DNA of 64,000 nt, taken from Ciceribacter thiooxidans (lineage in GTDB: Bacteria > Pseudomonadota > Alphaproteobacteria > Rhizobiales > Rhizobiaceae). The stretch is from the NCBI RefSeq assembly GCF_014126615.1, contig NZ_CP059897.1:682001-746000 (forward strand). The letters run 5' to 3'. The translations under genes were made by a program, and so were the position numbers. The notes under the pieces were generated by a model, which had not been told where the DNA came from, searched no databases, and was given only the letters and a program-made list of their open reading frames with translations. This document shows positions 1 to 64,000 of this stretch, piece by piece; the stretch's first letter is position 1, and every line of letters begins with the position of its first letter.

Positions 1-1
1 C

Positions 2-256
2 CTTGAGGCACGCGTTCCCGTCCATGTCTATGAGCAGATGCAGCGCGCGGCCAAGCTGCGCGGCATGACACTGACGAGCTACCTGATCGCCACGGCGGGC
101 GAGGATGCCCGCCGCACGGTCGAGGAAGCCGACGTGCTGCGTCTGGCGGCGGAGGATCAGGTGCGCTTTGCGAAGGCACTGATTGATCCGCCCGCGCCCA
201 ATGTCCGTCTGGCCCGCGCGGCGAAGCATCATGTCGACGTGATCGCGCGCCGGTGA
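2..256 (+). CDS. DUF1778 (TacA-like) antitoxin, 5' end outside the window
   Basis: The open frame runs from the first bases of the window, so the true start lies upstream; an internal ATG at 38 is not the start. The visible 84 residues have the DUF1778 layout: a ribbon-helix-helix N-terminus (LEARVP..., MTLTSYLIATAGEDAR), then the C-terminal toxin-neutralising tail with EDQVRFAKALIDPPAPN. The family binds DNA as a dimer and neutralises a GNAT acetyltransferase toxin that acetylates aminoacyl-tRNA. The stop overlaps the GTG of a toxin-like frame (GTGA), the usual TacAT arrangement, but that toxin is broken. The antitoxin itself looks intact where visible. Confidence 0.8.
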   Translation, partial: LEARVPVHVYEQMQRAAKLRGMTLTSYLIATAGEDARRTVEEADVLRLAAEDQVRFAKALIDPPAPNVRLARAAKHHVDVIARR

Positions 257-432
257 GGCCAAGGTTTGCAGTAGAGGCGTTGACCACGGCTCACCAACGC
301 AAGACGTCCTCGTACGGCGATGAGCGGATAGACTGCAATTTGCGCGAGGTCGTCCCGCAGGACATCAATGTCAGTGACGTCAAGACAAATTGCAGGCTCT
401 CTGCCTTGGATAGCTCTGCTTTGAGGACCTAA
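253..432 (+). pseudogene. Truncated GNAT (TacT-like) toxin remnant
   Basis: A GTG overlapping the antitoxin stop opens a 59-codon frame that begins PRFAVEALTTAHQR and continues GDERIDCNLREVVPQD. This matches, from memory, the N-terminus of DUF1778-linked GNAT toxins (about 160-170 residues). After roughly residue 38 the similarity stops and the frame ends at 430-432, well before the acetyl-CoA-binding core. No continuation was seen in the other frames before 506. I read it as a dead toxin beside an intact antitoxin. Confidence 0.65.
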
Positions 433-506
433 CGCGCCAACCGCGAGTGAGTATCGCTTTCAAAGCGTCGCCCAGCAATTGCGAGATGTTGTCTATAATT
501 TTCGAA

Positions 507-1670
507 TCAATCCCACAAGCAGGACAGAGGCACGGCCGCCAATCTATCGCCGAAAGGAACTATATCCGTGCTGTCGTAAAGGACGACACCATGAACGAAA
601 CGACTGCCGGCAGCTTCGGCTAGGGCCTTCAAACCAGAAAAATCGCCGCCTCTAACTGTAGCGCTTGCCTTGACCTCTATGCCTACAATCATCCCATCGT
701 CGCGCTCCAAGACGACGTCCACCTCCCGGCCATCTCGATCCCGAAAATGGTGGGCAGTGACCCTAAGATCTGTCGCGGTCATGAGCTTCTGGATCTCGGA
801 GAACACAAAGCTTTCCAATAGTGCGCCGAACATTCCGCGATCAGCTTTCACCCGATCGAATGTGAGCCCGCGTATCGTCGCCAGCAGCCCGGAATCAACA
901 AAGTGCAGCTTCGGCGTTTTCACTATCCTCTTCAGGGAATTGGTAAACCAGGGCCGCAGCGTTGTTATCAGGAAAACCTGCTCCAACAGGCCTACGTATC
1001 GTTGGCGCGTCTTGTGGCTTACGTTGATGCCAGCTCCGAACTCGGAGTAGTTGACGAGTTGGCCGGAATGCTCTGCAAGCAACCGAACAAATTTCGGCAG
1101 CTCGGTCAACTTCTCGACGTCCGCAATATCCCGCAAATCGCGCATGAGGATAGAAGTGAGGTAAGAGCGCGCCCAGTCCTGGCGGCGACGTTCGTTCTCT
1201 CGACTGAGAGCCTCTGGGAAACCGCCAAGCAAGACCAACTGAACCGGATCGTCTCCGACAATTGCGTTCGGCTGACTTTTCAACTTTCCATCAAACAAAC
1301 CTTCAAGGAAGCTCGGGCAATGACCGGCGATCTCAGCCCTTGCCAAGGGGAGCATTTGGATGGTTTCCATGCGCCCCGCCAAGCTGTCGGCAACCTTCGG
1401 CAGGGTCAGCACATTTGCCGAGCCGGTCAGTAAGAACCGACCGGGACGGTAATCTTCATCAACCGATTTTTTGATCGCCAATAGAAGGTCAGGCGCTCGC
1501 TGTACCTCATCGATAATCGCTTGATCGAGACCTCGGATGAAGCCGACCGGATCATTGTTGGCGGCTTCCAGAACCGTTTGATCATCTAAGGTTATGTAGG
1601 TGCGCTCAGACGTACCCATCTTCTTGACGAGCGTTGTTTTGCCTGCCCGGCGTGGTCGGCTAATTGGAAG
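507..1670 (-). pseudogene. DUF4143-type AAA ATPase with 5' end lost
   Basis: The frame encodes the AAA_14 plus DUF4143 architecture: YITLDD after the P-loop, a Walker B/sensor stretch (IIDEVQRAPDLLLAIK, LLTGSANVLTLP), and the C-terminal DUF4143 part with the nuclease-like GREVDVVLE...IVGIEVKA. The first ATG (1619) lies just downstream of the Walker A motif. Reading the same frame further upstream gives PRRAGKTTLVKK, so the P-loop is encoded, but an in-frame TGA (1671-1673) closes the frame about ten codons earlier and no ATG, GTG or TTG start lies between. About 30 N-terminal residues normal for the family are missing and do not appear in another frame. Translation from 1619 would give an ATPase without its nucleotide-binding loop. 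These proteins are often orphan genes of unknown role. Confidence 0.7.
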
Positions 1671-2421
1671 TCAATCGTCCGCAGATTGGGAATTTGAGGA
1701 GTGTCAGGCAACATGAAAGTAGTGCAACCGGCAAATTCGATGAACCATTCCGCTCCATGCGCATCGTCCGAAATCTCATTTGCCGTTCTGATGCGTGTCG
1801 GCATGATATCCTCAGCAGGACGCCTGCTGCAATGATCGGGCCGGAGCGAGAGCAGACGCGGTACGGAAGGCAGCCCCCACAGCTAAGCCTGACGCGCCGC
1901 GGATGCGGTCCCAGGTGCCTCCCGCCAATGTTAGCAGTGGAAGTTCGAAAAGGTAACCAGGATCGCCGCGCGTGAATTTAGGCAGATGGGCAGCCAGAAC
2001 AGCGGCGTGATCTCCGTCAGCAGGAGGACGGCGGCCATGACGGCGGTGGGAAGGCCATAGCGATAGAGCTGAATGATCAAATTCGTGGGGCGAAACTCCG
2101 GACGGAAATGAAAATCACTTGCGGACGCGACCGGACGATCGAGCTGTCACCTCGGTGGTGCAATCGATTTCAGCATTGCTTTGCCTGCTCCATCAGGGCG
2201 AACGCCTCCTTCAGCTCGGTCGATGTCGTCTCGCTGAGGTGACCGCCGGAGGCGAGCCAGGGACTAGAACGCCCGGGCGCGAAGGGCGATCAACCGGGAG
2301 GGCCGGCAGTCTGCTCATTGACGAAACTGGACGATTGTTTCAATCCGCCGTTGCGATCCAGGTCCAGGCCTTCGACGACTCCTCCACGACACAAGAATCG
2401 AATGAACCCGATATACGACGC
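1671..2421. other. Gene debris, no intact gene recognised
   Basis: No convincing gene covers this stretch. On the minus strand an open segment at about 1931-2117 translates to a hydrophobic two-helix peptide (contains YRYGLPTAVMAAVLLLTE). Just upstream on the same strand (about 2172-2280) an open segment ends in ELKEAFALMEQAKQC, like the last residues of a longer protein. They could be ends of a decayed transporter operon, but neither could be assigned. The 157-codon plus-strand frame at 2119-2592 has no recognisable protein character and overlaps DUF4387. Confidence 0.35.
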
Positions 2422-2448
2422 GCCTCCCGCAGCCGGACCGCGGGAGGC
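2422..2448 (-). terminator. Hairpin downstream of the DUF4387 gene
   Basis: A perfect 9-bp inverted repeat (GCCTCCCGC / GCGGGAGGC, 9-nt loop) lies 27 nt beyond the DUF4387 stop, at the end of the minus-strand operon. It has no U-tract, so intrinsic termination is only probable. Confidence 0.5.
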
Positions 2449-2474
2449 AGAGGTGGTCCCGGGCAGCGCCCGGA

Positions 2475-2798
2475 TCAGATTTCCCTGACCTCGACGTCGA
2501 GGAAGGGGGCATATTGCTGCGCGCCGAAGATGTCGGCGTCGCCGGGGCTTCCGCTCGGGCGCAGACGCAGGATTGTGAACTTGATGGCATAGGCCGGATC
2601 ATATTCGACGAAATCGGTCAGCCGTGCCCGGTCGATGCCGAGGATGGCGCAGACCGTCTCCGGCGTCAGCGCTCCTGAACGTTTAACCCTGTCGTAGGTC
2701 TCGCGCTCGCGGAAGATGACGTCGAAGGTGATCTTGTCCGTGCCGGCATTCTTGCTGCGGATCGTCTTGGCGAGGTCGGAAAGTTTGGTCACGGTCAT
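2475..2798 (-). CDS. DUF4387 domain protein
   Basis: A 107-residue protein that is entirely one DUF4387 domain (LAKTIRSKNAGTDKITFDVIF near the N-terminus, DAYGAQQYAP-like DIFGAQQYAPFLDVEV at the end). The family has no established biochemical function. It almost always follows an AtuA/DUF1446 gene, sometimes fused to it, which suggests a two-subunit enzyme. Here its start overlaps the AtuA stop by 4 bp (ATGA), so translation is probably coupled. Last gene of the minus-strand operon, followed by a hairpin. Confidence 0.88.
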   Translation of the reverse strand: MTVTKLSDLAKTIRSKNAGTDKITFDVIFRERETYDRVKRSGALTPETVCAILGIDRARLTDFVEYDPAYAIKFTILRLRPSGSPGDADIFGAQQYAPFLDVEVREI

Positions 2799-4177
2799 TG
2801 CGTAGCCTCGATCTGCCCATTGGCGATGATGGCGGTGTGGGTGGGGAAGAGTTCCAGCGGGTCGCTGACCGACATCGTGTGATTGAGGGTCCAGTGATAG
2901 GCTGGGCTTGCCGGCATGACTTCGTCAAGGATGAAGGAGACGCCACCGGCGGTACCCTTGACGTCGGGGAGACGGGCGTAGAACAGCTGGCGGGTGCCGG
3001 TGATGGTGACCTCCTCGGCCATCTCCCTGGTGGGAGCCACACCTTGTACCACGATCATCAGCTCGTGCGCCGGCTTGTCCTTCAGCGGTTCCATGTGGCC
3101 CATGATGCCGTTTCGGCCGAAGACGTTGTAGTGCAGTTCCCAGCCTTCAGGGCCGAAGCGCTCGCGTACCTGCGTTCTCGCCCATTCGATTACCTCGTCG
3201 ACGTGAGCAATGGTGTAGGGATCGCGAATGCCGGCCATTCCGACGAAGCGTTCGCCGAGCTTGCCGGAACCTTCCAGCTTGACGCGGAAATCGGTTGCGG
3301 GGACGAATTCCATGCCGGTGACCCGGGTGGTCTTCTCCGAAACCTGTTCGTAGACGCAATTGGTCATGTCGAGCATGCCGCCGGCGACATACTCGAAGAA
3401 CGGGTTGGAGCGCTCGTACATGGCGTGACCGGCGACGGAGGCGATGGTGCAGCGCTGTTCTGGCGCCATGGCCGTGACTTCCACCCAGTCCTGCGTGACT
3501 TCACCGAGGACGGTTTCCTTGGCGCCATAGGGTTCCGCGCAAAACGAAGCGCATTCCAGCACCTTGCCGAGATAATAGGACTGCGCCTCGGGAAACCCGC
3601 GGGCAAGCGCAGCGCTCGCGAATACTGCGCTATCTGAGGAGCGGCCGCCGATGATGACGTCGCAGCCCTGGTCGAGCAAAGCGCGGAACGGATGAACGCC
3701 GGCCATGGCGACAACACGATCGGTGGTATCCAGCACCGCCTCCGTCAACGGCGGACGGGCATCGAGGCCCTCGACGGTCGAGCCGGAACGCATCCTTGAA
3801 CGGATCAACTCCTTGTCGACCTCGGAGTAGAACCAGCCGATGCGGAAAGGCGGCAGACTGTGCTTTTCGGCAATTTCGCGGATCATTTCGACATACATGT
3901 CGACCCGGCTGTTGGTGCCGGTGTCTCCCGCCGAGCCGATGATCATCGGCACGCCGATACGACGCGAGGCCAGCAACATCTCTTCGAGGTCATGTGCCTG
4001 CCAGGCCTTGGGACTTGCGCAGGTATCGTTGCCGAGCGGCACCGGGCCGATGTCATCGCTTCCGCTGTCGGCTGCGATGAAGTCGGGGCCGGCGTCGACG
4101 CCGATGTGGAAGCTCGCAGGCTTCAGCGGCGCGAAACCCAGATGCCCGTTAGGGCAGATGATCTTCATAGATCGCAT
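2795..4177 (-). CDS. AtuA/DUF1446-family protein, probable acyl-CoA pathway enzyme
   Basis: A 460-residue protein of the AtuA (acyclic terpene utilisation) / DUF1446 family. Typical segments are GSAGDTGTNSRVD near residue 85, DVIIGGRSSDSAVFA near 185 and GRNGIMGHMEPL in the C-terminal half. AtuA itself is needed for citronellol/geranyl-CoA degradation in Pseudomonas, but its reaction is unresolved and most family members sit in other operons with DUF4387. The ATG at 4177 is chosen because GGAGAAAG stands 4 nt before it; two further in-frame ATGs follow closely. A -24/-12 type promoter lies 46-60 bp upstream, so AtuA-DUF4387 can be expressed separately from the transporter operon by the same activator. 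The substrate is unknown. Confidence 0.85.
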   Translation of the reverse strand: MRSMKIICPNGHLGFAPLKPASFHIGVDAGPDFIAADSGSDDIGPVPLGNDTCASPKAWQAHDLEEMLLASRRIGVPMIIGSAGDTGTNSRVDMYVEMIREIAEKHSLPPFRIGWFYSEVDKELIRSRMRSGSTVEGLDARPPLTEAVLDTTDRVVAMAGVHPFRALLDQGCDVIIGGRSSDSAVFASAALARGFPEAQSYYLGKVLECASFCAEPYGAKETVLGEVTQDWVEVTAMAPEQRCTIASVAGHAMYERSNPFFEYVAGGMLDMTNCVYEQVSEKTTRVTGMEFVPATDFRVKLEGSGKLGERFVGMAGIRDPYTIAHVDEVIEWARTQVRERFGPEGWELHYNVFGRNGIMGHMEPLKDKPAHELMIVVQGVAPTREMAEEVTITGTRQLFYARLPDVKGTAGGVSFILDEVMPASPAYHWTLNHTMSVSDPLELFPTHTAIIANGQIEATQ

Positions 4178-4222
4178 GCACTTTCTCCATTGAAGAACGA
4201 GAACCGTCTTGTCCTGGTGAAT

Positions 4223-4237
4223 GCATGCAACGTGCCA
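4223..4237 (-). promoter_or_regulatory. Sigma-54 (-24/-12) promoter of AtuA-DUF4387
   Basis: Read on the minus strand: TGGCACG-TTGC-ATGC followed by A. It keeps the essential GG and GC dinucleotides at the correct spacing and differs from TGGCACG-N4-TTGC(A/T) at one base. The predicted transcription start is about 35 nt before the AtuA ATG. The presence of a sigma-54 activator gene immediately upstream supports it. Confidence 0.65.
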
Positions 4238-4309
4238 AACGTAGACGCACGTCTAAGGTATTGAAAATGCATCGCGAAAAGCGCCGAAATAATCCGGTCC
4301 GACAGGGTT

Positions 4310-4324
4310 GCGCGAAACGCACGC
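4310..4324. promoter_or_regulatory. Candidate activator (enhancer) site of the AtuA promoter
   Basis: On the minus strand this reads GCGTGCGTTTCGCGC, which matches 12 of 15 positions with GCGTGTATTTCACGC at 12141-12155 upstream of the other sigma-54 promoter. It lies about 95 bp upstream of the -12 element, a normal distance for an activator of this class. An overlapping short palindrome CACGC-G-GCGTG spans 4320-4330. Confidence 0.45.
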
Positions 4325-4349
4325 GGCGTGTCGTGCGCTGCGCGCCGCC

Positions 4350-5366
4350 TCAGTCGTTGATCAGGCCGAGCTTGATCATCTGGTGGCGCATGGCATGCCG
4401 GCTCAGTTTCAGGGTTGCCGCAGCGCGCTGGAGATTTCCAGCCGCCGCCGCGAGTGCTGCCTCGATCAGTTGCTTCTGATAGTGAGCAGTGGCCCCGTGA
4501 AAACCGAGCGAGAGATCATCGACGGAGGCTTGCTCCTTCGGGTGAGACACGACACCCGCGGCCTTCGCCCTGACGGTTCGCACAATGCGGTCAGGCAGGT
4601 GTCGTGGCAGGATGAGGTCGTCGTCCTCGAGAATGAAAATGCGTTCGATCAGGTTTTCCAGCTCGCGAACATTTCCGGGCCAGGGATAGTCCAGGAATAT
4701 CTGCTGGACCTCCTCGCTCATGCCCTTGATTTTGCGACTGTACTGGACGTTGAACTTGTCGACGAAGTGCTGCGCCAGGATCAGGGTGTCGGAGGCGCGT
4801 TCCCTGAGTGCCGGAAGGTTGATCGCAACCACCTGCAGCCGGTAATAGAGATCCTCGCGAAAACGTCCGGAATTGACCTCGCCGAGCAGGATCTTGTTCG
4901 TCGCGGCGACGAGCCTGACGTCGACCGAAGTCGAAGTGACGGCTCCGACCCGACGGAATCTCTGCGTGTCGAGGAAGCTCAGCAACTTGGCCTGCAGCAC
5001 GAGGTCCATTTCGCGGATCTCGTCGAGGAACACCGTGCCGTGGTTTGCCATCTCGACCAGGCCGGCCTTCTTGACCTGGGCGCCGGTGAAGGCGCCGCGC
5101 TCATGCCCGAACAGTTCTGATTCCAGCAGGCTCGATGGGATAGCCGCACAGTTGATGTCGACGAACTCGCCCGAAGCTCGCGCCGACTGCTGGTGCAGCA
5201 TGCGCGCCACCAGTCCCTTGCCGGTCCCGGTCTCGCCGTAGATGAGGACCGTGCGGGCGGGGCTCTTGGCCACACGCGTGATCAGCTTCCGCAGGGCATC
5301 GATGCTCGCATGCTCGCCGATCAGATCACGCTCGTAATTCGCCATGGGTCGCCCTGGTTGAGACAT
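4350..5366 (-). CDS. Sigma-54-dependent activator without a sensor domain
   Basis: A 338-residue bacterial enhancer-binding protein consisting only of the AAA+ domain and a C-terminal Fis-type helix-turn-helix. Visible motifs are Walker A GETGTGK (residues 44-50), the sigma-54 contact loop GAFTGA (91-96), Walker B VFLDEI (112-117), PWPGNVRELENL, and an HTH ending in SRHAMRHQMIKLGL. The open frame extends much further upstream, but that part is antisense-like and overlaps the C45 gene. The start is placed at ATG 5366, 5 nt after the C45 stop; ATG 5345 with AGGG upstream is an alternative. With no response-regulator, GAF or PAS domain, it may be controlled by a partner protein, by its own level, or be constitutively active. 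Co-transcription with its likely target operon would give positive feedback. Confidence 0.85.
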   Translation of the reverse strand: MSQPGRPMANYERDLIGEHASIDALRKLITRVAKSPARTVLIYGETGTGKGLVARMLHQQSARASGEFVDINCAAIPSSLLESELFGHERGAFTGAQVKKAGLVEMANHGTVFLDEIREMDLVLQAKLLSFLDTQRFRRVGAVTSTSVDVRLVAATNKILLGEVNSGRFREDLYYRLQVVAINLPALRERASDTLILAQHFVDKFNVQYSRKIKGMSEEVQQIFLDYPWPGNVRELENLIERIFILEDDDLILPRHLPDRIVRTVRAKAAGVVSHPKEQASVDDLSLGFHGATAHYQKQLIEAALAAAAGNLQRAAATLKLSRHAMRHQMIKLGLIND

Positions 5367-5371
5367 GGCGA

Positions 5372-6469
5372 TTATACGGTCATTTCGAACAACTGCCACT
5401 CTCCCGAACAGGGGTTCCCCTCCAGAAAATGAAGGCTCGCCTTGTCGCAGCGGTAGATGACGGAGGAAATGGTCTGGGAACCGTCGTGGTCCGGATGCTG
5501 GCAGAGCGGGGCCATGCCTGCCCCGTCCTCGGCATGGGTCGCCATCAGGGCTGCAGCCGCTTCGACGCTCCAACGCCGGTTCGGAACCATGCGCGACAGG
5601 AAGTCGAACCGGATCGACGAATTGTCGTCGATCCGGTCGCCATGCTCGAGAAGATTGCAGTCCGCCATGTTCGCCGTGACGAAATGGTTGGTCCGCCAAG
5701 ATGCCGCGCCCTTCTCGATGCCGGATGAACCAGTTCCCAATTCGATTGCAGCCGTCGCCCCGCTGCGATCGGCCAATATGAGATTTCCGCCGCCGGCATG
5801 GGGCCGTGCGGCGATGAAGCTGATCGCCTCGTCGACCGTGCGGCACGTTGCCAGTATCCGGGTCATCGCAAAGTAGCGGAGCCAGCCGACACCATGGTGG
5901 TTGGTTCCCACGTGGTTGTCGACGAGGGCGAGACCCGCCGCGTTTATCCCGCTCGAATAGGCCCCGGGGCTGCCGGCGCTACCGACGCAGATCATCCGGC
6001 CGGTCGCAATGTCCGGACCCTCATGCAGGAAGACGCGCTGCACGCCGAGATGCGACCCCGAGAAGTCGCGATTCTTCACGACAAGCGGTCCATCCTCGCT
6101 ATCGCCGACCGCCCAGGTGCTGCAACCATCCGTGTCGATGTGCGCACCCGTCTTGAGGTCGCGAAGGACTGTAAGGTGCTGGTGGACGAAGAGATCGTCC
6201 TCAGGAACGCCGAACCCTTCAGCTATGCCGGCCAGTTCCGCCATGGTGTCAGGATCGTTGGCGGTCAGGAAGGCGCGCTGGGCCTCGACGTAACGCAAGC
6301 CATCGGCGTCGATCAGGCCGGCGGCGCGGGCCTCCTCGACACGGCCAAGGACGGCGGTTCGGACCTGGGACTCGCTCACGCCAGCCCTGGCCGCTTGCGC
6401 GCGCCCGCGCTCGCAAGGGCTGCCGGAGAGGAGAACCGGAACAGCAGGAGCAGCATTGAAGAGCGGCAT
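5372..6469 (-). CDS. C45-family autoproteolytic acyltransferase/amidohydrolase
   Basis: A 365-residue member of peptidase family C45 (acyl-CoA:6-aminopenicillanate acyltransferase-like, Ntn hydrolase fold). The key element is DTDGCSTWAVGD: self-cleavage before Cys116 would expose the nucleophile. NRDF, a glycine-rich GSAGSPGAYSSGINAAGLAL and NHVGTN follow as in the family. Members hydrolyse or transfer acyl groups on N-acyl amino acids, peptides or beta-lactams. There is no signal peptide, so it acts in the cytoplasm. It lies 4 bp downstream of the ABC ATPase and 5 bp upstream of the activator, so it most likely processes what the transporter imports, an N-acylated peptide or amino acid. The exact substrate cannot be read from sequence. 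Confidence 0.85.
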   Translation of the reverse strand: MPLFNAAPAVPVLLSGSPCERGRAQAARAGVSESQVRTAVLGRVEEARAAGLIDADGLRYVEAQRAFLTANDPDTMAELAGIAEGFGVPEDDLFVHQHLTVLRDLKTGAHIDTDGCSTWAVGDSEDGPLVVKNRDFSGSHLGVQRVFLHEGPDIATGRMICVGSAGSPGAYSSGINAAGLALVDNHVGTNHHGVGWLRYFAMTRILATCRTVDEAISFIAARPHAGGGNLILADRSGATAAIELGTGSSGIEKGAASWRTNHFVTANMADCNLLEHGDRIDDNSSIRFDFLSRMVPNRRWSVEAAAALMATHAEDGAGMAPLCQHPDHDGSQTISSVIYRCDKASLHFLEGNPCSGEWQLFEMTV

Positions 6470-6473
6470 CGCA

Positions 6474-7490
6474 CTACCTCAGGATCGAGAGTTCGTCATT
6501 GATTAGGTGACAGGACACCGTGTGACCGTTGCCGGCCTCATGGCGGGGTGGCGCTTCCTTCCGGCACAGGTCAATCGCCAGCGGACAGCGGGTATGGAAT
6601 TTGCAGCCCGGCGGCGGGTTTTGCGGCGAAGGAAGATCGCCGGTGAGCCGCACGCGCTGACGCTTGCCGGGATGGTCGACATCGGGCACGGCCGACATCA
6701 GGCTCTGCGTGTAGGGATGGCGCGGATTAGACAGTACGGCCTCGACCGGTCCCATCTCGACGATCTCGCCAAGATACATCACCGCGACGCGGTCGCTCAG
6801 GTAACCGATGACCGAGATGTCGTGGGAGACGAAAAGGTAGGTCAGTCCCATCTCGCGCTTGAGGCTGGTCAGCAGTTCGATGATCTGTGCCTGGATCGAG
6901 ACGTCGAGAGCCGAAACCGGCTCGTCGCAGACGATGAACTGTGGATTGCTGATCAGAGCCCGGGCGATGCCGATGCGTTGGCGTTGCCCGCCGGAGAATT
7001 GATGCGGGTAGCGATCGAGATGATTGGCCTTCAGCCCGACCTTGTCCATGATCGCTGCGACCCTGTCGCGCATGTCGCGCCGATTGGAGGCAAGCCCGTG
7101 CAGCATCAGCGGCAGTCCGATGATGTCTGCAACGGTACGACGCGGATTGAGCGACGCGTAAGGATCCTGAAAGATGATCTGCATGTCTCGACGCATTGCC
7201 TTCAACGCATCGGGCTTCAGTGCGGTTATGTCTGTTCCGTTGAAGACGACCCTGCCGGAGGTTGGTTCGTGCAGGCGAAGCAGCGTGCGCCCGAGCGTCG
7301 ATTTCCCGCACCCGCTTTCGCCGATCAGGCCGAGCGTCTCGCCGCGTCGCACCTCGAAAGAGACGCCGTTAAGTGCCCGAATGTTGATTGCCGGTTTCCC
7401 AGTCGCCCAGGAAATCGGGTCCCGTCGCCCGCCATAGTGCTTCACGAGGTTGTCGACGGTGATAAGCGGCGTAGTCATCCTCTCGTTCAT
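6474..7490 (-). CDS. Peptide-type ABC transporter ATPase (DppF/OppF)
   Basis: A 338-residue ATPase: Walker A GESGCGKST, signature FSGGQRQRIGIARAL, Walker B FIVCDEP, and the oligopeptide C-terminal cysteine motif CKFHTRCPLAIDLC that can bind an FeS cluster in this subfamily. It pairs with the next ATPase upstream, whose stop it overlaps by 4 bp. Fifth gene of the operon. Confidence 0.92.
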   Translation of the reverse strand: MNERMTTPLITVDNLVKHYGGRRDPISWATGKPAINIRALNGVSFEVRRGETLGLIGESGCGKSTLGRTLLRLHEPTSGRVVFNGTDITALKPDALKAMRRDMQIIFQDPYASLNPRRTVADIIGLPLMLHGLASNRRDMRDRVAAIMDKVGLKANHLDRYPHQFSGGQRQRIGIARALISNPQFIVCDEPVSALDVSIQAQIIELLTSLKREMGLTYLFVSHDISVIGYLSDRVAVMYLGEIVEMGPVEAVLSNPRHPYTQSLMSAVPDVDHPGKRQRVRLTGDLPSPQNPPPGCKFHTRCPLAIDLCRKEAPPRHEAGNGHTVSCHLINDELSILR

Positions 7491-8491
7491 GCCTTGCCCT
7501 CCGACAGCCGAATACAGCGCGCACGGCGTTGTTCACCGAGGTCGCGCATGTCGATGCGTTGCCGGCAGGCGTCGATGCGTTCGCCGCAGCGGGAATAGAA
7601 ACGGCACTGCGGCGGGAGGTCGACCAGATCGGGTACCTGGCCTTCAATCGGGCTGATCTTCTGCCCGCGCAGAGAAAGCCGCGGAATGGATTGGAGGAGG
7701 CCGCGCGTATAGGGATGCAGTGGCTCCCGGATGACCGAAGCGGTCGGGCCTTCCTCGACCACCTGACCGGCGTACATGACCATCACCCGGTCGCAATACT
7801 CGGACACCACGCCGAGGTCATGAGTGATCAGAACGACGCTCATGCCGAGGCGCGCGCGGATATCGGCGATCAGTTCCAGCACCTGGGCCTGGATCGTCAC
7901 GTCAAGGGCCGTGGTCGGCTCGTCGGCGATCAATAGCTTTGGCCGGCAGGCGAGCGCGATGGCGATCATGATCCGCTGGCGCATGCCGCCCGAAAACTCG
8001 TGAGGGTAATATTTGAGGCGGTCGCCAGCCGAGGCGATTCCGACGAGTTCGAGCATGTCGACCGCCTTGGCGCGTGCCGCCTTGCGCCGCGCCATGCGTC
8101 CTTCCGGAAGCGTTTCGTCATGGGCATAGAGCACTTCGAGGATTTGCTCGCCCACCGTCAGTGCGGGATTGAGTGCCGTCAACGCGTCCTGCATGGTTAT
8201 TGCGATGTCGCGACCGCGAATCCTGCGCATGTCGTGGACCGAAAGACCCCTGAGGTCGCGCCCTTCGAACGAGATCGAGCCGTTGACGATGCGCCCCGGT
8301 GCCCGCACCAATCCCATCACCGAGGAAAAAGTGACGCTCTTGCCAGAGCCACTTTCGCCGACGACGCCGAGACATTCGCCCGGATACACGGTGACGTCGA
8401 CGCCGTCGACTGCGAAGACACGGCCGGCACGCGTCTCGAACACCGTCCTGAGGTCCTGCACCTGGAGGAGGGGCGTTGCGGTGGTCGTCAT
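7487..8491 (-). CDS. Peptide-type ABC transporter ATPase (DppD/OppD)
   Basis: A 334-residue ATPase with Walker A GESGSGKS, signature FSGGMRQRIMIAIALA, Walker B LLIADEP and the C-terminal CRFYSRCGERIDAC motif. The open frame extends to 8593, but the first 34 codons overlap the permease gene; the ATG at 8491 makes an ATGA overlap with the permease stop and is the likely start. Forms the ATPase heterodimer with the DppF-type subunit encoded next. Confidence 0.92.
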   Translation of the reverse strand: MTTTATPLLQVQDLRTVFETRAGRVFAVDGVDVTVYPGECLGVVGESGSGKSVTFSSVMGLVRAPGRIVNGSISFEGRDLRGLSVHDMRRIRGRDIAITMQDALTALNPALTVGEQILEVLYAHDETLPEGRMARRKAARAKAVDMLELVGIASAGDRLKYYPHEFSGGMRQRIMIAIALACRPKLLIADEPTTALDVTIQAQVLELIADIRARLGMSVVLITHDLGVVSEYCDRVMVMYAGQVVEEGPTASVIREPLHPYTRGLLQSIPRLSLRGQKISPIEGQVPDLVDLPPQCRFYSRCGERIDACRQRIDMRDLGEQRRARCIRLSEGKA

Positions 8492-9396
8492 TCGTTGAAC
8501 CTCGGATCGAAAGCGTCGCGCAGGCCCTGGCTTGCCACGTTGATCACCAACACGAGAAGAAGGATGGCAAGGCCGGGGAAGGTCGAAACCCACCAGGCCT
8601 CGAGGATGAAAGCGCGCCCGTCTGCCACCATCGATCCCCAGGAGGCAGTCGGCGGCTGTACGCCGAGACCGAGGAAGGAGAGGCTCGCCTCCAGGATGAT
8701 GACGTCGGCCATGCGGATGGTCGAAACGACGATCACCGGCGACAGGATGTTCGGCATGATTTCGCGCAGCATGATGTGGAAGCGCGAAGCGCCGATGGCG
8801 CGCGCTGCTTCGACATACTCGAGTTCGCGGGCTGCGAGCGTCTCACCTCGCACCACACGACAGGGGATGACCCATTCCTTGTAGGCGAGCGCAAGGATGA
8901 TATTGACGAGACCAGGCCCCATCATCGCCATCAGACCGATGGCGAAGATCAGGTACGGGAATCCGAGCAGAATGTCGACGAGCCTCGATATGGCAATGTC
9001 GACCCAGCCACGCAGGTAGCCGGCAGCAAGTCCTGCAATGATGCCAACCATGGTCGCGATGAGAATGACGGCGGTGCCGATGAAGATCGAGATGCGCGAA
9101 CCGTAGATGATGCGCGAGAGGATATCACGGCCGAGCCCGTCGCAGCCGAGAAGATAGCTCCATTCTCCGCCGGCCGCCCAGCCTGGCGGCTGCAGACGCC
9201 TGAAAAGATCAGTCTCGTTCGGATCATGTGGTGCAATGAGCGGGGCGAAGATCGCCACCAATACGAAGAGGAGCATGAGCACGGCGCTGGCGAGCGCCAG
9301 CCGGTTCTCCGCAAAGACACTGAGATTGCGGCGAAACAGGGTGGTGCCCTCTTCGGTCGCGATGGCCGGTGCGGCGGTATCGTCGGCCGCCGTCAT
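8488..9396 (-). CDS. Peptide-type ABC transporter permease (DppC/OppC)
   Basis: A 302-residue inner-membrane permease with the OppC-type N-terminal segment, about six helices, and the EAA coupling loop EAARAIGASRFHIMLREIMPNI. Its start overlaps the stop of the DppB-type permease by 4 bp. Confidence 0.92.
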   Translation of the reverse strand: MTAADDTAAPAIATEEGTTLFRRNLSVFAENRLALASAVLMLLFVLVAIFAPLIAPHDPNETDLFRRLQPPGWAAGGEWSYLLGCDGLGRDILSRIIYGSRISIFIGTAVILIATMVGIIAGLAAGYLRGWVDIAISRLVDILLGFPYLIFAIGLMAMMGPGLVNIILALAYKEWVIPCRVVRGETLAARELEYVEAARAIGASRFHIMLREIMPNILSPVIVVSTIRMADVIILEASLSFLGLGVQPPTASWGSMVADGRAFILEAWWVSTFPGLAILLLVLVINVASQGLRDAFDPRFNE

Positions 9397-10400
9397 AGTT
9401 TCACCCTCGGATTGAGCAGTGTGTAGAGGAGGTCGGCAACAAAGTTCACCAGCACGTAGGTTACGGCGTAGAACAGCACGGCCGCCTGGACGAGTGGATA
9501 GTTGCGCACGAAGATGCTTTCGACCACGAGCCGACCGAGGCCCGGCCAGCCGAAGACCGTCTCAACGATCATGTTGCCACCGAGCAGCGAGCCGGTTTCG
9601 AGGGCTGCGACCGAGACCGTCGGGATCAGGGCGTTCTTCAGTGCGTGGCGGAAGAGAATTCGCCGGCGGCTGAGGCCCTTGGCTTCGGCGAAGGCGACAT
9701 AGTCCTGCCGCAGCACTTCGAGCATCGAGGTGCGGGTGACGCGCGTCAGGATCGCCGTCATCGGCAGCCCCAGCGTGATTGCCGGCAACAGGATGTGGGA
9801 CAGCGCGTCCCAAAAGGCGTCGAGGCGCCCGCGCAACAGCGTATCGATCAAGAGGAAATGGGTGATCGGCGCGACCTCGCTGTCGAAACCGATGCGGCCG
9901 GACACCGGCAGAAGCCTCAATTGCACGGCAAACAGCATCAAGAGGAGAATGCCGAACCAGAAGCCCGGGAGCGAAACGCCAAGCAGCGAACCGACCGTGG
10001 CGATGCGGTCGATGATCGTATTTTTCCTGATCGCCGCCATCACGCCGAGCGGAATGGATGTGGCGAGCGCAATGATGAGCGCCACAAGGCTGAGCTCGAT
10101 CGTTGCCGGCAGACGCTCGACGATTACGTCGAACACCGGTCGCCGGTGGAACAGGCTCGTCCCGAAGTCGCCGGTAACCGCGTTTTCGAGGAAGACCAGG
10201 AAGCGCTCGCCCATCGGCTTGTCGAGTCCGAGGTTCTGGCGAAGCGTCAGTTCCTCGGCGGCTGTGATCGGCTGGTCGCCGATCATGATCTCGACCGGAT
10301 CTCCCGGTGTCAGCGCCATCATCAGGAAGACGATGGTGCTGACACCGAGGAGAACGGGAACGAGCTGCAGAAGACGCTCGACCAGTTTACCCAGATGCAT
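9393..10400 (-). CDS. Peptide-type ABC transporter permease (DppB/OppB)
   Basis: A 335-residue permease with the family N-terminus (a first helix, TPGDPVEIMIGDQPITAAE in the periplasmic part) and the EAA loop FAEAKGLSRRRILFRHALKNALIPT. Lies 23 bp downstream of the binding-protein gene in the same operon. Confidence 0.92.
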   Translation of the reverse strand: MHLGKLVERLLQLVPVLLGVSTIVFLMMALTPGDPVEIMIGDQPITAAEELTLRQNLGLDKPMGERFLVFLENAVTGDFGTSLFHRRPVFDVIVERLPATIELSLVALIIALATSIPLGVMAAIRKNTIIDRIATVGSLLGVSLPGFWFGILLLMLFAVQLRLLPVSGRIGFDSEVAPITHFLLIDTLLRGRLDAFWDALSHILLPAITLGLPMTAILTRVTRTSMLEVLRQDYVAFAEAKGLSRRRILFRHALKNALIPTVSVAALETGSLLGGNMIVETVFGWPGLGRLVVESIFVRNYPLVQAAVLFYAVTYVLVNFVADLLYTLLNPRVKL

Positions 10401-10423
10401 GGTTCGTTCCCGTCCTATGCTGG

Positions 10424-11962
10424 CTATTCAACACAGGCGTCGTGCAGGTTGATGCGGCTGTCGGCGCTCGGCGACCAGCCCTTCAGGCGCTTGGACACCC
10501 CGTAGATGTCCTTCGGAACCCACAGGTAGATGTAGGGAAGGTCCGCATTCACGATCGCTTCGGCCTTCTGGTAGAGGGTCGCACGCTTGGCCGGATCGAG
10601 TTCGACCGCGCCCTGGTCGAGGAGGGTGTCGACCTCCTTGTTGGAGTAGCCGGAGGCGTTGCCGCGGCCCATCGTGTAATGCGTGGGCACGAAGATGTCG
10701 AACGGGTCGAGCGAGCCGTTACCCCACGACGTGAAATACATATCGCCGTCGTTCTTGTCGTTCTTCGGATCCCACTTCGCGTCGACCTGGGCACTTTCTC
10801 CGACGGCAACCTTGGCGCGGATCCCGGACTTGGAGAGAACTGAGGCAATCGCCTCGACCGTGTCCTTGTCGGCGCCTTCGGTGTCGATCGTTATGTCGAT
10901 GCCGTCAGGGAAGCCGGCTTCTGCCAGCAGTGCCTTTGCCTTTTCCGGGTCGTAGTCGTGCTTCGGCAGGTTGGTCGACGCAGCGAAGGCGGCGGGGCTG
11001 AGGATGCCTTCAATCGGCACGGCGTTCCCGCCGAGGATCTTGTCGATGATCAGCTGCTTGTCGAGCGCATACGCGACCGCCTGGCGAACCTTGATGTCGT
11101 CGAACTTGTCTCCATGCAGGTTGAGCGCGAGGAAAACACTGCGCGTTCCGTTGACCGTCATGACCTTCGTATTGGGGTTCTGCTCCACCTGGGCGATCGA
11201 GAAGGGCGGCAGCCCGTTGATGATGTCGACGTCGCCGGAGAGCAGGGCCGCCACGCGCGAAGCCGTTTCAGGAATAACCTTGAAGATCACCCGGTCGACG
11301 CAAGCCTTGCCGACCGGTGCAATATCCGGCGAGCCGCCGTAATAGTCGTCGAAGCGTTCCATGATGATGGAGTCGCCTTTGCGCCATTCGACGAGCTTGA
11401 AGGGACCCGCACCATTCTCGGCAGTTGCCATGCCGGCAGTGCCGACTTTCTCGACGAAAGCCTTCGAGACAAATTCCTGGAAAGGCAGCATGGCCGGCAG
11501 CAGCGGCCAGGGCTCGCTGAGATTGATGCGGATCGTGTCGTCGCCGACGATCTCGACGTCCTTGACCGGACCCAGCAGGCTCTTGCGCGGGCTCGTCTGC
11601 CCGTCGCCCATTGCGCCTTCTACGGTCAGGCGGTCGAGGGTGAATTTGACGTCCTCGACGGTTAGTTCCGAGCCGTCATGGAACTTGATGCCCTTGCGTA
11701 TCTTGAACTCGAAGGACGTCGGCGATGTCTGTGTCCAGGATTCGGCAATCTCTGGAACGACTTTCATCTCGGCATCGCGGGTCAAGAGCCCGTCATACAT
11801 GTTGCGGATGATCGTCTCGGTCTCGCGATTGCGATGATTGGCCGGATCCAGCGTGAGTGCATCGGCCGTGAAGCCGACCCGTATTTCGGAGGCTGACAGC
11901 GAGGTCGCCGAAAGCGCAAGCGTGGCCGCGGTGGTGATTAAAAGACGTTGAAAGTTCCCCAT
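10424..11962 (-). CDS. Family-5 solute-binding protein of the sigma-54-linked peptide importer
   Basis: A 512-residue SBP_bac_5 protein with a Sec signal peptide (LLITTAATLALSATSLSASEIR). The mature part has GLLTRDAEMKVVPEIAESW and KFHDGSELTVEDVKFTLDR, both typical of DppA/OppA. The start is ATG 11962, preceded by AAGGAG; a longer frame to 12025 has no signal character. First gene of the operon, behind a consensus -24/-12 promoter. Family-5 proteins bind peptides, opines, nickel chelates, glycosides and acylated amino acids; ligand unknown here. Confidence 0.9.
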   Translation of the reverse strand: MGNFQRLLITTAATLALSATSLSASEIRVGFTADALTLDPANHRNRETETIIRNMYDGLLTRDAEMKVVPEIAESWTQTSPTSFEFKIRKGIKFHDGSELTVEDVKFTLDRLTVEGAMGDGQTSPRKSLLGPVKDVEIVGDDTIRINLSEPWPLLPAMLPFQEFVSKAFVEKVGTAGMATAENGAGPFKLVEWRKGDSIIMERFDDYYGGSPDIAPVGKACVDRVIFKVIPETASRVAALLSGDVDIINGLPPFSIAQVEQNPNTKVMTVNGTRSVFLALNLHGDKFDDIKVRQAVAYALDKQLIIDKILGGNAVPIEGILSPAAFAASTNLPKHDYDPEKAKALLAEAGFPDGIDITIDTEGADKDTVEAIASVLSKSGIRAKVAVGESAQVDAKWDPKNDKNDGDMYFTSWGNGSLDPFDIFVPTHYTMGRGNASGYSNKEVDTLLDQGAVELDPAKRATLYQKAEAIVNADLPYIYLWVPKDIYGVSKRLKGWSPSADSRINLHDACVE

Positions 11963-12029
11963 TCTTATATCTCCTTGTTCGAGAAGAGCCGCGGCGTTCT
12001 TATGTTTCCGCTGGTCCAGCGACATTTCT

Positions 12030-12044
12030 GCAAGCCGCGTGCCA
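12030..12044 (-). promoter_or_regulatory. Consensus sigma-54 promoter of the peptide importer operon
   Basis: Read on the minus strand, TGGCACG-CGGC-TTGC followed by A: a full match to TGGCACG-N4-TTGC(A/T) with correct GG/GC spacing. The predicted transcription start is near 12019, leaving a leader of about 57 nt before the binding-protein ATG. The operon it drives contains the sigma-54 activator gene. Confidence 0.8.
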
Positions 12045-12138
12045 CCTCTGACCGATCCCGGCGATCACCCGAAAAACCTTGTTTTCTCAATTTTTTGGTC
12101 CCCCGCATCGGTCGACCACCACGCCAGTGCAGAATGGT

Positions 12139-12187
12139 GCGCGTGAAATACACGCATGATGTTCTCAATACGCGCGCGGCGCGTGAA
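12139..12187. promoter_or_regulatory. Candidate enhancer sites upstream of the sigma-54 promoter
   Basis: GCGTG-AAATA-CACGC at 12141-12155 is a perfect 5-bp inverted repeat. The element GCGCGTGAA occurs at 12139-12147 and again at 12179-12187, exactly 40 bp apart, close to four helical turns. They lie 95-155 bp upstream of the -12 element, a typical activator position. The same 15-mer recurs with three changes upstream of the AtuA promoter. Confidence 0.5.
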
Positions 12188-12199
12188 CCAATGTGTTCC

Positions 12200-12640
12200 G
12201 CGTCGGAGCCAGGTTTCTCTGACCTAACCCGCGCTCGATTGTCCATGTTCGTGCACCGGATGAACCCGGATAGCGATAGGGTCACCGCGTCCAGGGGGCA
12301 ATAAACGGCAGTGGAGACGTCGTTGATGCCGCGCCGGCACCGTCGAAGATACGAACATGGGCTTGATGAAAGGCGTGGTTCGCTCGGCGTTGCCAGATGC
12401 CGCCCAGCCGGCGGAAAAAGGCTTTGCGGTTTCGCCTCAATCTCCGGTTCCTCGCCTGACGTACTGCGCGTTGGCGTGGCGTCTCATATCCCTTGCACGG
12501 ATATCGACGGAGTGTTCAGGAACGTTGATGGCGGGCCACTCGAGAGTTTTGGGCGTGTTTCCGGGCAAGTACTGATCGGTCCGTGTACACCATCAATATG
12601 CACGTCCTTGAAAAATGAAGCCTGCGTCACGTATATCCTA
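12200..12640. other. Intergenic region, no gene recognised
   Basis: About 440 bp between the divergent peptide-importer operon and the second antitoxin gene. Open frames on the plus strand lack protein character. A palindromic GTGTACAC at 12583-12590 lies about 80 bp before the antitoxin start and could be an autoregulatory operator, but this is only a guess. Confidence 0.35.
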
Positions 12641-12665
12641 AACAGCAGTGGTTTACGAGAGAGAG

Positions 12666-12950
12666 ATGGAAATGGCCCAAGCTGCCTGTGATGACGACAA
12701 GCGCATGAATCTGCGCGTTTCGCCGAAAACGAAGGCCAAGCTCTTGCGCGCCGCCGTTCTGCGCAACACCGACCTGACCGACTTTGTCACCCAGAGCGCC
12801 TTGCGTGAGGCCGAAGCGGTGATCGAGGCGGAGGAGGTCCTTCGCGTTGCGACGAGCGATCACGCACGCGTGCTGGAGCTGCTTGAGAACCCTCCAAGGC
12901 CTAACGGAAAGTTGCAAGCGGCGATTGCGGCGTTGCCCGACACGCTATGA
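12666..12950 (+). CDS. DUF1778 (TacA-like) antitoxin
   Basis: About 94 residues, complete: ribbon-helix-helix part (DDDKRMNLRVSPKTKAKLLRAA, TDLTDFVTQSALREAE) then the neutralising tail (VLELLENPPRPNGKLQAA). The ATG at 12666 follows GAGAGAG; ATG 12672 is equally possible, and a GTG at 12648 less so. Expected to bind its own promoter and a GNAT toxin. The stop overlaps the ATG of the toxin frame (ATGA), the canonical TacAT organisation, but that toxin is dead. Only loosely similar in sequence to the antitoxin at the left edge, so the two modules are probably independent arrivals. Confidence 0.85.
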   Translation: MEMAQAACDDDKRMNLRVSPKTKAKLLRAAVLRNTDLTDFVTQSALREAEAVIEAEEVLRVATSDHARVLELLENPPRPNGKLQAAIAALPDTL

Positions 12951-13177
12951 CCTAGCCAGCTTGGCGAGAAGAAGCAATCGCGAAGTCACACGATCGCAAG
13001 GCTTTCGATTGCGGCAATTTGGCAATGAACGACTTTCTCCGACGCTATGCACGTCAAAGCCACGAGCAGAATGCCTCGAAGGCATTCTGTGTCGGCGTTG
13101 CTATACCGACCGTGCGCTCCGACGGGGATCGCCGACTCCGGCAGCCAGCGCCCGTGAAAAACGGTCACATCGTGTGA
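12947..13177 (+). pseudogene. TacT-like GNAT toxin pseudogene
   Basis: The frame beginning at the ATG that overlaps the antitoxin stop reads M-T-stop-PAWREEAIAKSHDRKAFDCG, then NDFLRRYARQSHEQNASKAF. This is the well-conserved start of TacT toxins (MTLPAWREEPIAKSHDR...). Codon 3 is TAG. About 50 codons later the similarity ends and the frame stops at 13175-13177; the acetyl-CoA-binding core is absent. The module therefore carries a nonsense codon and a 3' loss. An IS110 remnant follows directly. Confidence 0.8.
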
Positions 13178-13194
13178 AAAAGGCTTCTTTTGAC

Positions 13195-13735
13195 CTAATC
13201 GCATGAAATCCGATTCTCACTCATGAAAAACGATGACTGGCGCGCACTTTCACGAAAAACAATAACGCCCAACGCGAATAAGTCCCGCGCCAATGACAAG
13301 AGCGACTTTGAAAGAGGATCCCGTCCCATGACGAGGTCCAAACTCTGCAGCATCCCGTGCATGACCGCGAGATGGCGGGCCAATGCGACCTTCGCCCTTT
13401 TTACTGCCGTGTCGCCTAGCAATATTCATTGCCTCTGCCATCAGCCAGCACCATTTCGCCACGCGCTTCGTCATCAACTGAGCTGCCTCGTAGACCAGCT
13501 TTCGCACTATCGCATTCCCGCGTAGAGAGACTTGGCTGAGCCGGCTCACTCCACCTGACTGTTTTCAGTACGAGTGTAAAACCCAACATTTCTCCGAACG
13601 ATTGAGGATGGCGAGACCTGTTCAGAATATCGATCGTCGCGACGTCGGTGAACGAGACAACTGTTCCAATGCCAGGCACAGTCATCCGCCTCCTGTAAAC
13701 CGAGTGCTGCTCCGCCTCGGCTAGAACCCGCTTGT
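13195..13735 (-). mobile_element. IS110-family transposase remnant, frameshifted
   Basis: On the minus strand the C-terminal (Transposase_20) part of an IS110 transposase is spread over three frames: AEFHKRVLAEAEQHSVYRRR and MTVPGIGTVVSFTDVATID (about 13630-13735); then GNAIVRKLVYEAAQLMTKRVAKW (about 13450-13530); then VKRAKVALARHLAVMHGML (about 13330-13400). The N-terminal DEDD half is missing. The remnant abuts and slightly overlaps the 3' end of the cdhR-like gene and lies just beyond the dead toxin, so it may mark a rearrangement that trimmed both. Confidence 0.75.
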
Positions 13736-14707
13736 GGAACTCGGCGTATCGCCTGCCTTCCTCTGGCGGAGCGTTTCGCCGAACTTGATACGATAGGCAC
13801 GCGCAAGCGTCGACGGCGACGAAAAACCCGTCCGCGAGGCAATTTCGTAGAGGGAAAGGTTCGTCTCAAGCGCCAGGGCGCGGGCGTGAGCTAACCTGAT
13901 CTGGCGATAGTACTCTCCAGCCGGTACCCCGAGATGGGTGTGGAACAGGCGATCCATCCCGCGCGTCGAGAGCGCGACGCGTTCGGCGATGTCCGGCAAC
14001 CGCAGCGGCTGTTCCGCAGTCTCTCGCATGGAGATGATTGCGCGCTGCAAGGCGATAGGCAGCCGCTGATCGCTCAATCGACCGGAAAGGCCATGTGCCG
14101 TTGCCCTCTCATCAAGGCTCTCGACGCGCCCGAACATATTCGCAACGTCGAAACGCAGCGCTTCGTCGGCGTATGTTCCAATGAGATCGAGCGACCAGCT
14201 CAGAACGCTTTGCGCATCGCCGCATGTCACGATGTTTCCGTCGACGACGTAGGGCGCGTCGATGACCTGGAGCTCGGGGAAATTCTCGGCGAGTTCTTTT
14301 CTCTCCATCCAGTGAATGGTCGCCCGGCGCCCGCCGAGAAGACCCATCCGCGCGAGAAGCCATGCGCCCGTATCCAGGCCCCCAACCATCGGCAGACCCC
14401 GAGCCTTGCGCCTGACCGCGGCGGAGGAATCGTGGTTCAGGTGATTGCGAATTCCATATCCCGCCACGAGGATCAGCGCATCCGTCGCGCCCACACGGGC
14501 AAGGGGAAGATCTGCCCCGATCAGGGCGCGCGACGAACTGGCGATCGCGCCGCCGTCGAGCGAGCACAATTGCCACGAAAACAGCCGTCGACCTGACAGG
14601 TCTCGCGCTGCCCGCAGCGGTTCAATGGCGCTCGCCAACACCATGTTGGAGAAGCCTTCGAACAACAAAAACGTCAGGTGAAACGGCGATTTTGGCGACA
14701 TATGCAC
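13721..14707 (-). CDS. cdhR: GlxA/CdhR-type AraC regulator of carnitine catabolism
   Basis: A 328-residue regulator: an N-terminal DJ-1/PfpI-like domain (FLLFEGFSNMVLASAIEPLRAAR; LILVAGYG; GGLDTGAWLLARMGLLGGRRATIHW) and a C-terminal AraC double HTH (RGMDRLFHTHLGVPAGEYYRQIRLAHARAL, IASRTGFSSPSTLARAYRIKFGETLRQ). This architecture is shared with CdhR, the activator of carnitine dehydrogenase genes. It is divergent from the cdhC-like gene with about 80 bp between the start codons, and direct repeats of TATGCACA lie there. The start could be ATG 14707 or ATG 14701. The 3' end runs into the IS110 remnant, so the last dozen residues may not be original. Confidence 0.82.
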   Translation of the reverse strand: MHMSPKSPFHLTFLLFEGFSNMVLASAIEPLRAARDLSGRRLFSWQLCSLDGGAIASSSRALIGADLPLARVGATDALILVAGYGIRNHLNHDSSAAVRRKARGLPMVGGLDTGAWLLARMGLLGGRRATIHWMERKELAENFPELQVIDAPYVVDGNIVTCGDAQSVLSWSLDLIGTYADEALRFDVANMFGRVESLDERATAHGLSGRLSDQRLPIALQRAIISMRETAEQPLRLPDIAERVALSTRGMDRLFHTHLGVPAGEYYRQIRLAHARALALETNLSLYEIASRTGFSSPSTLARAYRIKFGETLRQRKAGDTPSSTSGF

Positions 14708-14729
14708 AATCTAGCGCGTTCTATGCACA
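14701..14729. promoter_or_regulatory. Direct-repeat operator between cdhR and cdhC
   Basis: TATGCACA occurs at 14701-14708 and 14722-14729, a 21-bp period (two helical turns), as expected for an AraC-family activator binding one face of DNA. It sits between the divergent cdhR and cdhC starts. If ATG 14701 is the cdhR start, the first repeat overlaps that start codon. Confidence 0.55.
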
Positions 14730-14789
14730 TCGCGAGGGAAAAATTGCTGTCACACTCCCGTGGAATTTGACCGCCCCCCGGAGTTTTTC

Positions 14790-15677
14790 ATGAATCGCGA
14801 CGTCTTCATAACCTGCGCTGTCACCGGCTCTGGACAGAGCCACACCAAATCGCACTTCGTACCGATTACGCCCGCTCAGATCGCCGACGCCTGTATCGAG
14901 GCTGCCAAGGCGGGTGCAGCCATTGCGCATGTCCATGTCCGCGATCCCAAGACAGGTGCACCGGCACGCGACCCTGCCCTTTACCGTGAAGTCGTGGAGC
15001 GCGTGCGGGCCGCAGACACCGACGTCGTCCTGAACCTCACTGCAGGCATGGGCGGCGATATCGTTCTTGGCTCGGCGGAAGCGCCGCTGCCTCTCTCCCC
15101 CCAGTCCGATCTGGTCGGGGCCACCGAGCGACTTATCCATGTCGAGGAATTGCTCCCTGAAATCTGCACGCTCGATTGCGGCACGATGAATTTCGCGGAA
15201 GCAGACTACGTGATGACCAACACGCCCGGCACTTTGCGGGCTATGGCCAAGCGCATCCAGGCTGCCGGCGTGCGTCCGGAGATCGAGGTCTTCGATACCG
15301 GCCATCTCTGGCTCGCGAAGGCCCTCGTCGACGAGGGCCTGATCGACGATCCGGTGATGATCCAGCTCTGCATGGGCATTCCCTACGGCGCTCCGGCGGA
15401 TTTGAACAGCCTGATGGCGATGGTCAACAACATCCCCCGCGGCTGGACCTATTCGATGTTCTCCATCGGGCGCATGCAACTGCCCTATGTCGCACAGGCC
15501 GCACTGGCCGGCGGCCACGTCCGTGTCGGGCTGGAGGACAATATCTGGCTGGAGAAGGGCGTGCTTGCGCGCAACGGCGATCTGGTCGAGCGCGCGGCAA
15601 CCATCCTCACGACAATGGGTTGCCGCATCCTCGGGCCACAGGAGGTCCGCGAAAAACTTAGACTGCGCCGGCGGTAG
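14790..15677 (+). CDS. cdhC: BKACE family 3-dehydrocarnitine cleavage enzyme
   Basis: A 295-residue DUF849/BKACE protein (beta-keto acid cleavage). It has the TIM-barrel zinc motif HVHVRDP (His47, His49), LNLTAGMGGDIVLG and ELFDTGHL-like EVFDTGHLWLAKAL. In carnitine catabolism CdhC condenses 3-dehydrocarnitine with acetyl-CoA to give betainyl-CoA and acetoacetate. The neighbouring carnitine dehydrogenase-thioesterase fusion makes this assignment much more likely than the lysine-pathway Kce activity. The start is ATG 14790 with GGAG 7-8 nt upstream; a GTG at 14760 lies too close to the promoter. First gene of a seven-gene operon. Confidence 0.85.
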   Translation: MNRDVFITCAVTGSGQSHTKSHFVPITPAQIADACIEAAKAGAAIAHVHVRDPKTGAPARDPALYREVVERVRAADTDVVLNLTAGMGGDIVLGSAEAPLPLSPQSDLVGATERLIHVEELLPEICTLDCGTMNFAEADYVMTNTPGTLRAMAKRIQAAGVRPEIEVFDTGHLWLAKALVDEGLIDDPVMIQLCMGIPYGAPADLNSLMAMVNNIPRGWTYSMFSIGRMQLPYVAQAALAGGHVRVGLEDNIWLEKGVLARNGDLVERAATILTTMGCRILGPQEVREKLRLRRR

Positions 15678-15721
15678 TCGGCATCTCAACGACAACAATC
15701 ATAAAGAGAGGAACAGTTGAA

Positions 15722-17278
15722 ATGAGCACAGCACTATTCGATATGACGCGTCGCAGCCTTCTGGCGGGGGCTGCAGGTCTCGCTGCCGCCGGGCTGATCC
15801 TGCCGCGCGGAGCCAGAGCTGCGGAGCCGAAACGCGGGGGCACCTTGCGCATCGGCCATCTCGGTGGTGCAACGTCCGACACGCTCGACCCCGCCACCTT
15901 TGCAGCCGGTCCGGTCGTGACCGCGATGCTCGCGGTCTGCAACAATCTCGTCGAGATCGATGCCGAAGGCAAAGCGGTGCCGGAACTGGCTGAAAGCTTC
16001 GAACCCGATGCGCAAGCGCGCGTCTGGACCTTCAAGCTCCGTCAGACGGCGACATTCTCCGATGGCCGCAAGCTGACCGCAAAGGACGTCATCGCCTCGT
16101 TCAACCACCATCGCGGCAAGGACACGAAGTCGGGCGCGAAGGGCTCTCTCGAGCAATTGGCGGACATACGCGCCGATGGCGACCACGTGGTCATCTTCGA
16201 GCTGAAATCCGGCAACGCAGATTTTGCCTACCTGACATCCGACTACCATTTTGTCATCATGCCAGCCAATGACGACGGCACGCTGGACTGGCAGTCGAAA
16301 CTCGGCACCGGCGGCTATGTGCTGGCGGATTTCGAACCGGGCGTTCGTATCACGCTGAAGCGCCGCGACGATTACTGGAAGTCGGATCGCGCCTGGTTCG
16401 ACGAAGCCGTTCTGTCGACCATCAACGATGCTACGGCGCGCCAGAACGCTCTGATGACGGGCGAAGTTGATGTGATCAACTCACCGGATCTGGCGACCCT
16501 TCCGCTGCTCCTGCGTCGCCCCGGGATTCAGGCAACGGAGGTAACCGGCACCGCACATTACGCCATGCCAATGTTCTGCGACGTCGCCCCTTTCAACGAC
16601 CCGAATGTCCGCCTTGCGCTCAAATACGCCATCGACCGCAAGGAAGTGCTCGAAAAGGTTCTGCATGGACATGGACAGATCGCGAATGACAGTCCCATTG
16701 CACCCGCCAACCGTTACTATGCCGCTGACCTTCCCCAACATGCATACGATCCCGACAAGGCGAAGCACTACCTCAAGAAGGCCGGTATGGAGGCGCTGAA
16801 GGTTGAGATTGCCGCCTCGGACGCAGCTTCCGTCGGATCGCTCGCCATGGTGCAATTGTTCCAGCAGTCGGCGAAGGCGGCCGGGATCGACCTCGGCATC
16901 AAGCGCGAGCCCGATGACGGCTACTGGTCGAATGTCTGGCTCAAGAAACCCTTCTGCGTCAGTTACTGGAACGGGCGCCCCACCGAGGACGATATGTTCA
17001 GCCTTGTCTACGCCAAGGCTGTCGACTGGAATGAAAGCCACTGGGACAACGAGCGATTCAATTCGCTTCTGGTCAAGGCCCGCACGACACTCGATGAACA
17101 ACTGCGCTCGGAAATGTACCATGAGATGCAGGGGCTGGTTAGCGAGGACGGCGGGACGATCATCCCGATCTTCGTCAATTATATCGACGTCTCCAACGAC
17201 AAGGTTGCCCATGGCCCCGTCGCCAACAACCGCTTCTTCGATGGCTGGAAGATCGTGGAACGGTGGTGGCAGGCATGA
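15722..17278 (+). CDS. Family-5 solute-binding protein with Tat-like signal
   Basis: A 518-residue SBP_bac_5 protein. The N-terminus has a twin-arginine signal (TRRSLLAGAAGLAAAGLILP...ARA), then KRGGTLRIG, KLRQTATFSDGRKLTAKDV and YDPDKAKHYLKKAG typical of peptide/nickel-type binding proteins. GAGAGGA precedes the ATG. The stop overlaps the start of the carnitine dehydrogenase gene. Carnitine importers described in Pseudomonas use betaine/choline-type binding proteins, so a family-5 protein here hints at a larger ligand such as an O-acylcarnitine. Confidence 0.88.
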   Translation: MSTALFDMTRRSLLAGAAGLAAAGLILPRGARAAEPKRGGTLRIGHLGGATSDTLDPATFAAGPVVTAMLAVCNNLVEIDAEGKAVPELAESFEPDAQARVWTFKLRQTATFSDGRKLTAKDVIASFNHHRGKDTKSGAKGSLEQLADIRADGDHVVIFELKSGNADFAYLTSDYHFVIMPANDDGTLDWQSKLGTGGYVLADFEPGVRITLKRRDDYWKSDRAWFDEAVLSTINDATARQNALMTGEVDVINSPDLATLPLLLRRPGIQATEVTGTAHYAMPMFCDVAPFNDPNVRLALKYAIDRKEVLEKVLHGHGQIANDSPIAPANRYYAADLPQHAYDPDKAKHYLKKAGMEALKVEIAASDAASVGSLAMVQLFQQSAKAAGIDLGIKREPDDGYWSNVWLKKPFCVSYWNGRPTEDDMFSLVYAKAVDWNESHWDNERFNSLLVKARTTLDEQLRSEMYHEMQGLVSEDGGTIIPIFVNYIDVSNDKVAHGPVANNRFFDGWKIVERWWQA

Positions 17279-18729
17279 AGATCGCAGCAATTGGCGGCGG
17301 CGTCATAGGCGGCGGCTGGATCGCACGCTTCATCCTTGCTGGTCATGACGTCGCGGTCTTCGACCCCCATCCCGAGGCCAGACGCATCGTTTCAGAGGTG
17401 ATGGCCAATGCAGGCGACGCCTGGCAACGGCTCTACCAGGCGCCGCTACCATCGCCCGGCACGATAAGCTGGGCGGCGTCGATCGCCGAGGCGGTTTCCG
17501 GTGCGGACTACATCCAGGAAAGCGTCCCCGAACGACTGGATCTCAAGCATCGGATCATTGTCGAGATCGAAGCTGCGGCATCGCCGCAGGCGATCCTCGC
17601 CTCGTCCACGTCAGGGTTCAAGCCGTCCGAATTGCGCGAGGGAGCCACACACCCCGAGCGCATCCTTGTCGCGCATCCCTTCAATCCCGTCTATCTTCTG
17701 CCGGTGGTGGAAGTGGTCGGCGGCGGCGACGCTGCACAAAGGGCGTCGGCACTCCTGGAATCCGTCGGCATGAAGCCGGTCCAGATCGCCCGGGAAATCG
17801 ATGCCCATATCGGCGACCGACTGCTGGAGGCCGTCTGGCGCGAAGCTCTGTGGCTGATCAAGGACGGCATCGCCACAACCCAGGAGATCGATGACATCAT
17901 CCGCTACGGTTTCGGCCTGCGCTGGGCCCAGATGGGCCTCTTCGAGACCTATCGCATCGCCGGCGGTGAGGCCGGCATGCGCCATTTCCTCAGCCAGTTC
18001 GGCCCGGCGCTCAAGTGGCCCTGGACCAAGCTCATGGATGTGCCGGACCTTGATGATGAACTCGTCGACCGCATCGCGGCACAATCCGACCTGCAATCGG
18101 GTGCCCATTCCGTCCGCGAGCTGGAGCGTATCCGCGATACCAACCTGATCGGCATCTTCCACGCGCTGAAGGCCAATGACTGGGGCGTCGGAAAGACCGT
18201 CAGCACTATGGAAAACCGCTTCTACGCGCGGGAGGGCAAGAAAGTTACGGGCTACCCACTCCGCCTGCACGAAGCACACGTGACCGGCGGCTGGCTGGAC
18301 TACAACGGACACATGACCGAGTTCCGCTATCTTCAGGTCCTGGGCGACGCCACCGATGCATTCCTCATCCATATGGGGCTCGACGCGGAATATCGTGCCG
18401 GCGGTCATTCCGCCTACACGGTCGAAACGCATATCCGCCATCTGGCGGAAGTGAGGGGAGGAACGCGGCTGATCGTGGAAACGCGACTTCTCGGTTATGA
18501 CGAGAAGCGGCTGCGCCTCCACCATGCGATCCTGGACGACCGTGGAGAGACAGTCGCGACGGGAGAGCATATGCTTCTCCATGTCGACACCGGGGCAAAC
18601 CGCACCGTGGCAATGCCGGCAGCGCTGATGCGCGCGCTAGAAGCGATCATCGCACAGGATCGCGCGCCCCATCCCGATCACGCGGGCATCGGCATACGCG
18701 CCGTGAGGCTGAAGGAGGCATCGGCATGA
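17275..18729 (+). CDS. cdhA: L-carnitine dehydrogenase fused to betainyl-CoA thioesterase
   Basis: A 484-residue fusion. Residues 1-310 are a 3-hydroxyacyl-CoA-dehydrogenase-type L-carnitine dehydrogenase: Rossmann GGGVIGGGWIARF, then STSGFKPSELREGATHPERI, HPFNPVYLLPVVEVV and GFGLRWAQMGLFETYRIAGGE. Residues from about 335 are a hot-dog thioesterase (VTGGWLDYNGHMTEFRYLQV, VETHIRHLAEVRGGTRL). It oxidises carnitine to 3-dehydrocarnitine with NAD, and the second domain releases glycine betaine from betainyl-CoA, so with CdhC the route to betaine is complete. The separate CdhA and CdhB of Pseudomonas are fused in some rhizobia. ATG 17275 overlaps the binding-protein stop (ATGA); the 17263 ATG is internal to that gene. 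Confidence 0.9.
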   Translation: MKIAAIGGGVIGGGWIARFILAGHDVAVFDPHPEARRIVSEVMANAGDAWQRLYQAPLPSPGTISWAASIAEAVSGADYIQESVPERLDLKHRIIVEIEAAASPQAILASSTSGFKPSELREGATHPERILVAHPFNPVYLLPVVEVVGGGDAAQRASALLESVGMKPVQIAREIDAHIGDRLLEAVWREALWLIKDGIATTQEIDDIIRYGFGLRWAQMGLFETYRIAGGEAGMRHFLSQFGPALKWPWTKLMDVPDLDDELVDRIAAQSDLQSGAHSVRELERIRDTNLIGIFHALKANDWGVGKTVSTMENRFYAREGKKVTGYPLRLHEAHVTGGWLDYNGHMTEFRYLQVLGDATDAFLIHMGLDAEYRAGGHSAYTVETHIRHLAEVRGGTRLIVETRLLGYDEKRLRLHHAILDDRGETVATGEHMLLHVDTGANRTVAMPAALMRALEAIIAQDRAPHPDHAGIGIRAVRLKEASA

Positions 18730-19697
18730 AAAGCGGGGGAAGGCGGCCCATTCTGCGCATGATGGCCGTGCGCCTGGGTCTCGGCCTGTTCACTCTGCTC
18801 GTCATCTCCGTCCTGATCTTTCTTGCCGTCAGCCTGCTGCCCGGCGACATCGCCCAGCAGGTCCTGGGGCAATCGGCAACGCCGGAAACGATTGCCGCGT
18901 TCCGGCGCGAGCTTGGCCTCGACCAACCCTTGGCGCTTCGTTACCTGGCCTGGATCGGCGGTGTTTTCACCGGCGATTTCGGCCGCTCGCTCGCAAACGG
19001 TCGGCCAGTATCGGAGCTGCTTGCTGCGCGTCTTGGCAACACGCTGTTTCTGGCCGCCTACGCGGCGGCCATCGCAATACCGCTGGCCGTCGTCCTCGGC
19101 CTTCTGACGGCGCTATGGCGTGGAAGCTGGTTCGACAGACTGGCCAACACGCTTACTCTGTCGGCGATCTCGTTTCCTGAGTTCTTCATCGCCTATATTC
19201 TGATGTTCTGGCTTTCGGTCTATATGGGATGGCTCCCGTCGATTGCCGATCCCGGTGCTGCGCCCGACCTCGTCGATATGCTGCGCCGCGCCCTGCTGCC
19301 GGCCCTGACACTGGTCCTCGTCGTCACTGCGCACATGATGCGCATGACGCGGGCGGCGGTGCTGAACGTGCTGGCGGAACCGTACATCACGATGGCACGT
19401 CTCAAGGGTGCCTCGCGCTGGCGCACCATCACCAGGCATGCATTGCCCAATGCCCTTGCCCCGATCTCCAATGTCATTGCGATCAACATTGCCTGGCTGA
19501 TTACCGGCGTCGTCATCGTCGAGGTCGTCTTCGTCTATCCCGGCCTGGGGCAATTGATGGTCGACAGTGTCACCAATCGCGACATGCCTGTGGTGCAGGC
19601 CTGCGCCCTCATCTTTGCCTGCGTCTATATCCTTCTCAATCTCTTGGCCGATGTGCTGGCAATCGCCACCAATCCGCGCCTGCTGCATCCGAGGTAA
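18726..19697 (+). CDS. Family-5 ABC transporter permease (DppB-type)
   Basis: A 323-residue DppB-type permease: LLPGDIAQQVLGQSATPETI after the first helix and an EAA loop TMARLKGASRWRTITRHALPNALAP. ATG overlaps the cdhA stop by 4 bp. Part of the importer with the two flanking subunits. Confidence 0.9.
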   Translation: MKSGGRRPILRMMAVRLGLGLFTLLVISVLIFLAVSLLPGDIAQQVLGQSATPETIAAFRRELGLDQPLALRYLAWIGGVFTGDFGRSLANGRPVSELLAARLGNTLFLAAYAAAIAIPLAVVLGLLTALWRGSWFDRLANTLTLSAISFPEFFIAYILMFWLSVYMGWLPSIADPGAAPDLVDMLRRALLPALTLVLVVTAHMMRMTRAAVLNVLAEPYITMARLKGASRWRTITRHALPNALAPISNVIAINIAWLITGVVIVEVVFVYPGLGQLMVDSVTNRDMPVVQACALIFACVYILLNLLADVLAIATNPRLLHPR

Positions 19698-19701
19698 CGT
19701 C

Positions 19702-20529
19702 ATGGCAAACCTCACGCGGACCATCAGAACCATGCCCGCAGGCGCCTTCATCGGCCTCATCATCGTGATCGGCTACATTCTCGTCGCCGCCTTTGCGTCG
19801 TTAATCGCGCCGCACGGCGAGGCCGAGATCGTCGGCGCGCAATTCGAGCCCTGGAGCGCAGTCTATCCGCTCGGCACCGACGCGCTCGGCCGTGACATGT
19901 TCTCGCGTCTCGTCTGGGGCGCGCGCAACACTGTAGGGATCGCCATGGTCACAACGGTCCTCGCCTTTTCGCTCGGTGCCGTGACCGGGCTTCTTGCCGC
20001 TGCCCTCGGCGGGTGGTTCGATCTCGCCCTGTCGCGTCTTATCGATGTGATGATGGCCGTTCCACCGCTGATCCTCACCTTGCTGGCCCTGTCGGCGGTC
20101 GGTCCGGGGATCGTCAACCTGATCCTGATCGTCGCAATCCTCGATGCCACGCGCGTCTTTCGCCTGGCCCGCGCGACGGCCGCGAACGTCATGGTGATGG
20201 ACTATGTCGAGGCGGCGAAGCTGCGCGGTGATGGCACGGCCTGGATCATCTTGCGGGAGGTTCTTCCCAACATCACCGCGCCACTGGTCGCCGAATTCGG
20301 CTTGCGCTTCTGTTTCGTCTTCCTGACGATTTCGGCGCTCGCTTTCCTGGGCCTTGGCCTGCCGCCGCCGATGGCTGACTGGGGTGCCATGGTGCGGGAC
20401 AATGCCGCGCTCATCACTTTCGGCGACATTACGCCCCTCCTGCCTGCCGCCTGCATCGCAATCTTGACCGTCGCGATCAATTTCGTCGTGGACTGGATGT
20501 TGCACCGTGCCTCAGGGCTGAAGGACTGA
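19702..20529 (+). CDS. Family-5 ABC transporter permease (DppC-type)
   Basis: A 275-residue DppC-type permease; LGTDALGRDMFSRLVWGARN and EAAKLRGDGTAWIILREVLPNITAP are diagnostic. ATG 19702 follows GAGGTAA; the longer frame from 19567 overlaps the preceding permease gene and is rejected. Confidence 0.9.
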   Translation: MANLTRTIRTMPAGAFIGLIIVIGYILVAAFASLIAPHGEAEIVGAQFEPWSAVYPLGTDALGRDMFSRLVWGARNTVGIAMVTTVLAFSLGAVTGLLAAALGGWFDLALSRLIDVMMAVPPLILTLLALSAVGPGIVNLILIVAILDATRVFRLARATAANVMVMDYVEAAKLRGDGTAWIILREVLPNITAPLVAEFGLRFCFVFLTISALAFLGLGLPPPMADWGAMVRDNAALITFGDITPLLPAACIAILTVAINFVVDWMLHRASGLKD

Positions 20530-20533
20530 CGCC

Positions 20534-22141
20534 ATGTTATTGAAGATCGAGAACCTGAAGGTCGAGGCGAAGGGGGAGACCGGGTGGTCTCCGATCCTGC
20601 ATGGCGTCGACCTCGCCATCGGACGTGGTGAAGTCGTCGGGCTCGTCGGCGAATCCGGTGCGGGCAAATCCACCCTCGGGCTTGCCGCGATGGGTTTCGT
20701 GCAGGCAGGCCTTCGCTTCTCCGGCGGCTGCGTCCTCTTCGAGGGTGTGGATCTTCTACGCCTGTCGGAGAGGGAAAGATCGGCCTATCGCGGACGGCGC
20801 GTCGCCTATGTCGCCCAATCGGCAGCCGCCAGCTTCAACCCGGCCTGGCGGCTCCTCGATCAATTTTGTGAGGGCCCGGCGATCCACGGCACGGCCAGCC
20901 GGTCAGATGCAGAAATTTTCGCCCGCCAGCTCTATGCCAGCATGCTGTTGCCCGATCCTGCAAATTTCGGCCTTCGATTTCCGCACCAGGTCTCGGGTGG
21001 TCAGCTGCAGCGTGCAATGGTCGCGATGGCCATGGCCTGCAAGCCCGATCTGATCGTTTTCGACGAACCGACCACGGCCCTCGACGTTACGACCCAGATC
21101 GGCGTTCTGACCGCCATCCGGGAGGTCGTGGAGACGTCCGGCACTGCGGCAATCTACATCACGCACGATCTGGCTGTCGTCGCTCAGATGGCCGACCGCA
21201 TCAAGGTCATGCGCCATGGGCGAGAGGTGGAGGAGGCTCCGACCCGGCAGATCATGGAGACGCCGAGGGAGGACTATACCCGCTCGCTTTGGGCGGTGCG
21301 CGAATTCAGGCGCCCCGAACGTCGCCTTAAGAAAACCGAAGCGCCGGTAATCAGCATCAGCAACGTGACGGCGGGCTATGGCCGGCTCGACGTTCTGCGC
21401 GACGTTGATTTTGAAATTCCCCGCGGTGCAACGGTGGCGGTCGTCGGGGAGTCCGGTTCCGGAAAATCGACCGCGGCCCGTGTCGTGACCGGCCTGCTGC
21501 CGCCGCGTACCGGCGCGATATCGCTGAATGGGGAGGTGCTACCGCCGAGCCTCACCCAGCGGTCGCGTGAGCAATTGCGCAAGATCCAGATGATCTATCA
21601 GATGGCCGATACGGCCTTGAACCCGCGCCAGACCATTCGCCAGATTCTGTCCCGCCCGCTGCAATTCTACCTCGGGCTCAAGGGAGAGGCACGTGAACGA
21701 CGCCTGTTCGAATTGATGGAGCAGATCGAACTTCAACCAAGTTTGTTTCTCGATCGGCGACCTGGCGAATTGTCGGGCGGACAGAAACAGCGCATCGGAA
21801 TCGCCCGGGCATTGGCGGCCAACCCCGAAATCATCATTTGTGACGAAGTGACGAGCGCGCTCGACCAGCTCGTGGCCGAGGGGATTTTGCGCCTGCTTAG
21901 CGGCCTTCAGGATGAAACCGGCGTCTCATACATGTTCATCACGCACGACATCGATACTGTGCGCGCCATTGCCGACGAGGTGGTGGTGATGAAGGGCGGG
22001 ACCGTGCAGGACAAGGGGAGCAAGAGGGAGGTCATGGATCCGCCGCGTCACGATTACACCCGTCAATTGCTCGCCTCAGTCCCGCAGATGGACCCGGATT
22101 GGTTGAAGCTCCACATCGAGGGGATGCATCGTGATCGATGA
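20534..22141 (+). CDS. Fused tandem ABC ATPase (DppD-DppF)
   Basis: A 535-residue protein with two complete nucleotide-binding domains. NBD1 has Walker A GESGAGKST and signature VSGGQLQRAMVAMAMA. NBD2, from about residue 272, has Walker A GESGSGKST and signature LSGGQKQRIGIARAL. It supplies both ATPase sites of the family-5 importer. The second domain lacks the FeS-type cysteine tail seen in the first importer's ATPases. Confidence 0.9.
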   Translation: MLLKIENLKVEAKGETGWSPILHGVDLAIGRGEVVGLVGESGAGKSTLGLAAMGFVQAGLRFSGGCVLFEGVDLLRLSERERSAYRGRRVAYVAQSAAASFNPAWRLLDQFCEGPAIHGTASRSDAEIFARQLYASMLLPDPANFGLRFPHQVSGGQLQRAMVAMAMACKPDLIVFDEPTTALDVTTQIGVLTAIREVVETSGTAAIYITHDLAVVAQMADRIKVMRHGREVEEAPTRQIMETPREDYTRSLWAVREFRRPERRLKKTEAPVISISNVTAGYGRLDVLRDVDFEIPRGATVAVVGESGSGKSTAARVVTGLLPPRTGAISLNGEVLPPSLTQRSREQLRKIQMIYQMADTALNPRQTIRQILSRPLQFYLGLKGEARERRLFELMEQIELQPSLFLDRRPGELSGGQKQRIGIARALAANPEIIICDEVTSALDQLVAEGILRLLSGLQDETGVSYMFITHDIDTVRAIADEVVVMKGGTVQDKGSKREVMDPPRHDYTRQLLASVPQMDPDWLKLHIEGMHRDR

Positions 22142-23030
22142 TGCCGAGGTCCTGGCCTTCATCGCGAGGACAGAAGCCAGCTATCCGCCGGACGCGAACA
22201 CTGCGAGCGCGGCTGAAAACCGCGCCTACTACGATGCCATGTGCGCGCGCTTCCGTGCACCCCGCCCGGACGGCATGATTGTTACGGACCGCCTGGTCGG
22301 GGACGTGCCGTGCAGGTTTTATGGCTCCGAGACGCGCGTCTCAGTTCTTTATCTGCATGGCGGCGGCTTTGTCGTCGGCGGGCTCGACAGCCACGACGAT
22401 GTCTGCGCGGAAATCGCCGATGCAGTCGGCTTGCAGGTCGTCTCCGTCGACTACCGCCTTGCGCCTGAACATCTCTGGCCCGCCCAGATCCTTGACGTGG
22501 AAGCGGTCTGGCGGGCGCTCGACCGGCCCGCCGTCGTGGTCGGCGACAGCGCCGGCGGCATGCTGGCCGCAGCACTTTGTCTTTCGCAGAAGGACAAGCG
22601 GCAACCGCTTGGCCAGGTGCTGATCTATCCGGGGCTTGGCGGCGGGGGTAACGCGCTGTCGTATCAGGAGAACGCCGAAGCGCCATTGCTGCGCACAAGC
22701 GACGTGCTTGCCTACCAAAGACTTCTCTACGGCGGCGCGCTGGTGACCGATCCGCTCGCGCGGCCTCTTTCGGCCCCCGATCTGTCCGGGCTCGCCCCTG
22801 CCTTCATCGTAACGGCGGACGTCGATCCTCTGCGCGATGACGGCAAGGCCTATGCCGAACGGCTTTCCGCGGCTCGGGTGTCGGCGAGCTGGCGCAACGA
22901 ACCCCAACTGCCGCACGGCTATCTGCGTGCGCGGACCACGAGTGACCGGGCCCGTCGCAGTTTTCACGCCATCATCGCGGCAATCAGCGGGTTTGCTGTG
23001 TCCGGGGAGACACGAAACGTCACCCTGTAG
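22131..23030 (+). CDS. HSL-type alpha/beta hydrolase, possible acylcarnitine esterase
   Basis: A 299-residue hormone-sensitive-lipase-type esterase: oxyanion HGGG (residues 76-79), VDYRLAPEH, nucleophile elbow GDSAGG (Ser140), the acid in ADVDPLRDDG and the base in QLPHGYL. It starts at GTG 22131, overlapping the ATPase stop by 11 bp, so it is translationally coupled to the carnitine operon. There is no signal peptide, so it is cytoplasmic. In this setting an O-acylcarnitine hydrolase feeding free carnitine to CdhA is the simplest role. That is inference; the family also hydrolyses many short-chain esters. Confidence 0.8.
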   Translation: MIDDAEVLAFIARTEASYPPDANTASAAENRAYYDAMCARFRAPRPDGMIVTDRLVGDVPCRFYGSETRVSVLYLHGGGFVVGGLDSHDDVCAEIADAVGLQVVSVDYRLAPEHLWPAQILDVEAVWRALDRPAVVVGDSAGGMLAAALCLSQKDKRQPLGQVLIYPGLGGGGNALSYQENAEAPLLRTSDVLAYQRLLYGGALVTDPLARPLSAPDLSGLAPAFIVTADVDPLRDDGKAYAERLSAARVSASWRNEPQLPHGYLRARTTSDRARRSFHAIIAAISGFAVSGETRNVTL

Positions 23031-23048
23031 CAATGTCGAACCTGTCGT

Positions 23049-24566
23049 TTACGGGTTCGCCTTCGGCAGTACCGCCGGTGCAGTTTCTGTTTGTGACGGT
23101 GCTGGTGGGCTTGTGGCGCCGGTTTCGCTGGTTGCGCTCCCCTCCGGCGCGGTTGCAGGATTTGCCGGGGTGGCTGTCGTGGCGGCCCGCTGCCCATCGG
23201 AGCCGACGGGGCCTGCCGTCACCTTGCCGTCCGCGCTGGCCACACGCCAGACGGTGTTTCCCGCATCGTCGGCGATGAGAAGGGCACCCGTGCCGTCGAT
23301 CGCCAGCCCGACCGGCCTGCCACGCGCTTCGTCGCCGTGAACGAAGCCGATGACGACATCCTGTTTCTTGCCGGAGGGTTTGCCGTTCTCGAACGGAACG
23401 TAGACCACCTTGTAGCCGGCGAAGGCATTGCGGTTCCAACTCCCGTGCTCGCCGATGAGAGCCCCGTTGGCGAATGGCTCCGGTAGGGCAGAAGCATTGG
23501 AAAAGACCATCCCCAGGGGGGCGACATGGCTGGAAAGCGCATAGTCTGGGGGGATCGCCTTCTCGACCATGTCGGCGCGCACGGGATGAACCCGCTCGTC
23601 GACATGTGCGCCGTAATAGCTCCACGGCCAGCCATAGAAGGCGCCGTCCTTCACCGACGTCATGTAGTCGGGGACGAGGTTCGGACCCAGTTCGTCACGC
23701 TCGTTGACGACCGCCCAGAGTGCCCCGGTTTCCGGATGGAAGTTGAGGCCGTTCGGGTTGCGCAGGCCGGAGGCGAACACCCGGGCGGCACCCGTCGCCA
23801 AATCCACCTTCCAGATTGCAGCACGGCCCTTTTCGGCCTCCATTCCGCGCTCGCCGACGTTCGAATTCGAGCCGACGGAGGCGTAAAGGGATTGCCCGTC
23901 CGGGCTGAGGGCGAGGTCCTTCGTCCAATGGTGATCGATCGGCCCATCCGGAAGGGGTGTCAACACCCGCGGTGCGGCGGTGATTTCCGTCTGTCCGAGC
24001 TGATAGGGATAGGCGAGGATTGCGTCGGTCGCGGCCACATAGAGCGTTCCGTCGTGCCATGCGACACCGAAGGGAGAGTTGAGGCCGGTCAGGAGATCGT
24101 ACCGTTCGTCGACCGTCCCGTCGCGATTGGTGTCGCGAAGCAGCGTAACGAGATTGCTTTCCTTGTTCGGACCGACACCGCCGCCATGGGCAATCGACAT
24201 GATCCAGCCGCGGATCAGGTCCTTGGGCCGCTCGAGCGGCTTGCCGGAGGGCTGGCGGGACTGGATCACGAGCACGTCACCGTTCGGCAGGGTGTGTACG
24301 CTGCGCGGGTTGGCGAGGTCCTTCGCATAGGGCGTGATGACCAGCCCCTCCGGTACGACCGGCGTTTCGTCCTTCTTCCAGCCGACGACCTTGGCGACCT
24401 TCATGTCCGGCATGAGCCCGGGGGCGGGCTCCGGCAACACCGGATCCGGGCCGATCTGCTGGGACACATCGAAGTCCGAAGCATCCTCTCCACACCCGGT
24501 GAGCAGGAGAAGAATGAGCGCGGTTCCGGCGAGCGCCCCTCCGCGGGTATAGGCGGGACTAGTCAT
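23049..24566 (-). CDS. PQQ/sorbosone-dehydrogenase-like beta-propeller lipoprotein
   Basis: A 505-residue lipoprotein: signal peptide ending LLLLTGC (lipidated Cys25), then a six-bladed propeller of the GDH/L-sorbosone dehydrogenase family (ITPYAKDLANPRSVHTLPNGDVLVIQS; FYGWPWSYYGAHVDERV; GEHGSWNRN; GRPVGLAIDGTGALLIADD). The last 70 residues are a Pro/Ala/Thr-rich low-complexity tail. Probably a periplasmic aldose or aldehyde dehydrogenase needing PQQ. The start is ATG 24566, overlapping the DUF2231 stop by 8 bp. Second gene of a two-gene operon. Confidence 0.8.
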   Translation of the reverse strand: MTSPAYTRGGALAGTALILLLLTGCGEDASDFDVSQQIGPDPVLPEPAPGLMPDMKVAKVVGWKKDETPVVPEGLVITPYAKDLANPRSVHTLPNGDVLVIQSRQPSGKPLERPKDLIRGWIMSIAHGGGVGPNKESNLVTLLRDTNRDGTVDERYDLLTGLNSPFGVAWHDGTLYVAATDAILAYPYQLGQTEITAAPRVLTPLPDGPIDHHWTKDLALSPDGQSLYASVGSNSNVGERGMEAEKGRAAIWKVDLATGAARVFASGLRNPNGLNFHPETGALWAVVNERDELGPNLVPDYMTSVKDGAFYGWPWSYYGAHVDERVHPVRADMVEKAIPPDYALSSHVAPLGMVFSNASALPEPFANGALIGEHGSWNRNAFAGYKVVYVPFENGKPSGKKQDVVIGFVHGDEARGRPVGLAIDGTGALLIADDAGNTVWRVASADGKVTAGPVGSDGQRAATTATPANPATAPEGSATSETGATSPPAPSQTETAPAVLPKANP

Positions 24567-25014
24567 AGTCTTCCACTCCGACATAGGTTCGATAGAGTCT
24601 AATGCGGCCCAGGATCGCGAGCAGAAACATCAGGATGACTGTTGCCGCCGAGAGGACCAGCCCATAGGGCACGACGGCCGGCCACCCATCGGCGGCGTGG
24701 ACCAGGTTGTTGGCAAATGCGAGCGCGAGAACGAGCAGGTAACCGACGATGTGCAGCCAGATTATCCCTGGTGCGTGTCCGTGCGGTCGCACGAAAAACT
24801 CCACCGCGCCGACCACGCCGGCTATCACCCCCATCGTGATTCCGGCAAAGAGCAGCCAATCGGAGAAGTTCTGCCACATGAGGTGCGCTGTCTGCCAATA
24901 GGTGATGTCGGTCAGTAGCGCGAGCGTAAAGCAGACGAGCGGAAACGGCACCAGCAGGCTATGAACCGGCATCGTCGCCATCATCGCGCGGGGGGATCCG
25001 GGAATAGGGGTCAT
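24559..25014 (-). CDS. DUF2231 membrane protein
   Basis: A 151-residue protein with four predicted helices, the DUF2231 pattern (HSLLVPFPLVCFTLALLTDITYW; WLHIVGYLLVLALAFANNLVH). ATG 25014 is preceded by GAGGAGG; the frame upstream of it is not protein-like. Usually found beside sorbosone-dehydrogenase-like proteins, which its partner here matches; it may be a membrane or heme/quinone partner. Confidence 0.8.
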   Translation of the reverse strand: MTPIPGSPRAMMATMPVHSLLVPFPLVCFTLALLTDITYWQTAHLMWQNFSDWLLFAGITMGVIAGVVGAVEFFVRPHGHAPGIIWLHIVGYLLVLALAFANNLVHAADGWPAVVPYGLVLSAATVILMFLLAILGRIRLYRTYVGVEDYD

Positions 25015-25130
25015 CAAAGCCTCCTCGTACTGTCGGTCAAATACGCATAATGAAGCCGGCTCTGCACGCCGAAGCAGCGACCACGGGCGGTTGCTTGCGG
25101 TCGCCCGCCCCAACCTGGCATTGATCACGA

Positions 25131-25155
25131 AACCGGGGTGAGTGGCATTTGTTCC
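25131..25155 (-). promoter_or_regulatory. RpoE2/EcfG-like promoter toward the DUF2231 operon
   Basis: On the minus strand GGAAC, 17 nt, GTT, which fits the general-stress sigma consensus GGAAC-N18/19-TT of rhizobia. It lies about 115 bp upstream of ATG 25014. Confidence 0.45.
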
Positions 25156-25212
25156 GTGCCGGGAATGCGTAACGCCGCATGGTGCCTCGCGTCGATCTCT
25201 CTGCGGCCCGCG

Positions 25213-25237
25213 GGAACCAACCTCGAGCGCGACAGTT
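25213..25237 (+). promoter_or_regulatory. RpoE2/EcfG-like promoter toward the caa3 oxidase cluster
   Basis: GGAAC at 25213-25217, 17 nt, GTT at 25235-25237, again matching GGAAC-N18/19-TT. It lies about 145 bp upstream of the CtaG-like ATG. Its pairing with an opposing site of the same kind in one divergent region strengthens both. Confidence 0.45.
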
Positions 25238-25382
25238 CTCCGTTCACGACGAAGCTCGGCAGTTGACGGCGTGGCCGCAAAGTCGCCGGAGCGTGCTGCC
25301 GTCGGAAAGACAGAATTCCGGCAGCTTGCGACCGCAAACGGAACCGGATCGCTTGCCGCGGTCCGGAGGACAGGGGAGACAG

Positions 25383-25970
25383 ATGGGCCCGTTTATGACC
25401 CACATGATCGTTCACATCCTGTTGATGAACTTCGTCGCCCCGCTGGCCGCTTTCGCGGTGTCTCGCCGGGATCGCAGCTGGCGCGTCGGCAATGGAGGAT
25501 CGCTCGGGGCGGCGACGTTCCTGCAGCTCGCGGCTCTCTGGATATGGCATGCGCCGGCCGTCCTCGATCTGGCAATGGTATCGCCCGCGCTCCACCTCCT
25601 GATGTATGGCAGCCTGTTTGCGACAGCATTGCTGTTCTGGACGGCCGTGCTGGACTGCCGGGGCGCGCGGGCCTGGCAGCCGATCGTCGCACTCCTCGTA
25701 ACGAGCAAGATCTACTGCCTGCTCGCCGTTCTCCTGGTGTTCGCGCCACGCGCGCTCTACCCCGGGATCATGGCGTCTCACGTCACCCACGGAACCCCGA
25801 CGATGGACGCTGCGCTCGCCGACCAGCAGCTCGCCGGCCTCGTCATGCTGGCCGCGTGCCCGATAACCTATATCGTTGCCGGCCTGGTGATTGCAGCCCA
25901 CTGGCTGCGCGCAATGGGGGAGAGTGGGGCAGGGGCTGTGCCGAAGCTTGGCACAGAAGGGTGGACGTGA
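25383..25970 (+). CDS. ctaG: CtaG-type (caa3) cytochrome oxidase assembly protein
   Basis: A 195-residue membrane protein of the caa3_CtaG family (not the Cox11 type), about six helices, with FMTHMIVHILLMNFVAPLAA near the start and LALRWIWHAP-like LAALWIWHAPAVLD, MYGSLFATALLFW. Thought to help copper insertion into the oxidase. ATG 25383 has AGGGGAGA upstream. The stop overlaps the GTG of the next gene. Shorter than the classic Bacillus protein, as usual in rhizobia. Confidence 0.8.
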   Translation: MGPFMTHMIVHILLMNFVAPLAAFAVSRRDRSWRVGNGGSLGAATFLQLAALWIWHAPAVLDLAMVSPALHLLMYGSLFATALLFWTAVLDCRGARAWQPIVALLVTSKIYCLLAVLLVFAPRALYPGIMASHVTHGTPTMDAALADQQLAGLVMLAACPITYIVAGLVIAAHWLRAMGESGAGAVPKLGTEGWT

Positions 25971-27090
25971 GAGACCTGCCGCCCGCACGCACGGTCAGGA
26001 TCGTCGGCGCCATGCTTGCCCTGCTTGTGGCTTTGGGTGCCATATTCGTCTGGTCCGGTATCTACAACGTCGCCGCTTCGAGTGATCATTTGCGGATCAC
26101 AACCTGGCTTCTGGCGCAGGTCCGCGAACGCTCGATCGATACCCGGACGATCGCGACCGATGTCCCGCCACTCGACGACGAAGGCATGGTCAGGCTCGGG
26201 GCATCCCATTTCGAGACAGCGTGCGTGTCCTGCCATGGCCGTCCCGGGCAGAAAACAAATCCTGTCATGCAGGGCATGCTTCCACCGCCGCCGGACCTTG
26301 CCGAGGTCGGCAAGCGCCGTCCACCGGAGGAAATCTTCTGGATCGTCAAACACGGGCTCAAATACACCGGCATGCCGGCCTGGCCAGACCTTCGGCGGGA
26401 AGATGAGGTCTGGGGGGTGACCGCATTCCTGGTGGATCTTCCCACTCGAACTGCAGACTATCCGGACATGGCCGGTCTCTCGCGTGGTCGCGACGACTCC
26501 GGCGACGCCGGCCAGATCGGCAGTACCGCGAAGGAATGCGGGCGATGCCATGAAACCGGTGGGAGCGATACCAACGGCGACCGGATTCCCCGGCTTTCCG
26601 GCCTGTCGGAAGCCTACATCCTCCGCAGCCTCCAGGACTATGCGCGCGGCAGCCGCCCAAGCGGTGTGATGCAGCCGATCGCAGACCGCCTGGACGAGCG
26701 CGCCATGCGTGACCTGGCGGCCCGGTACTCGGCACTTGGATCGCCGCCCGAGCGTCAGGCCGCGACGGCGGCAGCGCCCGGGCGCGTCGGCCGCGGTGAG
26801 GCAATCGCAACACTCGGTGTGCCGGAGAGCGGCGTGCCCGCCTGCCTCAGCTGCCATTCCGGGCGACAGTCGCCGCAATTCCCCGTACTTGCGGGTCAGC
26901 ACACAGACTATATCAGAGACCAGCTGAAGCTCTGGCAACGCGGGGGCGGGTTGGCACCCCCTACGGGCGGATCATGGCGGCCGTTGCAACAAACCTCGAC
27001 GCAGATCAAATCGATGCCGCCGCCGCCTATCTTTCCTCGCTGCCGCCGGGCACCATTGTGAGCCCACCGGTCGTGGAGGCCGAGCGATGA
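25967..27090 (+). CDS. Triheme c-type cytochrome (frame broken once)
   Basis: After one correction this encodes 374 residues with an N-terminal membrane anchor (residues about 10-32) and three CxxCH heme sites: CVSCH (86-90), CGRCH (191-195) and CLSCH (293-297). It resembles periplasmic cytochromes that feed electrons to caa3-type oxidases. GTG 25967 overlaps the CtaG stop and has AGAAGGG upstream. At the GGGGG run 26942-26946 the frame must move by one: before it ...LKLWQRGG, after it RVGTPYGRIMAAVATNLDADQIDAAAAYLSSL, ending at 27090 in an ATGA overlap with coxB. As written, the frame ends at 27061 with 30-odd wrong residues. Confidence 0.75.
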
Positions 27091-28073
27091 AGGCGTCTTC
27101 CTGCCTTGCCGGTTTGCTCGCCGCCGCGTTCCTCCTGCAGGGATGCGCCGGCGTGCAATCGGCGCTCGACCCGTCGGGAGACGAGGCTGAGCGCATCGGT
27201 TTCCTTACCTGGCTGCTGATCGTTTTCTCCACGGTCGTCTTCGTTGCTGTCCTGCTGACGGCGACGGTCGCGATCTTCGGACGCGAGCGGTGGCGTGCGC
27301 GCCTTGCCGGAGAGAAGCTCGTTGTCGGCGCCGGGATCATATTCCCGATCACCGCACTGACCTTGCTGCTCGGCTATGGCTTCTATCTGATGTCCCTCGG
27401 TTCTCCGACCGCGCGCCAGCACGGCCTGCGGATCGAGGTCGTCGGGGAACAATGGTGGTGGCGGGTCACCTATGTCGACGAGACCGGCCGTCGCACCGAG
27501 AGCGCGAACGAGATTCGTTTGCCGGTCGGCCGCCCGGTCGAGGTCGAACTCACATCTGCAGATGTGATCCATAGTTTCTGGGTGCCGCGGCTCGCCGGCA
27601 AACTCGACATGATTCCGGGCCGGACGAACGTCCTGACACTTTACCCGACGAAACCCGGGGTTAGTCGCGGCCAGTGTGCCGAATATTGCGGCGGCCCGCA
27701 TGCATTGATGTCGTTCTATGTCATCGCCATGCCCGAGGACGAGTTCGCAATCTGGCTGAAACGGGAAGCCGGTGATGCTGCGCCGACCGATCAGGACCAT
27801 GCAACCGGGCGGGCGCTCTTCCTTTCAACCGGCTGTGCCGCATGTCACGCCATCCGCGGCACGAATGCGCGCGGAACTATCGGACCCGACCTGACGCATG
27901 TCGGTGCTCGCCGCTCGCTCGCCGCTGCAACCCTCGAAAACGATGTTCCTGCCTTCGTTCGCTGGATTCGCGACGGCCAGCACCTGAAGCCGGAAAACCG
28001 GATGCCACCTTACGAGATCTTCACCGACGACGAACTCCGGCAGCTTGCCACTTACCTGGATGAATTGAGGTGA
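27087..28073 (+). CDS. coxB: Cytochrome c oxidase subunit II with fused cytochrome c
   Basis: A 328-residue lipoprotein-type subunit II (LLQGC, Cys20) with two transmembrane helices, the aromatic run EQWWWRV, and the CuA site C197-AEY-C201-GGP-H205-AL-M208. A C-terminal cytochrome c domain carries CAACH (250-254) and a likely Met ligand in NRMPPY. This defines a caa3-type oxidase that takes electrons from its own heme c domain. Frame intact. Confidence 0.92.
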   Translation: MKASSCLAGLLAAAFLLQGCAGVQSALDPSGDEAERIGFLTWLLIVFSTVVFVAVLLTATVAIFGRERWRARLAGEKLVVGAGIIFPITALTLLLGYGFYLMSLGSPTARQHGLRIEVVGEQWWWRVTYVDETGRRTESANEIRLPVGRPVEVELTSADVIHSFWVPRLAGKLDMIPGRTNVLTLYPTKPGVSRGQCAEYCGGPHALMSFYVIAMPEDEFAIWLKREAGDAAPTDQDHATGRALFLSTGCAACHAIRGTNARGTIGPDLTHVGARRSLAAATLENDVPAFVRWIRDGQHLKPENRMPPYEIFTDDELRQLATYLDELR

Positions 28074-28078
28074 CGGCG

Positions 28079-29151
28079 ATGTTCGAATTCAGCAGCCTCG
28101 GATTGTCAATCAATCTGGCCATCTTCGCCGGAGCGGCGGTCGCCGTCTGGATGGCCGGTGTCAGGATCACCGGTTACGCCAGCGCGATCAGCGAGAAGAC
28201 GGGTGCGGGTCAGGCCTTCATCGGCGTGGTGCTTCTGGGCGGGATTACCTCACTCCCGGAGGTCGCCGTCGGCGTCACCTCGTCGATCAGCGGTGATGCC
28301 AGCCTGGCCGTCAACAGCATTCTCGGCGGCATCGCCATGCAGGTGGCCATTCTTGCATTTGCCGACATGCTGATCGGCCGGCGGGCGCTGACATCGGTCA
28401 TTCCCGATCCCGTCGTCATGTTGCAGGGCGGCTTCAAGATCCTCCTCCTGTCGATCGTTGCCGCAGCGGTCGTGGTCGGCGACATACCTTTCCTGTTTTC
28501 GGGTCTGTGGATGTGGCTGCTCGCGTCCGTGACAGTCCTGGCCCTATGGGTGCTGTCGCGCACGAAGCGCGACCGGCCCTGGGTCGCAAACGACAAGGAC
28601 GTGACCCCGAGAAGGAAGAGGAAAGGGCAGGGCGGGAGGCTGAAGCCAACAGCTCGAGGTCGTTGCGTCAGATCGGCCTCGCGACCGCCGCCTGTGGCGC
28701 TGTCATCGTTGTCGCCGGCTATCTGCTTTCCCGTTCCGGCGACGCCATTGCAGACGCAACGGGCCTCGGCCAAAGCTTCGTCGGGGCGGTGCTCGTGGCG
28801 ATCGCGACTTCGCTGCCGGAAGTGAGCACCGTGTTCAGCGCAACACGGGCCGGGCTCTACACCATGGCGATGTCGGATATCTTCGGCACGAACCTGATCG
28901 ACATCTTCCTTCTCTTCATTGTCGACCTTGCCGGAGGAGCCGATGCCGTGATGAACAGCGCCGGACGCTTCGAGACTTTCGCCGCGATCATCGCAATCAC
29001 CGTCACGGCGATCTTCTTCATCGGGTTGGTGGAGCGAAGAGACCGGACGATCTTCCGGATGGGCTATGATTCCTTCGCCGTCCTTTGTGTTTATCTCGCG
29101 GGACTAGTCGTCCTCTATTTCCTGCGCGACGGCAGCGGTGGAGGCGGATAA
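28079..29151 (+). CDS. CaCA-family cation exchanger (frame broken once)
   Basis: Corrected length is 357 residues: two homologous halves, each with an alpha repeat (LLGGITSLPEVAVGVTSS; VAIATSLPEVSTVFSATRAG), as in Na+/Ca2+ and H+/Ca2+ exchangers. The GN(S/T)xxD-type part of the second half is SDIFGTNLIDIFLL. One base is missing in the CCCC run 28605-28608; adding one C joins ...ANDKDVT to PEKEEERAGREAEA, a plausible charged inter-half loop. ATG 28079 has GAGGTGA upstream; the stop overlaps the CtaD ATG (TAATG). Its position inside an oxidase operon between subunit II and subunit I is notable. Confidence 0.75.
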
Positions 29152-31670
29152 TGGAGCTTCCCAATCCCGATCCAAGGCCTGAAGAGGAAGTTCGTGAGCT
29201 CGAGCGCATCTGGGCGACGCCCCGTGGCTTCCGGCTGGTGACGGCGGTCAACAATTCGGTCATCGGCCTTCTCTATCTCGGCGTCGCGTTCTTCTTCTTC
29301 CTGCTTGCCGGGGTGCTCGCGCTCATCATGCGGACCCAGCTCGCCGTCGGCGACAACCGCCTCGTCGACCAGGATCTCTACAATCAGATGTTCACGGTCC
29401 ACGGCACGACGATGATGTTCCTGTTCGCCGTTCCGGCCGTGGAGGCACTCGGCGTCATGCTGTTGCCGCAGATGCTGGCAGCCCGCGACCTGCCGTTTCC
29501 GCGTCTCAGCGCCTTCGCCATATGGGCCTACGTGGTCGGCGGGCTGGTGTTCTTTTCGACGATCTTCTACGACCTCGCCCCAAGGGCGGCTGGTTCATGT
29601 ATCCACCGCTGACGCTTATGGCATATTCGCCAGGCGACAATGCCGACTTCTGGCTGCTCGGTATCGGCTTCATCGAGATTTCCGCCATCGCAGGGGCGAT
29701 CGAAATCGTCGTCGGAATAATGAGGACGCGGCCACCCGGAATGACGCTTGCACGGATGCCGATCTTTGCATGGACCATGCTTATCTTCGCTGGCATGATC
29801 ATGTTTGCCTTTCCGGCCGTGATCCTCGCGACGATGATGCTGGAGATAGAGCGGGCGTTTGGATGGCCGTTCTTCACCGCGGCGCTCGGCGGCGATCCCT
29901 TGCTGTGGCAGCACCTCTTCTGGTTCTTCGGGCATCCGGAGGTCTATATCATCTTCCTTCCGGCCGCCGGTCTGGTCTCGATGATCGTCCCGACCATGGC
30001 TCGTACGCCGCTCGTCGGCTATCACCTCATCGTCGTCGCGCTGATCGGGACCGGCTTCTTCAGCTTCGGTCTGTGGGTCCACCACATGTTCACGACCGGT
30101 ATCCCGGCACTCAGCCTTGCCTTCTTCTCCGCCGCCAGCATGGCTGTTGCCGTTCCCTCCGGCATCCAGGTCTTCTCCTGGATTGCGACGATCGCCGCCG
30201 GGCGGCAGCGGTTCCGCATCACGACGGCGTCGCTCTTCCTCCTCGGCTTCCTGTTCATCTTCACGCTCGGCGGGCTTACCGGCGTGATGGTGGCCATGGT
30301 GCCGTTCGACTATCAGGTCCACGACACCTATTTCGTGGTCGCGCACTTCCACTATGTGCTTGTCGGCGGGTTCGTCTTCCCGCTGTTTGCCGCCATCTAC
30401 TACTGGACGCCGCTGTTCAGCCGGAAGATGCTCTCGGAGCGGCGTGGGCGCTGGGTCTTCTGGCTGATGTTCATCGGCTTCAATGTCGCCTTCGTGCCGA
30501 TGCATCTTACAGGACTGAGGGGCATGCCGAGGCGCGTCTGGACCTATCCCTCGGTAATCGGGTGGGACATGCTGAACACGGTCTCGACCGTGGGCACATA
30601 TGTGCTGGCCGCCGGCGTTCTTCTGTTTCTCTTCGATTTCGCCGCCAAATTCCGCCTCGGAAAAGGGGAGGTCGAGAATCCGTGGGGGCGGGCACGCTCG
30701 AATGGCTTCCCAACGACGTCTACTCCATGCGCAGCATCCCGCACGTCACCAGCCGGGAACCCCTCTGGGATCAGCCGGGCCTCTCGCAGGAAGTGCGCGG
30801 CGGACAACATTACCTTCCGAACGCGCCGACCGGCGGACGCGAGACGCTGGTAACCTCCCCGATCTACGCTCGGCCGCAATATGTCGTCCAGATGCCGGGC
30901 CCTGGATGGCCGCCCTTCCTCGCCGCCGTCTTCACGGCCGCCTTCTTCCTGTTGCTGACCGTCAAGCTCGTGACGATCGCTACTCTTTGCGGTGTGCTGG
31001 CCGTTGCCTTCTGCCTTGTCTGGGCATGGGGTCTCGATCCCGGACCGTCCAAAGGCGAAATCGAGATCGCGAAGGGCCTCCGGCTACCCACCTACATGAC
31101 CGGGCCGGCCTCTCACTCGTGGTGGGCGATGGTCATCCTGATGCTGGTCGCGGGCTCACTCTATCTCGCCTACGTGTTTTCCTACCTTTTTCTCTGGGTC
31201 GTCTCGCCGAGGTCTGGGCGCCTGCCGGTTCGCCGCTCCCGCCATCAGGCTGGTGGTCGGTCTCAGAGGCTGCATTTCTGGTCACGGGTTCCGCGATCGT
31301 GTCGCTCGTCAGCCGCAAGCTCGACACGCTGTCCGCCTCGCGGGTTGCGACGACCACGGCGCTGCTTCTGTCGCTCATCTGTCTGACCGGTGCCCTCGTT
31401 CTTGAAATCACTGGCCATGTTTCGACGGGTCTGCGTCCTGGAGACAACGCCTATGCCGCCTCGGTCTATCTCGGAGCGGCGCTGTTCGGCCAGCTTGTGC
31501 TTGCCCTCGTAATCATGGGCTTGTTCACGCTCGCGCGGCATCTCGCCGGCAAGCTCGACGGACGGCGTCGCGTGACGTTCGACAACTACAGGCTTCTCTA
31601 CCACTACGCCGTTGGCCAGTCGCTGCTTGGCCTTCTTCTCGTTCACGGCTTTCCACGGATGATCGGATGA
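29151..31670 (+). CDS. Cytochrome c oxidase subunit I-III fusion (frame broken three times)
   Basis: With three single-base corrections this is one 840-residue protein. Subunit I carries the heme/CuB ligands in FTVHGTTMMFLF, FWFFGHPEVYIIFLP, VWVHHMF-like LWVHHMFTTG and HDTYFVVAHFHYVL, and GMPRRVWTYP. From about residue 590 it continues into subunit III (YMTGPASHSWWAMVILMLVAGSLY; HYAVGQSLLGLLLVH). Breaks lie at CCCC 29578-29581, GGGGG 30684-30688 and near 31209; each needs one added base, and each restores expected family sequence (LAP-KGGWFMYPP; NPWG-AGTLEWLP; VVSP-EVWAPAG). The stop overlaps the next ATG. As printed it would be nonfunctional, but even conservation across all segments argues for base-calling loss or very recent decay. 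Confidence 0.8.
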
Positions 31671-32032
31671 AGGCCATGAAAGAACCCGTCGAGGAGATCT
31701 CCGTCACACGTGCCATGCTGATGATCCTGGCCGGGCCCATCCTGTGGGCGGGGCATTTCGCCTTCGCCTACGGAACGCACACGCTCGCCTGCGCATCTGC
31801 CATTTCGCCTCAAGCAGTCCCCTGGACGATCGGCATCGCCACACTTCTGGTGGTCGTGCTGCTTGCGGTGATCGTGTGGGAGCCGACGTTTCTGCGCCGC
31901 GCTGCCGCGGGCTGGCGCCGCGACCGCTTCCTGTCCAATCTCTCCCGGATGCTTGCCGTCCTGTCGATGACCGGCATTCTGTGGGCGGGCTGGGCGGCAC
32001 TCGAAGTCGATGTGTGCGCGCAACTGCGTTAG
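31667..32032 (+). CDS. Small membrane protein of the caa3 cluster
   Basis: A 121-residue protein with three predicted helices (MLMILAGPILWAGHFAFAYG; IGIATLLVVVLLAVIVW; MLAVLSMTGILWAGWAAL). Starts in an ATGA overlap with the oxidase stop, so it belongs to the operon. No characterised family recognised; similar short proteins commonly end such clusters. It may be a small subunit or assembly factor. Confidence 0.65.
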   Translation: MKAMKEPVEEISVTRAMLMILAGPILWAGHFAFAYGTHTLACASAISPQAVPWTIGIATLLVVVLLAVIVWEPTFLRRAAAGWRRDRFLSNLSRMLAVLSMTGILWAGWAALEVDVCAQLR

Positions 32033-32089
32033 CTCTGCTGCGATCACCAGCTCGCCCGCTCCGCAAACTGGCAAAATTGCCGACCCTCC

Positions 32090-32109
32090 CTGCAAGGGCG
32101 GTCTTGCAG
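32090..32109 (+). terminator. Hairpin after the caa3 cluster
   Basis: CTGCAAG / CTTGCAG stem (7 bp) with a 6-nt loop, 58 nt beyond the last stop of the cluster. Only two T follow, so it is a weak intrinsic terminator candidate. Confidence 0.4.
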
Positions 32110-32593
32110 TTCCCCGCCCGGGCACCGGTCCTTCTTCCGCAGGCCTTCGCTCACCGACTGCGGTGATCGTCGCGGTGTTGCTGGCACGGACCTCTCGCGC
32201 CGTGAGGCGAAGGAAAAGCTGCATCTCTCAGTGTTCGCTCGCTTCGACTGCCCAGACATGTCCCGACACAATGTATGTGGGGCCCTATTCACGATCACTG
32301 GCGGTGCGCCTGAGGTTCGGCATACGCGCTATCACCACTGTGCAGCATGCGGCCAAGATTGCTGATTATGCTGTTGCCGATGAACGTGGCCGCGATCCGC
32401 CTTCGATGAAGCGCCCCGGGTGCAACAATAGTCGGACACAGCCGATATGGGACGTGACAGGAGTTATATTGTAATAATACTATACGGCGATAGAAGGGCT
32501 CCGTTTGATCCTAAGCCCGACGTTTCCAACCGAAGCGACATCATCCCCGGATGGTGTTCCAGTCTCTGTCACGCCCCACGCCGGAGTTCCTGC
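32110..32593. other. Intergenic region upstream of the exporter operon
   Basis: About 480 bp without a supportable gene; the 154-codon frame 32010-32474 has no protein character. An AT-rich block near 32463-32485 (contains TTATATTGTAATAATAC) stands out from the GC-rich surroundings and is the likely promoter region for the HlyD-family gene. Confidence 0.4.
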
Positions 32594-33751
32594 ATGAAAG
32601 CTCGTTCAAAGTTCGCTCTCGGCGTAGCCCTGATCGGGATGGTCGCCTTGGGCGGGTACCTTTTCCTGCAGAACCGACCTTTGAAGGTCGAGGTCGTCCA
32701 GCCGTCTGAAACCGTTCCGATCAGGGTTTTCGGTCTCGGAACGGTGGAAGCCAGAGTGCTGTCGAAGGTTGGTTTCGAGGTTCCGGGTACGTTGGTCGAG
32801 CTTCATGCGGACCACGGAGACACAGTCGCCAAGGGCGCCTTGCTGGCCAAGCTGAATTCGGCGGAACAGGAAGCGCGCGTCGCGCAGGCAAAAGCCACCC
32901 GCTTGGCCGCAGAGATGTATGTCCTGAAGGCCGAGGCGAACGTGTTGCGGGCGGAGGCGGTCTACGCGCAGCGACGAGATGACAGCGCCCGCAAGCAGTC
33001 TCTTGCAAGCCGCAATGCAACCACCCGGCAGGAAGCGGAGGAGGCGCTTCGCGACGAAAAGGTTGCCGCAGCGGATTTGTCGGTTGCAAGGAGCGAGGTC
33101 AATGTGTCGGAAGCGCAATTGACCGATGCCCAAGCCAAGCTGAGTTACGAAGAAACGATCCTGGACCAGCACGTCTTGCGTGCACCGTACGACGCGGTGG
33201 TGATCGACCGGCAGCGGGAAGTGGGAACGGTCATCGGCTCGGGCGAGGTAATCTTTACGCTCATCGAGCCGGGCAGCATCTGGACCCTCGCCTATGTCGA
33301 TGAAGAACAGGCCGGCCCGCTCGAGGTCGGACAGCCGGCGGAAATCCGCCTTCGGTCGCTTCCGAACATGGTCATAAAAGGACGTATCGCTCGGATCGGC
33401 CTCGAAAGCGACCGCGCTAACGAGGAGCGCAAGGTTTGGATCGTCTGTGAAGACTGTCCAACGCAACCATATCTCGGAGAGCAGGCAGAAGTCTGGATCA
33501 CCGTGAAAACACTGTCGAAATCCTTGATGGTGCCACAGAACGCCATCTACGAGTTCGATGGCGCGTCTGGCAAAGCCTGGGTGATTGAGGACGGTGTGTT
33601 GCGGAAAGAGGTCCTGTCGTTCGGCGCTCGCTCCGAGGACGCACGTTACGAGGTGACCGGCGGCCTGCCTGAGGGTGCCTCTATCGTCACCTCGCGAGGG
33701 CCCGGCCTGAAGGACGGGCGGTCCGCATCAGCATTGCCGGGCAAGCCATGA
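32594..33751 (+). CDS. HlyD/DevB-type membrane fusion protein
   Basis: A 385-residue periplasmic adaptor with an N-terminal signal anchor (ALGVALIGMVALGGYLFLQ), biotinyl-lipoyl halves (GFEVPGTLVELHADHGDTV; LRAPYDAVVIDRQREVGTVIGSGEVIF) flanking an alanine/glutamate-rich coiled coil (residues about 90-190), and a beta-barrel. ATG 32594 follows GGAG at 8 nt; the frame upstream is not protein-like. With the next two genes it forms a DevBCA/MacAB-type exporter; no outer-membrane TolC-like gene is present here. Confidence 0.85.
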   Translation: MKARSKFALGVALIGMVALGGYLFLQNRPLKVEVVQPSETVPIRVFGLGTVEARVLSKVGFEVPGTLVELHADHGDTVAKGALLAKLNSAEQEARVAQAKATRLAAEMYVLKAEANVLRAEAVYAQRRDDSARKQSLASRNATTRQEAEEALRDEKVAAADLSVARSEVNVSEAQLTDAQAKLSYEETILDQHVLRAPYDAVVIDRQREVGTVIGSGEVIFTLIEPGSIWTLAYVDEEQAGPLEVGQPAEIRLRSLPNMVIKGRIARIGLESDRANEERKVWIVCEDCPTQPYLGEQAEVWITVKTLSKSLMVPQNAIYEFDGASGKAWVIEDGVLRKEVLSFGARSEDARYEVTGGLPEGASIVTSRGPGLKDGRSASALPGKP

Positions 33752-34880
33752 ACCTTGCTTACCGCGACGTCCGACACAATTTCTTCCGCTTCGTGCTGAC
33801 CTGCCTTGGACTGAGCCTCCTCATGGCCGTGGTTCTCGCCATGATGGGGATTTACAACGGCGCGGTGATCGATGCGTTGACCATTGCCCGGGCGCCCAAG
33901 GTCGACGTATGGGTCGTCGAAGCTGGAACCAAAGGTCCCTTTGCCGAATCCTCTCGCATTCCCGGCTCAACGCGCGAGGCGGTTGCCCGTCTTCAGGGTG
34001 TGGCGGATGCAGGCAGCGTCACCTATCAGAATGCCGACGGCGAGTATAACGGCACATCCCGCCGTCTCTACATCATAGGCTACGAGCCCTCACGTCTTGG
34101 GGGCCACAGGATCTCACCGCCGGCCGGCCGATCACACGGACACATTTCGAAATGATCGCCGATACCCGTACAGGCCTGTTACTCGGTGACAGGGTTCGCC
34201 TGGGACGCAACCATTTTCAGGTGGTTGGCCTTGTGCACAATCACGTTAATTCGGGTGGCGATCCCGCTGTCTACATTTCTCTGCTCGACGCCCAGACCCT
34301 GCAATTCGAGATCGATCCGGCCGCGGTGCGCGTCAAACGCGCCAAAGGCGAGGTCAGTGAAAGCCAGGACACCGTGAATGCCGTAATTGCCCGACTTCAT
34401 CCCGGAGCCGACCCGGAACAGGTCACGGCGTCCGTCCGGCGATGGAAGCATCTGTCCGGCATGACGCAGGTCCAGGAGGAAACCCTCCTCACACGGTCGG
34501 TCATCGAACGGCAACGCCGCCAGCTCGGCCTCTTTATGGCTATCCTCATGGCTGTGTCGGCGGTGGTGATCGCGCTGATCATCTACATGATGACCATCGA
34601 AAAGCTGAAGCAGATCGCCACCCTGAAACTCATAGGCGCCCCCGACCGCACCATCGTGTGGCTGATCGTGCAACAATCGCTCGCGCTCGGTGTCACCGGC
34701 TGGTTCTTCGGCCTCGGCATGTTGTCCATGGTCAAGGATTTCTTCCCCAGACGCGTGGTTCTCGATGTCCCGGACGCCCTTGTCATGGGCGGTATCATCG
34801 CTTTTGTCTGCGTCATTGCCAGTGGTCTCGGAATCCGCGCCGCGCTCAAGGCCGATCCGGCCACAGCCTTGGGAGGCTAG
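33748..34880 (+). CDS. FtsX/MacB-type ABC exporter permease (frame broken once)
   Basis: Corrected length 377 residues: first helix VLTCLGLSLLMAVVLAMMGIYNG, a large periplasmic domain, then three C-terminal helices (AILMAVSAVVIALIIYMMTIEKLKQIATLKLIG), the DevC/FtsX fold. The frame breaks in the GGGGG run 34099-34103; adding one G joins ...YEPSRLGG to PQDLTAGRPITRTHFEMIADTR. The start overlaps the HlyD stop (ATGA). Confidence 0.78.
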
Positions 34881-34884
34881 GACG

Positions 34885-35583
34885 ATGCAGGAAGAACAAC
34901 GGGACGTCCTCGTCGAGGTCAACAATGTTTCGAAACATTTCGGGGAAGGCCAGGCCCGCGTCGATGCGCTGCGGAATGTCAGTCTAAAGATTTGTTCCGG
35001 CGAGGTCGTCGCCCTTCTCGGACCCTCCGGCTCGGGAAAGACCACGCTGCTCAATGCGATCGGCTGCATAATGGAGCCGACAAGCGGGCGGATCAGCCTG
35101 GATGGCGATGTGGTCTTCGACGGCCGCTGGTTGAAGGACGACCTGAGACGGCTTCGGCTCGACAAGATCGGCTTCATCTTCCAGTTCCACAATCTCCTTC
35201 CCTTTCTCAATGCGGTTGACAATGTCGCGCTGGTGCTGGAACTGGCCGGCCGTGACCCAGCCGACGCACAACGCGAGGCGGCGCGCCTGCTCGACTATCT
35301 CGAGGTCGGGCATCGTCGCGACGCGATGCCGGCGAAGCTCTCGGGCGGGGAGGCGCAACGCGTGGCGATTGCACGCGCTCTCGCCAACCAGCCGCGCATC
35401 ATTTTGGCCGACGAGCCGACGGCTGCACTCGATTCCAAGCGCGCCGGCATCGTCATGGATCTCTTGCGCAAGCTCGCCGTGGACAACGACGCCTGCATTA
35501 TCGCAGTGACCCATGATGAGAAGATCTTTGACCGTTTCGACCGTATCTTCTCGCTAAGGGATGGCGAGTTGATCCAGGATTGA
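34885..35583 (+). CDS. MacB/LolD-type ABC exporter ATPase
   Basis: A 232-residue ATPase: Walker A GPSGSGKTT, the LolD-type FQFHNLLPFLNAVDNV, signature LSGGEAQRVAIARAL, Walker B IILADEPTAALDS. ATG 34885 follows GGAGG; the longer frame from 34690 overlaps the permease. Third gene of the exporter operon. Confidence 0.9.
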   Translation: MQEEQRDVLVEVNNVSKHFGEGQARVDALRNVSLKICSGEVVALLGPSGSGKTTLLNAIGCIMEPTSGRISLDGDVVFDGRWLKDDLRRLRLDKIGFIFQFHNLLPFLNAVDNVALVLELAGRDPADAQREAARLLDYLEVGHRRDAMPAKLSGGEAQRVAIARALANQPRIILADEPTAALDSKRAGIVMDLLRKLAVDNDACIIAVTHDEKIFDRFDRIFSLRDGELIQD

Positions 35584-35734
35584 TTCGCACCGGATCTCGC
35601 CCGACCCGGATGCTCTAAGCACATCGGCCATGCCGACCTCCGCCCCTTGCAACAGCCTTCGGATGCCGAGCACGGTCGCATCCTTGTCGGGTGGATTTCC
35701 TGCGTCGTGATGCCCGCGCAAGGACGGGCGGACG

Positions 35735-36367
35735 CTACCGGTCGGACAGCTCCGGCTTGCGGGCAACGATATATGGGTTCTGCCTGTACTTGCCAAATAT
35801 GCGCTCGTCAGCGATCTCGAAGCCAGCATTGAGAACGGCCTGCCGAAGCTGGGGAACGGTTAGCGATGTCGCCACGGGAAACTTCCCGACGGCACGGAGC
35901 AAGGTAAACAGGGCACGCAGCTTCAATCCCACATCGGCGAAGCACCAGGTCTTCGTGATCAGCAGACCACCAGGCTTCAGATTGGTGAAGATCCGATCCA
36001 GCGTGGCTGGCGGATCATCCACCAGGTGCAACAGGTTGAATGCACATATCGCATCGAATGGTCCGTCGTCGAAAGCATGTCGGGCGTCGGCGACGATAAA
36101 GTTCACGTTTTCGCCCCCGGGCTTGGCTCGGGCGATCTCGATCATTTCCGAAGAGAAGTCCGTCGCCGACCAGTGGGCGACGCCGTCTGACAGCCGGATT
36201 GCGGTTCCCCCAGTCCCACAGCCGAGCTCAAGAACCCGGTCCGAGGGTTTGAGACGCAATGCGACGTCGGCCAGCATAGCCTCGTATGCTGCAACATCCT
36301 TGATTGGCCGGGCCGCGTAACGCCCGGCAATCCCGTTCCAGAACTTCTGCTGCTTGGAGTTTGTCAT
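35735..36367 (-). CDS. Class I SAM-dependent methyltransferase
   Basis: About 210 residues with motif I LELGCGTGGTAIRL, motif II SATDFSSEMIEIAR, and DAICAFNLLHLVDD. The start is ATG 36367; the extension to 36517 runs through the TauE gene and is a shadow. Lies 13 bp after the TauE stop on the same strand, so probably co-transcribed with the sulfur genes upstream. Substrate not evident. Confidence 0.8.
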   Translation of the reverse strand: MTNSKQQKFWNGIAGRYAARPIKDVAAYEAMLADVALRLKPSDRVLELGCGTGGTAIRLSDGVAHWSATDFSSEMIEIARAKPGGENVNFIVADARHAFDDGPFDAICAFNLLHLVDDPPATLDRIFTNLKPGGLLITKTWCFADVGLKLRALFTLLRAVGKFPVATSLTVPQLRQAVLNAGFEIADERIFGKYRQNPYIVARKPELSDR

Positions 36368-36380
36368 TCTGCGCCTATCA

Positions 36381-37172
36381 TCAGAGGGGGGAGGCTGCGA
36401 TGCTGTTCTTGTACAGCACGTAGAATGCCACGACGATGATGAGCACGGCAAAGATGCGGTTGAGCAGGTTCCGTTTGGTCGCAAGGCGGGTGGCGAGCAA
36501 CATGCCACCAAGGCCACCGATCACGCCGCCGCTGATGAACTGGGCCGCGACCGTCCAGTCGACGAGGCCCGAGACGGCATAGTTGAGGGCGGTCGCAAGT
36601 CCGAAGGTGCCAACTGCGAGCAGTGATGAACCGACGGCGCTGATCATCGGCATGCTGGTCGAAAGCATCAGGCCCGGCACGATCAGGAAACCGCCGCCTA
36701 TGCCGAAGAAGCCGGAGGCGGCTCCCGCGCCGAGCGCAACGGCAGCAGTCTTCCAGCAGGTCATCCGATCCGTCTTGACGATGTCCGAGGCGACCGTGGC
36801 CCGCGGCCGCAGCATGAGGGCCGCAACGATCAGCATCAACAGGCCAAACAGGAATAGCAGGCCCCGCCCGTCGAATGCCTTTCCGAGACTCGAGCCCGCG
36901 AGCGCTCCGATCGTGCCTGTCGTGGCAAAGACCGTCGCGCAGCGCCACCAGACATGCCCTTTGCGGGCATGGCCGATGAGATTGGCATAGGCATTGATCG
37001 ACACCGCAAGAGCACCTGTGCCGATCGCCACATGCGGCTGAGAAACGCCGACGACATAGAGCAGCAGCGGCGTGGCGAGGATGGAGCCCCCGCCACCGAT
37101 CAAGCCGAGGGTGAAGCCGACCAGGCTGCCGGAGGCGATGGCCGCCAGGCTCTGGGAAATGACATCGGTCAT
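36381..37172 (-). CDS. TauE/SafE-family sulfite (organosulfonate) exporter
   Basis: A 263-residue membrane protein, about eight helices, with the two-repeat TauE pattern (GFTLGLIGGGGSILATPLLLYVVG; SGFFGIGGGFLIVPGLML; FISGGVIGGLGGMLLATRL). The start overlaps the stop of the metallo-hydrolase gene. In rhizobial bigR-type operons such a protein removes the sulfite produced by persulfide oxidation. Confidence 0.88.
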   Translation of the reverse strand: MTDVISQSLAAIASGSLVGFTLGLIGGGGSILATPLLLYVVGVSQPHVAIGTGALAVSINAYANLIGHARKGHVWWRCATVFATTGTIGALAGSSLGKAFDGRGLLFLFGLLMLIVAALMLRPRATVASDIVKTDRMTCWKTAAVALGAGAASGFFGIGGGFLIVPGLMLSTSMPMISAVGSSLLAVGTFGLATALNYAVSGLVDWTVAAQFISGGVIGGLGGMLLATRLATKRNLLNRIFAVLIIVVAFYVLYKNSIAASPL

Positions 37173-38047
37173 TCCCAGGCTGCTCCGGACAAGGCGTCGA
37201 GCGGTATCTTCAGATAGCGTCTGCCATTGGCTTCCGGTTCCGGCAAGCGTCCGCCGCGCGTGTTGACCTGCAACGCATGGAGGATGAGCTTCGGCATGGG
37301 AAGGGTTTTGTCACGCCTGTTGCGTAGTTCGACGAAGGTCGCTTCGTCCTTGCCGGCGATATGCGGGTTCTTGCGCTTCTGTTCGCCGACCGTGCTTTCC
37401 CACAGCGGTTTACGCCCCCCTGGCTGATAGTCGTGGCCGGTGAAGATCCGGGTCTCGTCGGGCAGGGACAGGATTTCCTGGATGGATGCCCAAAGCCGTT
37501 TGGCGCTGCCGCCGGGAAAGTCGGCGCGAGCAGTGCCACTGTCCGGCATGAACAGGGTGTCATGCACGAAGGCCGCGTCGCCGATCACATAGGTGATCGA
37601 AGCCAAGGTGTGGCCCGGCGAAAAGAGCACTCGTCCCTGCAATTCACCGATCGAGAAGCTGTCGCCGGCGGAAAATAGCCGGTCCCACTGCGAGCCATCG
37701 GCCGGAAAATCGGGCCAGTTGTAAATGCCTTTCCAGAGCTCCTGAACATCGACGACATGCGCGCCGATTGCCGTTGGGGCGCCGGTCTTGTCCTTGAGAT
37801 AATGGACAGCGGAAAAGTGATCGGCATGCGGATGGGTGTCGAGGATCCATTCCACCGTCAGACCAGTTTCGGCGACATAGTCGAGTAGCGCATCGGCATT
37901 GTGTGTCGCCGTCGCGCCGGACTTCTCATCAAAGTCGAGTACCGGATCGATGATCGCGCACCTGCCGGTCGCGGGGTCGCTGACGACATATTGGACGCTG
38001 AATGTGCGCTTGTCGAAGAAGCCCTTCACATCAGGCTTTGCGGTCAT
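37169..38047 (-). CDS. ETHE1/Blh-like MBL-fold persulfide dioxygenase
   Basis: A 292-residue metallo-beta-lactamase-fold protein. Metal motif TH72-P-H74-A-D76-H77, then SPGHTLASITYVIGDAAFVHDTLFMPD and the GHDY motif, as in glyoxalase-II/ETHE1 relatives. ATG 38047 has GGAAGG upstream; the longer frame to 38284 is noncoding. With TauE downstream the likely task is oxidation of glutathione persulfide to sulfite, i.e. sulfide detoxification. No BigR-type regulator gene is in the window, but an AT-rich palindrome lies upstream. Confidence 0.82.
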   Translation of the reverse strand: MTAKPDVKGFFDKRTFSVQYVVSDPATGRCAIIDPVLDFDEKSGATATHNADALLDYVAETGLTVEWILDTHPHADHFSAVHYLKDKTGAPTAIGAHVVDVQELWKGIYNWPDFPADGSQWDRLFSAGDSFSIGELQGRVLFSPGHTLASITYVIGDAAFVHDTLFMPDSGTARADFPGGSAKRLWASIQEILSLPDETRIFTGHDYQPGGRKPLWESTVGEQKRKNPHIAGKDEATFVELRNRRDKTLPMPKLILHALQVNTRGGRLPEPEANGRRYLKIPLDALSGAAWE

Positions 38048-38272
38048 ACTTGGTTCCTTCCTCATCTGGGGTGCTTCTGTCTTGCTCCATCCGGCATGCG
38101 GCGTTCGCCTCCTGCACGCCGGCAAACGGCACGGCGACTGATCGGCCCCCGGTCGCTCAAACCTCCGAGTGCGCTGCGTCTGGGCGTTGGGGTGGTCTCG
38201 GCGCAACTTGCGGGAGGGTCCTTGTTTTGGCCCACGTTCGGGCCAGCGCGTTTCTCTCCTGGTCACAAATAG

Positions 38273-38286
38273 ATATGGTTTCATAT
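38273..38286. promoter_or_regulatory. AT-rich palindrome upstream of the persulfide operon
   Basis: ATATG-GTTT-CATAT is a perfect 5-bp inverted repeat in an AT-rich stretch, between the MBL gene (minus) and the LysR remnant (plus). BigR-type ArsR repressors bind AT-rich palindromes in such positions. The assignment is inference. Confidence 0.45.
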
Positions 38287-38340
38287 ATGTCTTGTAGAAA
38301 CGAATAGAAGTGGTCGCTTGTCATCGACAAGTGCGCCTCC

Positions 38341-38690
38341 ATGAAGCCAGCATCGAATCTCCGACACCTCCGCGACTCCGTGGCGCTTGAGGAGCAGCTC
38401 AACTTCGGTCGGGCAGCAGAAGCCTGTTTTGTGTCCTGACCTGCGTTGAGTGCCGGGAGCTCGAGGGACTGGTTGTCGGCCAACTCGCAGACAGGACGAA
38501 GTGCCAGGAGACGTTGCGCCCCGGTCTCCAGGTCGGTGTTAGGGCGCGGGCGCGTCCCCAGGTCAGTGACGAACTTGTGGATCGCGGACCGGAATCCGAT
38601 ATTTCACCCGCTTCGATGCCGTCGATCTGGAGGAGGAACAGGCCTGTCTGAAGGCGGATTTGCCGGCCAGAACCCATTGATGCCTGAGGG
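38341..38690 (+). pseudogene. OxyR-like LysR regulator pseudogene
   Basis: ATG 38341 opens with NLRHLR..VALEEQLNFGRAAEACFVS, the HTH of an OxyR-type LysR protein, then a TGA. The next frame carries PALSAGS and the third frame RELEGLVVGQLADRTK, the rest of the wing and linker. So the HTH is spread over three frames with an internal stop. The effector domain is not recognisable beyond about 38690. Confidence 0.75.
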
Positions 38691-39245
38691 TCTGGCTTGC
38701 TGCTCCGCACCATTCGTCAACCAGGCGGGCGCTGAACCTTGGCTATGCTCTCACCATCTGTCTTCGCAGGTCCATGGTCGCAAACGGGCGTCCGTTGCAT
38801 ACGATGCCGGCAGCAAGGTCAGCTCATGACTGTGCGCACCGCGCCAGCTGTTCAAGGGCAACACGGCAGCCAGGCCGTCATTGCCCTCGACCGGATCGGA
38901 CAGGGGCATCTTGTCGATGGATGCACGCCAGGCCCCCGCCGCATCGCGATTGCATTGCGTAGCCGGCAGGTGTCGACAAGGAAGCAGGGGCCAGTCGGGC
39001 TGAAACACTCTGCGGAGGGAGATTGGCGTCGAAAAATCCGAAAGACGGAGCTCCGATGTTGAAATGCAAGAGGGATGCACGCCGGCAATGTCGCCCTTGC
39101 GCACGGTAATATGCGCATTGGTGGCGCAGAACGTCAGGGTCCTGATTGCCAGATCGGTCTGGGTGGCGAGTGTCGCATAATCCCAATTCCCGATCGACTG
39201 GCATCCTCGACTGGCCATCCAATTACGGCAGCGACAATTTGGAAT
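38691..39245. other. Degraded region, no gene recognised
   Basis: About 550 bp between the LysR pseudogene and the cyd operon. Long frames on both strands (minus 38751-39365, plus 39075-39914) have no recognisable domains and are probably shadows or decayed regulator sequence. Confidence 0.4.
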
Positions 39246-39259
39246 TTGATCAAAATCAT
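39246..39259 (+). promoter_or_regulatory. FNR/FixK-type box upstream of cydD
   Basis: TTGAT-CAAA-ATCAT differs from the anaerobox TTGAT-N4-ATCAA at one base. It lies about 85 bp before the cydD start, in the position of an activator site. Oxygen-limited induction of a bd oxidase operon is well precedented. Confidence 0.7.
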
Positions 39260-39330
39260 TTGCGGGCCTAGGCTCGACCAGAACCCCGCAAGCCAGACAT
39301 CTCTTCAGGCGCCCCTTGTCCAAGACCAAG

Positions 39331-41013
39331 ATGACCGAAAGCGACCCCGGCCGCCGGAAGCTCACGCAGATCGCCTACGGCGATCGCAATGCCATCACGA
39401 TGGCCAGCAGTCTGTCTGTCCTGGCGGCTATGCTCTGGCTGCCGCAGGCCTGGCTGGTGAGCCGGTTCCTGGCGGCATTGGCCGAGGCAAGAACGCCGGC
39501 ACCCGGCGCACTCGTCACGGTGATCATCTTCATCACTCTCGGTGCCCTGCGTCATCTCCTCGACGTTCTGGCAGGGCGGCGCGCCTTCCTGATCGGGCAA
39601 CGGCTCATCGAGCGGGAGCGGACCGCGCTCGTCGAAGAAGAGAGCCTCGCTTCACCTCTCGCGCACTCCGGCCACACCTCCGCGGCCCTTGCCACCCTGC
39701 TTGCCGGCAAGCTCGACGCTCTTCTGCCGTGGGCGAGCCGCTACCGGCTCGCCGCCACCAGGGTCGCCATCGTACCGGGCATTATTCTCCTCGTCGTCGC
39801 GTCAATGTCCTGGCTCGCCGCCATAGTGCTTCTCGTTGCCGGGCCGCTGATCCCGGTGTTCATGGCGCTCATCGGACTTGCGGCAAGGCAGGCGAGCGAG
39901 AAGCACATGGCTGAGACCGGCACCCTCAATTCGACACTCCTCGAATGGCTGAACGCGGCAGCCGATATCCGCCTGCTGAACGCCGAGGCACTGACCATCG
40001 ACCGTTTCCGTCAGTCGGCCGAAGCCCTGCGGGCGAGGACGATGGAGGTGCTTAGGATCGCCTTCCTGTCCTCGACCGTGCTGGAGCTCTTCTCGGCGAT
40101 CGGTATCGCACTCGTCGCAGTCTATGTGGGCTTCGCGCTCCTCGGGATATTCTCCTTCGGCGCCTATGGAACGCCGCTTTCCGTGCTGGAGGGCATCTTC
40201 ATCCTCTTGCTTGCTCCCGACTTCTTCCAGCCGCTGCGCGATCTCGCAGCCGCCTGGCATGACAAGGCCGCCGCGCTTGCCGTTGCGGGCGAACTTGCCG
40301 AACGGGATTGCCGGCCCGTACCGCGCATCCTTGGGCGCGGGGCGAAAGCCGGCGCTCTCTCTGCAGGCGCCCTGACGATCGCAACCAGGGGGCTCCGCTA
40401 CGAGGCAGGCGGCCGGGAAATCGCCTTTCCCGATATCGTAATCATGCCGGGCGAGAGGGTGGCAATCTGTGGCCCGAGCGGGGTAGGCAAGACGACTCTC
40501 ATCGGCCTGCTTTGTGGGCTTGCGCGACCTTCGGCGGGCCGGGTCGAGATCGGCGGGCGGCCGCTCGATGACCATAGCGCAGACGCTTGGAGATCGATGA
40601 TCGGCTTCGTTGGCCAGCATCCGCACATGCTCAATGCCAGCCTGCGCGCCAACATCGCTCTTGCCAGTGAGCGGTTCAACCAAGCCCGGCTCGACGCGTC
40701 GCTCGCCGCCGCGTCCGCCGACGGCGTGGTGGTCGCCCTCCCTCGGGGTATTGACACCCGCCTCGGTGAAAACGGCGGTGGTGTTTCGGGCGGCGAGGCC
40801 CGCCGTCTGACGATAGCGCGTGCCATCTATGCGGATGCAAAGGTCGTCTTCGCCGACGAGCCGACGGCGGATCTCGATCCCGCGACAGCCGCCAAGGTGG
40901 TGGAGGCGCTGGAGGTTCTCGGCCGGCAGGGCGCGACACTGGTGGTCGCAACCCACGACCCGCGCCTCGTTGCCCGTTTCGACCGCGCCATCGTTCTGGA
41001 GGCCCTGCCATGA
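39331..41013 (+). CDS. cydD: CydD, ABC exporter subunit for bd oxidase assembly
   Basis: A 560-residue half-transporter: six-helix membrane domain (PQAWLVSRFLAALAEARTPA; PLIPVFMALIGLAARQASEKHMAETGTLN), then an NBD with Walker A GPSGVGKTT, signature VSGGEARRLTIARAI, Walker B VVFADEPTADLD. CydDC exports cysteine/glutathione and is needed for heme insertion into bd oxidase. ATG 39331 is preferred over a TTG at 39316. The stop overlaps cydC. Confidence 0.9.
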   Translation: MTESDPGRRKLTQIAYGDRNAITMASSLSVLAAMLWLPQAWLVSRFLAALAEARTPAPGALVTVIIFITLGALRHLLDVLAGRRAFLIGQRLIERERTALVEEESLASPLAHSGHTSAALATLLAGKLDALLPWASRYRLAATRVAIVPGIILLVVASMSWLAAIVLLVAGPLIPVFMALIGLAARQASEKHMAETGTLNSTLLEWLNAAADIRLLNAEALTIDRFRQSAEALRARTMEVLRIAFLSSTVLELFSAIGIALVAVYVGFALLGIFSFGAYGTPLSVLEGIFILLLAPDFFQPLRDLAAAWHDKAAALAVAGELAERDCRPVPRILGRGAKAGALSAGALTIATRGLRYEAGGREIAFPDIVIMPGERVAICGPSGVGKTTLIGLLCGLARPSAGRVEIGGRPLDDHSADAWRSMIGFVGQHPHMLNASLRANIALASERFNQARLDASLAAASADGVVVALPRGIDTRLGENGGGVSGGEARRLTIARAIYADAKVVFADEPTADLDPATAAKVVEALEVLGRQGATLVVATHDPRLVARFDRAIVLEALP

Positions 41014-42670
41014 CGGCGCTGTTCAGCGTCTTCCGACGCGTCTGGCGGAGACGGATCGGCGCATTGATCGTTGGCATCTTGCTCTCGGTTTCGGTTCTCG
41101 TAGCCGGGCTCGGCCTGCTCGGCCTCTCTGGCTGGTTCATCACCGCGGCGGGAATGGCCGGGCTCGCCGGCGCCGGAATGACCTTCGATGTTTTCCGGCC
41201 GAGTGCCGGCGTTCGCTTTCTCGCGCTTGGACGCGCGGTCGCGCGTTACGGGGAGCGGCTTGCGACGCATGATGCCACGCTCAAGGGTCTCGCCGACCTG
41301 CGCGTAGACCTGCTGGCGGCGATCCTGAGAAAGCCGGTCACTCTTCTGTCACGTCTGCGCGGCTCCGAGAGGCTCAATCGCCTGACCATCGACGTCGATG
41401 CCCTCGACGGTCTCGCTTTGCGGCTGGTCATCCCGGGGTTGACCGCGGTCTCCGTGCTCGCCGCGGCAGTCTTCCTGCTCGCCTGGCTCGTCCTGCCGGA
41501 GATTGCTGCACTCGAGATCGGCAGCTATCTCCTCGGACTTGGCGCTGCGCTCCTTCTGGCGGCGCGCGCATCGCAAAAACCGTCCCGGCTCGGGCAAAGG
41601 GCGGCACAGGCACTGCGTATGCGTTTCATCGACATGATGCGTGGCCGCACCGAACTTGCAGTAAGCGGCCGCCTCGAGGATTACCGCCAATCCGTGCTCG
41701 ACGCCCACCGGCGGATGCAGCAGGCGCAGGCGCGGGTCGATCTCGTGGACCGGATGTCGACGCTGGTTATCGGCCTCGCGGGAAGTGTTGCGGCCGGCGG
41801 TGCGCTGCTGGTCGGTGGACTTGCGGCGAGCGAGGGGCGCATCGATCCGGCGAGCGCTGCGCTCGGCTTCTTCATGGCGCTCGCGCTAGTGGAGACTGCT
41901 GCCCCGCTTGCGCGTGGCATCGCCGAACTCGGCAAGATGACGGATGCGGCGCGGCGGGTCGAAACCCAGTTCGCCGACGAGCCCGCCACAGCATCGCGTC
42001 AAACGGGATCTCTGCCCCCGCCTGCAGCGTGGGGTCGATGCTGTCAGGCCGAGACTTGAGTTACCTCCGGGGGACCCGCACGCTTTTCGAGGGCCTGGAT
42101 TTTGACGTCGGCGCCGGTGAGACGCTTGCGCTCGTCGGCGAAAGCGGCGCGGGCAAGACCACCCTGCTCAACATCGTTCGGGGACTGGAAGCCCCCACAC
42201 GAGGCGGCGTCTGGCTGCAACGGCGGGCAATCGCAGGTCTCCCGGAGGCGGAGCGTGCCGCATTGATCGGCTACCTGCCGCAGCGCGCCACGCTCGTCCG
42301 CGGGACGATTGCCGACAATCTGCGCCTTGCAGCCCCGACGGCCGACGACGACATGCTCTGGGAGAGCTTGCGGATCGCCTGCCTCGACGAGGTGGTCGCC
42401 GCAAAGGGCGGCCTCGCGCATCCTCTGGGCGAGGGCGGGCAAGGTCTGTCGGGCGGCGAACGGCGAAGGCTGGCGCTCGCCCGCATGCTGTTGCGCCAAC
42501 CCTCCGTCATGCTTCTCGACGAGCCGACCGAAGGACTGGACGTAGAGACCGCCCGCGCGGTCCTCGTGCGGGTGCGTTCGGCGTTCCGCCAGGCCGCGAT
42601 CGTCATCGCCGCCCATCGCGCCGAGGAGCGTGCATGGGCTGATCGCGCGCTCGAAATCCGCGCCCCATAG
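41010..42670 (+). CDS. cydC: CydC, ABC exporter subunit (frame broken once)
   Basis: Corrected length 553 residues. Membrane domain: LGLLGLSGWFITAAGMAGLAGAGMTFDVFRPSAGVRF and LARGERLATHD-like YGERLATHDATLKGLADLRV. NBD: Walker A GESGAGKTT, signature LSGGERRRLALARML, Walker B VMLLDEPTEGLD. The frame breaks at 42028-42034 (CGTGGGG); one added G joins ...LPPPAA to VGSMLSGRDLSYLRG. As printed, the membrane and nucleotide-binding halves lie in different frames. Confidence 0.82.
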
Positions 42671-42797
42671 CCCGCGCGGCCGGGGTTCTCGGGTGGATAA
42701 ACGACCTTGATCCACCTCATGGACGAGACCCGGGTCATGGATATGATGAACCCTATCCTTCCAAGCTCATCACCGAAGACCAACCGAGAGCAAGATC

Positions 42798-44399
42798 ATG
42801 GAAATCGACGTCGTCGAGCTGTCACGCCTGCAATTTGCAATGACGGCAATGTACCACTTTCTCTTCGTACCCCTCACACTCGGCCTCTCCATCATTATCG
42901 CGATCATGGAAACGGTCTATGTCATGACGGACCGTCCGATCTGGCGGCAGATGACAAAGTTCTGGGGCACGCTGTTCGGCATCAACTTCGTGCTGGGAGT
43001 CTCCACCGGCATTACCATGGAATTCCAGTTCGGCATGAACTGGAGCTATTACAGCCATTATGTCGGCGACATCTTTGGCGCGCCGCTCGCAGTCGAGGGG
43101 CTGATGGCCTTCTTCCTCGAAGCGACCTTCGTCGGCCTGTTCTTCTTCGGCTGGGACAAGCTCTCCAAGCGCGCCCACCTGGTCGTTGCCTGGCTCGTGG
43201 CGATCGGCTCGAACCTGTCGGCTCTCTGGATTCTCATCGCCAACGGCTGGATGCAGAACCCGGTCGGGGCCGAGTTCAATCCGATGTCGATGCGCATGGA
43301 AATGACATCGTTCTTCGACGTCGTCTTCAACCAAGTCGCGCAGGCGAAATTTGTCCATACGGTTTCGGCTGGCTACGTCACCGCCTCCGTGTTCGTGCTC
43401 GGCGTCTCCGCATGGTACCTGTTGAAGGGGCGCCACACGGAGCTTGCGCGACGGTCGATTGCCGTTGCGGCCTCCTTCGGCCTTGCCTCTGCGCTTTCCG
43501 TCGTCGTCCTCGGCGACGAATCCGGCTATTCGGTCACCCATGACCAGAAGATGAAGCTCGCCGCCATCGAAGGCATGTGGGAAACCCAGCCGGCGCCTGC
43601 ATCCTTCACGCTGATCGGCATTCCCGATCAGGAAGCACGCGAGACCCACTATGCCCTCCACATCCCCTATGTGATGGGCCTGATCGGAACGCGTTCGCTG
43701 ACCGGTGAAATCCCCGGCATCTCCGATCTTGTGCAGCAGGCGGAAGATCGGATCCGCTCGGGTCAGATCGCCTATGATGCACTGATGACCTACCGGGCCA
43801 ACAAGGGCGTGGTGTCGGACGAGGTCCGCGCGGCGTTTGAAGAACACAGCAAGGATCTCGGCTTCGCCCTGCTCTTGAAGCGTTACATCGACGACCCCCG
43901 CCAGGCGAGCGAAGACCAGATCAAGATGGCGGCGAACGACACCGTCCCGACGGTCTGGCCGCTTTTCTGGGCCTTCCGCCTGATGGTGGCCCTCGGCTTC
44001 TCCTTCATTGCGGTCATGGCGTGGTTCTTCTGGATGGCGTCCTTCCGCCGGATGCAGTTCCCGCGTATCGCCCTGTGGCTCGCCGTCATCATCATCCCGA
44101 CGCCGTGGATTGCCGCGGAACTCGGATGGTTCGTCGCCGAGTTCGGTCGCCAGCCCTGGACCGTCGACGGCGTGCTGCCGACGGCGCTCTCCGCCTCGCA
44201 TCTCTCCGTGACCGAGCTTTCGATCACGCTCGCCGGCTTCGTGCTCTTCTACACTGTACTCTTCGTCATCGAGATGGGCCTGATGCTGAAATACATCCGT
44301 AAGGGTCCATACCTCGACGTGCCGGAAACCGATCAGTGGCAGCAACGACATCGCGAGCGGCTGACAAGCCCGTCTGCTCTCACCCAACCTGCGGAGTAA
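42798..44399 (+). CDS. cydA: Cytochrome bd ubiquinol oxidase subunit I
   Basis: A 533-residue CydA: N-terminal RLQFAMTAMYHFLFVPLTLG (heme-ligand region), Q-loop with GDESGY...MKLAAIEGMWETQ, and the late GRQPWTVDGVLPTA-like motif GRQPWTVDGVLPTALSAS. The long Q-loop and the companion CydX suggest the bd-I-like type rather than the short-loop cyanide-insensitive CioA, although this is a judgement by eye. Lies 127 bp after cydC. Confidence 0.93.
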   Translation: MEIDVVELSRLQFAMTAMYHFLFVPLTLGLSIIIAIMETVYVMTDRPIWRQMTKFWGTLFGINFVLGVSTGITMEFQFGMNWSYYSHYVGDIFGAPLAVEGLMAFFLEATFVGLFFFGWDKLSKRAHLVVAWLVAIGSNLSALWILIANGWMQNPVGAEFNPMSMRMEMTSFFDVVFNQVAQAKFVHTVSAGYVTASVFVLGVSAWYLLKGRHTELARRSIAVAASFGLASALSVVVLGDESGYSVTHDQKMKLAAIEGMWETQPAPASFTLIGIPDQEARETHYALHIPYVMGLIGTRSLTGEIPGISDLVQQAEDRIRSGQIAYDALMTYRANKGVVSDEVRAAFEEHSKDLGFALLLKRYIDDPRQASEDQIKMAANDTVPTVWPLFWAFRLMVALGFSFIAVMAWFFWMASFRRMQFPRIALWLAVIIIPTPWIAAELGWFVAEFGRQPWTVDGVLPTALSASHLSVTELSITLAGFVLFYTVLFVIEMGLMLKYIRKGPYLDVPETDQWQQRHRERLTSPSALTQPAE

Positions 44400-44403
44400 G
44401 ACC

Positions 44404-45555
44404 ATGATCCTTCATCAACTCCTCGATTTCGAACTGCTGCGTGTGATGTGGTGGGTGCTGCTCGGCGTCCTGCTCGGCGGCTTTGCGCTCACCGACGGCT
44501 TTGATATGGGCGTCGGCGCGCTTCTTCCCTTCGTCGGCAAGACGGACACGGAACGGCGCGTGGCCATCAACACGATCGGCCCCGTCTGGGAAGGCAACCA
44601 GGTCTGGTTCATCCTCGGTGGCGGGGCGATCTTCGCGGCCTGGCCGCCGCTCTATGCGGTGAGCTTCTCCGGCTTCTACCTCGCCATGTTCGCCGTGCTC
44701 GCCGCATTGATCCTGCGGCCGGTCGGCTTCAAGTACCGGTCGAAGCGCGACAGCGCAGTCTGGCGGAGTGCCTGGGACTGGGCGCTGTTCGTCGGCGGCG
44801 CCGTGCCGGCGCTGATCTTCGGCGTTGCCATGGGAAATGTCCTCCAGGGCGTGCCGTTCAGCTTCAACGAAGACCTGATGATCTTCTACGAAGGGTCCTT
44901 CCTCGGTTTGCTGAACCCCTTCGCACTGCTTGCGGGTCTCGTGTCGCTTGCGATGCTCGTCATGCACGGTGCCGCCTGGCTGCAGTTGAAGGCCGAAGGA
45001 CCGGTGCGGGAGCGTGCCCGGATGTACGGCTCCGTTGCCGCGATCGTGACGATCGTCGCCTACGCGCTTGCCGGCGTCTGGTTGGCGTCGGGGATCGCCG
45101 GTTATGCCATCGTCGGCTCCCCCGTCACCGACGGGCCGTCCAACCCGCTGCTCGGCGAGGTCGCGCGCTCGCCCTCGTGGCTTGCCGCCTATACCGCGAG
45201 GCCGTGGATTGCGGTTGCCCCGGTTCTCGGGTTTGTCGGCGCGGTGCTTGTGTTTCTCGGCTTCAGGGCCGGTCGCGAGGTCTCGACGCTCCTGTCCTCG
45301 AAACTCTCGATCGCTGGCATCGTCGCCTCGGTCGGCCTGTCGATGTTCCCGTTCATCCTGCCGTCCTCGCTCGATCCGAACTCATCGCTGACGGTCTGGA
45401 ATTCGTCTTCGTCGCACCAGACGCTCTTCGTCATGCTGGTCATGGCCGTGATCTTCGTTCCGATCATCCTTGCCTACACCGCTTGGGTCTACAAGGTCCT
45501 GTGGGGCAAGGTGACCGAAGCGGATGTGACCGAAAACAGCAGCACCGTCTACTGA
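44404..45555 (+). CDS. cydB: Cytochrome bd ubiquinol oxidase subunit II
   Basis: A 383-residue CydB with LGVLLGGFALTDGFDMGVGALLPF, IGPVWEGNQVWFILGGGAIFAAWP and GFKYRSKRDSAVWRSAWDWALF, all diagnostic. Starts 5 nt after cydA. Confidence 0.93.
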   Translation: MILHQLLDFELLRVMWWVLLGVLLGGFALTDGFDMGVGALLPFVGKTDTERRVAINTIGPVWEGNQVWFILGGGAIFAAWPPLYAVSFSGFYLAMFAVLAALILRPVGFKYRSKRDSAVWRSAWDWALFVGGAVPALIFGVAMGNVLQGVPFSFNEDLMIFYEGSFLGLLNPFALLAGLVSLAMLVMHGAAWLQLKAEGPVRERARMYGSVAAIVTIVAYALAGVWLASGIAGYAIVGSPVTDGPSNPLLGEVARSPSWLAAYTARPWIAVAPVLGFVGAVLVFLGFRAGREVSTLLSSKLSIAGIVASVGLSMFPFILPSSLDPNSSLTVWNSSSSHQTLFVMLVMAVIFVPIILAYTAWVYKVLWGKVTEADVTENSSTVY

Positions 45556-45568
45556 GGGAGAGAGAAAA

Positions 45569-45703
45569 ATGTGGTATTTTGCCTGGCTTCTCGGACTTCC
45601 CCTGGCGGCGATCTTCGCAGTCGTCAACGCCATGTGGCTCGAAATGCAGGAAGACCGTGCGGTGATGGGCGGCGCGTCCGAAGACGCCGACACCGCGGTG
45701 TGA
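45569..45703 (+). CDS. cydX: CydX small subunit of bd oxidase
   Basis: A 44-residue protein with one helix: MWYFAWLLGLPLAAIFAV then NAMWLEM, the CydX/YbgT signature (WYF.W.LG...A....N..W.E). GAGGGAGAGAG lies upstream. It stabilises the heme b595/d site. Starts 13 nt after cydB and is followed by a strong hairpin. Confidence 0.9.
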   Translation: MWYFAWLLGLPLAAIFAVVNAMWLEMQEDRAVMGGASEDADTAV

Positions 45704-45709
45704 TGAGTT

Positions 45710-45741
45710 GAAAGCGGGGCGGCGTTTGCCGCCCCGCTTTC
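45710..45741 (+). terminator. Strong hairpin ending the cydDCABX operon
   Basis: A perfect 14-bp stem (GAAAGCGGGGCGGC) with a GTTT loop, 6 nt after the cydX stop. The A/T ends of the stem would give a short U-run on either strand. Confidence 0.8.
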
Positions 45742-45756
45742 CAAGTCAGCGTCCGG

Positions 45757-45897
45757 TCAGTCGAGTTTCGGCGTGATTTGGCAGTTCCAGGCCAATAATC
45801 TATCGATCCGATTGATCGGATGGTCCGCGATGCGAGTGAGGCCATCGCGCAGATAGGCCTCAGGGTCGATACCGTTCAGCTTTACGGCTTCAGTGAG
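45757..45897 (-). mobile_element. IS66-family transposase C-terminal remnant
   Basis: On the minus strand: [37 protein letters not shown] and a stop. This is the characteristic C-terminus of IS66 TnpC (KLN.VDP.AYL.DVL.RI..H...RIDELLPW). The rest of the transposase and both ends are missing. The 190 bp up to the LuxR-type gene hold no recognised gene. Confidence 0.7.
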
Positions 45898-46088
45898 AGA
45901 AAGAATACCTCACGCCCCACGCGCCACCGCGATCTGATCCGGCGAATGACCAGTCTCTCCGCTTGTGCAAAGATCTCTATGCTCAGCACGACGAGCGGGA
46001 TTATTCGGCGCTGCTGATCGCGGTGCGTCGCCGGGTGGAAGCGGCATCGTCGCCTGGAAGCCCGGGCGAATCTCAAAGAGCCGGGCGA

Positions 46089-46883
46089 CTACCCCAAGCT
46101 CTTGAGATAGATCGACAGCAATTGCGTTTGCGAGGAAATGCCGAGCTTGCGATAGACGTTGCGGCGATGAACCTTGACGGTTCCGGTGGAGATGCCGAGC
46201 CGAAGACCGATTGATTCCGACGAATGCCCTTGCAGGACGAGTTCGACGATGGCGGCTTCCCGATCAGTCAGATTGAGATCGCGCCACACGCGATCCACGG
46301 AGGGTTGGGCAGCCTTGCGCCCGCTTCTGCCGCGCTTGGCGATAGCCAGGTCGAAGCGGCGACCGAGATCGGACCAGGCGTGGCGGACGAGGGCGGCCAC
46401 CACCGGTTCCGCCTTCTTCAGCAGCGCGAATTCGGCAGCGGAAAATACCCCCGACTGCTCCCGCCGCATCAGCGAGAGAACGACCGTGATGCCGTTGTCG
46501 AGCGCGACGAAGAAGCCGATTTCTTCGGCCAGTCCTGTCTGGGTATAGTAGCTGCGGAAATATTCGCTGGAGAAGAACCGGTCTGGCGCCAGCTCCCGCA
46601 TGCGCCAGACACCGGGCTTCGGCTGCTGCGCTGCCCTGTAGAAGGGATCGAGCAGATAGGGTCCGGCCTGGTACATGCTGACGAAGACGACGTGCTCCTC
46701 GGCCGTGAAGGTGCTGTAGAGATCGATCGGACGTTCCTGCCCGCGATAGGCAAAGACGACGATATAGTCGAAGGGGAGCAGGCTCTTCATCAGCTCATGG
46801 AAGGCGGGCCCCGCCGCATCCTCGCCGGGAGCCCACTGGCCCACCAGTCGCCCCATGACTTTGAACAAGGCTTCAAGATCCAT
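46089..46883 (-). CDS. LuxR-family transcriptional regulator
   Basis: About 264 residues. The N-terminal 190 residues have no recognised ligand domain; segments FHELMKSLLPFDYIVVFAYRG and YYTQTGLAEEIGFFVALDNG recur in orphan LuxR regulators beside transporter operons. The C-terminal GerE-type HTH is LTDREAAIVELVLQGHSSESIGLRLGISTGTVKVHRRNVYRKLGI. ATG 46883 is preferred over 46946, because the longer version would put an operator-like repeat inside the gene. Divergent from the PotABCD-like operon, so probably its regulator. Confidence 0.8.
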   Translation of the reverse strand: MDLEALFKVMGRLVGQWAPGEDAAGPAFHELMKSLLPFDYIVVFAYRGQERPIDLYSTFTAEEHVVFVSMYQAGPYLLDPFYRAAQQPKPGVWRMRELAPDRFFSSEYFRSYYTQTGLAEEIGFFVALDNGITVVLSLMRREQSGVFSAAEFALLKKAEPVVAALVRHAWSDLGRRFDLAIAKRGRSGRKAAQPSVDRVWRDLNLTDREAAIVELVLQGHSSESIGLRLGISTGTVKVHRRNVYRKLGISSQTQLLSIYLKSLG

Positions 46884-46926
46884 GTCGACATCAATCCGAT
46901 TGCAAAAAAGAGCAGCAGATGCTCCT

Positions 46927-46985
46927 GGGGTATACACCCTCCACATCCGGAAACGGCTTGGAATACCTCTTTCGGGGTATATACC
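46927..46985. promoter_or_regulatory. Paired operator-like repeats between luxR-type gene and potA-like gene
   Basis: GGGGTATACACC at 46927-46938 and GGGGTATATACC at 46974-46985 differ at one base and are 47 bp apart. Each contains a near-palindromic GGTATA(C/T)ACC core. They fit dimer sites of the divergent LuxR-type regulator. Confidence 0.6.
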
Positions 46986-47083
46986 ACAATCGACCAGCTT
47001 GAATAGGTTTGACGCAGACGGTGAGAAGCCGGGTGATCGCGAGAAGACCCGGCATTCAGAAAAACAACCGCGGGGAATATGAA

Positions 47084-48172
47084 GTGACAGCGCCTTCGAC
47101 GAACGACATCGAGTTTCGTTCGGTCGCCAAACGCTATGGCAGCGTGACGGCCGTATCGGACATCAATCTGGCCGTGCCGAAGGGTGCATTCGTAGCCCTG
47201 CTCGGACCGTCGGGTGGCGGCAAGACCACGTGCCTGAGGATGATCGGCGGCTTCGAGCAGCCAAGCGAAGGTACGGTGCTGATCAACGGCCGCGAGATGA
47301 ATGGCGTGCCGCCCTATCGCCGTCCGGTCAACATGGTTTTCCAGCACTACGCGCTGTTTCCGCATTTCAACGTTGAGGAAAACGTCGCCTACGGTCTGAG
47401 GCAACAGCGGCCGAAGCTTGGCACCTCCGAGATCGCCAGCCGTGCGCGCGAGGCGCTGGCAATGGTGCGCCTCGGCGGGTTCGAGAAACGCCGCGTGCAC
47501 GAAATGTCCGGCGGTCAGCAGCAGCGCGTGGCGCTGGCCCGCGCCATCGTCAACAAGCCCTCGGTGCTGCTGCTGGACGAGCCGCTTGCGGCTCTCGACA
47601 AGAAGCTGCGTACGGCCATGCAGATCGAGCTGCAGACCCTGCAGCGCGAGCTCGGCATCACCTTCGTGCTCGTCACCCACGACCAGGAAGAGGCGCTTTC
47701 GATGAGCGACATGGTGTGCGTGATGAATGCCGGCCGCATCGTCCAGATGGACAGGCCCCAGGCAATCTACGACCACCCGGCCGATCTCTTCGTGGCCGAT
47801 TTCGTCGGCAAGACCAATCGCATCGCCGCCACGCTGGAGGCAGACGGAACGACGATCAGGCTCTCCAACGGCATGGCGCTGGGACGCGACGACAAGGGAA
47901 CGATGGCTCCGGGCGCCGTGACCGTCGCGTTGCGTCCCGAGGCAATCGACCTCGTGCGGCAACAGCCGACGTACGCCGATGGGCTCGCGGGCACGGTCAC
48001 CCACCGCATCTTTCTCGGCTCGACCGCCGAATATCAGATCGACGTCGACGGGCTTGGCGATTTTCTCGTCACGGCCGACCGGCGCAGCGTGCAGGAAAGC
48101 GATCTCGTCGAACCGGGCGAACGGGTCGTTCTGACATTCGATCCCGGCAGAATGCATGTCTTTCCGGCCTGA
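47084..48172 (+). CDS. PotA-type ABC importer ATPase
   Basis: About 362 residues: Walker A GPSGGGKTT, MVFQHYALFPHFNVEENVAYGL, signature MSGGQQQRVALARAI, Walker B VLLLDEPLAALDKKLR, and a C-terminal TOBE domain (VTVALRPEAIDLV). The start is GTG 47084 with GGGGAA upstream; the frame from 47009 is unlikely. First gene of a potADBC-like operon followed by an SDR gene. The family transports polyamines, opines or related cations. Confidence 0.88.
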   Translation: MTAPSTNDIEFRSVAKRYGSVTAVSDINLAVPKGAFVALLGPSGGGKTTCLRMIGGFEQPSEGTVLINGREMNGVPPYRRPVNMVFQHYALFPHFNVEENVAYGLRQQRPKLGTSEIASRAREALAMVRLGGFEKRRVHEMSGGQQQRVALARAIVNKPSVLLLDEPLAALDKKLRTAMQIELQTLQRELGITFVLVTHDQEEALSMSDMVCVMNAGRIVQMDRPQAIYDHPADLFVADFVGKTNRIAATLEADGTTIRLSNGMALGRDDKGTMAPGAVTVALRPEAIDLVRQQPTYADGLAGTVTHRIFLGSTAEYQIDVDGLGDFLVTADRRSVQESDLVEPGERVVLTFDPGRMHVFPA

Positions 48173-48214
48173 GGAACGGCCGTACTCGTCAAGACAAAAA
48201 AAGGGAACAGCGTC

Positions 48215-49374
48215 ATGACAAAGTGGTACAGAGAAAATGCCCCGGTGACTGCCGAGCAATTGAGCGACGAATGGATGCGCCTGAAGCGCGGTTCCGTTTC
48301 GCGCCGTCACTTCCTCGGTGTCACCGGCCTCGGCCTCGCCGCGGCCGTGCTTGGCCGCCAGCCTGGCGCCTTCAATGCCAATGCCTATGGCGGCGATCTC
48401 GGCACGACCATGTCGCTCGCCACCTGGCCGAACTATCATGATCCGGCGACCTTCGAAGCCTTCACAGCCGCGACCGGCGTCGCCGTCGAAGTCAATGTCT
48501 TCGGTTCCAACGAGGAAATGCTCGCCAAGCTACAGGCCGGCGGGACCGGATGGGACCTCTTTGTGCCCACCAACTACACCATTTCGACCTATGTGAAGCT
48601 CGGCCTGATCGATCCGCTCGACATGTCGAAGCTGCCTGCCTTCTCTCAAGCCAGCCAGTCGCCGCGCTTCACGTCGGAAGGGGCTGTCGACGGTGTGACC
48701 TACGCCGTGCCGAAGAACTGGGGCACGACGGGCATGGCCGTCAACACCGCCAAGATCAAGACCAAGATCACCTCGTGGAAGGACTTCTTCGAGGTGGCCC
48801 AGACCGAGGCCGACGGGCGCGCCATGGTTCATGATTACCAGCTGACCACGATCGGCAGCGCGCTGGTCTCGCTCGGCTATTCCTTCAACTCTATCAAACC
48901 GGAGGAACTGGCCAAGGCGGAAGAACTGCTGATCAAGGTCAAGCCGCATCTCTACGGCATCAACAGCGACTATCAGCCCGGTATGCGCGGCACCGACGCC
49001 TGGATGACCATGTGCTGGACCAATGACGGTGCGCAGCTCAGCCGCGACATGCCGGAAATCGCCTACATCCTCGGCTCCGACGGCGGCGAGATCTGGACCG
49101 ACTTCTACGCGATCCCGAAGAGCGCCGCCAACAAGCCGGCCGGCTATGCCCTGCTTAACTTCCTGATGACGCCGGAAAACGCCGTCAAGGAACACATCGC
49201 TAACGGCGCCCGACCACCGACAGCCGGGTGATGGCCCTGCTGCCGACCGACGTGACGTCGAACAAGATCGTCTATCCGGACGAAGCATCGCTCACCCCGC
49301 TGGAATTCGGCGCGGCCGTGACGCTGACCGACCCGGCCCGTGCCGAGCTGATGGCACGGTTCAAGTCTGCTTGA
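48215..49374 (+). CDS. PotD-type solute-binding protein (frame broken once)
   Basis: Corrected length 386 residues. Tat-like N-terminus (SRRHFLGVTGLGLAAAVLG), then TMSLATWPNYHDPATFEAFTAATG, GWDLFVPTNYTISTYVKLGLIDPLD and FYAIPKSAANKPAGYALLNFLMTPENA, typical of PotD/PotF. The frame breaks at CCC 49209-49211; adding one C joins ...IANGAP to TTDSRVMALLPTDVTSNKIVYPDEAS, ending at 49374. As printed it ends at 49231 and lacks about 50 residues. The ligand is not deducible. Confidence 0.8.
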
Positions 49375-49427
49375 CGGTCTTGGCCGGGTAGGGGTGAAAG
49401 CCCCTGATCCGGCTGCCACCACCTCTC

Positions 49428-49449
49428 CTCTCCCCACTTGCGGGGAGAG
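49428..49449. repeat. Palindromic repeat element in the operon
   Basis: CTCTCCCC / GGGGAGAG stem with a 6-nt loop, inside a pyrimidine/purine-rich stretch (about 49405-49470) of the kind dispersed in Rhizobiaceae intergenic regions. Lying between binding-protein and permease genes, it may give differential expression. Confidence 0.5.
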
Positions 49450-49511
49450 ATCAGGGTGAGGGGCGATCCCTAGCTCCATGCCCAATGATTGCCCGCAACC
49501 AGGACTACCGC

Positions 49512-50378
49512 ATGGCCTTTACAACGGACACACGAAAGAGACTGGTCACCGCAGCGCTGGTAGCCCCCGCGGCGATCTGGCTGTTCGTCTTCCTCGTTCT
49601 GCCCTTCATGGCCATCGTCGTCTTTTCGGTCGGCGAACGGGCGCCCGAAGGCGGCTACCAGGCGGCCTTTACCTTCGCCCAGTTCGCCAATCTCGGGTCG
49701 CGCGCCGCCGCCTTCCGCAACACCATGCTGATTGCACCGCTCGGCGCCTTTCTTTGCCTGATCGTCGCCTATCCGGTTGCCTATTACCTGGCGATCAAGG
49801 CCAGTCCGCGATACCGGCTGCTGCTCGTCTCTTTGGTCGTCGTGCCCTTCTGGACCAGCCTGCTGGTGCGCACCTATGCCTGGATGTACATCCTCGGCTC
49901 GCGCGGCATCCCCAACCTCCTCTCGATGATCGGCATCGAGGACGTGCGGCTGCTGAACACGCCGGGCGCCGTGCTGCTCGGCATCGTCTACGGCTACCTG
50001 CCGCTGATGATCATGCCGATCTATGTGAGCCTCGAAAAGCTCGACCGCAGGTTGCTCGAGGCCTCGGCCGATCTCGGTGCAAGGCCGGTCTCGACCTTCT
50101 TCGGCGTCACCTTGCCGCTCTCTCTTCCGGGCGTCATGACAGGCTTGGCGCTGGTCACCATCCTGCTTCTCGGCGAATACCTGATCCCTCAGCTTCTTGG
50201 CGGCGGCAAGGTGTTCTTCATCGGCAATGCGCTGGTCGACCTCTTCCTCCAGTCGCGAAACTGGCCGTTCGGTTCCGCGATTGCCGTGACGCTGGTGGCG
50301 GTCGTCGTCATCGTTCTCAGCGTCGCCATGCGCATCGCCTTCAGGATTTCTGGCTCAAGACAGGTGGATCTCGTCTGA
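49512..50378 (+). CDS. PotB-type ABC importer permease
   Basis: A 288-residue permease with six helices and a cytoplasmic EAA loop EASADLGARPVSTFFGVTLPLSLPG; FWTSLLVRTYAWMYILG is typical of PotB. ATG 49512 is preferred (AGGA upstream); ATG 49485 is possible. The stop overlaps the next ATG by one base. Confidence 0.88.
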   Translation: MAFTTDTRKRLVTAALVAPAAIWLFVFLVLPFMAIVVFSVGERAPEGGYQAAFTFAQFANLGSRAAAFRNTMLIAPLGAFLCLIVAYPVAYYLAIKASPRYRLLLVSLVVVPFWTSLLVRTYAWMYILGSRGIPNLLSMIGIEDVRLLNTPGAVLLGIVYGYLPLMIMPIYVSLEKLDRRLLEASADLGARPVSTFFGVTLPLSLPGVMTGLALVTILLLGEYLIPQLLGGGKVFFIGNALVDLFLQSRNWPFGSAIAVTLVAVVVIVLSVAMRIAFRISGSRQVDLV

Positions 50379-51196
50379 TGCGCGCGCTCGTCACCTCCGT
50401 CTACCTGTTCCTCTATGCACCGATCGCGCTCGTCGTGCTGTTCTCGTTCAATGCGGGCCGCAGCGCTTCCGAGTTCACCGGCTTCTCCACCATCTGGTAC
50501 GGCAAGGCACTTTCCAACACCTTCCTGATCACGGCTCTGCAAAACAGCTTGCTGATCGCGTTCACCAGTGCCGGGCTCGCCGCCGTCTTTGGCACCATGG
50601 CAGCGCTCGGCATGGAGCGGCTTGGCCCACGCGGTCGTGCCATCTTCGACGGCTTGTTCGCCGCGGCCATCGTCGTGCCGGGTGTGGTGATCGGCATCGC
50701 CACCCTGGTGGCGCTGGTCGAGGTCTTCTCCTTCGTTAACCCGGCGCTCGCCTCGATCTGGCCGGGCGAAAAGCCGCCGCAGCTCGGGCTTGGCTACGGC
50801 TCCATCGTCGCCGCGCACGGCCTCTTTTCGCTGGCGCTGGTGACGATGATCGTCAAGGCGCGGATCGCCAGCCTTGGCCGCGACATCGTCGAGGCGTCGA
50901 GCGATCTCTATGCGACGCCGTTCACCACCTTCCGCGAGATCGTCCTGCCGCAGATTCTGCCCTCGGTGCTCGCCGGCTTCCTGCTCGCCTTCACCTTTTC
51001 CTTCGACGACTTCATCGTCGCCTTCTTCGTTGCCGGATCCAAGACCACGCTGCCGATCTATGTCTTCGCGTCGATCCGCCGTGGCGTCACGCCGGAGATC
51101 AACGCGATTGCCACGTTGGTGCTGGTCGCCTCGCTCTTCCTCATCCTGACAGCTCGCACGCTGATGCGGGACAAAAAAACGCATGCCGGGGAGTAA
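50378..51196 (+). CDS. PotC-type ABC importer permease
   Basis: A 272-residue permease; YAPIALVVLFSFNAGRSASEFTGFS at the N-terminus and EASSDLYATPFTTFREIVLPQILP as EAA loop mark PotC. Overlaps potB-like by one base (TGATG). Confidence 0.9.
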   Translation: MRALVTSVYLFLYAPIALVVLFSFNAGRSASEFTGFSTIWYGKALSNTFLITALQNSLLIAFTSAGLAAVFGTMAALGMERLGPRGRAIFDGLFAAAIVVPGVVIGIATLVALVEVFSFVNPALASIWPGEKPPQLGLGYGSIVAAHGLFSLALVTMIVKARIASLGRDIVEASSDLYATPFTTFREIVLPQILPSVLAGFLLAFTFSFDDFIVAFFVAGSKTTLPIYVFASIRRGVTPEINAIATLVLVASLFLILTARTLMRDKKTHAGE

Positions 51197-51199
51197 CCC

Positions 51200-51961
51200 A
51201 TGATCCTGAAAGACCGCGTCGCGATCGTCACTGGCGCCGGCTCCGGCATCGGCCGGGCGGGCGCTGCCATCATGGCGCGCGAAGGCGCCCATGTCTCCGT
51301 CGTCGACCGCAATATCGACGCTGCGGAGACCGTCGTGGCCGAAATCCGCTCGACGGGCGGCAGCGCCGAGGCGCTCGGGCTCGATGTGACTGACGATGCC
51401 GCCCTTGAATCCGGTCTGTCGGCGTTCATGGCCCGTCATGGACGCATCGACATCCTGCACAATCACGCCGGCGCACAGGTGGCCGGCGATCTCGAGCAGG
51501 TCGAGATCGAGGGCTTCGACCGCTCGTGGAGCCTCAATGTTCGGGCGCACTTTATGGCTGCTCGCTTGGTCATGCCGATGATGAAACGTCAGGGATCCGG
51601 CGTCATTCTCAATACCTCGTCATCGTCCGGCGTGCTCTTCGACCGCGAGATGATCGCCTATACGACCACCAAACACGCCGTGATCGCCATGACCCGCCAG
51701 ATGGCCGGCGACTACGCGCGCTTCGGCATTCGCGTCAACGCGCTCTGCCCCGGTTGGGTCGACACGCCCTTCAACGTACCCTTCATCGAACAGATGGGCG
51801 GCAGGGGGGCGATCGAAGCCTATGTCCGGGAAAAGGTGCCGATGGGGCGCTGGGCAAGTGTCGAGGAGATCGCCGAGTCCATCCTCTTTCTCGTGTCTTC
51901 GCGCTCCTCCTACATGACTGGCCAGATCCTGGTGGTTGACGGCGGCGAAACCGTCGTCTGA
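51200..51961 (+). CDS. Short-chain dehydrogenase/reductase
   Basis: A 253-residue classical SDR: NAD(P) motif TGAGSGIGRAG, HNHAG in place of NNAG, catalytic Ser in NTSSSSG, YTTTKHA (Tyr/Lys), and the C-terminal SSYMTGQILVVDGGE. Asp at the end of beta-2 (VVDRN) suggests NAD. It lies 3 nt after potC-like and is likely the first catabolic step for the imported compound; substrate unknown. The His in HNHAG is a mild deviation. Confidence 0.85.
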   Translation: MILKDRVAIVTGAGSGIGRAGAAIMAREGAHVSVVDRNIDAAETVVAEIRSTGGSAEALGLDVTDDAALESGLSAFMARHGRIDILHNHAGAQVAGDLEQVEIEGFDRSWSLNVRAHFMAARLVMPMMKRQGSGVILNTSSSSGVLFDREMIAYTTTKHAVIAMTRQMAGDYARFGIRVNALCPGWVDTPFNVPFIEQMGGRGAIEAYVREKVPMGRWASVEEIAESILFLVSSRSSYMTGQILVVDGGETVV

Positions 51962-52082
51962 CGAGAAGCGCGCGTCCTGTCATCGTCATGACGTTCGCGC
52001 CACAGATCCGGGCGCACCGGGGAAAGTCCACGTGCGGACCGGCCCGCAGGTAGATTGTCGGTAGCGATACCTGCTCGACATA

Positions 52083-52457
52083 GTGAATATTTCCTCGTCT
52101 GACTTGACAACCGATGCTCTCTGCAGGGAATTGGTAATTTCAAGAACCCGGCTTTATGAACTCCTTGAAGCGTCTGGTGGCGTTGCAGGCTATATCCGCT
52201 GCCGACGTCTTCTCGCAGCTCACGCTATGCTCGCAGACCCCGCGGACGCGCGGAAGATTGCCGCGGTCGGTTTGGAACTTGGTTTTGTTTCCGCAGCGAA
52301 TTTCAGCCGCGCTTTCACGCAACAGTTCGACTACAGTGCGAGCAATATACACAATCGCAAGTCTACGGGAGACCAATATCCTCAAAATCTGGAGATGCAG
52401 AATGCCACAGATCAGCAGACCTTCGAGGGATTGCTGCGGGGGCTGGGGTTCTTCTGA
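52083..52457 (+). pseudogene. C-terminal fragment of an AraC-family regulator
   Basis: An AraC double HTH is visible: SSDLTTDALCRELVISRTRLYELLEASGGVAGYIRCRRL and KIAAVGLELGFVSAANFSRAFTQQFDYSASN. A stop codon closes the frame a few codons upstream of the GTG at 52083, and no ligand-binding domain precedes it, so about 200 N-terminal residues are missing. It could be expressed as a small DNA-binding protein, but a remnant is more likely. Base composition is lower in GC than the genes on either side. Confidence 0.65.
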
Positions 52458-52557
52458 TCCGTGCGCCTTTCATGATCTCATCTCAGACTTGTTCCAACAA
52501 ATGCTTATTAGATCTTAAATTGCATTGGGTTCGGTGGGTAAAGGGTGGAGGTTTTCG

Positions 52558-53724
52558 TTGTTTGATATGTTCACTGTCGGCTTGTTGGCCGCTATTGTAT
52601 GTGGACTCGGCTGCCTGGTCATTGTATTTGTATGGCTGCGTGACCGTTCAACGGCAGCCTATGCTTGGTGGATCATCGCATTTCTGCTGTACGGACTTGG
52701 CGTTCTGATTGCAGCGCAACGATATCGGCTGCCCCTGCTTTCGAATATTGGTACTCCCGGCTTTGCGACTTTGCTGGGGTTTGGAGCCTTCTGGTCGGGA
52801 TTGCGCATTCTTGATCGACGGCCCACGACGCTTTTGGCATTGACGCCAGCGATGATTTGGGCGTTCGGGCTACCTTTCGTTCATGACGCCTTTGCCCTTC
52901 GACAGATCAATTACAATGTCGCTATCGGAACCGGGACCTTTCTTGTTGGCTTCGATCTGTGGCGGTCGTCCGTGAAGGAATTCTCACCGCGTCTGGGCAT
53001 TGCGATTATCTGCCTGTCTGAGACGGTTGTCAGTTACAGCCAGGCAATTGCCCTCGTGGTGATGCGCAACGATGTCGGCGATGGCCCGTTGCAAGGATGG
53101 TTCACATTTGCACCCTTCCAATCCGCTGTCGCGATGGTGGCAATCGTTGTGCTGGGTATCCTCATGATTGGCGAGCGCACACAACATCGGTTTCGCGACC
53201 TCGCCATGAAAGATGAGCTCACTGGCATTTTCAATCGAAGAGGTTTCTTCGAGACGAGCACGAATGCCCTTAGAAGGACGAACCGAAAAACGGGTGAAAC
53301 CGCGATGGCGCTCTTTGACATCGATTTTTTCAAGTCCATCAACGACACATACGGTCACCCTGCCGGAGACAGAGTTATCGCTGAGTTCGCACAACGAGCG
53401 GCTCGGGCGATCCGGCCCGGCGATATCCTTGGGAGAATCGGAGGCGAGGAATTTGCTCTGCTGCTGCCCGGTACAACACTCAGTGATGCCCGCAAGGTCG
53501 TGGAACGCGTGCGTGCAGCCTTCGCGGACACGCCGATTGTGGATGGCCACAATAGGATCTTGGCGACAACAAGCGCCGGAATCTCGACTGTTGCGAACCA
53601 GGAGGTGGATCTCAACAGCCTTGTTTCTTCCGCGGACGAGGCTCTGCTTGCAGCGAAGAAGGCGGGGCGCAATCGCACCAGCATTCTGCGGCCAATAGAC
53701 GTGAGCGGGTCGTTTCCCCAGTGA
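52558..53724 (+). CDS. Membrane-bound diguanylate cyclase
   Basis: About 388 residues: six or so N-terminal helices of an unnamed sensor (residues 1-210) and a GGDEF domain with DELTGIFNRRGFF, DIDFFKSINDTYGHPAGD, active site GGEEF and the inhibitory-site motif RPGD five residues before it. It should make c-di-GMP with product inhibition. The start is probably TTG 52558, 6 nt after GGAGG; ATG 52567 is an alternative. Monocistronic, in a lower-GC segment that differs from its neighbours. Confidence 0.87.
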   Translation: MFDMFTVGLLAAIVCGLGCLVIVFVWLRDRSTAAYAWWIIAFLLYGLGVLIAAQRYRLPLLSNIGTPGFATLLGFGAFWSGLRILDRRPTTLLALTPAMIWAFGLPFVHDAFALRQINYNVAIGTGTFLVGFDLWRSSVKEFSPRLGIAIICLSETVVSYSQAIALVVMRNDVGDGPLQGWFTFAPFQSAVAMVAIVVLGILMIGERTQHRFRDLAMKDELTGIFNRRGFFETSTNALRRTNRKTGETAMALFDIDFFKSINDTYGHPAGDRVIAEFAQRAARAIRPGDILGRIGGEEFALLLPGTTLSDARKVVERVRAAFADTPIVDGHNRILATTSAGISTVANQEVDLNSLVSSADEALLAAKKAGRNRTSILRPIDVSGSFPQ

Positions 53725-53909
53725 TGGTGTAGGAGGCCGCGCGGAGCGGTCGGCATAGCGCAGCGCGGCCGACAGTGATGCTGGCGGTCACAGAGCCTCC
53801 GACTAAATCACCAGTCGGGGCGATGGAACCAGAATTCGGCCAGCAAGGGAATCCTCAGCCCGATTCCGCATTCAACGGACATGCTCTATGTGGGCACCTT
53901 GATCGAGCA

Positions 53910-55124
53910 TCAAGGTCTCCTTGTCGTTTCAAATGGGGGTTTGAGGAAGATGCAAGCTGCGCCAGCAAGCACAGCGGCACCCTTCGCCAGAGCACTTTCG
54001 TCGACGCGGAACCTTGGGTGATGGAGCGGATAGATCGAACCCGCCTCATCGCTGCGAATTCCTAGGCGGAAGTACACGGCGGGGCACTTCTCGCTGTAGA
54101 ACGCGAAGTCGTCGGCGGCGGTCCAGCCAGGTGCATTGATCACATTTTCGCGCCCGACGACGTCTGCGCCTGCACGCTGGATGATATCCACCATTTCAGG
54201 TGCGTTGACGACCGCCGGTTCGCCGCGCTGGAGGTTTATGTCGACGCTGGCGCCGTGCGCCGAGGCGAGGCTCTCGAGGATCTGGCGCAGACGCTGCCAA
54301 GCCTTCTGTCGGGTTTTCTCATGGCCACTGCGAATCGTGCCCCTCAGCCGGACTTCCGGGGCAATGACGTTATACGCACCGCCGCCTTCGATGCCGGTAA
54401 TGGAAACGACCAACGGGTCGTAGGGATCGATCTCCCGCGACACGATCTTCTGCAACTCCGTGACCATCGAGCAGGCGATGGCGAGCGCGTCCACCCCATC
54501 CGAGGGCTTGGCGGCATGCGCGGAATTGCCGGAAACCACGACGTCGAAGGTGTCGCAGGCAAGCGTGTAGGGGCCTGTACCGACGGCGACCCGGCCGGCC
54601 GGTGTGTAGGGATCGACATGGATGCCGATCGCGGCATCGACGTCATCGAGCAGGCCTTCTTCGATGACGCGTCGGCCGCCCAGCGGTTCCGCCTCCTCGG
54701 CGGGCTGGAAGATCAGTCGCACGGTGCCACTGAAGGCTTGTTTCTGGCGGTCGAGCAGAACCGCGGCGGCATATCCCATCGCGGCATGGGCATCGTGGCC
54801 GCAGGCATGCATCACGCCCGGCCGCTCCGAGGTGAATGGAACGCCTGACGTCTCGTTGATCGGCAAGGCGTCGATATCGGCGCGGATCACGACCTTGCGG
54901 TTAGAAGGCCCGGCCGCGCCGACGATCTCGACGGCAAGCCCGAACCCGGCGACGGGCTTGACAGTCTCAAAGCCTGCCTCCTCAAGGACCTGCTTCAGAT
55001 AGGCCTGCGTCTCGCGTTCTTCGTTGGAGAGTTCCGGGTTGCGGTGCAGGTGACGCCGGATGTCGATCATCCGGCGTTCCAGGGTGGGTTCCATTCCAGT
55101 GGTCTTGGGCTCAGGCTTTGACAT
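53910..55124 (-). CDS. M20-family amidohydrolase
   Basis: A 404-residue M20D enzyme (IAA-amino acid hydrolase/hippuricase type): RRHLHRNPELSNEE, ADIDALPI, HACGHDAHAAM, QPAEEAEPLGG, and a lid domain. It removes acyl groups from N-acyl amino acids with two divalent metals. The start ATG 55124 overlaps the M24 gene end by 14 bp; ATG 55094 is possible. In the ectoine pathway a deacetylase must act after the ring opens; an M20 enzyme could replace DoeB here. Confidence 0.86.
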   Translation of the reverse strand: MSKPEPKTTGMEPTLERRMIDIRRHLHRNPELSNEERETQAYLKQVLEEAGFETVKPVAGFGLAVEIVGAAGPSNRKVVIRADIDALPINETSGVPFTSERPGVMHACGHDAHAAMGYAAAVLLDRQKQAFSGTVRLIFQPAEEAEPLGGRRVIEEGLLDDVDAAIGIHVDPYTPAGRVAVGTGPYTLACDTFDVVVSGNSAHAAKPSDGVDALAIACSMVTELQKIVSREIDPYDPLVVSITGIEGGGAYNVIAPEVRLRGTIRSGHEKTRQKAWQRLRQILESLASAHGASVDINLQRGEPAVVNAPEMVDIIQRAGADVVGRENVINAPGWTAADDFAFYSEKCPAVYFRLGIRSDEAGSIYPLHHPRFRVDESALAKGAAVLAGAACIFLKPPFETTRRP

Positions 55125-56289
55125 GGATGTCCCGCGGGAAGTTGGTGAGCGTCTCGCAGCCGCGCTCGGTCACCAGGAAGGTCTCGCTGATCTCGATGCC
55201 CCAGCCGTCCATCCACATGCCAAGGATCGAGTGCAGCACGTTGCCGGGCTTCAGGATGATCTTGTCGCCAGCGCGCAGGCTGATCGTGTGTTCGCCCCAA
55301 TCCGGCGGGTAGCCTACGCCGATCGAATAGCCGATCCGCGACTCCTTCTTCAGGCCGTAACGCTGAATGACCTGGCGCCAGCTCGCTTCGACCTCTTCGG
55401 CCGTGATCCCTGCCTTGACGGTCGTCAGCACCGCCTCCATGCCTTCCAGCACGGCTTTGCTCGCGTCACTCACCTTGGCCGGCATCGTGCCGAGTTGCAT
55501 GGTCCTGGCGAGGCCTGCCGTATAGCGGCGGACGACGCCGGCGAGTTCGAGCGCCACTGTCTCGTTTTCGCCAAAGCGCCGGTCGCTCCACATGACGTGC
55601 GGCGCAGACGCATTCTCGCCGGCAAGGATGGTCGGGGGAAGCGCGGTGATATCGCCGGCGAAATCCGGCGATCCTGCCACCTGTGCGGCCTGGATGCGGG
55701 CGATGGCGTCGCATTCGCGCACGCCGGGCGCAATAAAGTCATAGGCTGCGGTGACGGCTGCTTCGGCAAGGCGCGAGGCCTTGCGCAGATAGTCGATCTC
55801 CGCGTTCGATTTCACGCTCCGGATCCAGTTCACCAGAAGGTCTGCATCGTGGAAGGTCGCGTTGGGAAGACCTGCCGTCAGGCGGACATGCGCCTTGGGC
55901 GAGTAGTAGTAGGCCTCCAGCTCGATGCCGATATTGCCGCGGCCCCAGCCCTTGCTGACGATCCAGGCAGCAATCCAGTCCATCGGATGACGGTCGGCGC
56001 GCTGCACGTGATCCTCGGGGAAGCCGACGACGTTTTCCGGCTTCATCCACGCCGTCAACAGGCCGCCTGCCGCATCCATAGCGCGGCCGATCCAGACGGG
56101 TTCTTCGTCGGCGATCGGCACGAGTACGACCTGCGGCGTATAGAAAGACCAGCCGTCATAGCCGGTGATGTAGTGCTGGTTCGCGACGTCGTTGACGATC
56201 AGGAGATCAAGATTGCGGCGCGCCATCTCGGTACGGATGGCGTGAAGCCTGGCTTTGTATTCCGAAAGCGGGAAGGGGAGTTCGATCAT
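55111..56289 (-). CDS. M24-family hydrolase resembling ectoine hydrolase (DoeA/EutD)
   Basis: A 392-residue creatinase/Xaa-Pro-dipeptidase-like protein. Segments YITGYDGWSFYTPQVVLVP, RADRHPMDWIAAWI, VNWIRSVKSNAEIDYLRKA and GYSIGVGYPPDWGEHTISL resemble, from memory, ectoine hydrolase DoeA, which opens ectoine to N-acetyl-diaminobutyrate. The canonical aminopeptidase metal ligands are not all evident (ALELAGVVRRYTAGLART stands where many have DxG...DxTR), as in creatinase-type members. The operon has an M20 hydrolase and a EutA-like protein. Ectoine itself or a related cyclic amide could be the substrate. Confidence 0.78.
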   Translation of the reverse strand: MIELPFPLSEYKARLHAIRTEMARRNLDLLIVNDVANQHYITGYDGWSFYTPQVVLVPIADEEPVWIGRAMDAAGGLLTAWMKPENVVGFPEDHVQRADRHPMDWIAAWIVSKGWGRGNIGIELEAYYYSPKAHVRLTAGLPNATFHDADLLVNWIRSVKSNAEIDYLRKASRLAEAAVTAAYDFIAPGVRECDAIARIQAAQVAGSPDFAGDITALPPTILAGENASAPHVMWSDRRFGENETVALELAGVVRRYTAGLARTMQLGTMPAKVSDASKAVLEGMEAVLTTVKAGITAEEVEASWRQVIQRYGLKKESRIGYSIGVGYPPDWGEHTISLRAGDKIILKPGNVLHSILGMWMDGWGIEISETFLVTERGCETLTNFPRDIHVKA

Positions 56290-56313
56290 GAAGAACGCAT
56301 CCTGTGGGCGGGG

Positions 56314-57063
56314 TTATGGTGTTGCGGTCAGGGTGAACAGGCGGCTGGGCGCGAGCGGATCCGGCGCGATGCCGTATTGCCGGAGGCTGGCCCAGGCCGC
56401 TGCCAGATTGCCGGTGACGACGCGAAGACCGGTTCGCCGTTCGATCTTCGTCACGCATTGCGCGGCCCTCAGCGCGGCGCTGCCGGTGAAAGTCGCATCC
56501 GCTCCCGGTGTTATGGTTTGGACGGCCAGCCGGACGATCTCGTCATGCGGCAGGCATGCCATTTCGGGGTCGTCCTCCATGCCGAGGCAGACGAGGCGGA
56601 CGGCCGAAAAGCCCTGCCCGACGAACAAGGCGTGCATGGGTCCGGCGGTGCGCCGCACATAGGGCGTCAGAATGGCGATGCGCCTGGCATACAGCGCGAC
56701 GGCCGCGCCGGCGGGTGTGATGATCGAAGTGCGCGGCTTGCCGGCGGCGAGCGCCGCTGCAATTTCGTCCTCGCCTATGATGACCGACCCGGAGCTGTTG
56801 CCGTAGACGATAGCATCGAGCTGTTCATCCGGAAGGGCAAGCGACGCCGCATCGGTGAGAAGCGGCTTCATGGCGCGCAGGTTTTTCGGTGTGGTCGGAT
56901 TGGCATAGGCGACGCGCGTTACATGGACGACGATCTCGTCAATTGCCACCAAGCGCCGGAAATCGGCCTCGGCCGTGTGATCGGCCGCAAGGGCAATCAG
57001 GCCGACGCGCCAGGGGAGAGGGCGCTGTTCCAGGGCTGGCCGTGGCTGGATTTCGTCGATCAT
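56314..57063 (-). CDS. Asp/Glu racemase-superfamily protein, EutA-like
   Basis: About 249 residues of the aspartate/glutamate racemase / maleate isomerase superfamily: VGLIALAADHTAEADF, DAIVYGNSSGSVIIG (Gly-Asn-Ser-Ser in place of the first cysteine motif), RIAILTPYVR, and TFTGSAALRAAQC with the later cysteine. EutA of ectoine operons belongs here. ATG 57063 has GGAG at about 6 nt; longer starts lack one. The first catalytic cysteine seems replaced, so the reaction is uncertain. Between the MocR and M24 genes. Confidence 0.72.
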   Translation of the reverse strand: MIDEIQPRPALEQRPLPWRVGLIALAADHTAEADFRRLVAIDEIVVHVTRVAYANPTTPKNLRAMKPLLTDAASLALPDEQLDAIVYGNSSGSVIIGEDEIAAALAAGKPRTSIITPAGAAVALYARRIAILTPYVRRTAGPMHALFVGQGFSAVRLVCLGMEDDPEMACLPHDEIVRLAVQTITPGADATFTGSAALRAAQCVTKIERRTGLRVVTGNLAAAWASLRQYGIAPDPLAPSRLFTLTATP

Positions 57064-57144
57064 GCGCGCTCCGCAGGGTTCGACCTGCATTGAGCCGCGT
57101 AGGGGAAAGCATGTCAATCTGAGAAAAAGATACGTGTCAATTCA

Positions 57145-58527
57145 CTAGAGCGAAAGCACGTTCAGGTCCGGCGCCGCGCGCAGCAGGGAGGCGAGAACGT
57201 CGAGGCCCGCGCGCAGGTTTTCTTCCTCCGTCGCCCCGACCGAGACGCGGACGGCACCCACGGGTGCGCCGGAAAGACAGAACGGCGTGCTGGGGGCGAC
57301 TGCAACGCCGCGCGCCCTGGCCTGCGATGCGAAAGCGACCTCGTCATGATCGGGAGAAAGCGGTAGCCAAACGTGAAGTCCTTCGGGATGGGCACGATAG
57401 GCGAGGCCTTCGAAGCATTTCGCGACGATCCGGTTGCGGACGCGCAGCGTTTCGCGCTGCCATTTGAGCAGCGTGTCCATTGTGCCATCGACGAGCCAGA
57501 GCGTGGCGATTTCGGCCATGACTGGCGTCGCCATCCAGTTGGCCATCAGTTGACGATTTGCGATGGTGGCGGCGAGATGGTCAGGCGCGATGACATAGCC
57601 GATGCGCAAGCCCGGCATGATCACTTTGCTGAAGCCCGTCACGTAGAGTGTCCGCTCCGGGGCAAGGGCTGCGATCGGGCGTGGCCGATCGGACAGCAGA
57701 GGGCCGAAGACATCGACCTCGATGATAGCGACATCATGTTTGCGGGCGACATCCGCCAGGGCCTGGCGCCGGCCTTCCGTCATCAGCACGGCGGTGGGGT
57801 TGGCCAAATTAGGTTGCAGCGTGATCGCGCGGATCTGCTCGCGATCGCAGGCCTCGTCCAGAGCATCCGGCAGCATACCATCGGCGTCCGTCGCAATCGC
57901 GCGAACTCGGATACCGAGATAATCTGCCAGTGGACGGATCACGTGGTAGCATACTTCTTCAGCCGCCAGGATCGCGCCGGGGCCGACCGCGGTCATGAGC
58001 GCTACGGTGAAGGCAGAGGCGCAGCCGTTGGTGAGGAGTACATATTGCGGCGACACATTAATGCCCATGGTGGCCAGCCAGCCGGCAGCGGCGTCGTTGT
58101 GTCGAGGAAAGATCGTGTTGGGCCGAAACGACAGGACGGAGGCGGGCGCGATCGTGTCGCCAAGCCGGTGGAGGGCTGCCTTCATGCGTTCGAACTGCAG
58201 GGGAGTACAGACAGGTGTAACGATGGAAAGGTCGATTACATCTGCTTGGCCCTCCGCCATATAGGGGGACTGGAACGGAGGGCCGCTCGGTTTGACATAG
58301 GTGCCGCGGCCGACCTCGCCCGATACGAGTCCGCGGCGCGCCAGAATGTCGTAGGCCTTGCTGATGGTCTGGATGGAGAGCTTCAGGTCATAGGCGAGAT
58401 CGCGGTGGGCCGGCAGCTTTTCATTCGCCGCAAGGCGGCCGCTCTTAATCGCGGCCGAAAACTGGTCTGCCAGGGAGATATAGACCGGGCGTCGAAGCAG
58501 GCCGGCATCGGGGTGCCATTTTGTCAT
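57145..58527 (-). CDS. MocR-type (GntR-aminotransferase) regulator
   Basis: About 460 residues: a winged helix (RPVYISLADQFSAAIKSGRLAANEKLPAHRDLAYDLKLSIQTISKAYDILARRGLVSGEVGRGTYV) and a fold-I aminotransferase domain with PLP lysine in GFSK and QPNLANPTA. Ectoine catabolism in related bacteria is controlled by such a protein (EnuR), which binds N-acetyl-diaminobutyrate-type ligands through PLP. ATG 58527 is chosen; 58551 is possible. Lies 81 bp upstream of the EutA-like gene on the same strand. Confidence 0.85.
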   Translation of the reverse strand: MTKWHPDAGLLRRPVYISLADQFSAAIKSGRLAANEKLPAHRDLAYDLKLSIQTISKAYDILARRGLVSGEVGRGTYVKPSGPPFQSPYMAEGQADVIDLSIVTPVCTPLQFERMKAALHRLGDTIAPASVLSFRPNTIFPRHNDAAAGWLATMGINVSPQYVLLTNGCASAFTVALMTAVGPGAILAAEEVCYHVIRPLADYLGIRVRAIATDADGMLPDALDEACDREQIRAITLQPNLANPTAVLMTEGRRQALADVARKHDVAIIEVDVFGPLLSDRPRPIAALAPERTLYVTGFSKVIMPGLRIGYVIAPDHLAATIANRQLMANWMATPVMAEIATLWLVDGTMDTLLKWQRETLRVRNRIVAKCFEGLAYRAHPEGLHVWLPLSPDHDEVAFASQARARGVAVAPSTPFCLSGAPVGAVRVSVGATEEENLRAGLDVLASLLRAAPDLNVLSL

Positions 58528-58571
58528 GCTTACGCTGTGGGGCAAATGCATGGCATTTTCAAGTACCCTAA

Positions 58572-58585
58572 GGGCACTTCTGCCC
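58572..58585. promoter_or_regulatory. Inverted repeat upstream of the MocR-type gene
   Basis: GGGCA-CTTC-TGCCC, a perfect 5-bp inverted repeat 45-58 bp before the chosen start codon. A candidate autoregulatory operator; no other support. Confidence 0.35.
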
Positions 58586-58599
58586 GTATAGGACGCTGC

Positions 58600-58932
58600 G
58601 CCCGCTCCAAAGCGTCCGGATCCTGCAGTTGCGCCGTACGAGAAACAGGAAATCTGCGGATTCGGCACCTAGAACACCAAAATCCCTCGCAGCGACGGCC
58701 AGGGCAGGCTGAAGGATCGCACTTACGCGGGTGGAGCGCGCGATTTCGCCTGAGGTGCAACGCTGACAAGTGGTTGACGAGCGGATCCTGGTAGCCGGGG
58801 ATAGCAAGGCAGTTGATCCTGAGAGACAGTAATCGCGCAAAGGCAAGAATGACTGCGCCAAACTCGCTCTCCGGCAATCTCGGCGAGAATTGCTGGTAGC
58901 GATCTGCTCGACCGCTACCGCGTTTGATCCCC
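58600..58932. other. Intergenic region, no gene recognised
   Basis: About 330 bp between the glutamine-synthetase-like gene and the MocR-type gene. A 130-codon minus-strand frame (58568-58960) crosses both borders and has no recognised domain, so I do not call it. Confidence 0.35.
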
Positions 58933-60246
58933 TCAATAGGCTCGTTCGTATGCGAGACACACGTCCTGCTCTGAAAGCCCTTCGACGTGTTTGATCTCAC
59001 GTTGCTTGTGCTTGACGTAGACGTCTGCGAACTCTTCCGGAAACCAGCTTTTGACGACGTCGTTGGCCGAAAATCGCTCTAGCGCTTCTCGCAGGCTCTG
59101 CGGCAGGCGCACGAGCCCCTTTGCTGCCAGTTCATCGCTGGAGAGCGCGGTCAGGTCTTCAGTGGTCGCGTCAGGAACGGCCAGGTTTTCCTTGATGCCT
59201 TGCGTGCCGGCATATACGAGTGCCGCAAGCTGAAGATAAGGGCTCGCCGTCGCATCCGCGGCGCGGAATTCGAAGTTGAATTGAGACGCCTTTGCGATGT
59301 CGCTGATGTCGGAGACAGGGCAGATGCGTACCGAGGCTTCGCGATCGCGGAAACCGAGATTGTTGAAGGCCGCGCTCCACCTGTGCGGAGTCAGGCGCAA
59401 ATACGACACGACGCTTGGGGCGGTTATCGCAATTATGCTGTCGAGATACTTCAAGATCCCCGCGATGAACTTGGCTGCGAGCGACGAGAGTTCGTGCTTG
59501 CAGTTCCCGTCCCAAGTCGCCGGGTTGCCTCCCTTGTCAAGGAAGCTCATGTGGATGTGCACGCCGTTGCCAACGCCCGCAGGGTCACGAATTGGGGTAA
59601 ACGTCGGTTGCCGCCCCAGCCGATGCGCGACCGCGCCGACGACCTCACGCGTGATGACGGAATGATCGGCGACGGTAACCCCCTTTTGCGGGTTCATCGT
59701 GACTTCATACTGATTGGCGCCGAATTCGCGCAGGATCGTATCGGGTGAGACGCCCGCCTGACGCATCGCGGCAATTACCGCTTCGCAAAATTCCCGCTCG
59801 GCGCGGAAGCCGGAGAGTGTGAATGCCCCGTGACCGTCATCGCCCATGTTCCTGAACTGAAACTCGTGCTCGAAGGCGCCAAACAACGTCAGTCCACTGA
59901 CTTCCTCGAACTTAGCGAGCGCATCCTGGAGGATAGAGCGCGTACAGAACTCCCAGGGGCGGCCGTCCGTGTAACGGATATTGCCAAGAACGAACTGCTC
60001 GGGAGGAACATTGTCGTCGGTTTCAATCGAGACTTTCGTTTCCGCATCCGGAATGAGAACCAGATCGCCGAGCGAACCGAAGGGGCTTTCCGCGAGCACG
60101 TCGAAGCAGGTTATCTGAACATTGGTGGGCGTCCAGCCGACGCCGCGGCGAAGCCGTTTGTCAAACTGCTGAACTGGGAATGCCTTGCCGCGCACCTTGC
60201 CGGCCAAATCGCTGCAGCATGCGATCATCATTTCTTCACGCTTCAT
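58933..60246 (-). CDS. Glutamine-synthetase-like gamma-glutamyl ligase
   Basis: About 437 residues, the GlnA-like ligase group (shorter than true GSI). Visible: EHEFQF (metal/glutamate site), GANQYEVTMN, GNGVHIHMSF, TPHRWSAAF and FEFRAADATASPYLQLAAL. Members gamma-glutamylate amines, polyamines or amino compounds using ATP. ATG 60246 overlaps the RpiR-type stop by 11 bp, so the two are co-translated. Together with an amidohydrolase and a cysteine hydrolase across the divergent region, it points to a gamma-glutamyl or formyl-amide route. Confidence 0.82.
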   Translation of the reverse strand: MKREEMMIACCSDLAGKVRGKAFPVQQFDKRLRRGVGWTPTNVQITCFDVLAESPFGSLGDLVLIPDAETKVSIETDDNVPPEQFVLGNIRYTDGRPWEFCTRSILQDALAKFEEVSGLTLFGAFEHEFQFRNMGDDGHGAFTLSGFRAEREFCEAVIAAMRQAGVSPDTILREFGANQYEVTMNPQKGVTVADHSVITREVVGAVAHRLGRQPTFTPIRDPAGVGNGVHIHMSFLDKGGNPATWDGNCKHELSSLAAKFIAGILKYLDSIIAITAPSVVSYLRLTPHRWSAAFNNLGFRDREASVRICPVSDISDIAKASQFNFEFRAADATASPYLQLAALVYAGTQGIKENLAVPDATTEDLTALSSDELAAKGLVRLPQSLREALERFSANDVVKSWFPEEFADVYVKHKQREIKHVEGLSEQDVCLAYERAY

Positions 60247-61141
60247 TTGTTCCCTCAAGATCGATCGTTGAACTGGGTTCTTCTCCGGGCATGGGCGAAT
60301 CCAGTCGAACTTCGTCCCAGGCCTTGATCCTTGCCTGGGTGGAGGCCCAGTCGAATTCGGACACTTTTACGATTAGCGCTTCGACGAAGACATGCGCCCC
60401 CACAACGGTGTCCCAGGCCGTGCCAGCATCGATCGGTAGCGCGATAATCTCTGAACTGTGTCGCGCGATCGGTGACATCCATTTGTCCGTGATCAGGATG
60501 ATCGTCGCCTGGCGCTTTCGCGAAATCATCTCGGCAAGCGCGGCCAGATTGGGCTGGTAGCGACGGAAATCGAATAAGACGACGATGTCCTTCTTGCGCA
60601 TCCTGAGAATATGCTCCGGCCAGAACTCCGGATTGTCAGGGAGATGATAGATCTGGCTGCGTATCTGTCGCAGATGGATTGAGAGGAAGGATGCCAATGT
60701 ATTGGACACGCGCCCGCCGAGCAGAAAGACGTTGCGGCTGGTGTCGGCGATGAGGCGGCAAACCTGGTCGAACTGCTCCTGAGAAACCGTCTCCGTCATT
60801 TCCCTGAGGATGACAGTCATGCGGTTGGCGTAATCGACTAGAAACGCAGGCTCGGCCGGCGCTTGGCGGACCTTGAGATCGAGCGGGGACTTGTTGCCTT
60901 CCTTCAGTTCCCCAATCAACTGCCGTTGGAAATCTTGATATCCGCCGCCACCGATCTTGCCTACAAATCGGGTGATCGAGGCGGAGCTGACGCCCGTTCT
61001 GTCTGCAAGTTCCTGGATGGGAAGCAAGCCGCTAAAGGGATAGTCGGCCAAGATCGCTTGGGCGATCTTCCGCTCACTTGCGGTCAGTTGCTCCGTCATT
61101 TTGCGCAGGCGTGTCCTTATTGTCTGCATTTTCCTCTCCAT
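60236..61141 (-). CDS. RpiR-family transcriptional regulator
   Basis: About 301 residues: N-terminal HTH_6 (KMTEQLTASERKIAQAIL; IQELADRTGVSSASITRFVGKIG) and a C-terminal SIS domain (VFLLGGRVSNTLASFLSIHL; VLFDFRRYQPNLAALAEM). The start is ATG 61141 after GGAG, or ATG 61129 after GAGAGG; a longer frame reaches 61210 but crosses the operator. Sugar-phosphate binding is usual for SIS domains, yet many RpiR proteins in rhizobia control amino-compound catabolism. A palindrome lies 50 bp upstream. Confidence 0.85.
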   Translation of the reverse strand: MERKMQTIRTRLRKMTEQLTASERKIAQAILADYPFSGLLPIQELADRTGVSSASITRFVGKIGGGGYQDFQRQLIGELKEGNKSPLDLKVRQAPAEPAFLVDYANRMTVILREMTETVSQEQFDQVCRLIADTSRNVFLLGGRVSNTLASFLSIHLRQIRSQIYHLPDNPEFWPEHILRMRKKDIVVLFDFRRYQPNLAALAEMISRKRQATIILITDKWMSPIARHSSEIIALPIDAGTAWDTVVGAHVFVEALIVKVSEFDWASTQARIKAWDEVRLDSPMPGEEPSSTIDLEGTNEA

Positions 61142-61190
61142 GTCTCCACATAACCGCAACGAAAGTTTTTTGTCAAACAATTTGGCTACG

Positions 61191-61224
61191 GCCTGAATGA
61201 ATGAAAACATTCAATCATTCAGGC
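61191..61224. promoter_or_regulatory. Long imperfect palindrome, probable RpiR operator
   Basis: A 34-bp imperfect palindrome: outer arms GCCTGAATGA / TCATTCAGGC are perfect, and the nested TGAATG-AAAA-CATTCA is also perfect. It lies between the RpiR-type gene (minus) and the plus-strand catabolic genes, in locally AT-rich DNA. Confidence 0.7.
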
Positions 61225-61420
61225 TCCATCGATGGTCCAATAGCATGCCTTCGTCGGCATCTCCACCTCGGATTCCGAGAGCAAATGATGAAAAAATTGC
61301 ATCAAGACTGCAATACAATGTTGACAATGACGAAACACATTCGTTTGATGCGTCTAGTTCGAGGCACCAACATCATTCGCCGGGGACCCGTTAAGGCCGC
61401 CAAAAAGAGGGGAGAGCCAG

Positions 61421-61594
61421 ATGCATTCAGCGACAGAGGCCGTATGGAAGATACTCGACCTGGATTTTCACGAGGTCGAACTCGTCACCGTCGCGGCGTG
61501 CTACGCCGGAGCCGAGGTGTCGGCGGTCGTCTTGGGGCAAGCGGTGGCGGGTTCCACGGCTACGACGAACACTTCGGAATCCACTCGCTCCTAG
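61421..61594 (+). CDS. Possible small protein of 57 residues
   Basis: An ATG preceded by GAGGGGAGAG opens a 57-codon frame that begins MHSATEAVWKILDLDF and includes VELVTVAACYAGAEVSAVVL. The ribosome-binding site is strong, but the second half is rich in Thr/Ser/Ala and no family is recognised. It could be a real small gene, a leader peptide, or the fragment of a larger lost gene. Without comparative data it stays tentative. Confidence 0.3.
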   Translation: MHSATEAVWKILDLDFHEVELVTVAACYAGAEVSAVVLGQAVAGSTATTNTSESTRS

Positions 61595-61775
61595 AGAGAG
61601 GACGAGAGTCATCTCAGCCGCCATCCTCGATTGGTGCGGCGCGCGGTAGTCCGGCCGAAACCTAAACAGCTTTTCCGCCCGTTGGCTTGGAAGCGCCTCC
61701 ACGCCCAGCCGCAGAAAGAGCCCGATGCGCGACCTGCAGAAACGAAAACAAAAATGCCAATCAATGGAGTCTCAA

Positions 61776-62579
61776 ATGCGCGACCGCAGCCGCTTTCATC
61801 TTGCTGAAAGCGATCCGCACCCGCTGGAGGTCGTAGGAGAGCGGTACCGTGGCCAGTTCTTTCTGACCTGCGAGCACGCGGGCAGGGCAATTCCGTCCTG
61901 CCTTGGTGATCTCGGCATCGGTCGCCGCGAAATGGATCGGCACATCGCCTATGATGTCGGTGCGGAAGAGGTCTCTCGTAAGCTTTCTGATTTACTGAGC
62001 GCGCCACTTTATATTCAGCGCTACAGCCGGTTGGTCATCGACTGCAATCGGCCTGCGCGTGCGAGCGACTCCATCCCGGAGATGAGCGACGGGACGGTCA
62101 TACCAAAGAACATCGGCTTGTGCCCTCAAGATCGCGAAGAGCGATATTTGTTGATACATCGCCCTTATCACGATGCCGTGAAGGAGGCCCTGGGTCGGTT
62201 CGTTATGCTAAACGGCGAGCCAATTCTTCTCGCCATCCACAGTTTCACCCCGGTGATGCGAAGCACGGGTGAGGCCAGGGAGTATGAGCTCGGACTGCTC
62301 TATAATCGTGATGACCGGTTCGCCCGCGCGATGCTCGAAGTGGTGAACCTGAGCTATCCCGAGATCAAAGCCGCACTGAATGTCCCCTACACCGTCGACG
62401 ACCTGTCGGACTACACAATTCCCGTCCATGGGGAGGCGCGGGGCATCCCACATGTCCTTATCGAGATCAGGAACGATCTCATCTCAAATCAAGCCGGCCA
62501 ATCGCGCTGGGCCGACATCATCTCGCAAACGGCGCGCGCCGCTGCTGTCAGAATGGAGCTAATGACCAATGAATTATAA
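61776..62579 (+). CDS. N-formylglutamate-amidohydrolase-like protein
   Basis: About 267 residues of the FGase (HutG2-like, carboxypeptidase-A fold) family: FLTCEHAGRAIP (zinc ligands), HIAYDVGAEEVSRKLSDLL, YSRLVIDCNRP, IHSFTPVM and ARGIPHVLIEIRNDLI. Relatives hydrolyse N-formyl-glutamate or other N-acyl amino acids. ATG 61776 with GGAG at 6 nt is preferred; 61764 and 61725 are alternatives. The stop overlaps the next gene by 11 bp. Confidence 0.83.
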   Translation: MRDRSRFHLAESDPHPLEVVGERYRGQFFLTCEHAGRAIPSCLGDLGIGRREMDRHIAYDVGAEEVSRKLSDLLSAPLYIQRYSRLVIDCNRPARASDSIPEMSDGTVIPKNIGLCPQDREERYLLIHRPYHDAVKEALGRFVMLNGEPILLAIHSFTPVMRSTGEAREYELGLLYNRDDRFARAMLEVVNLSYPEIKAALNVPYTVDDLSDYTIPVHGEARGIPHVLIEIRNDLISNQAGQSRWADIISQTARAAAVRMELMTNEL

Positions 62580-63234
62580 TCAGTTGACGACTCGCCATGT
62601 GAAGCTCGATCCGGGAAGCTCGGCAATCCTTTTCATCGATGTCCAAAACTTCTGCGCCCGGCGCGACGGTGGCGAGTTCAAGGACGTATCGGCAAACGAG
62701 GTCGATATCAAATACGCCTACTACTTCGATCGCCTGGCAACAGTCGCGGTTCCGAACATGCAACGACTCCTGGCAAAGTTCCGCGAGGCTGGCATAGAGG
62801 TCCTCCACACAACGATCGAAAGCCTTACGCTCGACGGCCGCGACCGCAGCCTGGATTACAAGATCACTGGTTTCAATGTCCCGAAGGGCTCATGGGACGG
62901 AAAGGTGATCGACGAACTAACACCGCTGGAAGACGAAATCGTCCTGCCGAAAAGCTCTTCGAGCGTGTTCGTCTCGACCCACATCGATTACTTGCTGCGC
63001 AACCTCGGTGTCCGACAACTCGTCATCTGCGGCCTGCTGACGGACCAGTGCGTCGAATCCGCCGTCCGCGACGCATGCGATCTGGGTTACCTCGTGACCT
63101 TGGTTCCCGATGCGTGTGCGAGCTACACGCCGGAACGCGAGCAATTCTCGCTCAGCGCCATCAAGGGTTATTGCCGCCAGCTTTCGACCGATGAACTGCT
63201 CGCAGAGATCGAGGAGCTCGCCTCGAAAAACTAA
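62569..63234 (+). CDS. Isochorismatase-like cysteine hydrolase
   Basis: A 221-residue protein with the triad of the family: Asp24 (FIDVQNF), Lys128 (VLPKSSSS) and Cys161 (CGLLTDQCVESAVRDA). Such enzymes hydrolyse amides (nicotinamidase, N-carbamoylsarcosine amidase, ureidoacrylate amidase). Coupled to the FGase-like gene by overlap. Substrate not determinable; the amide theme fits the cluster. Confidence 0.87.
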   Translation: MNYNQLTTRHVKLDPGSSAILFIDVQNFCARRDGGEFKDVSANEVDIKYAYYFDRLATVAVPNMQRLLAKFREAGIEVLHTTIESLTLDGRDRSLDYKITGFNVPKGSWDGKVIDELTPLEDEIVLPKSSSSVFVSTHIDYLLRNLGVRQLVICGLLTDQCVESAVRDACDLGYLVTLVPDACASYTPEREQFSLSAIKGYCRQLSTDELLAEIEELASKN

Positions 63235-63299
63235 GTCCACCGGTTCGGCAGGGTGCCGGGCCACATGCATTTGACCAAAAACAAAAGGGGAATGAAGAA

Positions 63300-64000
63300 A
63301 TGAATAAATACCAACGAATCCTCGCCGCTACATCTCTAGCGATGCTGCTGGCAGGCACTGCGGCCGCCGACGACAGCAAGATCGTCATCGGTGGCGCCCT
63401 CTCGCTTACCGGCGTCCAGGCGTCTCTCGACACACCTGGCTACAAGGGCGCGCAGGTCGCCGTCAAATATCTGAACGACAATAGCGGCATTCTCGGCAAG
63501 CAGGTCGAGTTCATCAACATCGACGGCAAGTCCGATCCGGTGACCGTCGGTAACGTTGCTGTCGAACTGATAGGCAAGGGCGCCCAGGTCATCGTCGCGC
63601 CCTGTGACTTTGATTTTGGCAGCCCCGCAAGCCGCGAAGCGCAAAACGCCGGCCTGGTCGGAATTTCTCTCTGCGCCTCTGATCCGCTCTACAGTTCATG
63701 GTCGCTTGGCGACAAGCAGTTCACATTGTCGATGTGGAACACGACAATGGGTGCGGTCGCTGCCGACTACGCGGCAAAGGAACGCGGTTGGAAAACGGCC
63801 TATGTAGTCACCGACCAATACATCGCCTACACTAAATCACTCTCGAAATACTTCGTCGAGCAGTTCAAGAAAGAAGGTGGCGAGATCATCCTTGAAGACA
63901 CCTATACCAACGGCGATAATAACTTCTCCGCGCAGCTTGCCCGGCTGAAGGCACTCGGCAAGGAGCCGGACGTCATCTTCGTGTCCTCGTACGGCACGGA
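63300..64000 (+). CDS. Branched-chain-type (LivK) ABC solute-binding protein, 3' end outside window
   Basis: The frame is open to the window edge (234 residues seen). A Sec signal peptide (ILAATSLAMLLAGTAAADD) is followed by IVIGGALSLTGVQASLDTPGYKGAQVAVKYLNDN and GILGKQVEFINIDGKSDPVTVGNVAVELI, the type-1 periplasmic-binding (HAAT) pattern. AGGGGAA lies upstream. It probably heads the importer of the amide-type substrate; permeases and ATPases should follow beyond 64000. Confidence 0.9.
   Translation, partial: MNKYQRILAATSLAMLLAGTAAADDSKIVIGGALSLTGVQASLDTPGYKGAQVAVKYLNDNSGILGKQVEFINIDGKSDPVTVGNVAVELIGKGAQVIVAPCDFDFGSPASREAQNAGLVGISLCASDPLYSSWSLGDKQFTLSMWNTTMGAVAADYAAKERGWKTAYVVTDQYIAYTKSLSKYFVEQFKKEGGEIILEDTYTNGDNNFSAQLARLKALGKEPDVIFVSSYGT

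Follow-up and report, generated by a model that had tools for sequence, protein, structure and literature searches.

How is a nine-gene transport and catabolic block that encodes its own sigma-54 activator switched on, and what kind of compound does it handle? The block lies in a 64-kb stretch of the Ciceribacter thiooxidans genome (NZ_CP059897.1, positions 682,001-746,000; hereafter the window), where it occupies the minus strand from 2475 to 11962. In this soil bacterium it probably serves the import and breakdown of a peptide-like compound. Judged from sequence comparison, we assign a probability of nearly nine in ten to the reading that the block forms a catabolic regulon under the control of a sigma-54 activator that it encodes itself, with two −24/−12 promoters and shared dyads.

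Gene content and predicted pathway

The block begins with a family 5 solute-binding protein gene (10424-11962; PF00496, E 2.9e-88), whose start was placed at the ATG after AAGGAG and whose product has YliB as its top match among solved structures. Genes for Dpp/Opp-type permeases B (9393-10400; PF00528) and C (8488-9396; PF00528 and PF12911) follow, together with those for an OppD-type (7487-8491) and an OppF-type (6474-7490) ATPase, both matching PF00005 and PF08352. Downstream lie a C45 autoproteolytic acyltransferase/hydrolase (5372-6469), the activator (4350-5345), an AtuA family protein (2795-4177) and a DUF4387 protein (2475-2798). A plasmid collection contained 104 records with partial matches to the block, 80% of which was covered by none.

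The AtuA protein (PF07287) is homologous to CmlA (PDB 9erq_A, E 1.3e-74) and the DUF4387 protein (PF14330) to CmlB (PDB 9erq_B, E 1.2e-21). The homology to this solved citramalate lyase extends over nearly the full length, and the two genes are adjacent. These matches point to a new link. The literature searches returned no paper on AtuA together with DUF4387 and none connecting citramalate lyase with AtuA. They also returned no paper for the citramalate lyase structures (PDB 9erq and 9evf), whose names are those given by the depositors. AtuA was presumably known earlier as DUF1446. One paper describes a DUF1446 gene of unknown function that adjoins methylaspartate genes (PMC4682846).

The C45 protein scored 156.1 bits against NF040521 (E 1.4e-45; cut-off 85). 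Gly115-Cys116 is invariant in all 21 proteins compared, and the Cys within DGC is the candidate nucleophile. Profile searching matched most of the chain to 2x1d (labelled acyl-coenzyme in the match table), which we take to be isopenicillin N acyltransferase; a single-sequence search against solved structures gave no match. The enzyme fits an amidase or an acyltransferase. Given this and the CmlA-CmlB homology of its neighbours, the 'N-acyl' substrate proposed in an earlier sequence-only reading of this DNA appears too simple. The ABC system would take up a conjugate resembling a peptide or an opine, whose amide bond would be cut by the C45 enzyme; the branched hydroxy acid set free would then be split by the CmlAB-like pair, perhaps into pyruvate and an acid, in the manner of citramalate lyase. 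The little-studied AtuA-DUF4387 pair is thereby connected with an importer as well as an amidase-like enzyme, which makes it possible to look for the substrate.

A sensorless activator inside the operon

The activator consists of a Sigma54_activat AAA+ domain with GAFTGA, a lid and a Fis-type HTH_8 domain (PF00158, PF25601 and PF02954). The AAA+ match begins at residue 8 of 331 and no domain precedes it, in agreement with the sensorless activator described in the sequence-only reading. Its start at 5345 aligns with the orthologues, and a longer reading from 5366 is possible. GAFTGA is found in 15 of the 16 aligned orthologues, the window's included (the exception is locus L034), and the recognition helix RHA-RH is invariant in all 16.

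Since the activator has no sensing domain, control might be exerted through its amount or through an inhibitor protein. We tentatively suggest feedback from a low basal level; control by an inhibitor in the style of PspA is a somewhat more doubtful possibility. None of the ten proteins scanned between 2475 and 12950 is a PspA-like partner. The positive feedback claimed previously is consistent with gene order, as the activator gene sits inside the operon and a terminator scan of the block strand revealed no intergenic terminator-like site.

Two promoters conserved together with the activator

Both −24/−12 elements are present on the minus strand where they had been placed before. Promoter 1 (TGGCACGCGGCTTGC, 12030-12044) precedes the binding-protein gene and is a full consensus match; promoter 2 (TGGCACGTTGCATGC, 4223-4237) precedes the AtuA gene and carries one mismatch, an A standing where the TTGC quartet has its first T. 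Taken by itself, the motif does not exceed chance within the window: five matches with at most one mismatch were observed and 5.1 were expected. Its significance comes instead from conservation across orthologous loci.

The main comparison set comprised 15 loci that share all nine genes and whose activator has GAFTGA; these are related by descent, and five of them belong to one genus. A −24/−12 site matching at least 9 of 11 positions was found upstream of the binding-protein gene in 15 of 15, compared with 1.28% of random 120-bp windows drawn from the same loci (22,400 draws). Orthologous loci lacking both elements had been named in advance as what would speak against the regulon, and the outcome favours it. 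Promoter 2 is conserved at the same threshold in 12 of 12 loci in which the gap between activator and AtuA genes is about 150 bp or more, and was found in none of the three in which these genes are about 44 bp apart or closer. Thus the proposal of one two-promoter regulon stands with respect to the activator, the two promoters and a shared enhancer-type site, while its second promoter is not universal.

In the five loci without the activator gene, promoter 1 was not found. Co-occurrence of promoter and activator at the genus level gave a Fisher p of 7e-4 (11 versus 4 groups), the activator-less groups being L074, L075, L077 with L078, and L079. This value is independent of L082, whose contig ends in the C45 gene and which was therefore not counted as activator-less. 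In L034, where the activator has lost GAFTGA, the −24/−12 element before AtuA is absent, and a weak 8/11 site occurs twice directly upstream of the binding-protein gene, which is a different one in this locus. Among the relatives examined, those with the activator retain the promoter DNA and those without it lack this DNA; by this comparison the switch looks real.

The −24/−12 sites could still be chance matches, with the operon read from sigma-70 promoters. The unremarkable count within the window would agree with this, and loci without the activator have to be transcribed from some other promoter; a TATAAT sequence accompanied by a weak −35 also precedes the activator gene (promoter-like sites, three found versus 1.7 expected). 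However, sequence, position and enhancer spacing recur across 11 genus-level groups, and the −24/−12 element was not found where the activator is missing. We consider the sigma-70 explanation highly improbable. The TATAAT before the activator gene (5376-5371) was not counted as a constitutive sigma-70 promoter: it overlaps the C45 stop codon and is kept or nearly kept within the genus only (TATAAT in L009 and L010, TATAGT in L011 and L013, but lost in L012).

Dyads, mostly paired across loci, upstream of both promoters

The 15-mer previously noticed upstream of both promoters was confirmed: GCGTGTATTTCACGC (12141-12155) and GCGTGCGTTTCGCGC (4310-4324), both on the minus strand, are identical at 12 of 15 positions. 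They are dyads of the form GCGTG-N5-CACGC, with arm matches of 10/10 above promoter 1 and 9/10 above promoter 2. Measured to the first base of the −24 element, the former lies 97-111 bp and the latter 73-87 bp upstream, so that the distance of 95-120 bp given earlier holds for the first and only roughly for the second. A second, weaker AtuA dyad (4331-4345, minus strand; 8/10) is located 21 bp from the first.

The spacing is conserved. At promoter 1 the dyad lies 111 bp from TGG in all four same-genus loci (L009, L010, L011 and L013) and at 108-112 bp in 7 of the remaining 10 loci with an activator; before AtuA it lies 87-89 bp from TGG in 9 of the 12 promoter-2 loci. A dyad of at least 8/10 was present in 25 of 27 promoters and absent from the AtuA promoter of L030 and the binding-protein promoter of L033. 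Dyads at this threshold numbered 1.74 per promoter versus a background of 0.17, and 35 of 47 fell into three narrow distance bins, mostly about 87, 110 or 130 bp upstream. Pairs spaced 18-22 bp apart occurred in 13 of 19 genus-level promoters versus 1.1% of random stretches.

We propose that the sensorless bEBP (5345-4350) would bind these dyads, usually as pairs and at the preferred distances, and open sigma-54 polymerase at both −24/−12 promoters. Transcription from promoter 1 would cover the binding protein, the permeases, the ATPases, the C45 enzyme and the activator itself, which would close the feedback loop; promoter 2 would provide additional transcription of the AtuA-DUF4387 lyase.

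Alternatively, the dyad might be recognised by some other regulator, such as a nitrogen or carbon regulator, with the local activator acting elsewhere. The HTH_8 match is weak (24 bits), binding of the dyad by the activator is a prediction, and 8/10 dyads also occur within 420 bp above 3 of the 5 activator-less loci, though at the expected background rate. On the other hand, 13 of the 15 activator loci have a dyad of at least 9/10 above promoter 1, compared with none of the five activator-less loci, and the dyad is common to both block promoters. Furthermore, the exact pattern combining dyad and −24/−12 element matched twice in the window's whole genome, in both cases at the block promoters. 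We regard a different regulator as very unlikely. Across 397 genomes the exact combined pattern gave six matches, four of them inside the block; a reversed-pattern control gave two, equal to the number of forward matches outside the block. An exact palindrome count in the window's own genome (13 versus 8 for the reversed control) was uninformative.

Binding of the dyads by the activator would give a clean enhancer code for a sensorless activator, in which dyads are mostly paired two helical turns apart, promoter 2 tracks the intergenic gap and no −24/−12 element was found where the activator is missing.

The sigma factor

The first base of the −12 quartet differs between the promoters. It is A at promoter 2 in 10 of 12 loci; promoter 1 has T and promoter 2 has A in all 10 two-promoter loci besides L031 and L080, and in these two the base is identical at both promoters (G/G in L031, C/C in L080). 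The block has rpoN beside it in 3 of 24 stretches (L030, L031 and L080; 3 of the 15 activator loci), though not in the window. The adjacent gene is a divergent copy in L031 and L080 and the genome's only detected rpoN in L030. In an RpoN tree the two divergent copies group with two other divergent copies; their placing is unsure because of long branches, and we claim no single origin. Because the loci with divergent rpoN share the first −12 base at both promoters, one may imagine the block as a portable sigma-54 module to which some lineages added their own sigma factor, with sigma factor, activator and promoters co-diverging for one catabolic pathway; we think this rather unlikely.

The description of the regulon as self-contained applies to the activator and its targets; the sigma factor is encoded elsewhere in the genome and is apparently frameshifted. 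The only rpoN of the window's genome lies outside the window and appears to be split by a frameshift, and the genome has no second copy. The regulon may therefore be silent in this strain, or the assembly may be wrong. It is possible, if short of probable, that the design holds for the family but that the regulon of this strain is defunct or uses another promoter. Of 63 genomes of the genus surveyed, two gave no rpoN match; among the other 61, the match was divided between two frames in the window's genome (G000) alone, and in our reading rpoN is the only interrupted sense gene within the surrounding 19.5 kb. A small assembly error would give the same picture, and the eight activator matches listed for this genome, the block activator included, have no inner stops, which argues against wholesale decay. 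A search of 17 further genomes that have a C45 match found rpoN in every one; in a relative, Ciceribacter selenitireducens (L010), the gene is intact. The case cautions that an intact-looking regulon may lack an intact sigma factor.

Comparison with known systems

The C45 enzyme resembles isopenicillin N acyltransferase and the C45 hydrolases in its profile match and its Gly-Cys processing site; it differs in that the single-sequence search gave no match. The AtuA-DUF4387 pair shares with CmlA-CmlB the homology of both subunits and their adjacency, but is preceded by an importer, a C45 enzyme and an activator, and its lyase activity is predicted.

PspF is presumably one of the sensorless bEBPs. 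Some bEBPs have no regulatory domain, as stated in PMC7175178. The block activator is like the PspF type in combining AAA+ with GAFTGA and an HTH without a sensor, and in having enhancer sites above −24/−12 promoters. It differs in sitting inside a transport and catabolic operon, in having no PspA-like partner among the scanned proteins and in scoring 256.6 bits against the curated PspF equivalog, below the cut-off of 443.55.

For Cereibacter sphaeroides, one report describes RpoN1/2/3 as specialised copies with dedicated bEBPs, including one activator paired with one gene set, and states that the −11 promoter position matters for RpoN specificity (PMC11999139). By contrast, rpoN adjoins the present block in only a minority of activator loci, and the window's genome depends on one rpoN copy, which is located elsewhere and apparently broken. 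Should the rpoN copies next to the block be dedicated ones, these loci would offer a small natural system for studying how sigma-54 copies acquire promoters of their own.

Organization and predicted function of the gene block

The block begins with the gene for a family 5 binding protein (11962-10424, on the minus strand like the other eight), followed by those for two Dpp/Opp permeases and then two ATPases, a C45 hydrolase (6469-5372), the sigma-54 activator (5345-4350, with a possible longer start at 5366), AtuA (4177-2795), which lies 172 bp past the activator, and finally DUF4387 (2798-2475). The first seven genes overlap or are at most 27 bp apart, and a terminator scan detected no terminator-like site between the block genes on the minus strand. 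The Pfam scan placed the AAA+ domain at the start of the activator (residues 8-175 of 331); the protein contains GAFTGA and has a Fis-type HTH as its C-terminal end. Because it carries no sensor, we infer that the activator is controlled either through feedback on its own amount or by an inhibitor.

The Gly-Cys pair at the expected processing site of C45 was invariant (21 of 21 aligned proteins), and a profile built from these proteins matched 2x1d, the penicillin-pathway acyltransferase. AtuA and DUF4387 matched the two chains of PDB 9erq/9evf, which the depositors call the A and B subunits of citramalate lyase; a search of one literature library gave no paper on the pair. According to PMC4682846, citramalate lyase splits (S)-citramalate into pyruvate and acetate. 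The block would take up a peptide- or opine-like conjugate and break it down, the acid part being split by the citramalate-lyase-like enzyme. Each step is separately backed by homology; the substrate and the order of the steps are predictions. A gene for a TacA1-like antitoxin (12648-12950) lies upstream of the block in the window. Beyond the binding-protein promoter, genes for an AraC-type regulator and a beta-keto acid cleavage enzyme, with that for a further family 5 binding protein (13721-17278), apparently form a second catabolic system.

The block is patchily distributed, since C45 matches were few at every taxonomic level: 4 of 151 family, 5 of 63 genus and 6 of 397 order genomes (E up to 1e-60), and 10 of 385 class and 3 of 398 phylum genomes (E up to 1e-50), the last inside the class only; these draws overlap, and each count includes the window's own genome. 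A C45 protein search of named genomes gave five loci, four of which are also the records behind the other four genus matches. All nine genes are present in identical order in 15 loci (the window and the fetched stretches L009-L013, L029-L033, L035, L036, L076 and L080). L034 has C45, activator, AtuA and DUF4387 but lacks a block-type importer upstream. L074, L075, L077, L078 and L079 contain the importer, C45, AtuA and DUF4387, with no activator match within the fetched stretch; L081 likewise shows no activator match in its stretch, but its contig stops short of the binding protein. L082, whose contig end falls inside C45, cannot be classed for activator presence, and L083, a distant arrangement, was left out. 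Two tandem AtuA-DUF4387 pairs are found in L079 (4039-7448). The L013 record (JAIBEK010000011.1), titled as an Arenimonas MAG, encodes block proteins 84-97% identical to the window's; its contig is that of G183, which the genome collection places in the window's genus, and the title therefore looks wrong.

Promoters of the -24/-12 type accompany the activator

The sequence-only reading had proposed a two-promoter sigma-54 regulon with positive feedback on the activator, and both -24/-12 elements, before the binding-protein gene (promoter 1) and before AtuA (promoter 2), were found in the window as described, together with both upstream 15-mers. The 64-kb window contains five -24/-12 matches with at most one mismatch versus 5.1 expected, which is not significant, and evidence must therefore come from relatives. 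In 15 of 15 activator loci, the 120 bp next to the binding-protein start held a match of at least 9/11, with GG and GC required; random 120-bp windows from those loci held one in 1.28% of 22,400 draws. The five activator-less loci and L082 showed no -24/-12 element of at least 9/11 in 420 bp upstream (best 8/11); apparent LysR- or GntR-type gene ends were read there by eye. Where the activator-AtuA gap, measured from the final aligned residue, is at least about 150 bp, promoter 2 was present (12 of 12 activator loci); it was absent from all three loci in which about 41-44 bp separate the two genes (L033, L035, L036) and AtuA can be co-read with the activator. The Fisher tests, of promoter 1 against activator presence with one locus per genus (11 versus 4, p = 7e-4) and of promoter 2 against gap (12 versus 3, p = 0.002, one genus supplying five of the 12), are optimistic because the loci share descent.

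L034, with a gap of about 188 bp, has no -24/-12 element before AtuA; its activator lacks GAFTGA and may work without sigma-54, and rpoN is present in its genome. This activator (7982-8962) has kept its HTH despite the loss of GAFTGA. Elsewhere in L034 (4556-4588), TGGTATAAACCTTGC occurs twice, 18 bp apart and matching at 8/11, directly before the gene for a family 5 binding protein different from that of the block.

Paired dyads upstream of the promoters

The 15-mer is an inverted repeat, GCGTG-N5-CACGC. The 160 bp above 27 promoters contained 47 dyads with at least 8/10 arm matches, 1.74 per promoter versus 0.17 in random stretches. Dyad starts lay 86-90, 107-112 or 128-132 bp before TGG in 35 of the 47 cases (25 of 36 in genus-level representatives), bins that were picked after the distances had been seen. 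Pairs 18-22 bp apart were present at 13 of 19 genus-level promoters; of 11,000 random stretches, 1.1% held such a pair. When the upstreams were shuffled, in 300 sets, a mean of 0.03 promoters and never more than 2 had one. Such spacing would fit two activator dimers on one helix face. No dyad of at least 8/10 was seen in the 160 bp upstream of the L030 AtuA and L033 binding-protein promoters, and both dyad sets of L031 lie closer to the promoter (54-83 bp). The exact combined dyad and -24/-12 pattern occurred six times in 397 order genomes (at the two block sites of the window's genome, at the two of G335, and once each outside the block in genomes G237 and G496); the reversed pattern gave two matches in the same genomes. 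The exact pattern overlooks other orthologous loci in this draw (G291, G437, G502), so further targets may exist.

rpoN genes beside the block and in the window's genome

An rpoN gene adjoins the block in 3 of 24 stretches searched. In L031 (2205-3515) and L080 (about 16228-15218), a divergent copy lies a short way upstream of the binding-protein gene and on its strand; the gene in L030 (1120-2520) is divergently transcribed, 330 bp from the block. The L031 genome has another, full-scoring rpoN; in the L080 genome the adjacent copy alone exceeds the family cut-off of 277.35 bits (288.1, the next being 255.3); and the L030 copy is the only rpoN match in its genome (94% complete). All three retain the RpoN box. 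By Pfam scan, the core- and DNA-binding domains of the L031 and L030 proteins are well above cut-off; L031 has an activator-interacting domain slightly under it. At the leading position of the -12 quartet, 10 of 12 two-promoter loci, including L030, have T in promoter 1 and A in promoter 2; L031 has G and L080 has C in both promoters (Fisher p = 0.015, post hoc, five of the ten T/A loci being one genus). PMC11999139 describes RpoN copies of Cereibacter sphaeroides that pair with their own activators, the -11 position being important, and PMC4417242 reports a second rpoN within symbiosis regions of rhizobia. A sigma factor dedicated to the block in the rpoN-adjoining loci is plausible but unproven. 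In two same-genus genomes (L102, L104), a divergent rpoN is possibly another dedicated copy; close to it are an activator-type frame of 703 aa and a gene that by eye looks GTPase-like.

The window's genome has one rpoN, with matches split over two reading frames (G000:C1:3171646-3173129; L014, L015, L063). The gene was found in 61 of 63 genus genomes, the two without a match being 76% and 66% complete, and is split only in the window's genome (1 of 61). Over 19.5 kb compared with the nearest relative, we read rpoN as the sole interrupted sense gene. None of the eight activator matches that were listed for the window's genome has an inner stop, which disfavours old decay. Either sigma-54 has been lost in the window's strain or the assembly is in error.

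The architecture first read from the window is right and its core interpretation is supported, the evidence coming from relatives and not from the window itself. The type of system is already known: an enhancer-binding protein that governs its own operon via sigma-54.
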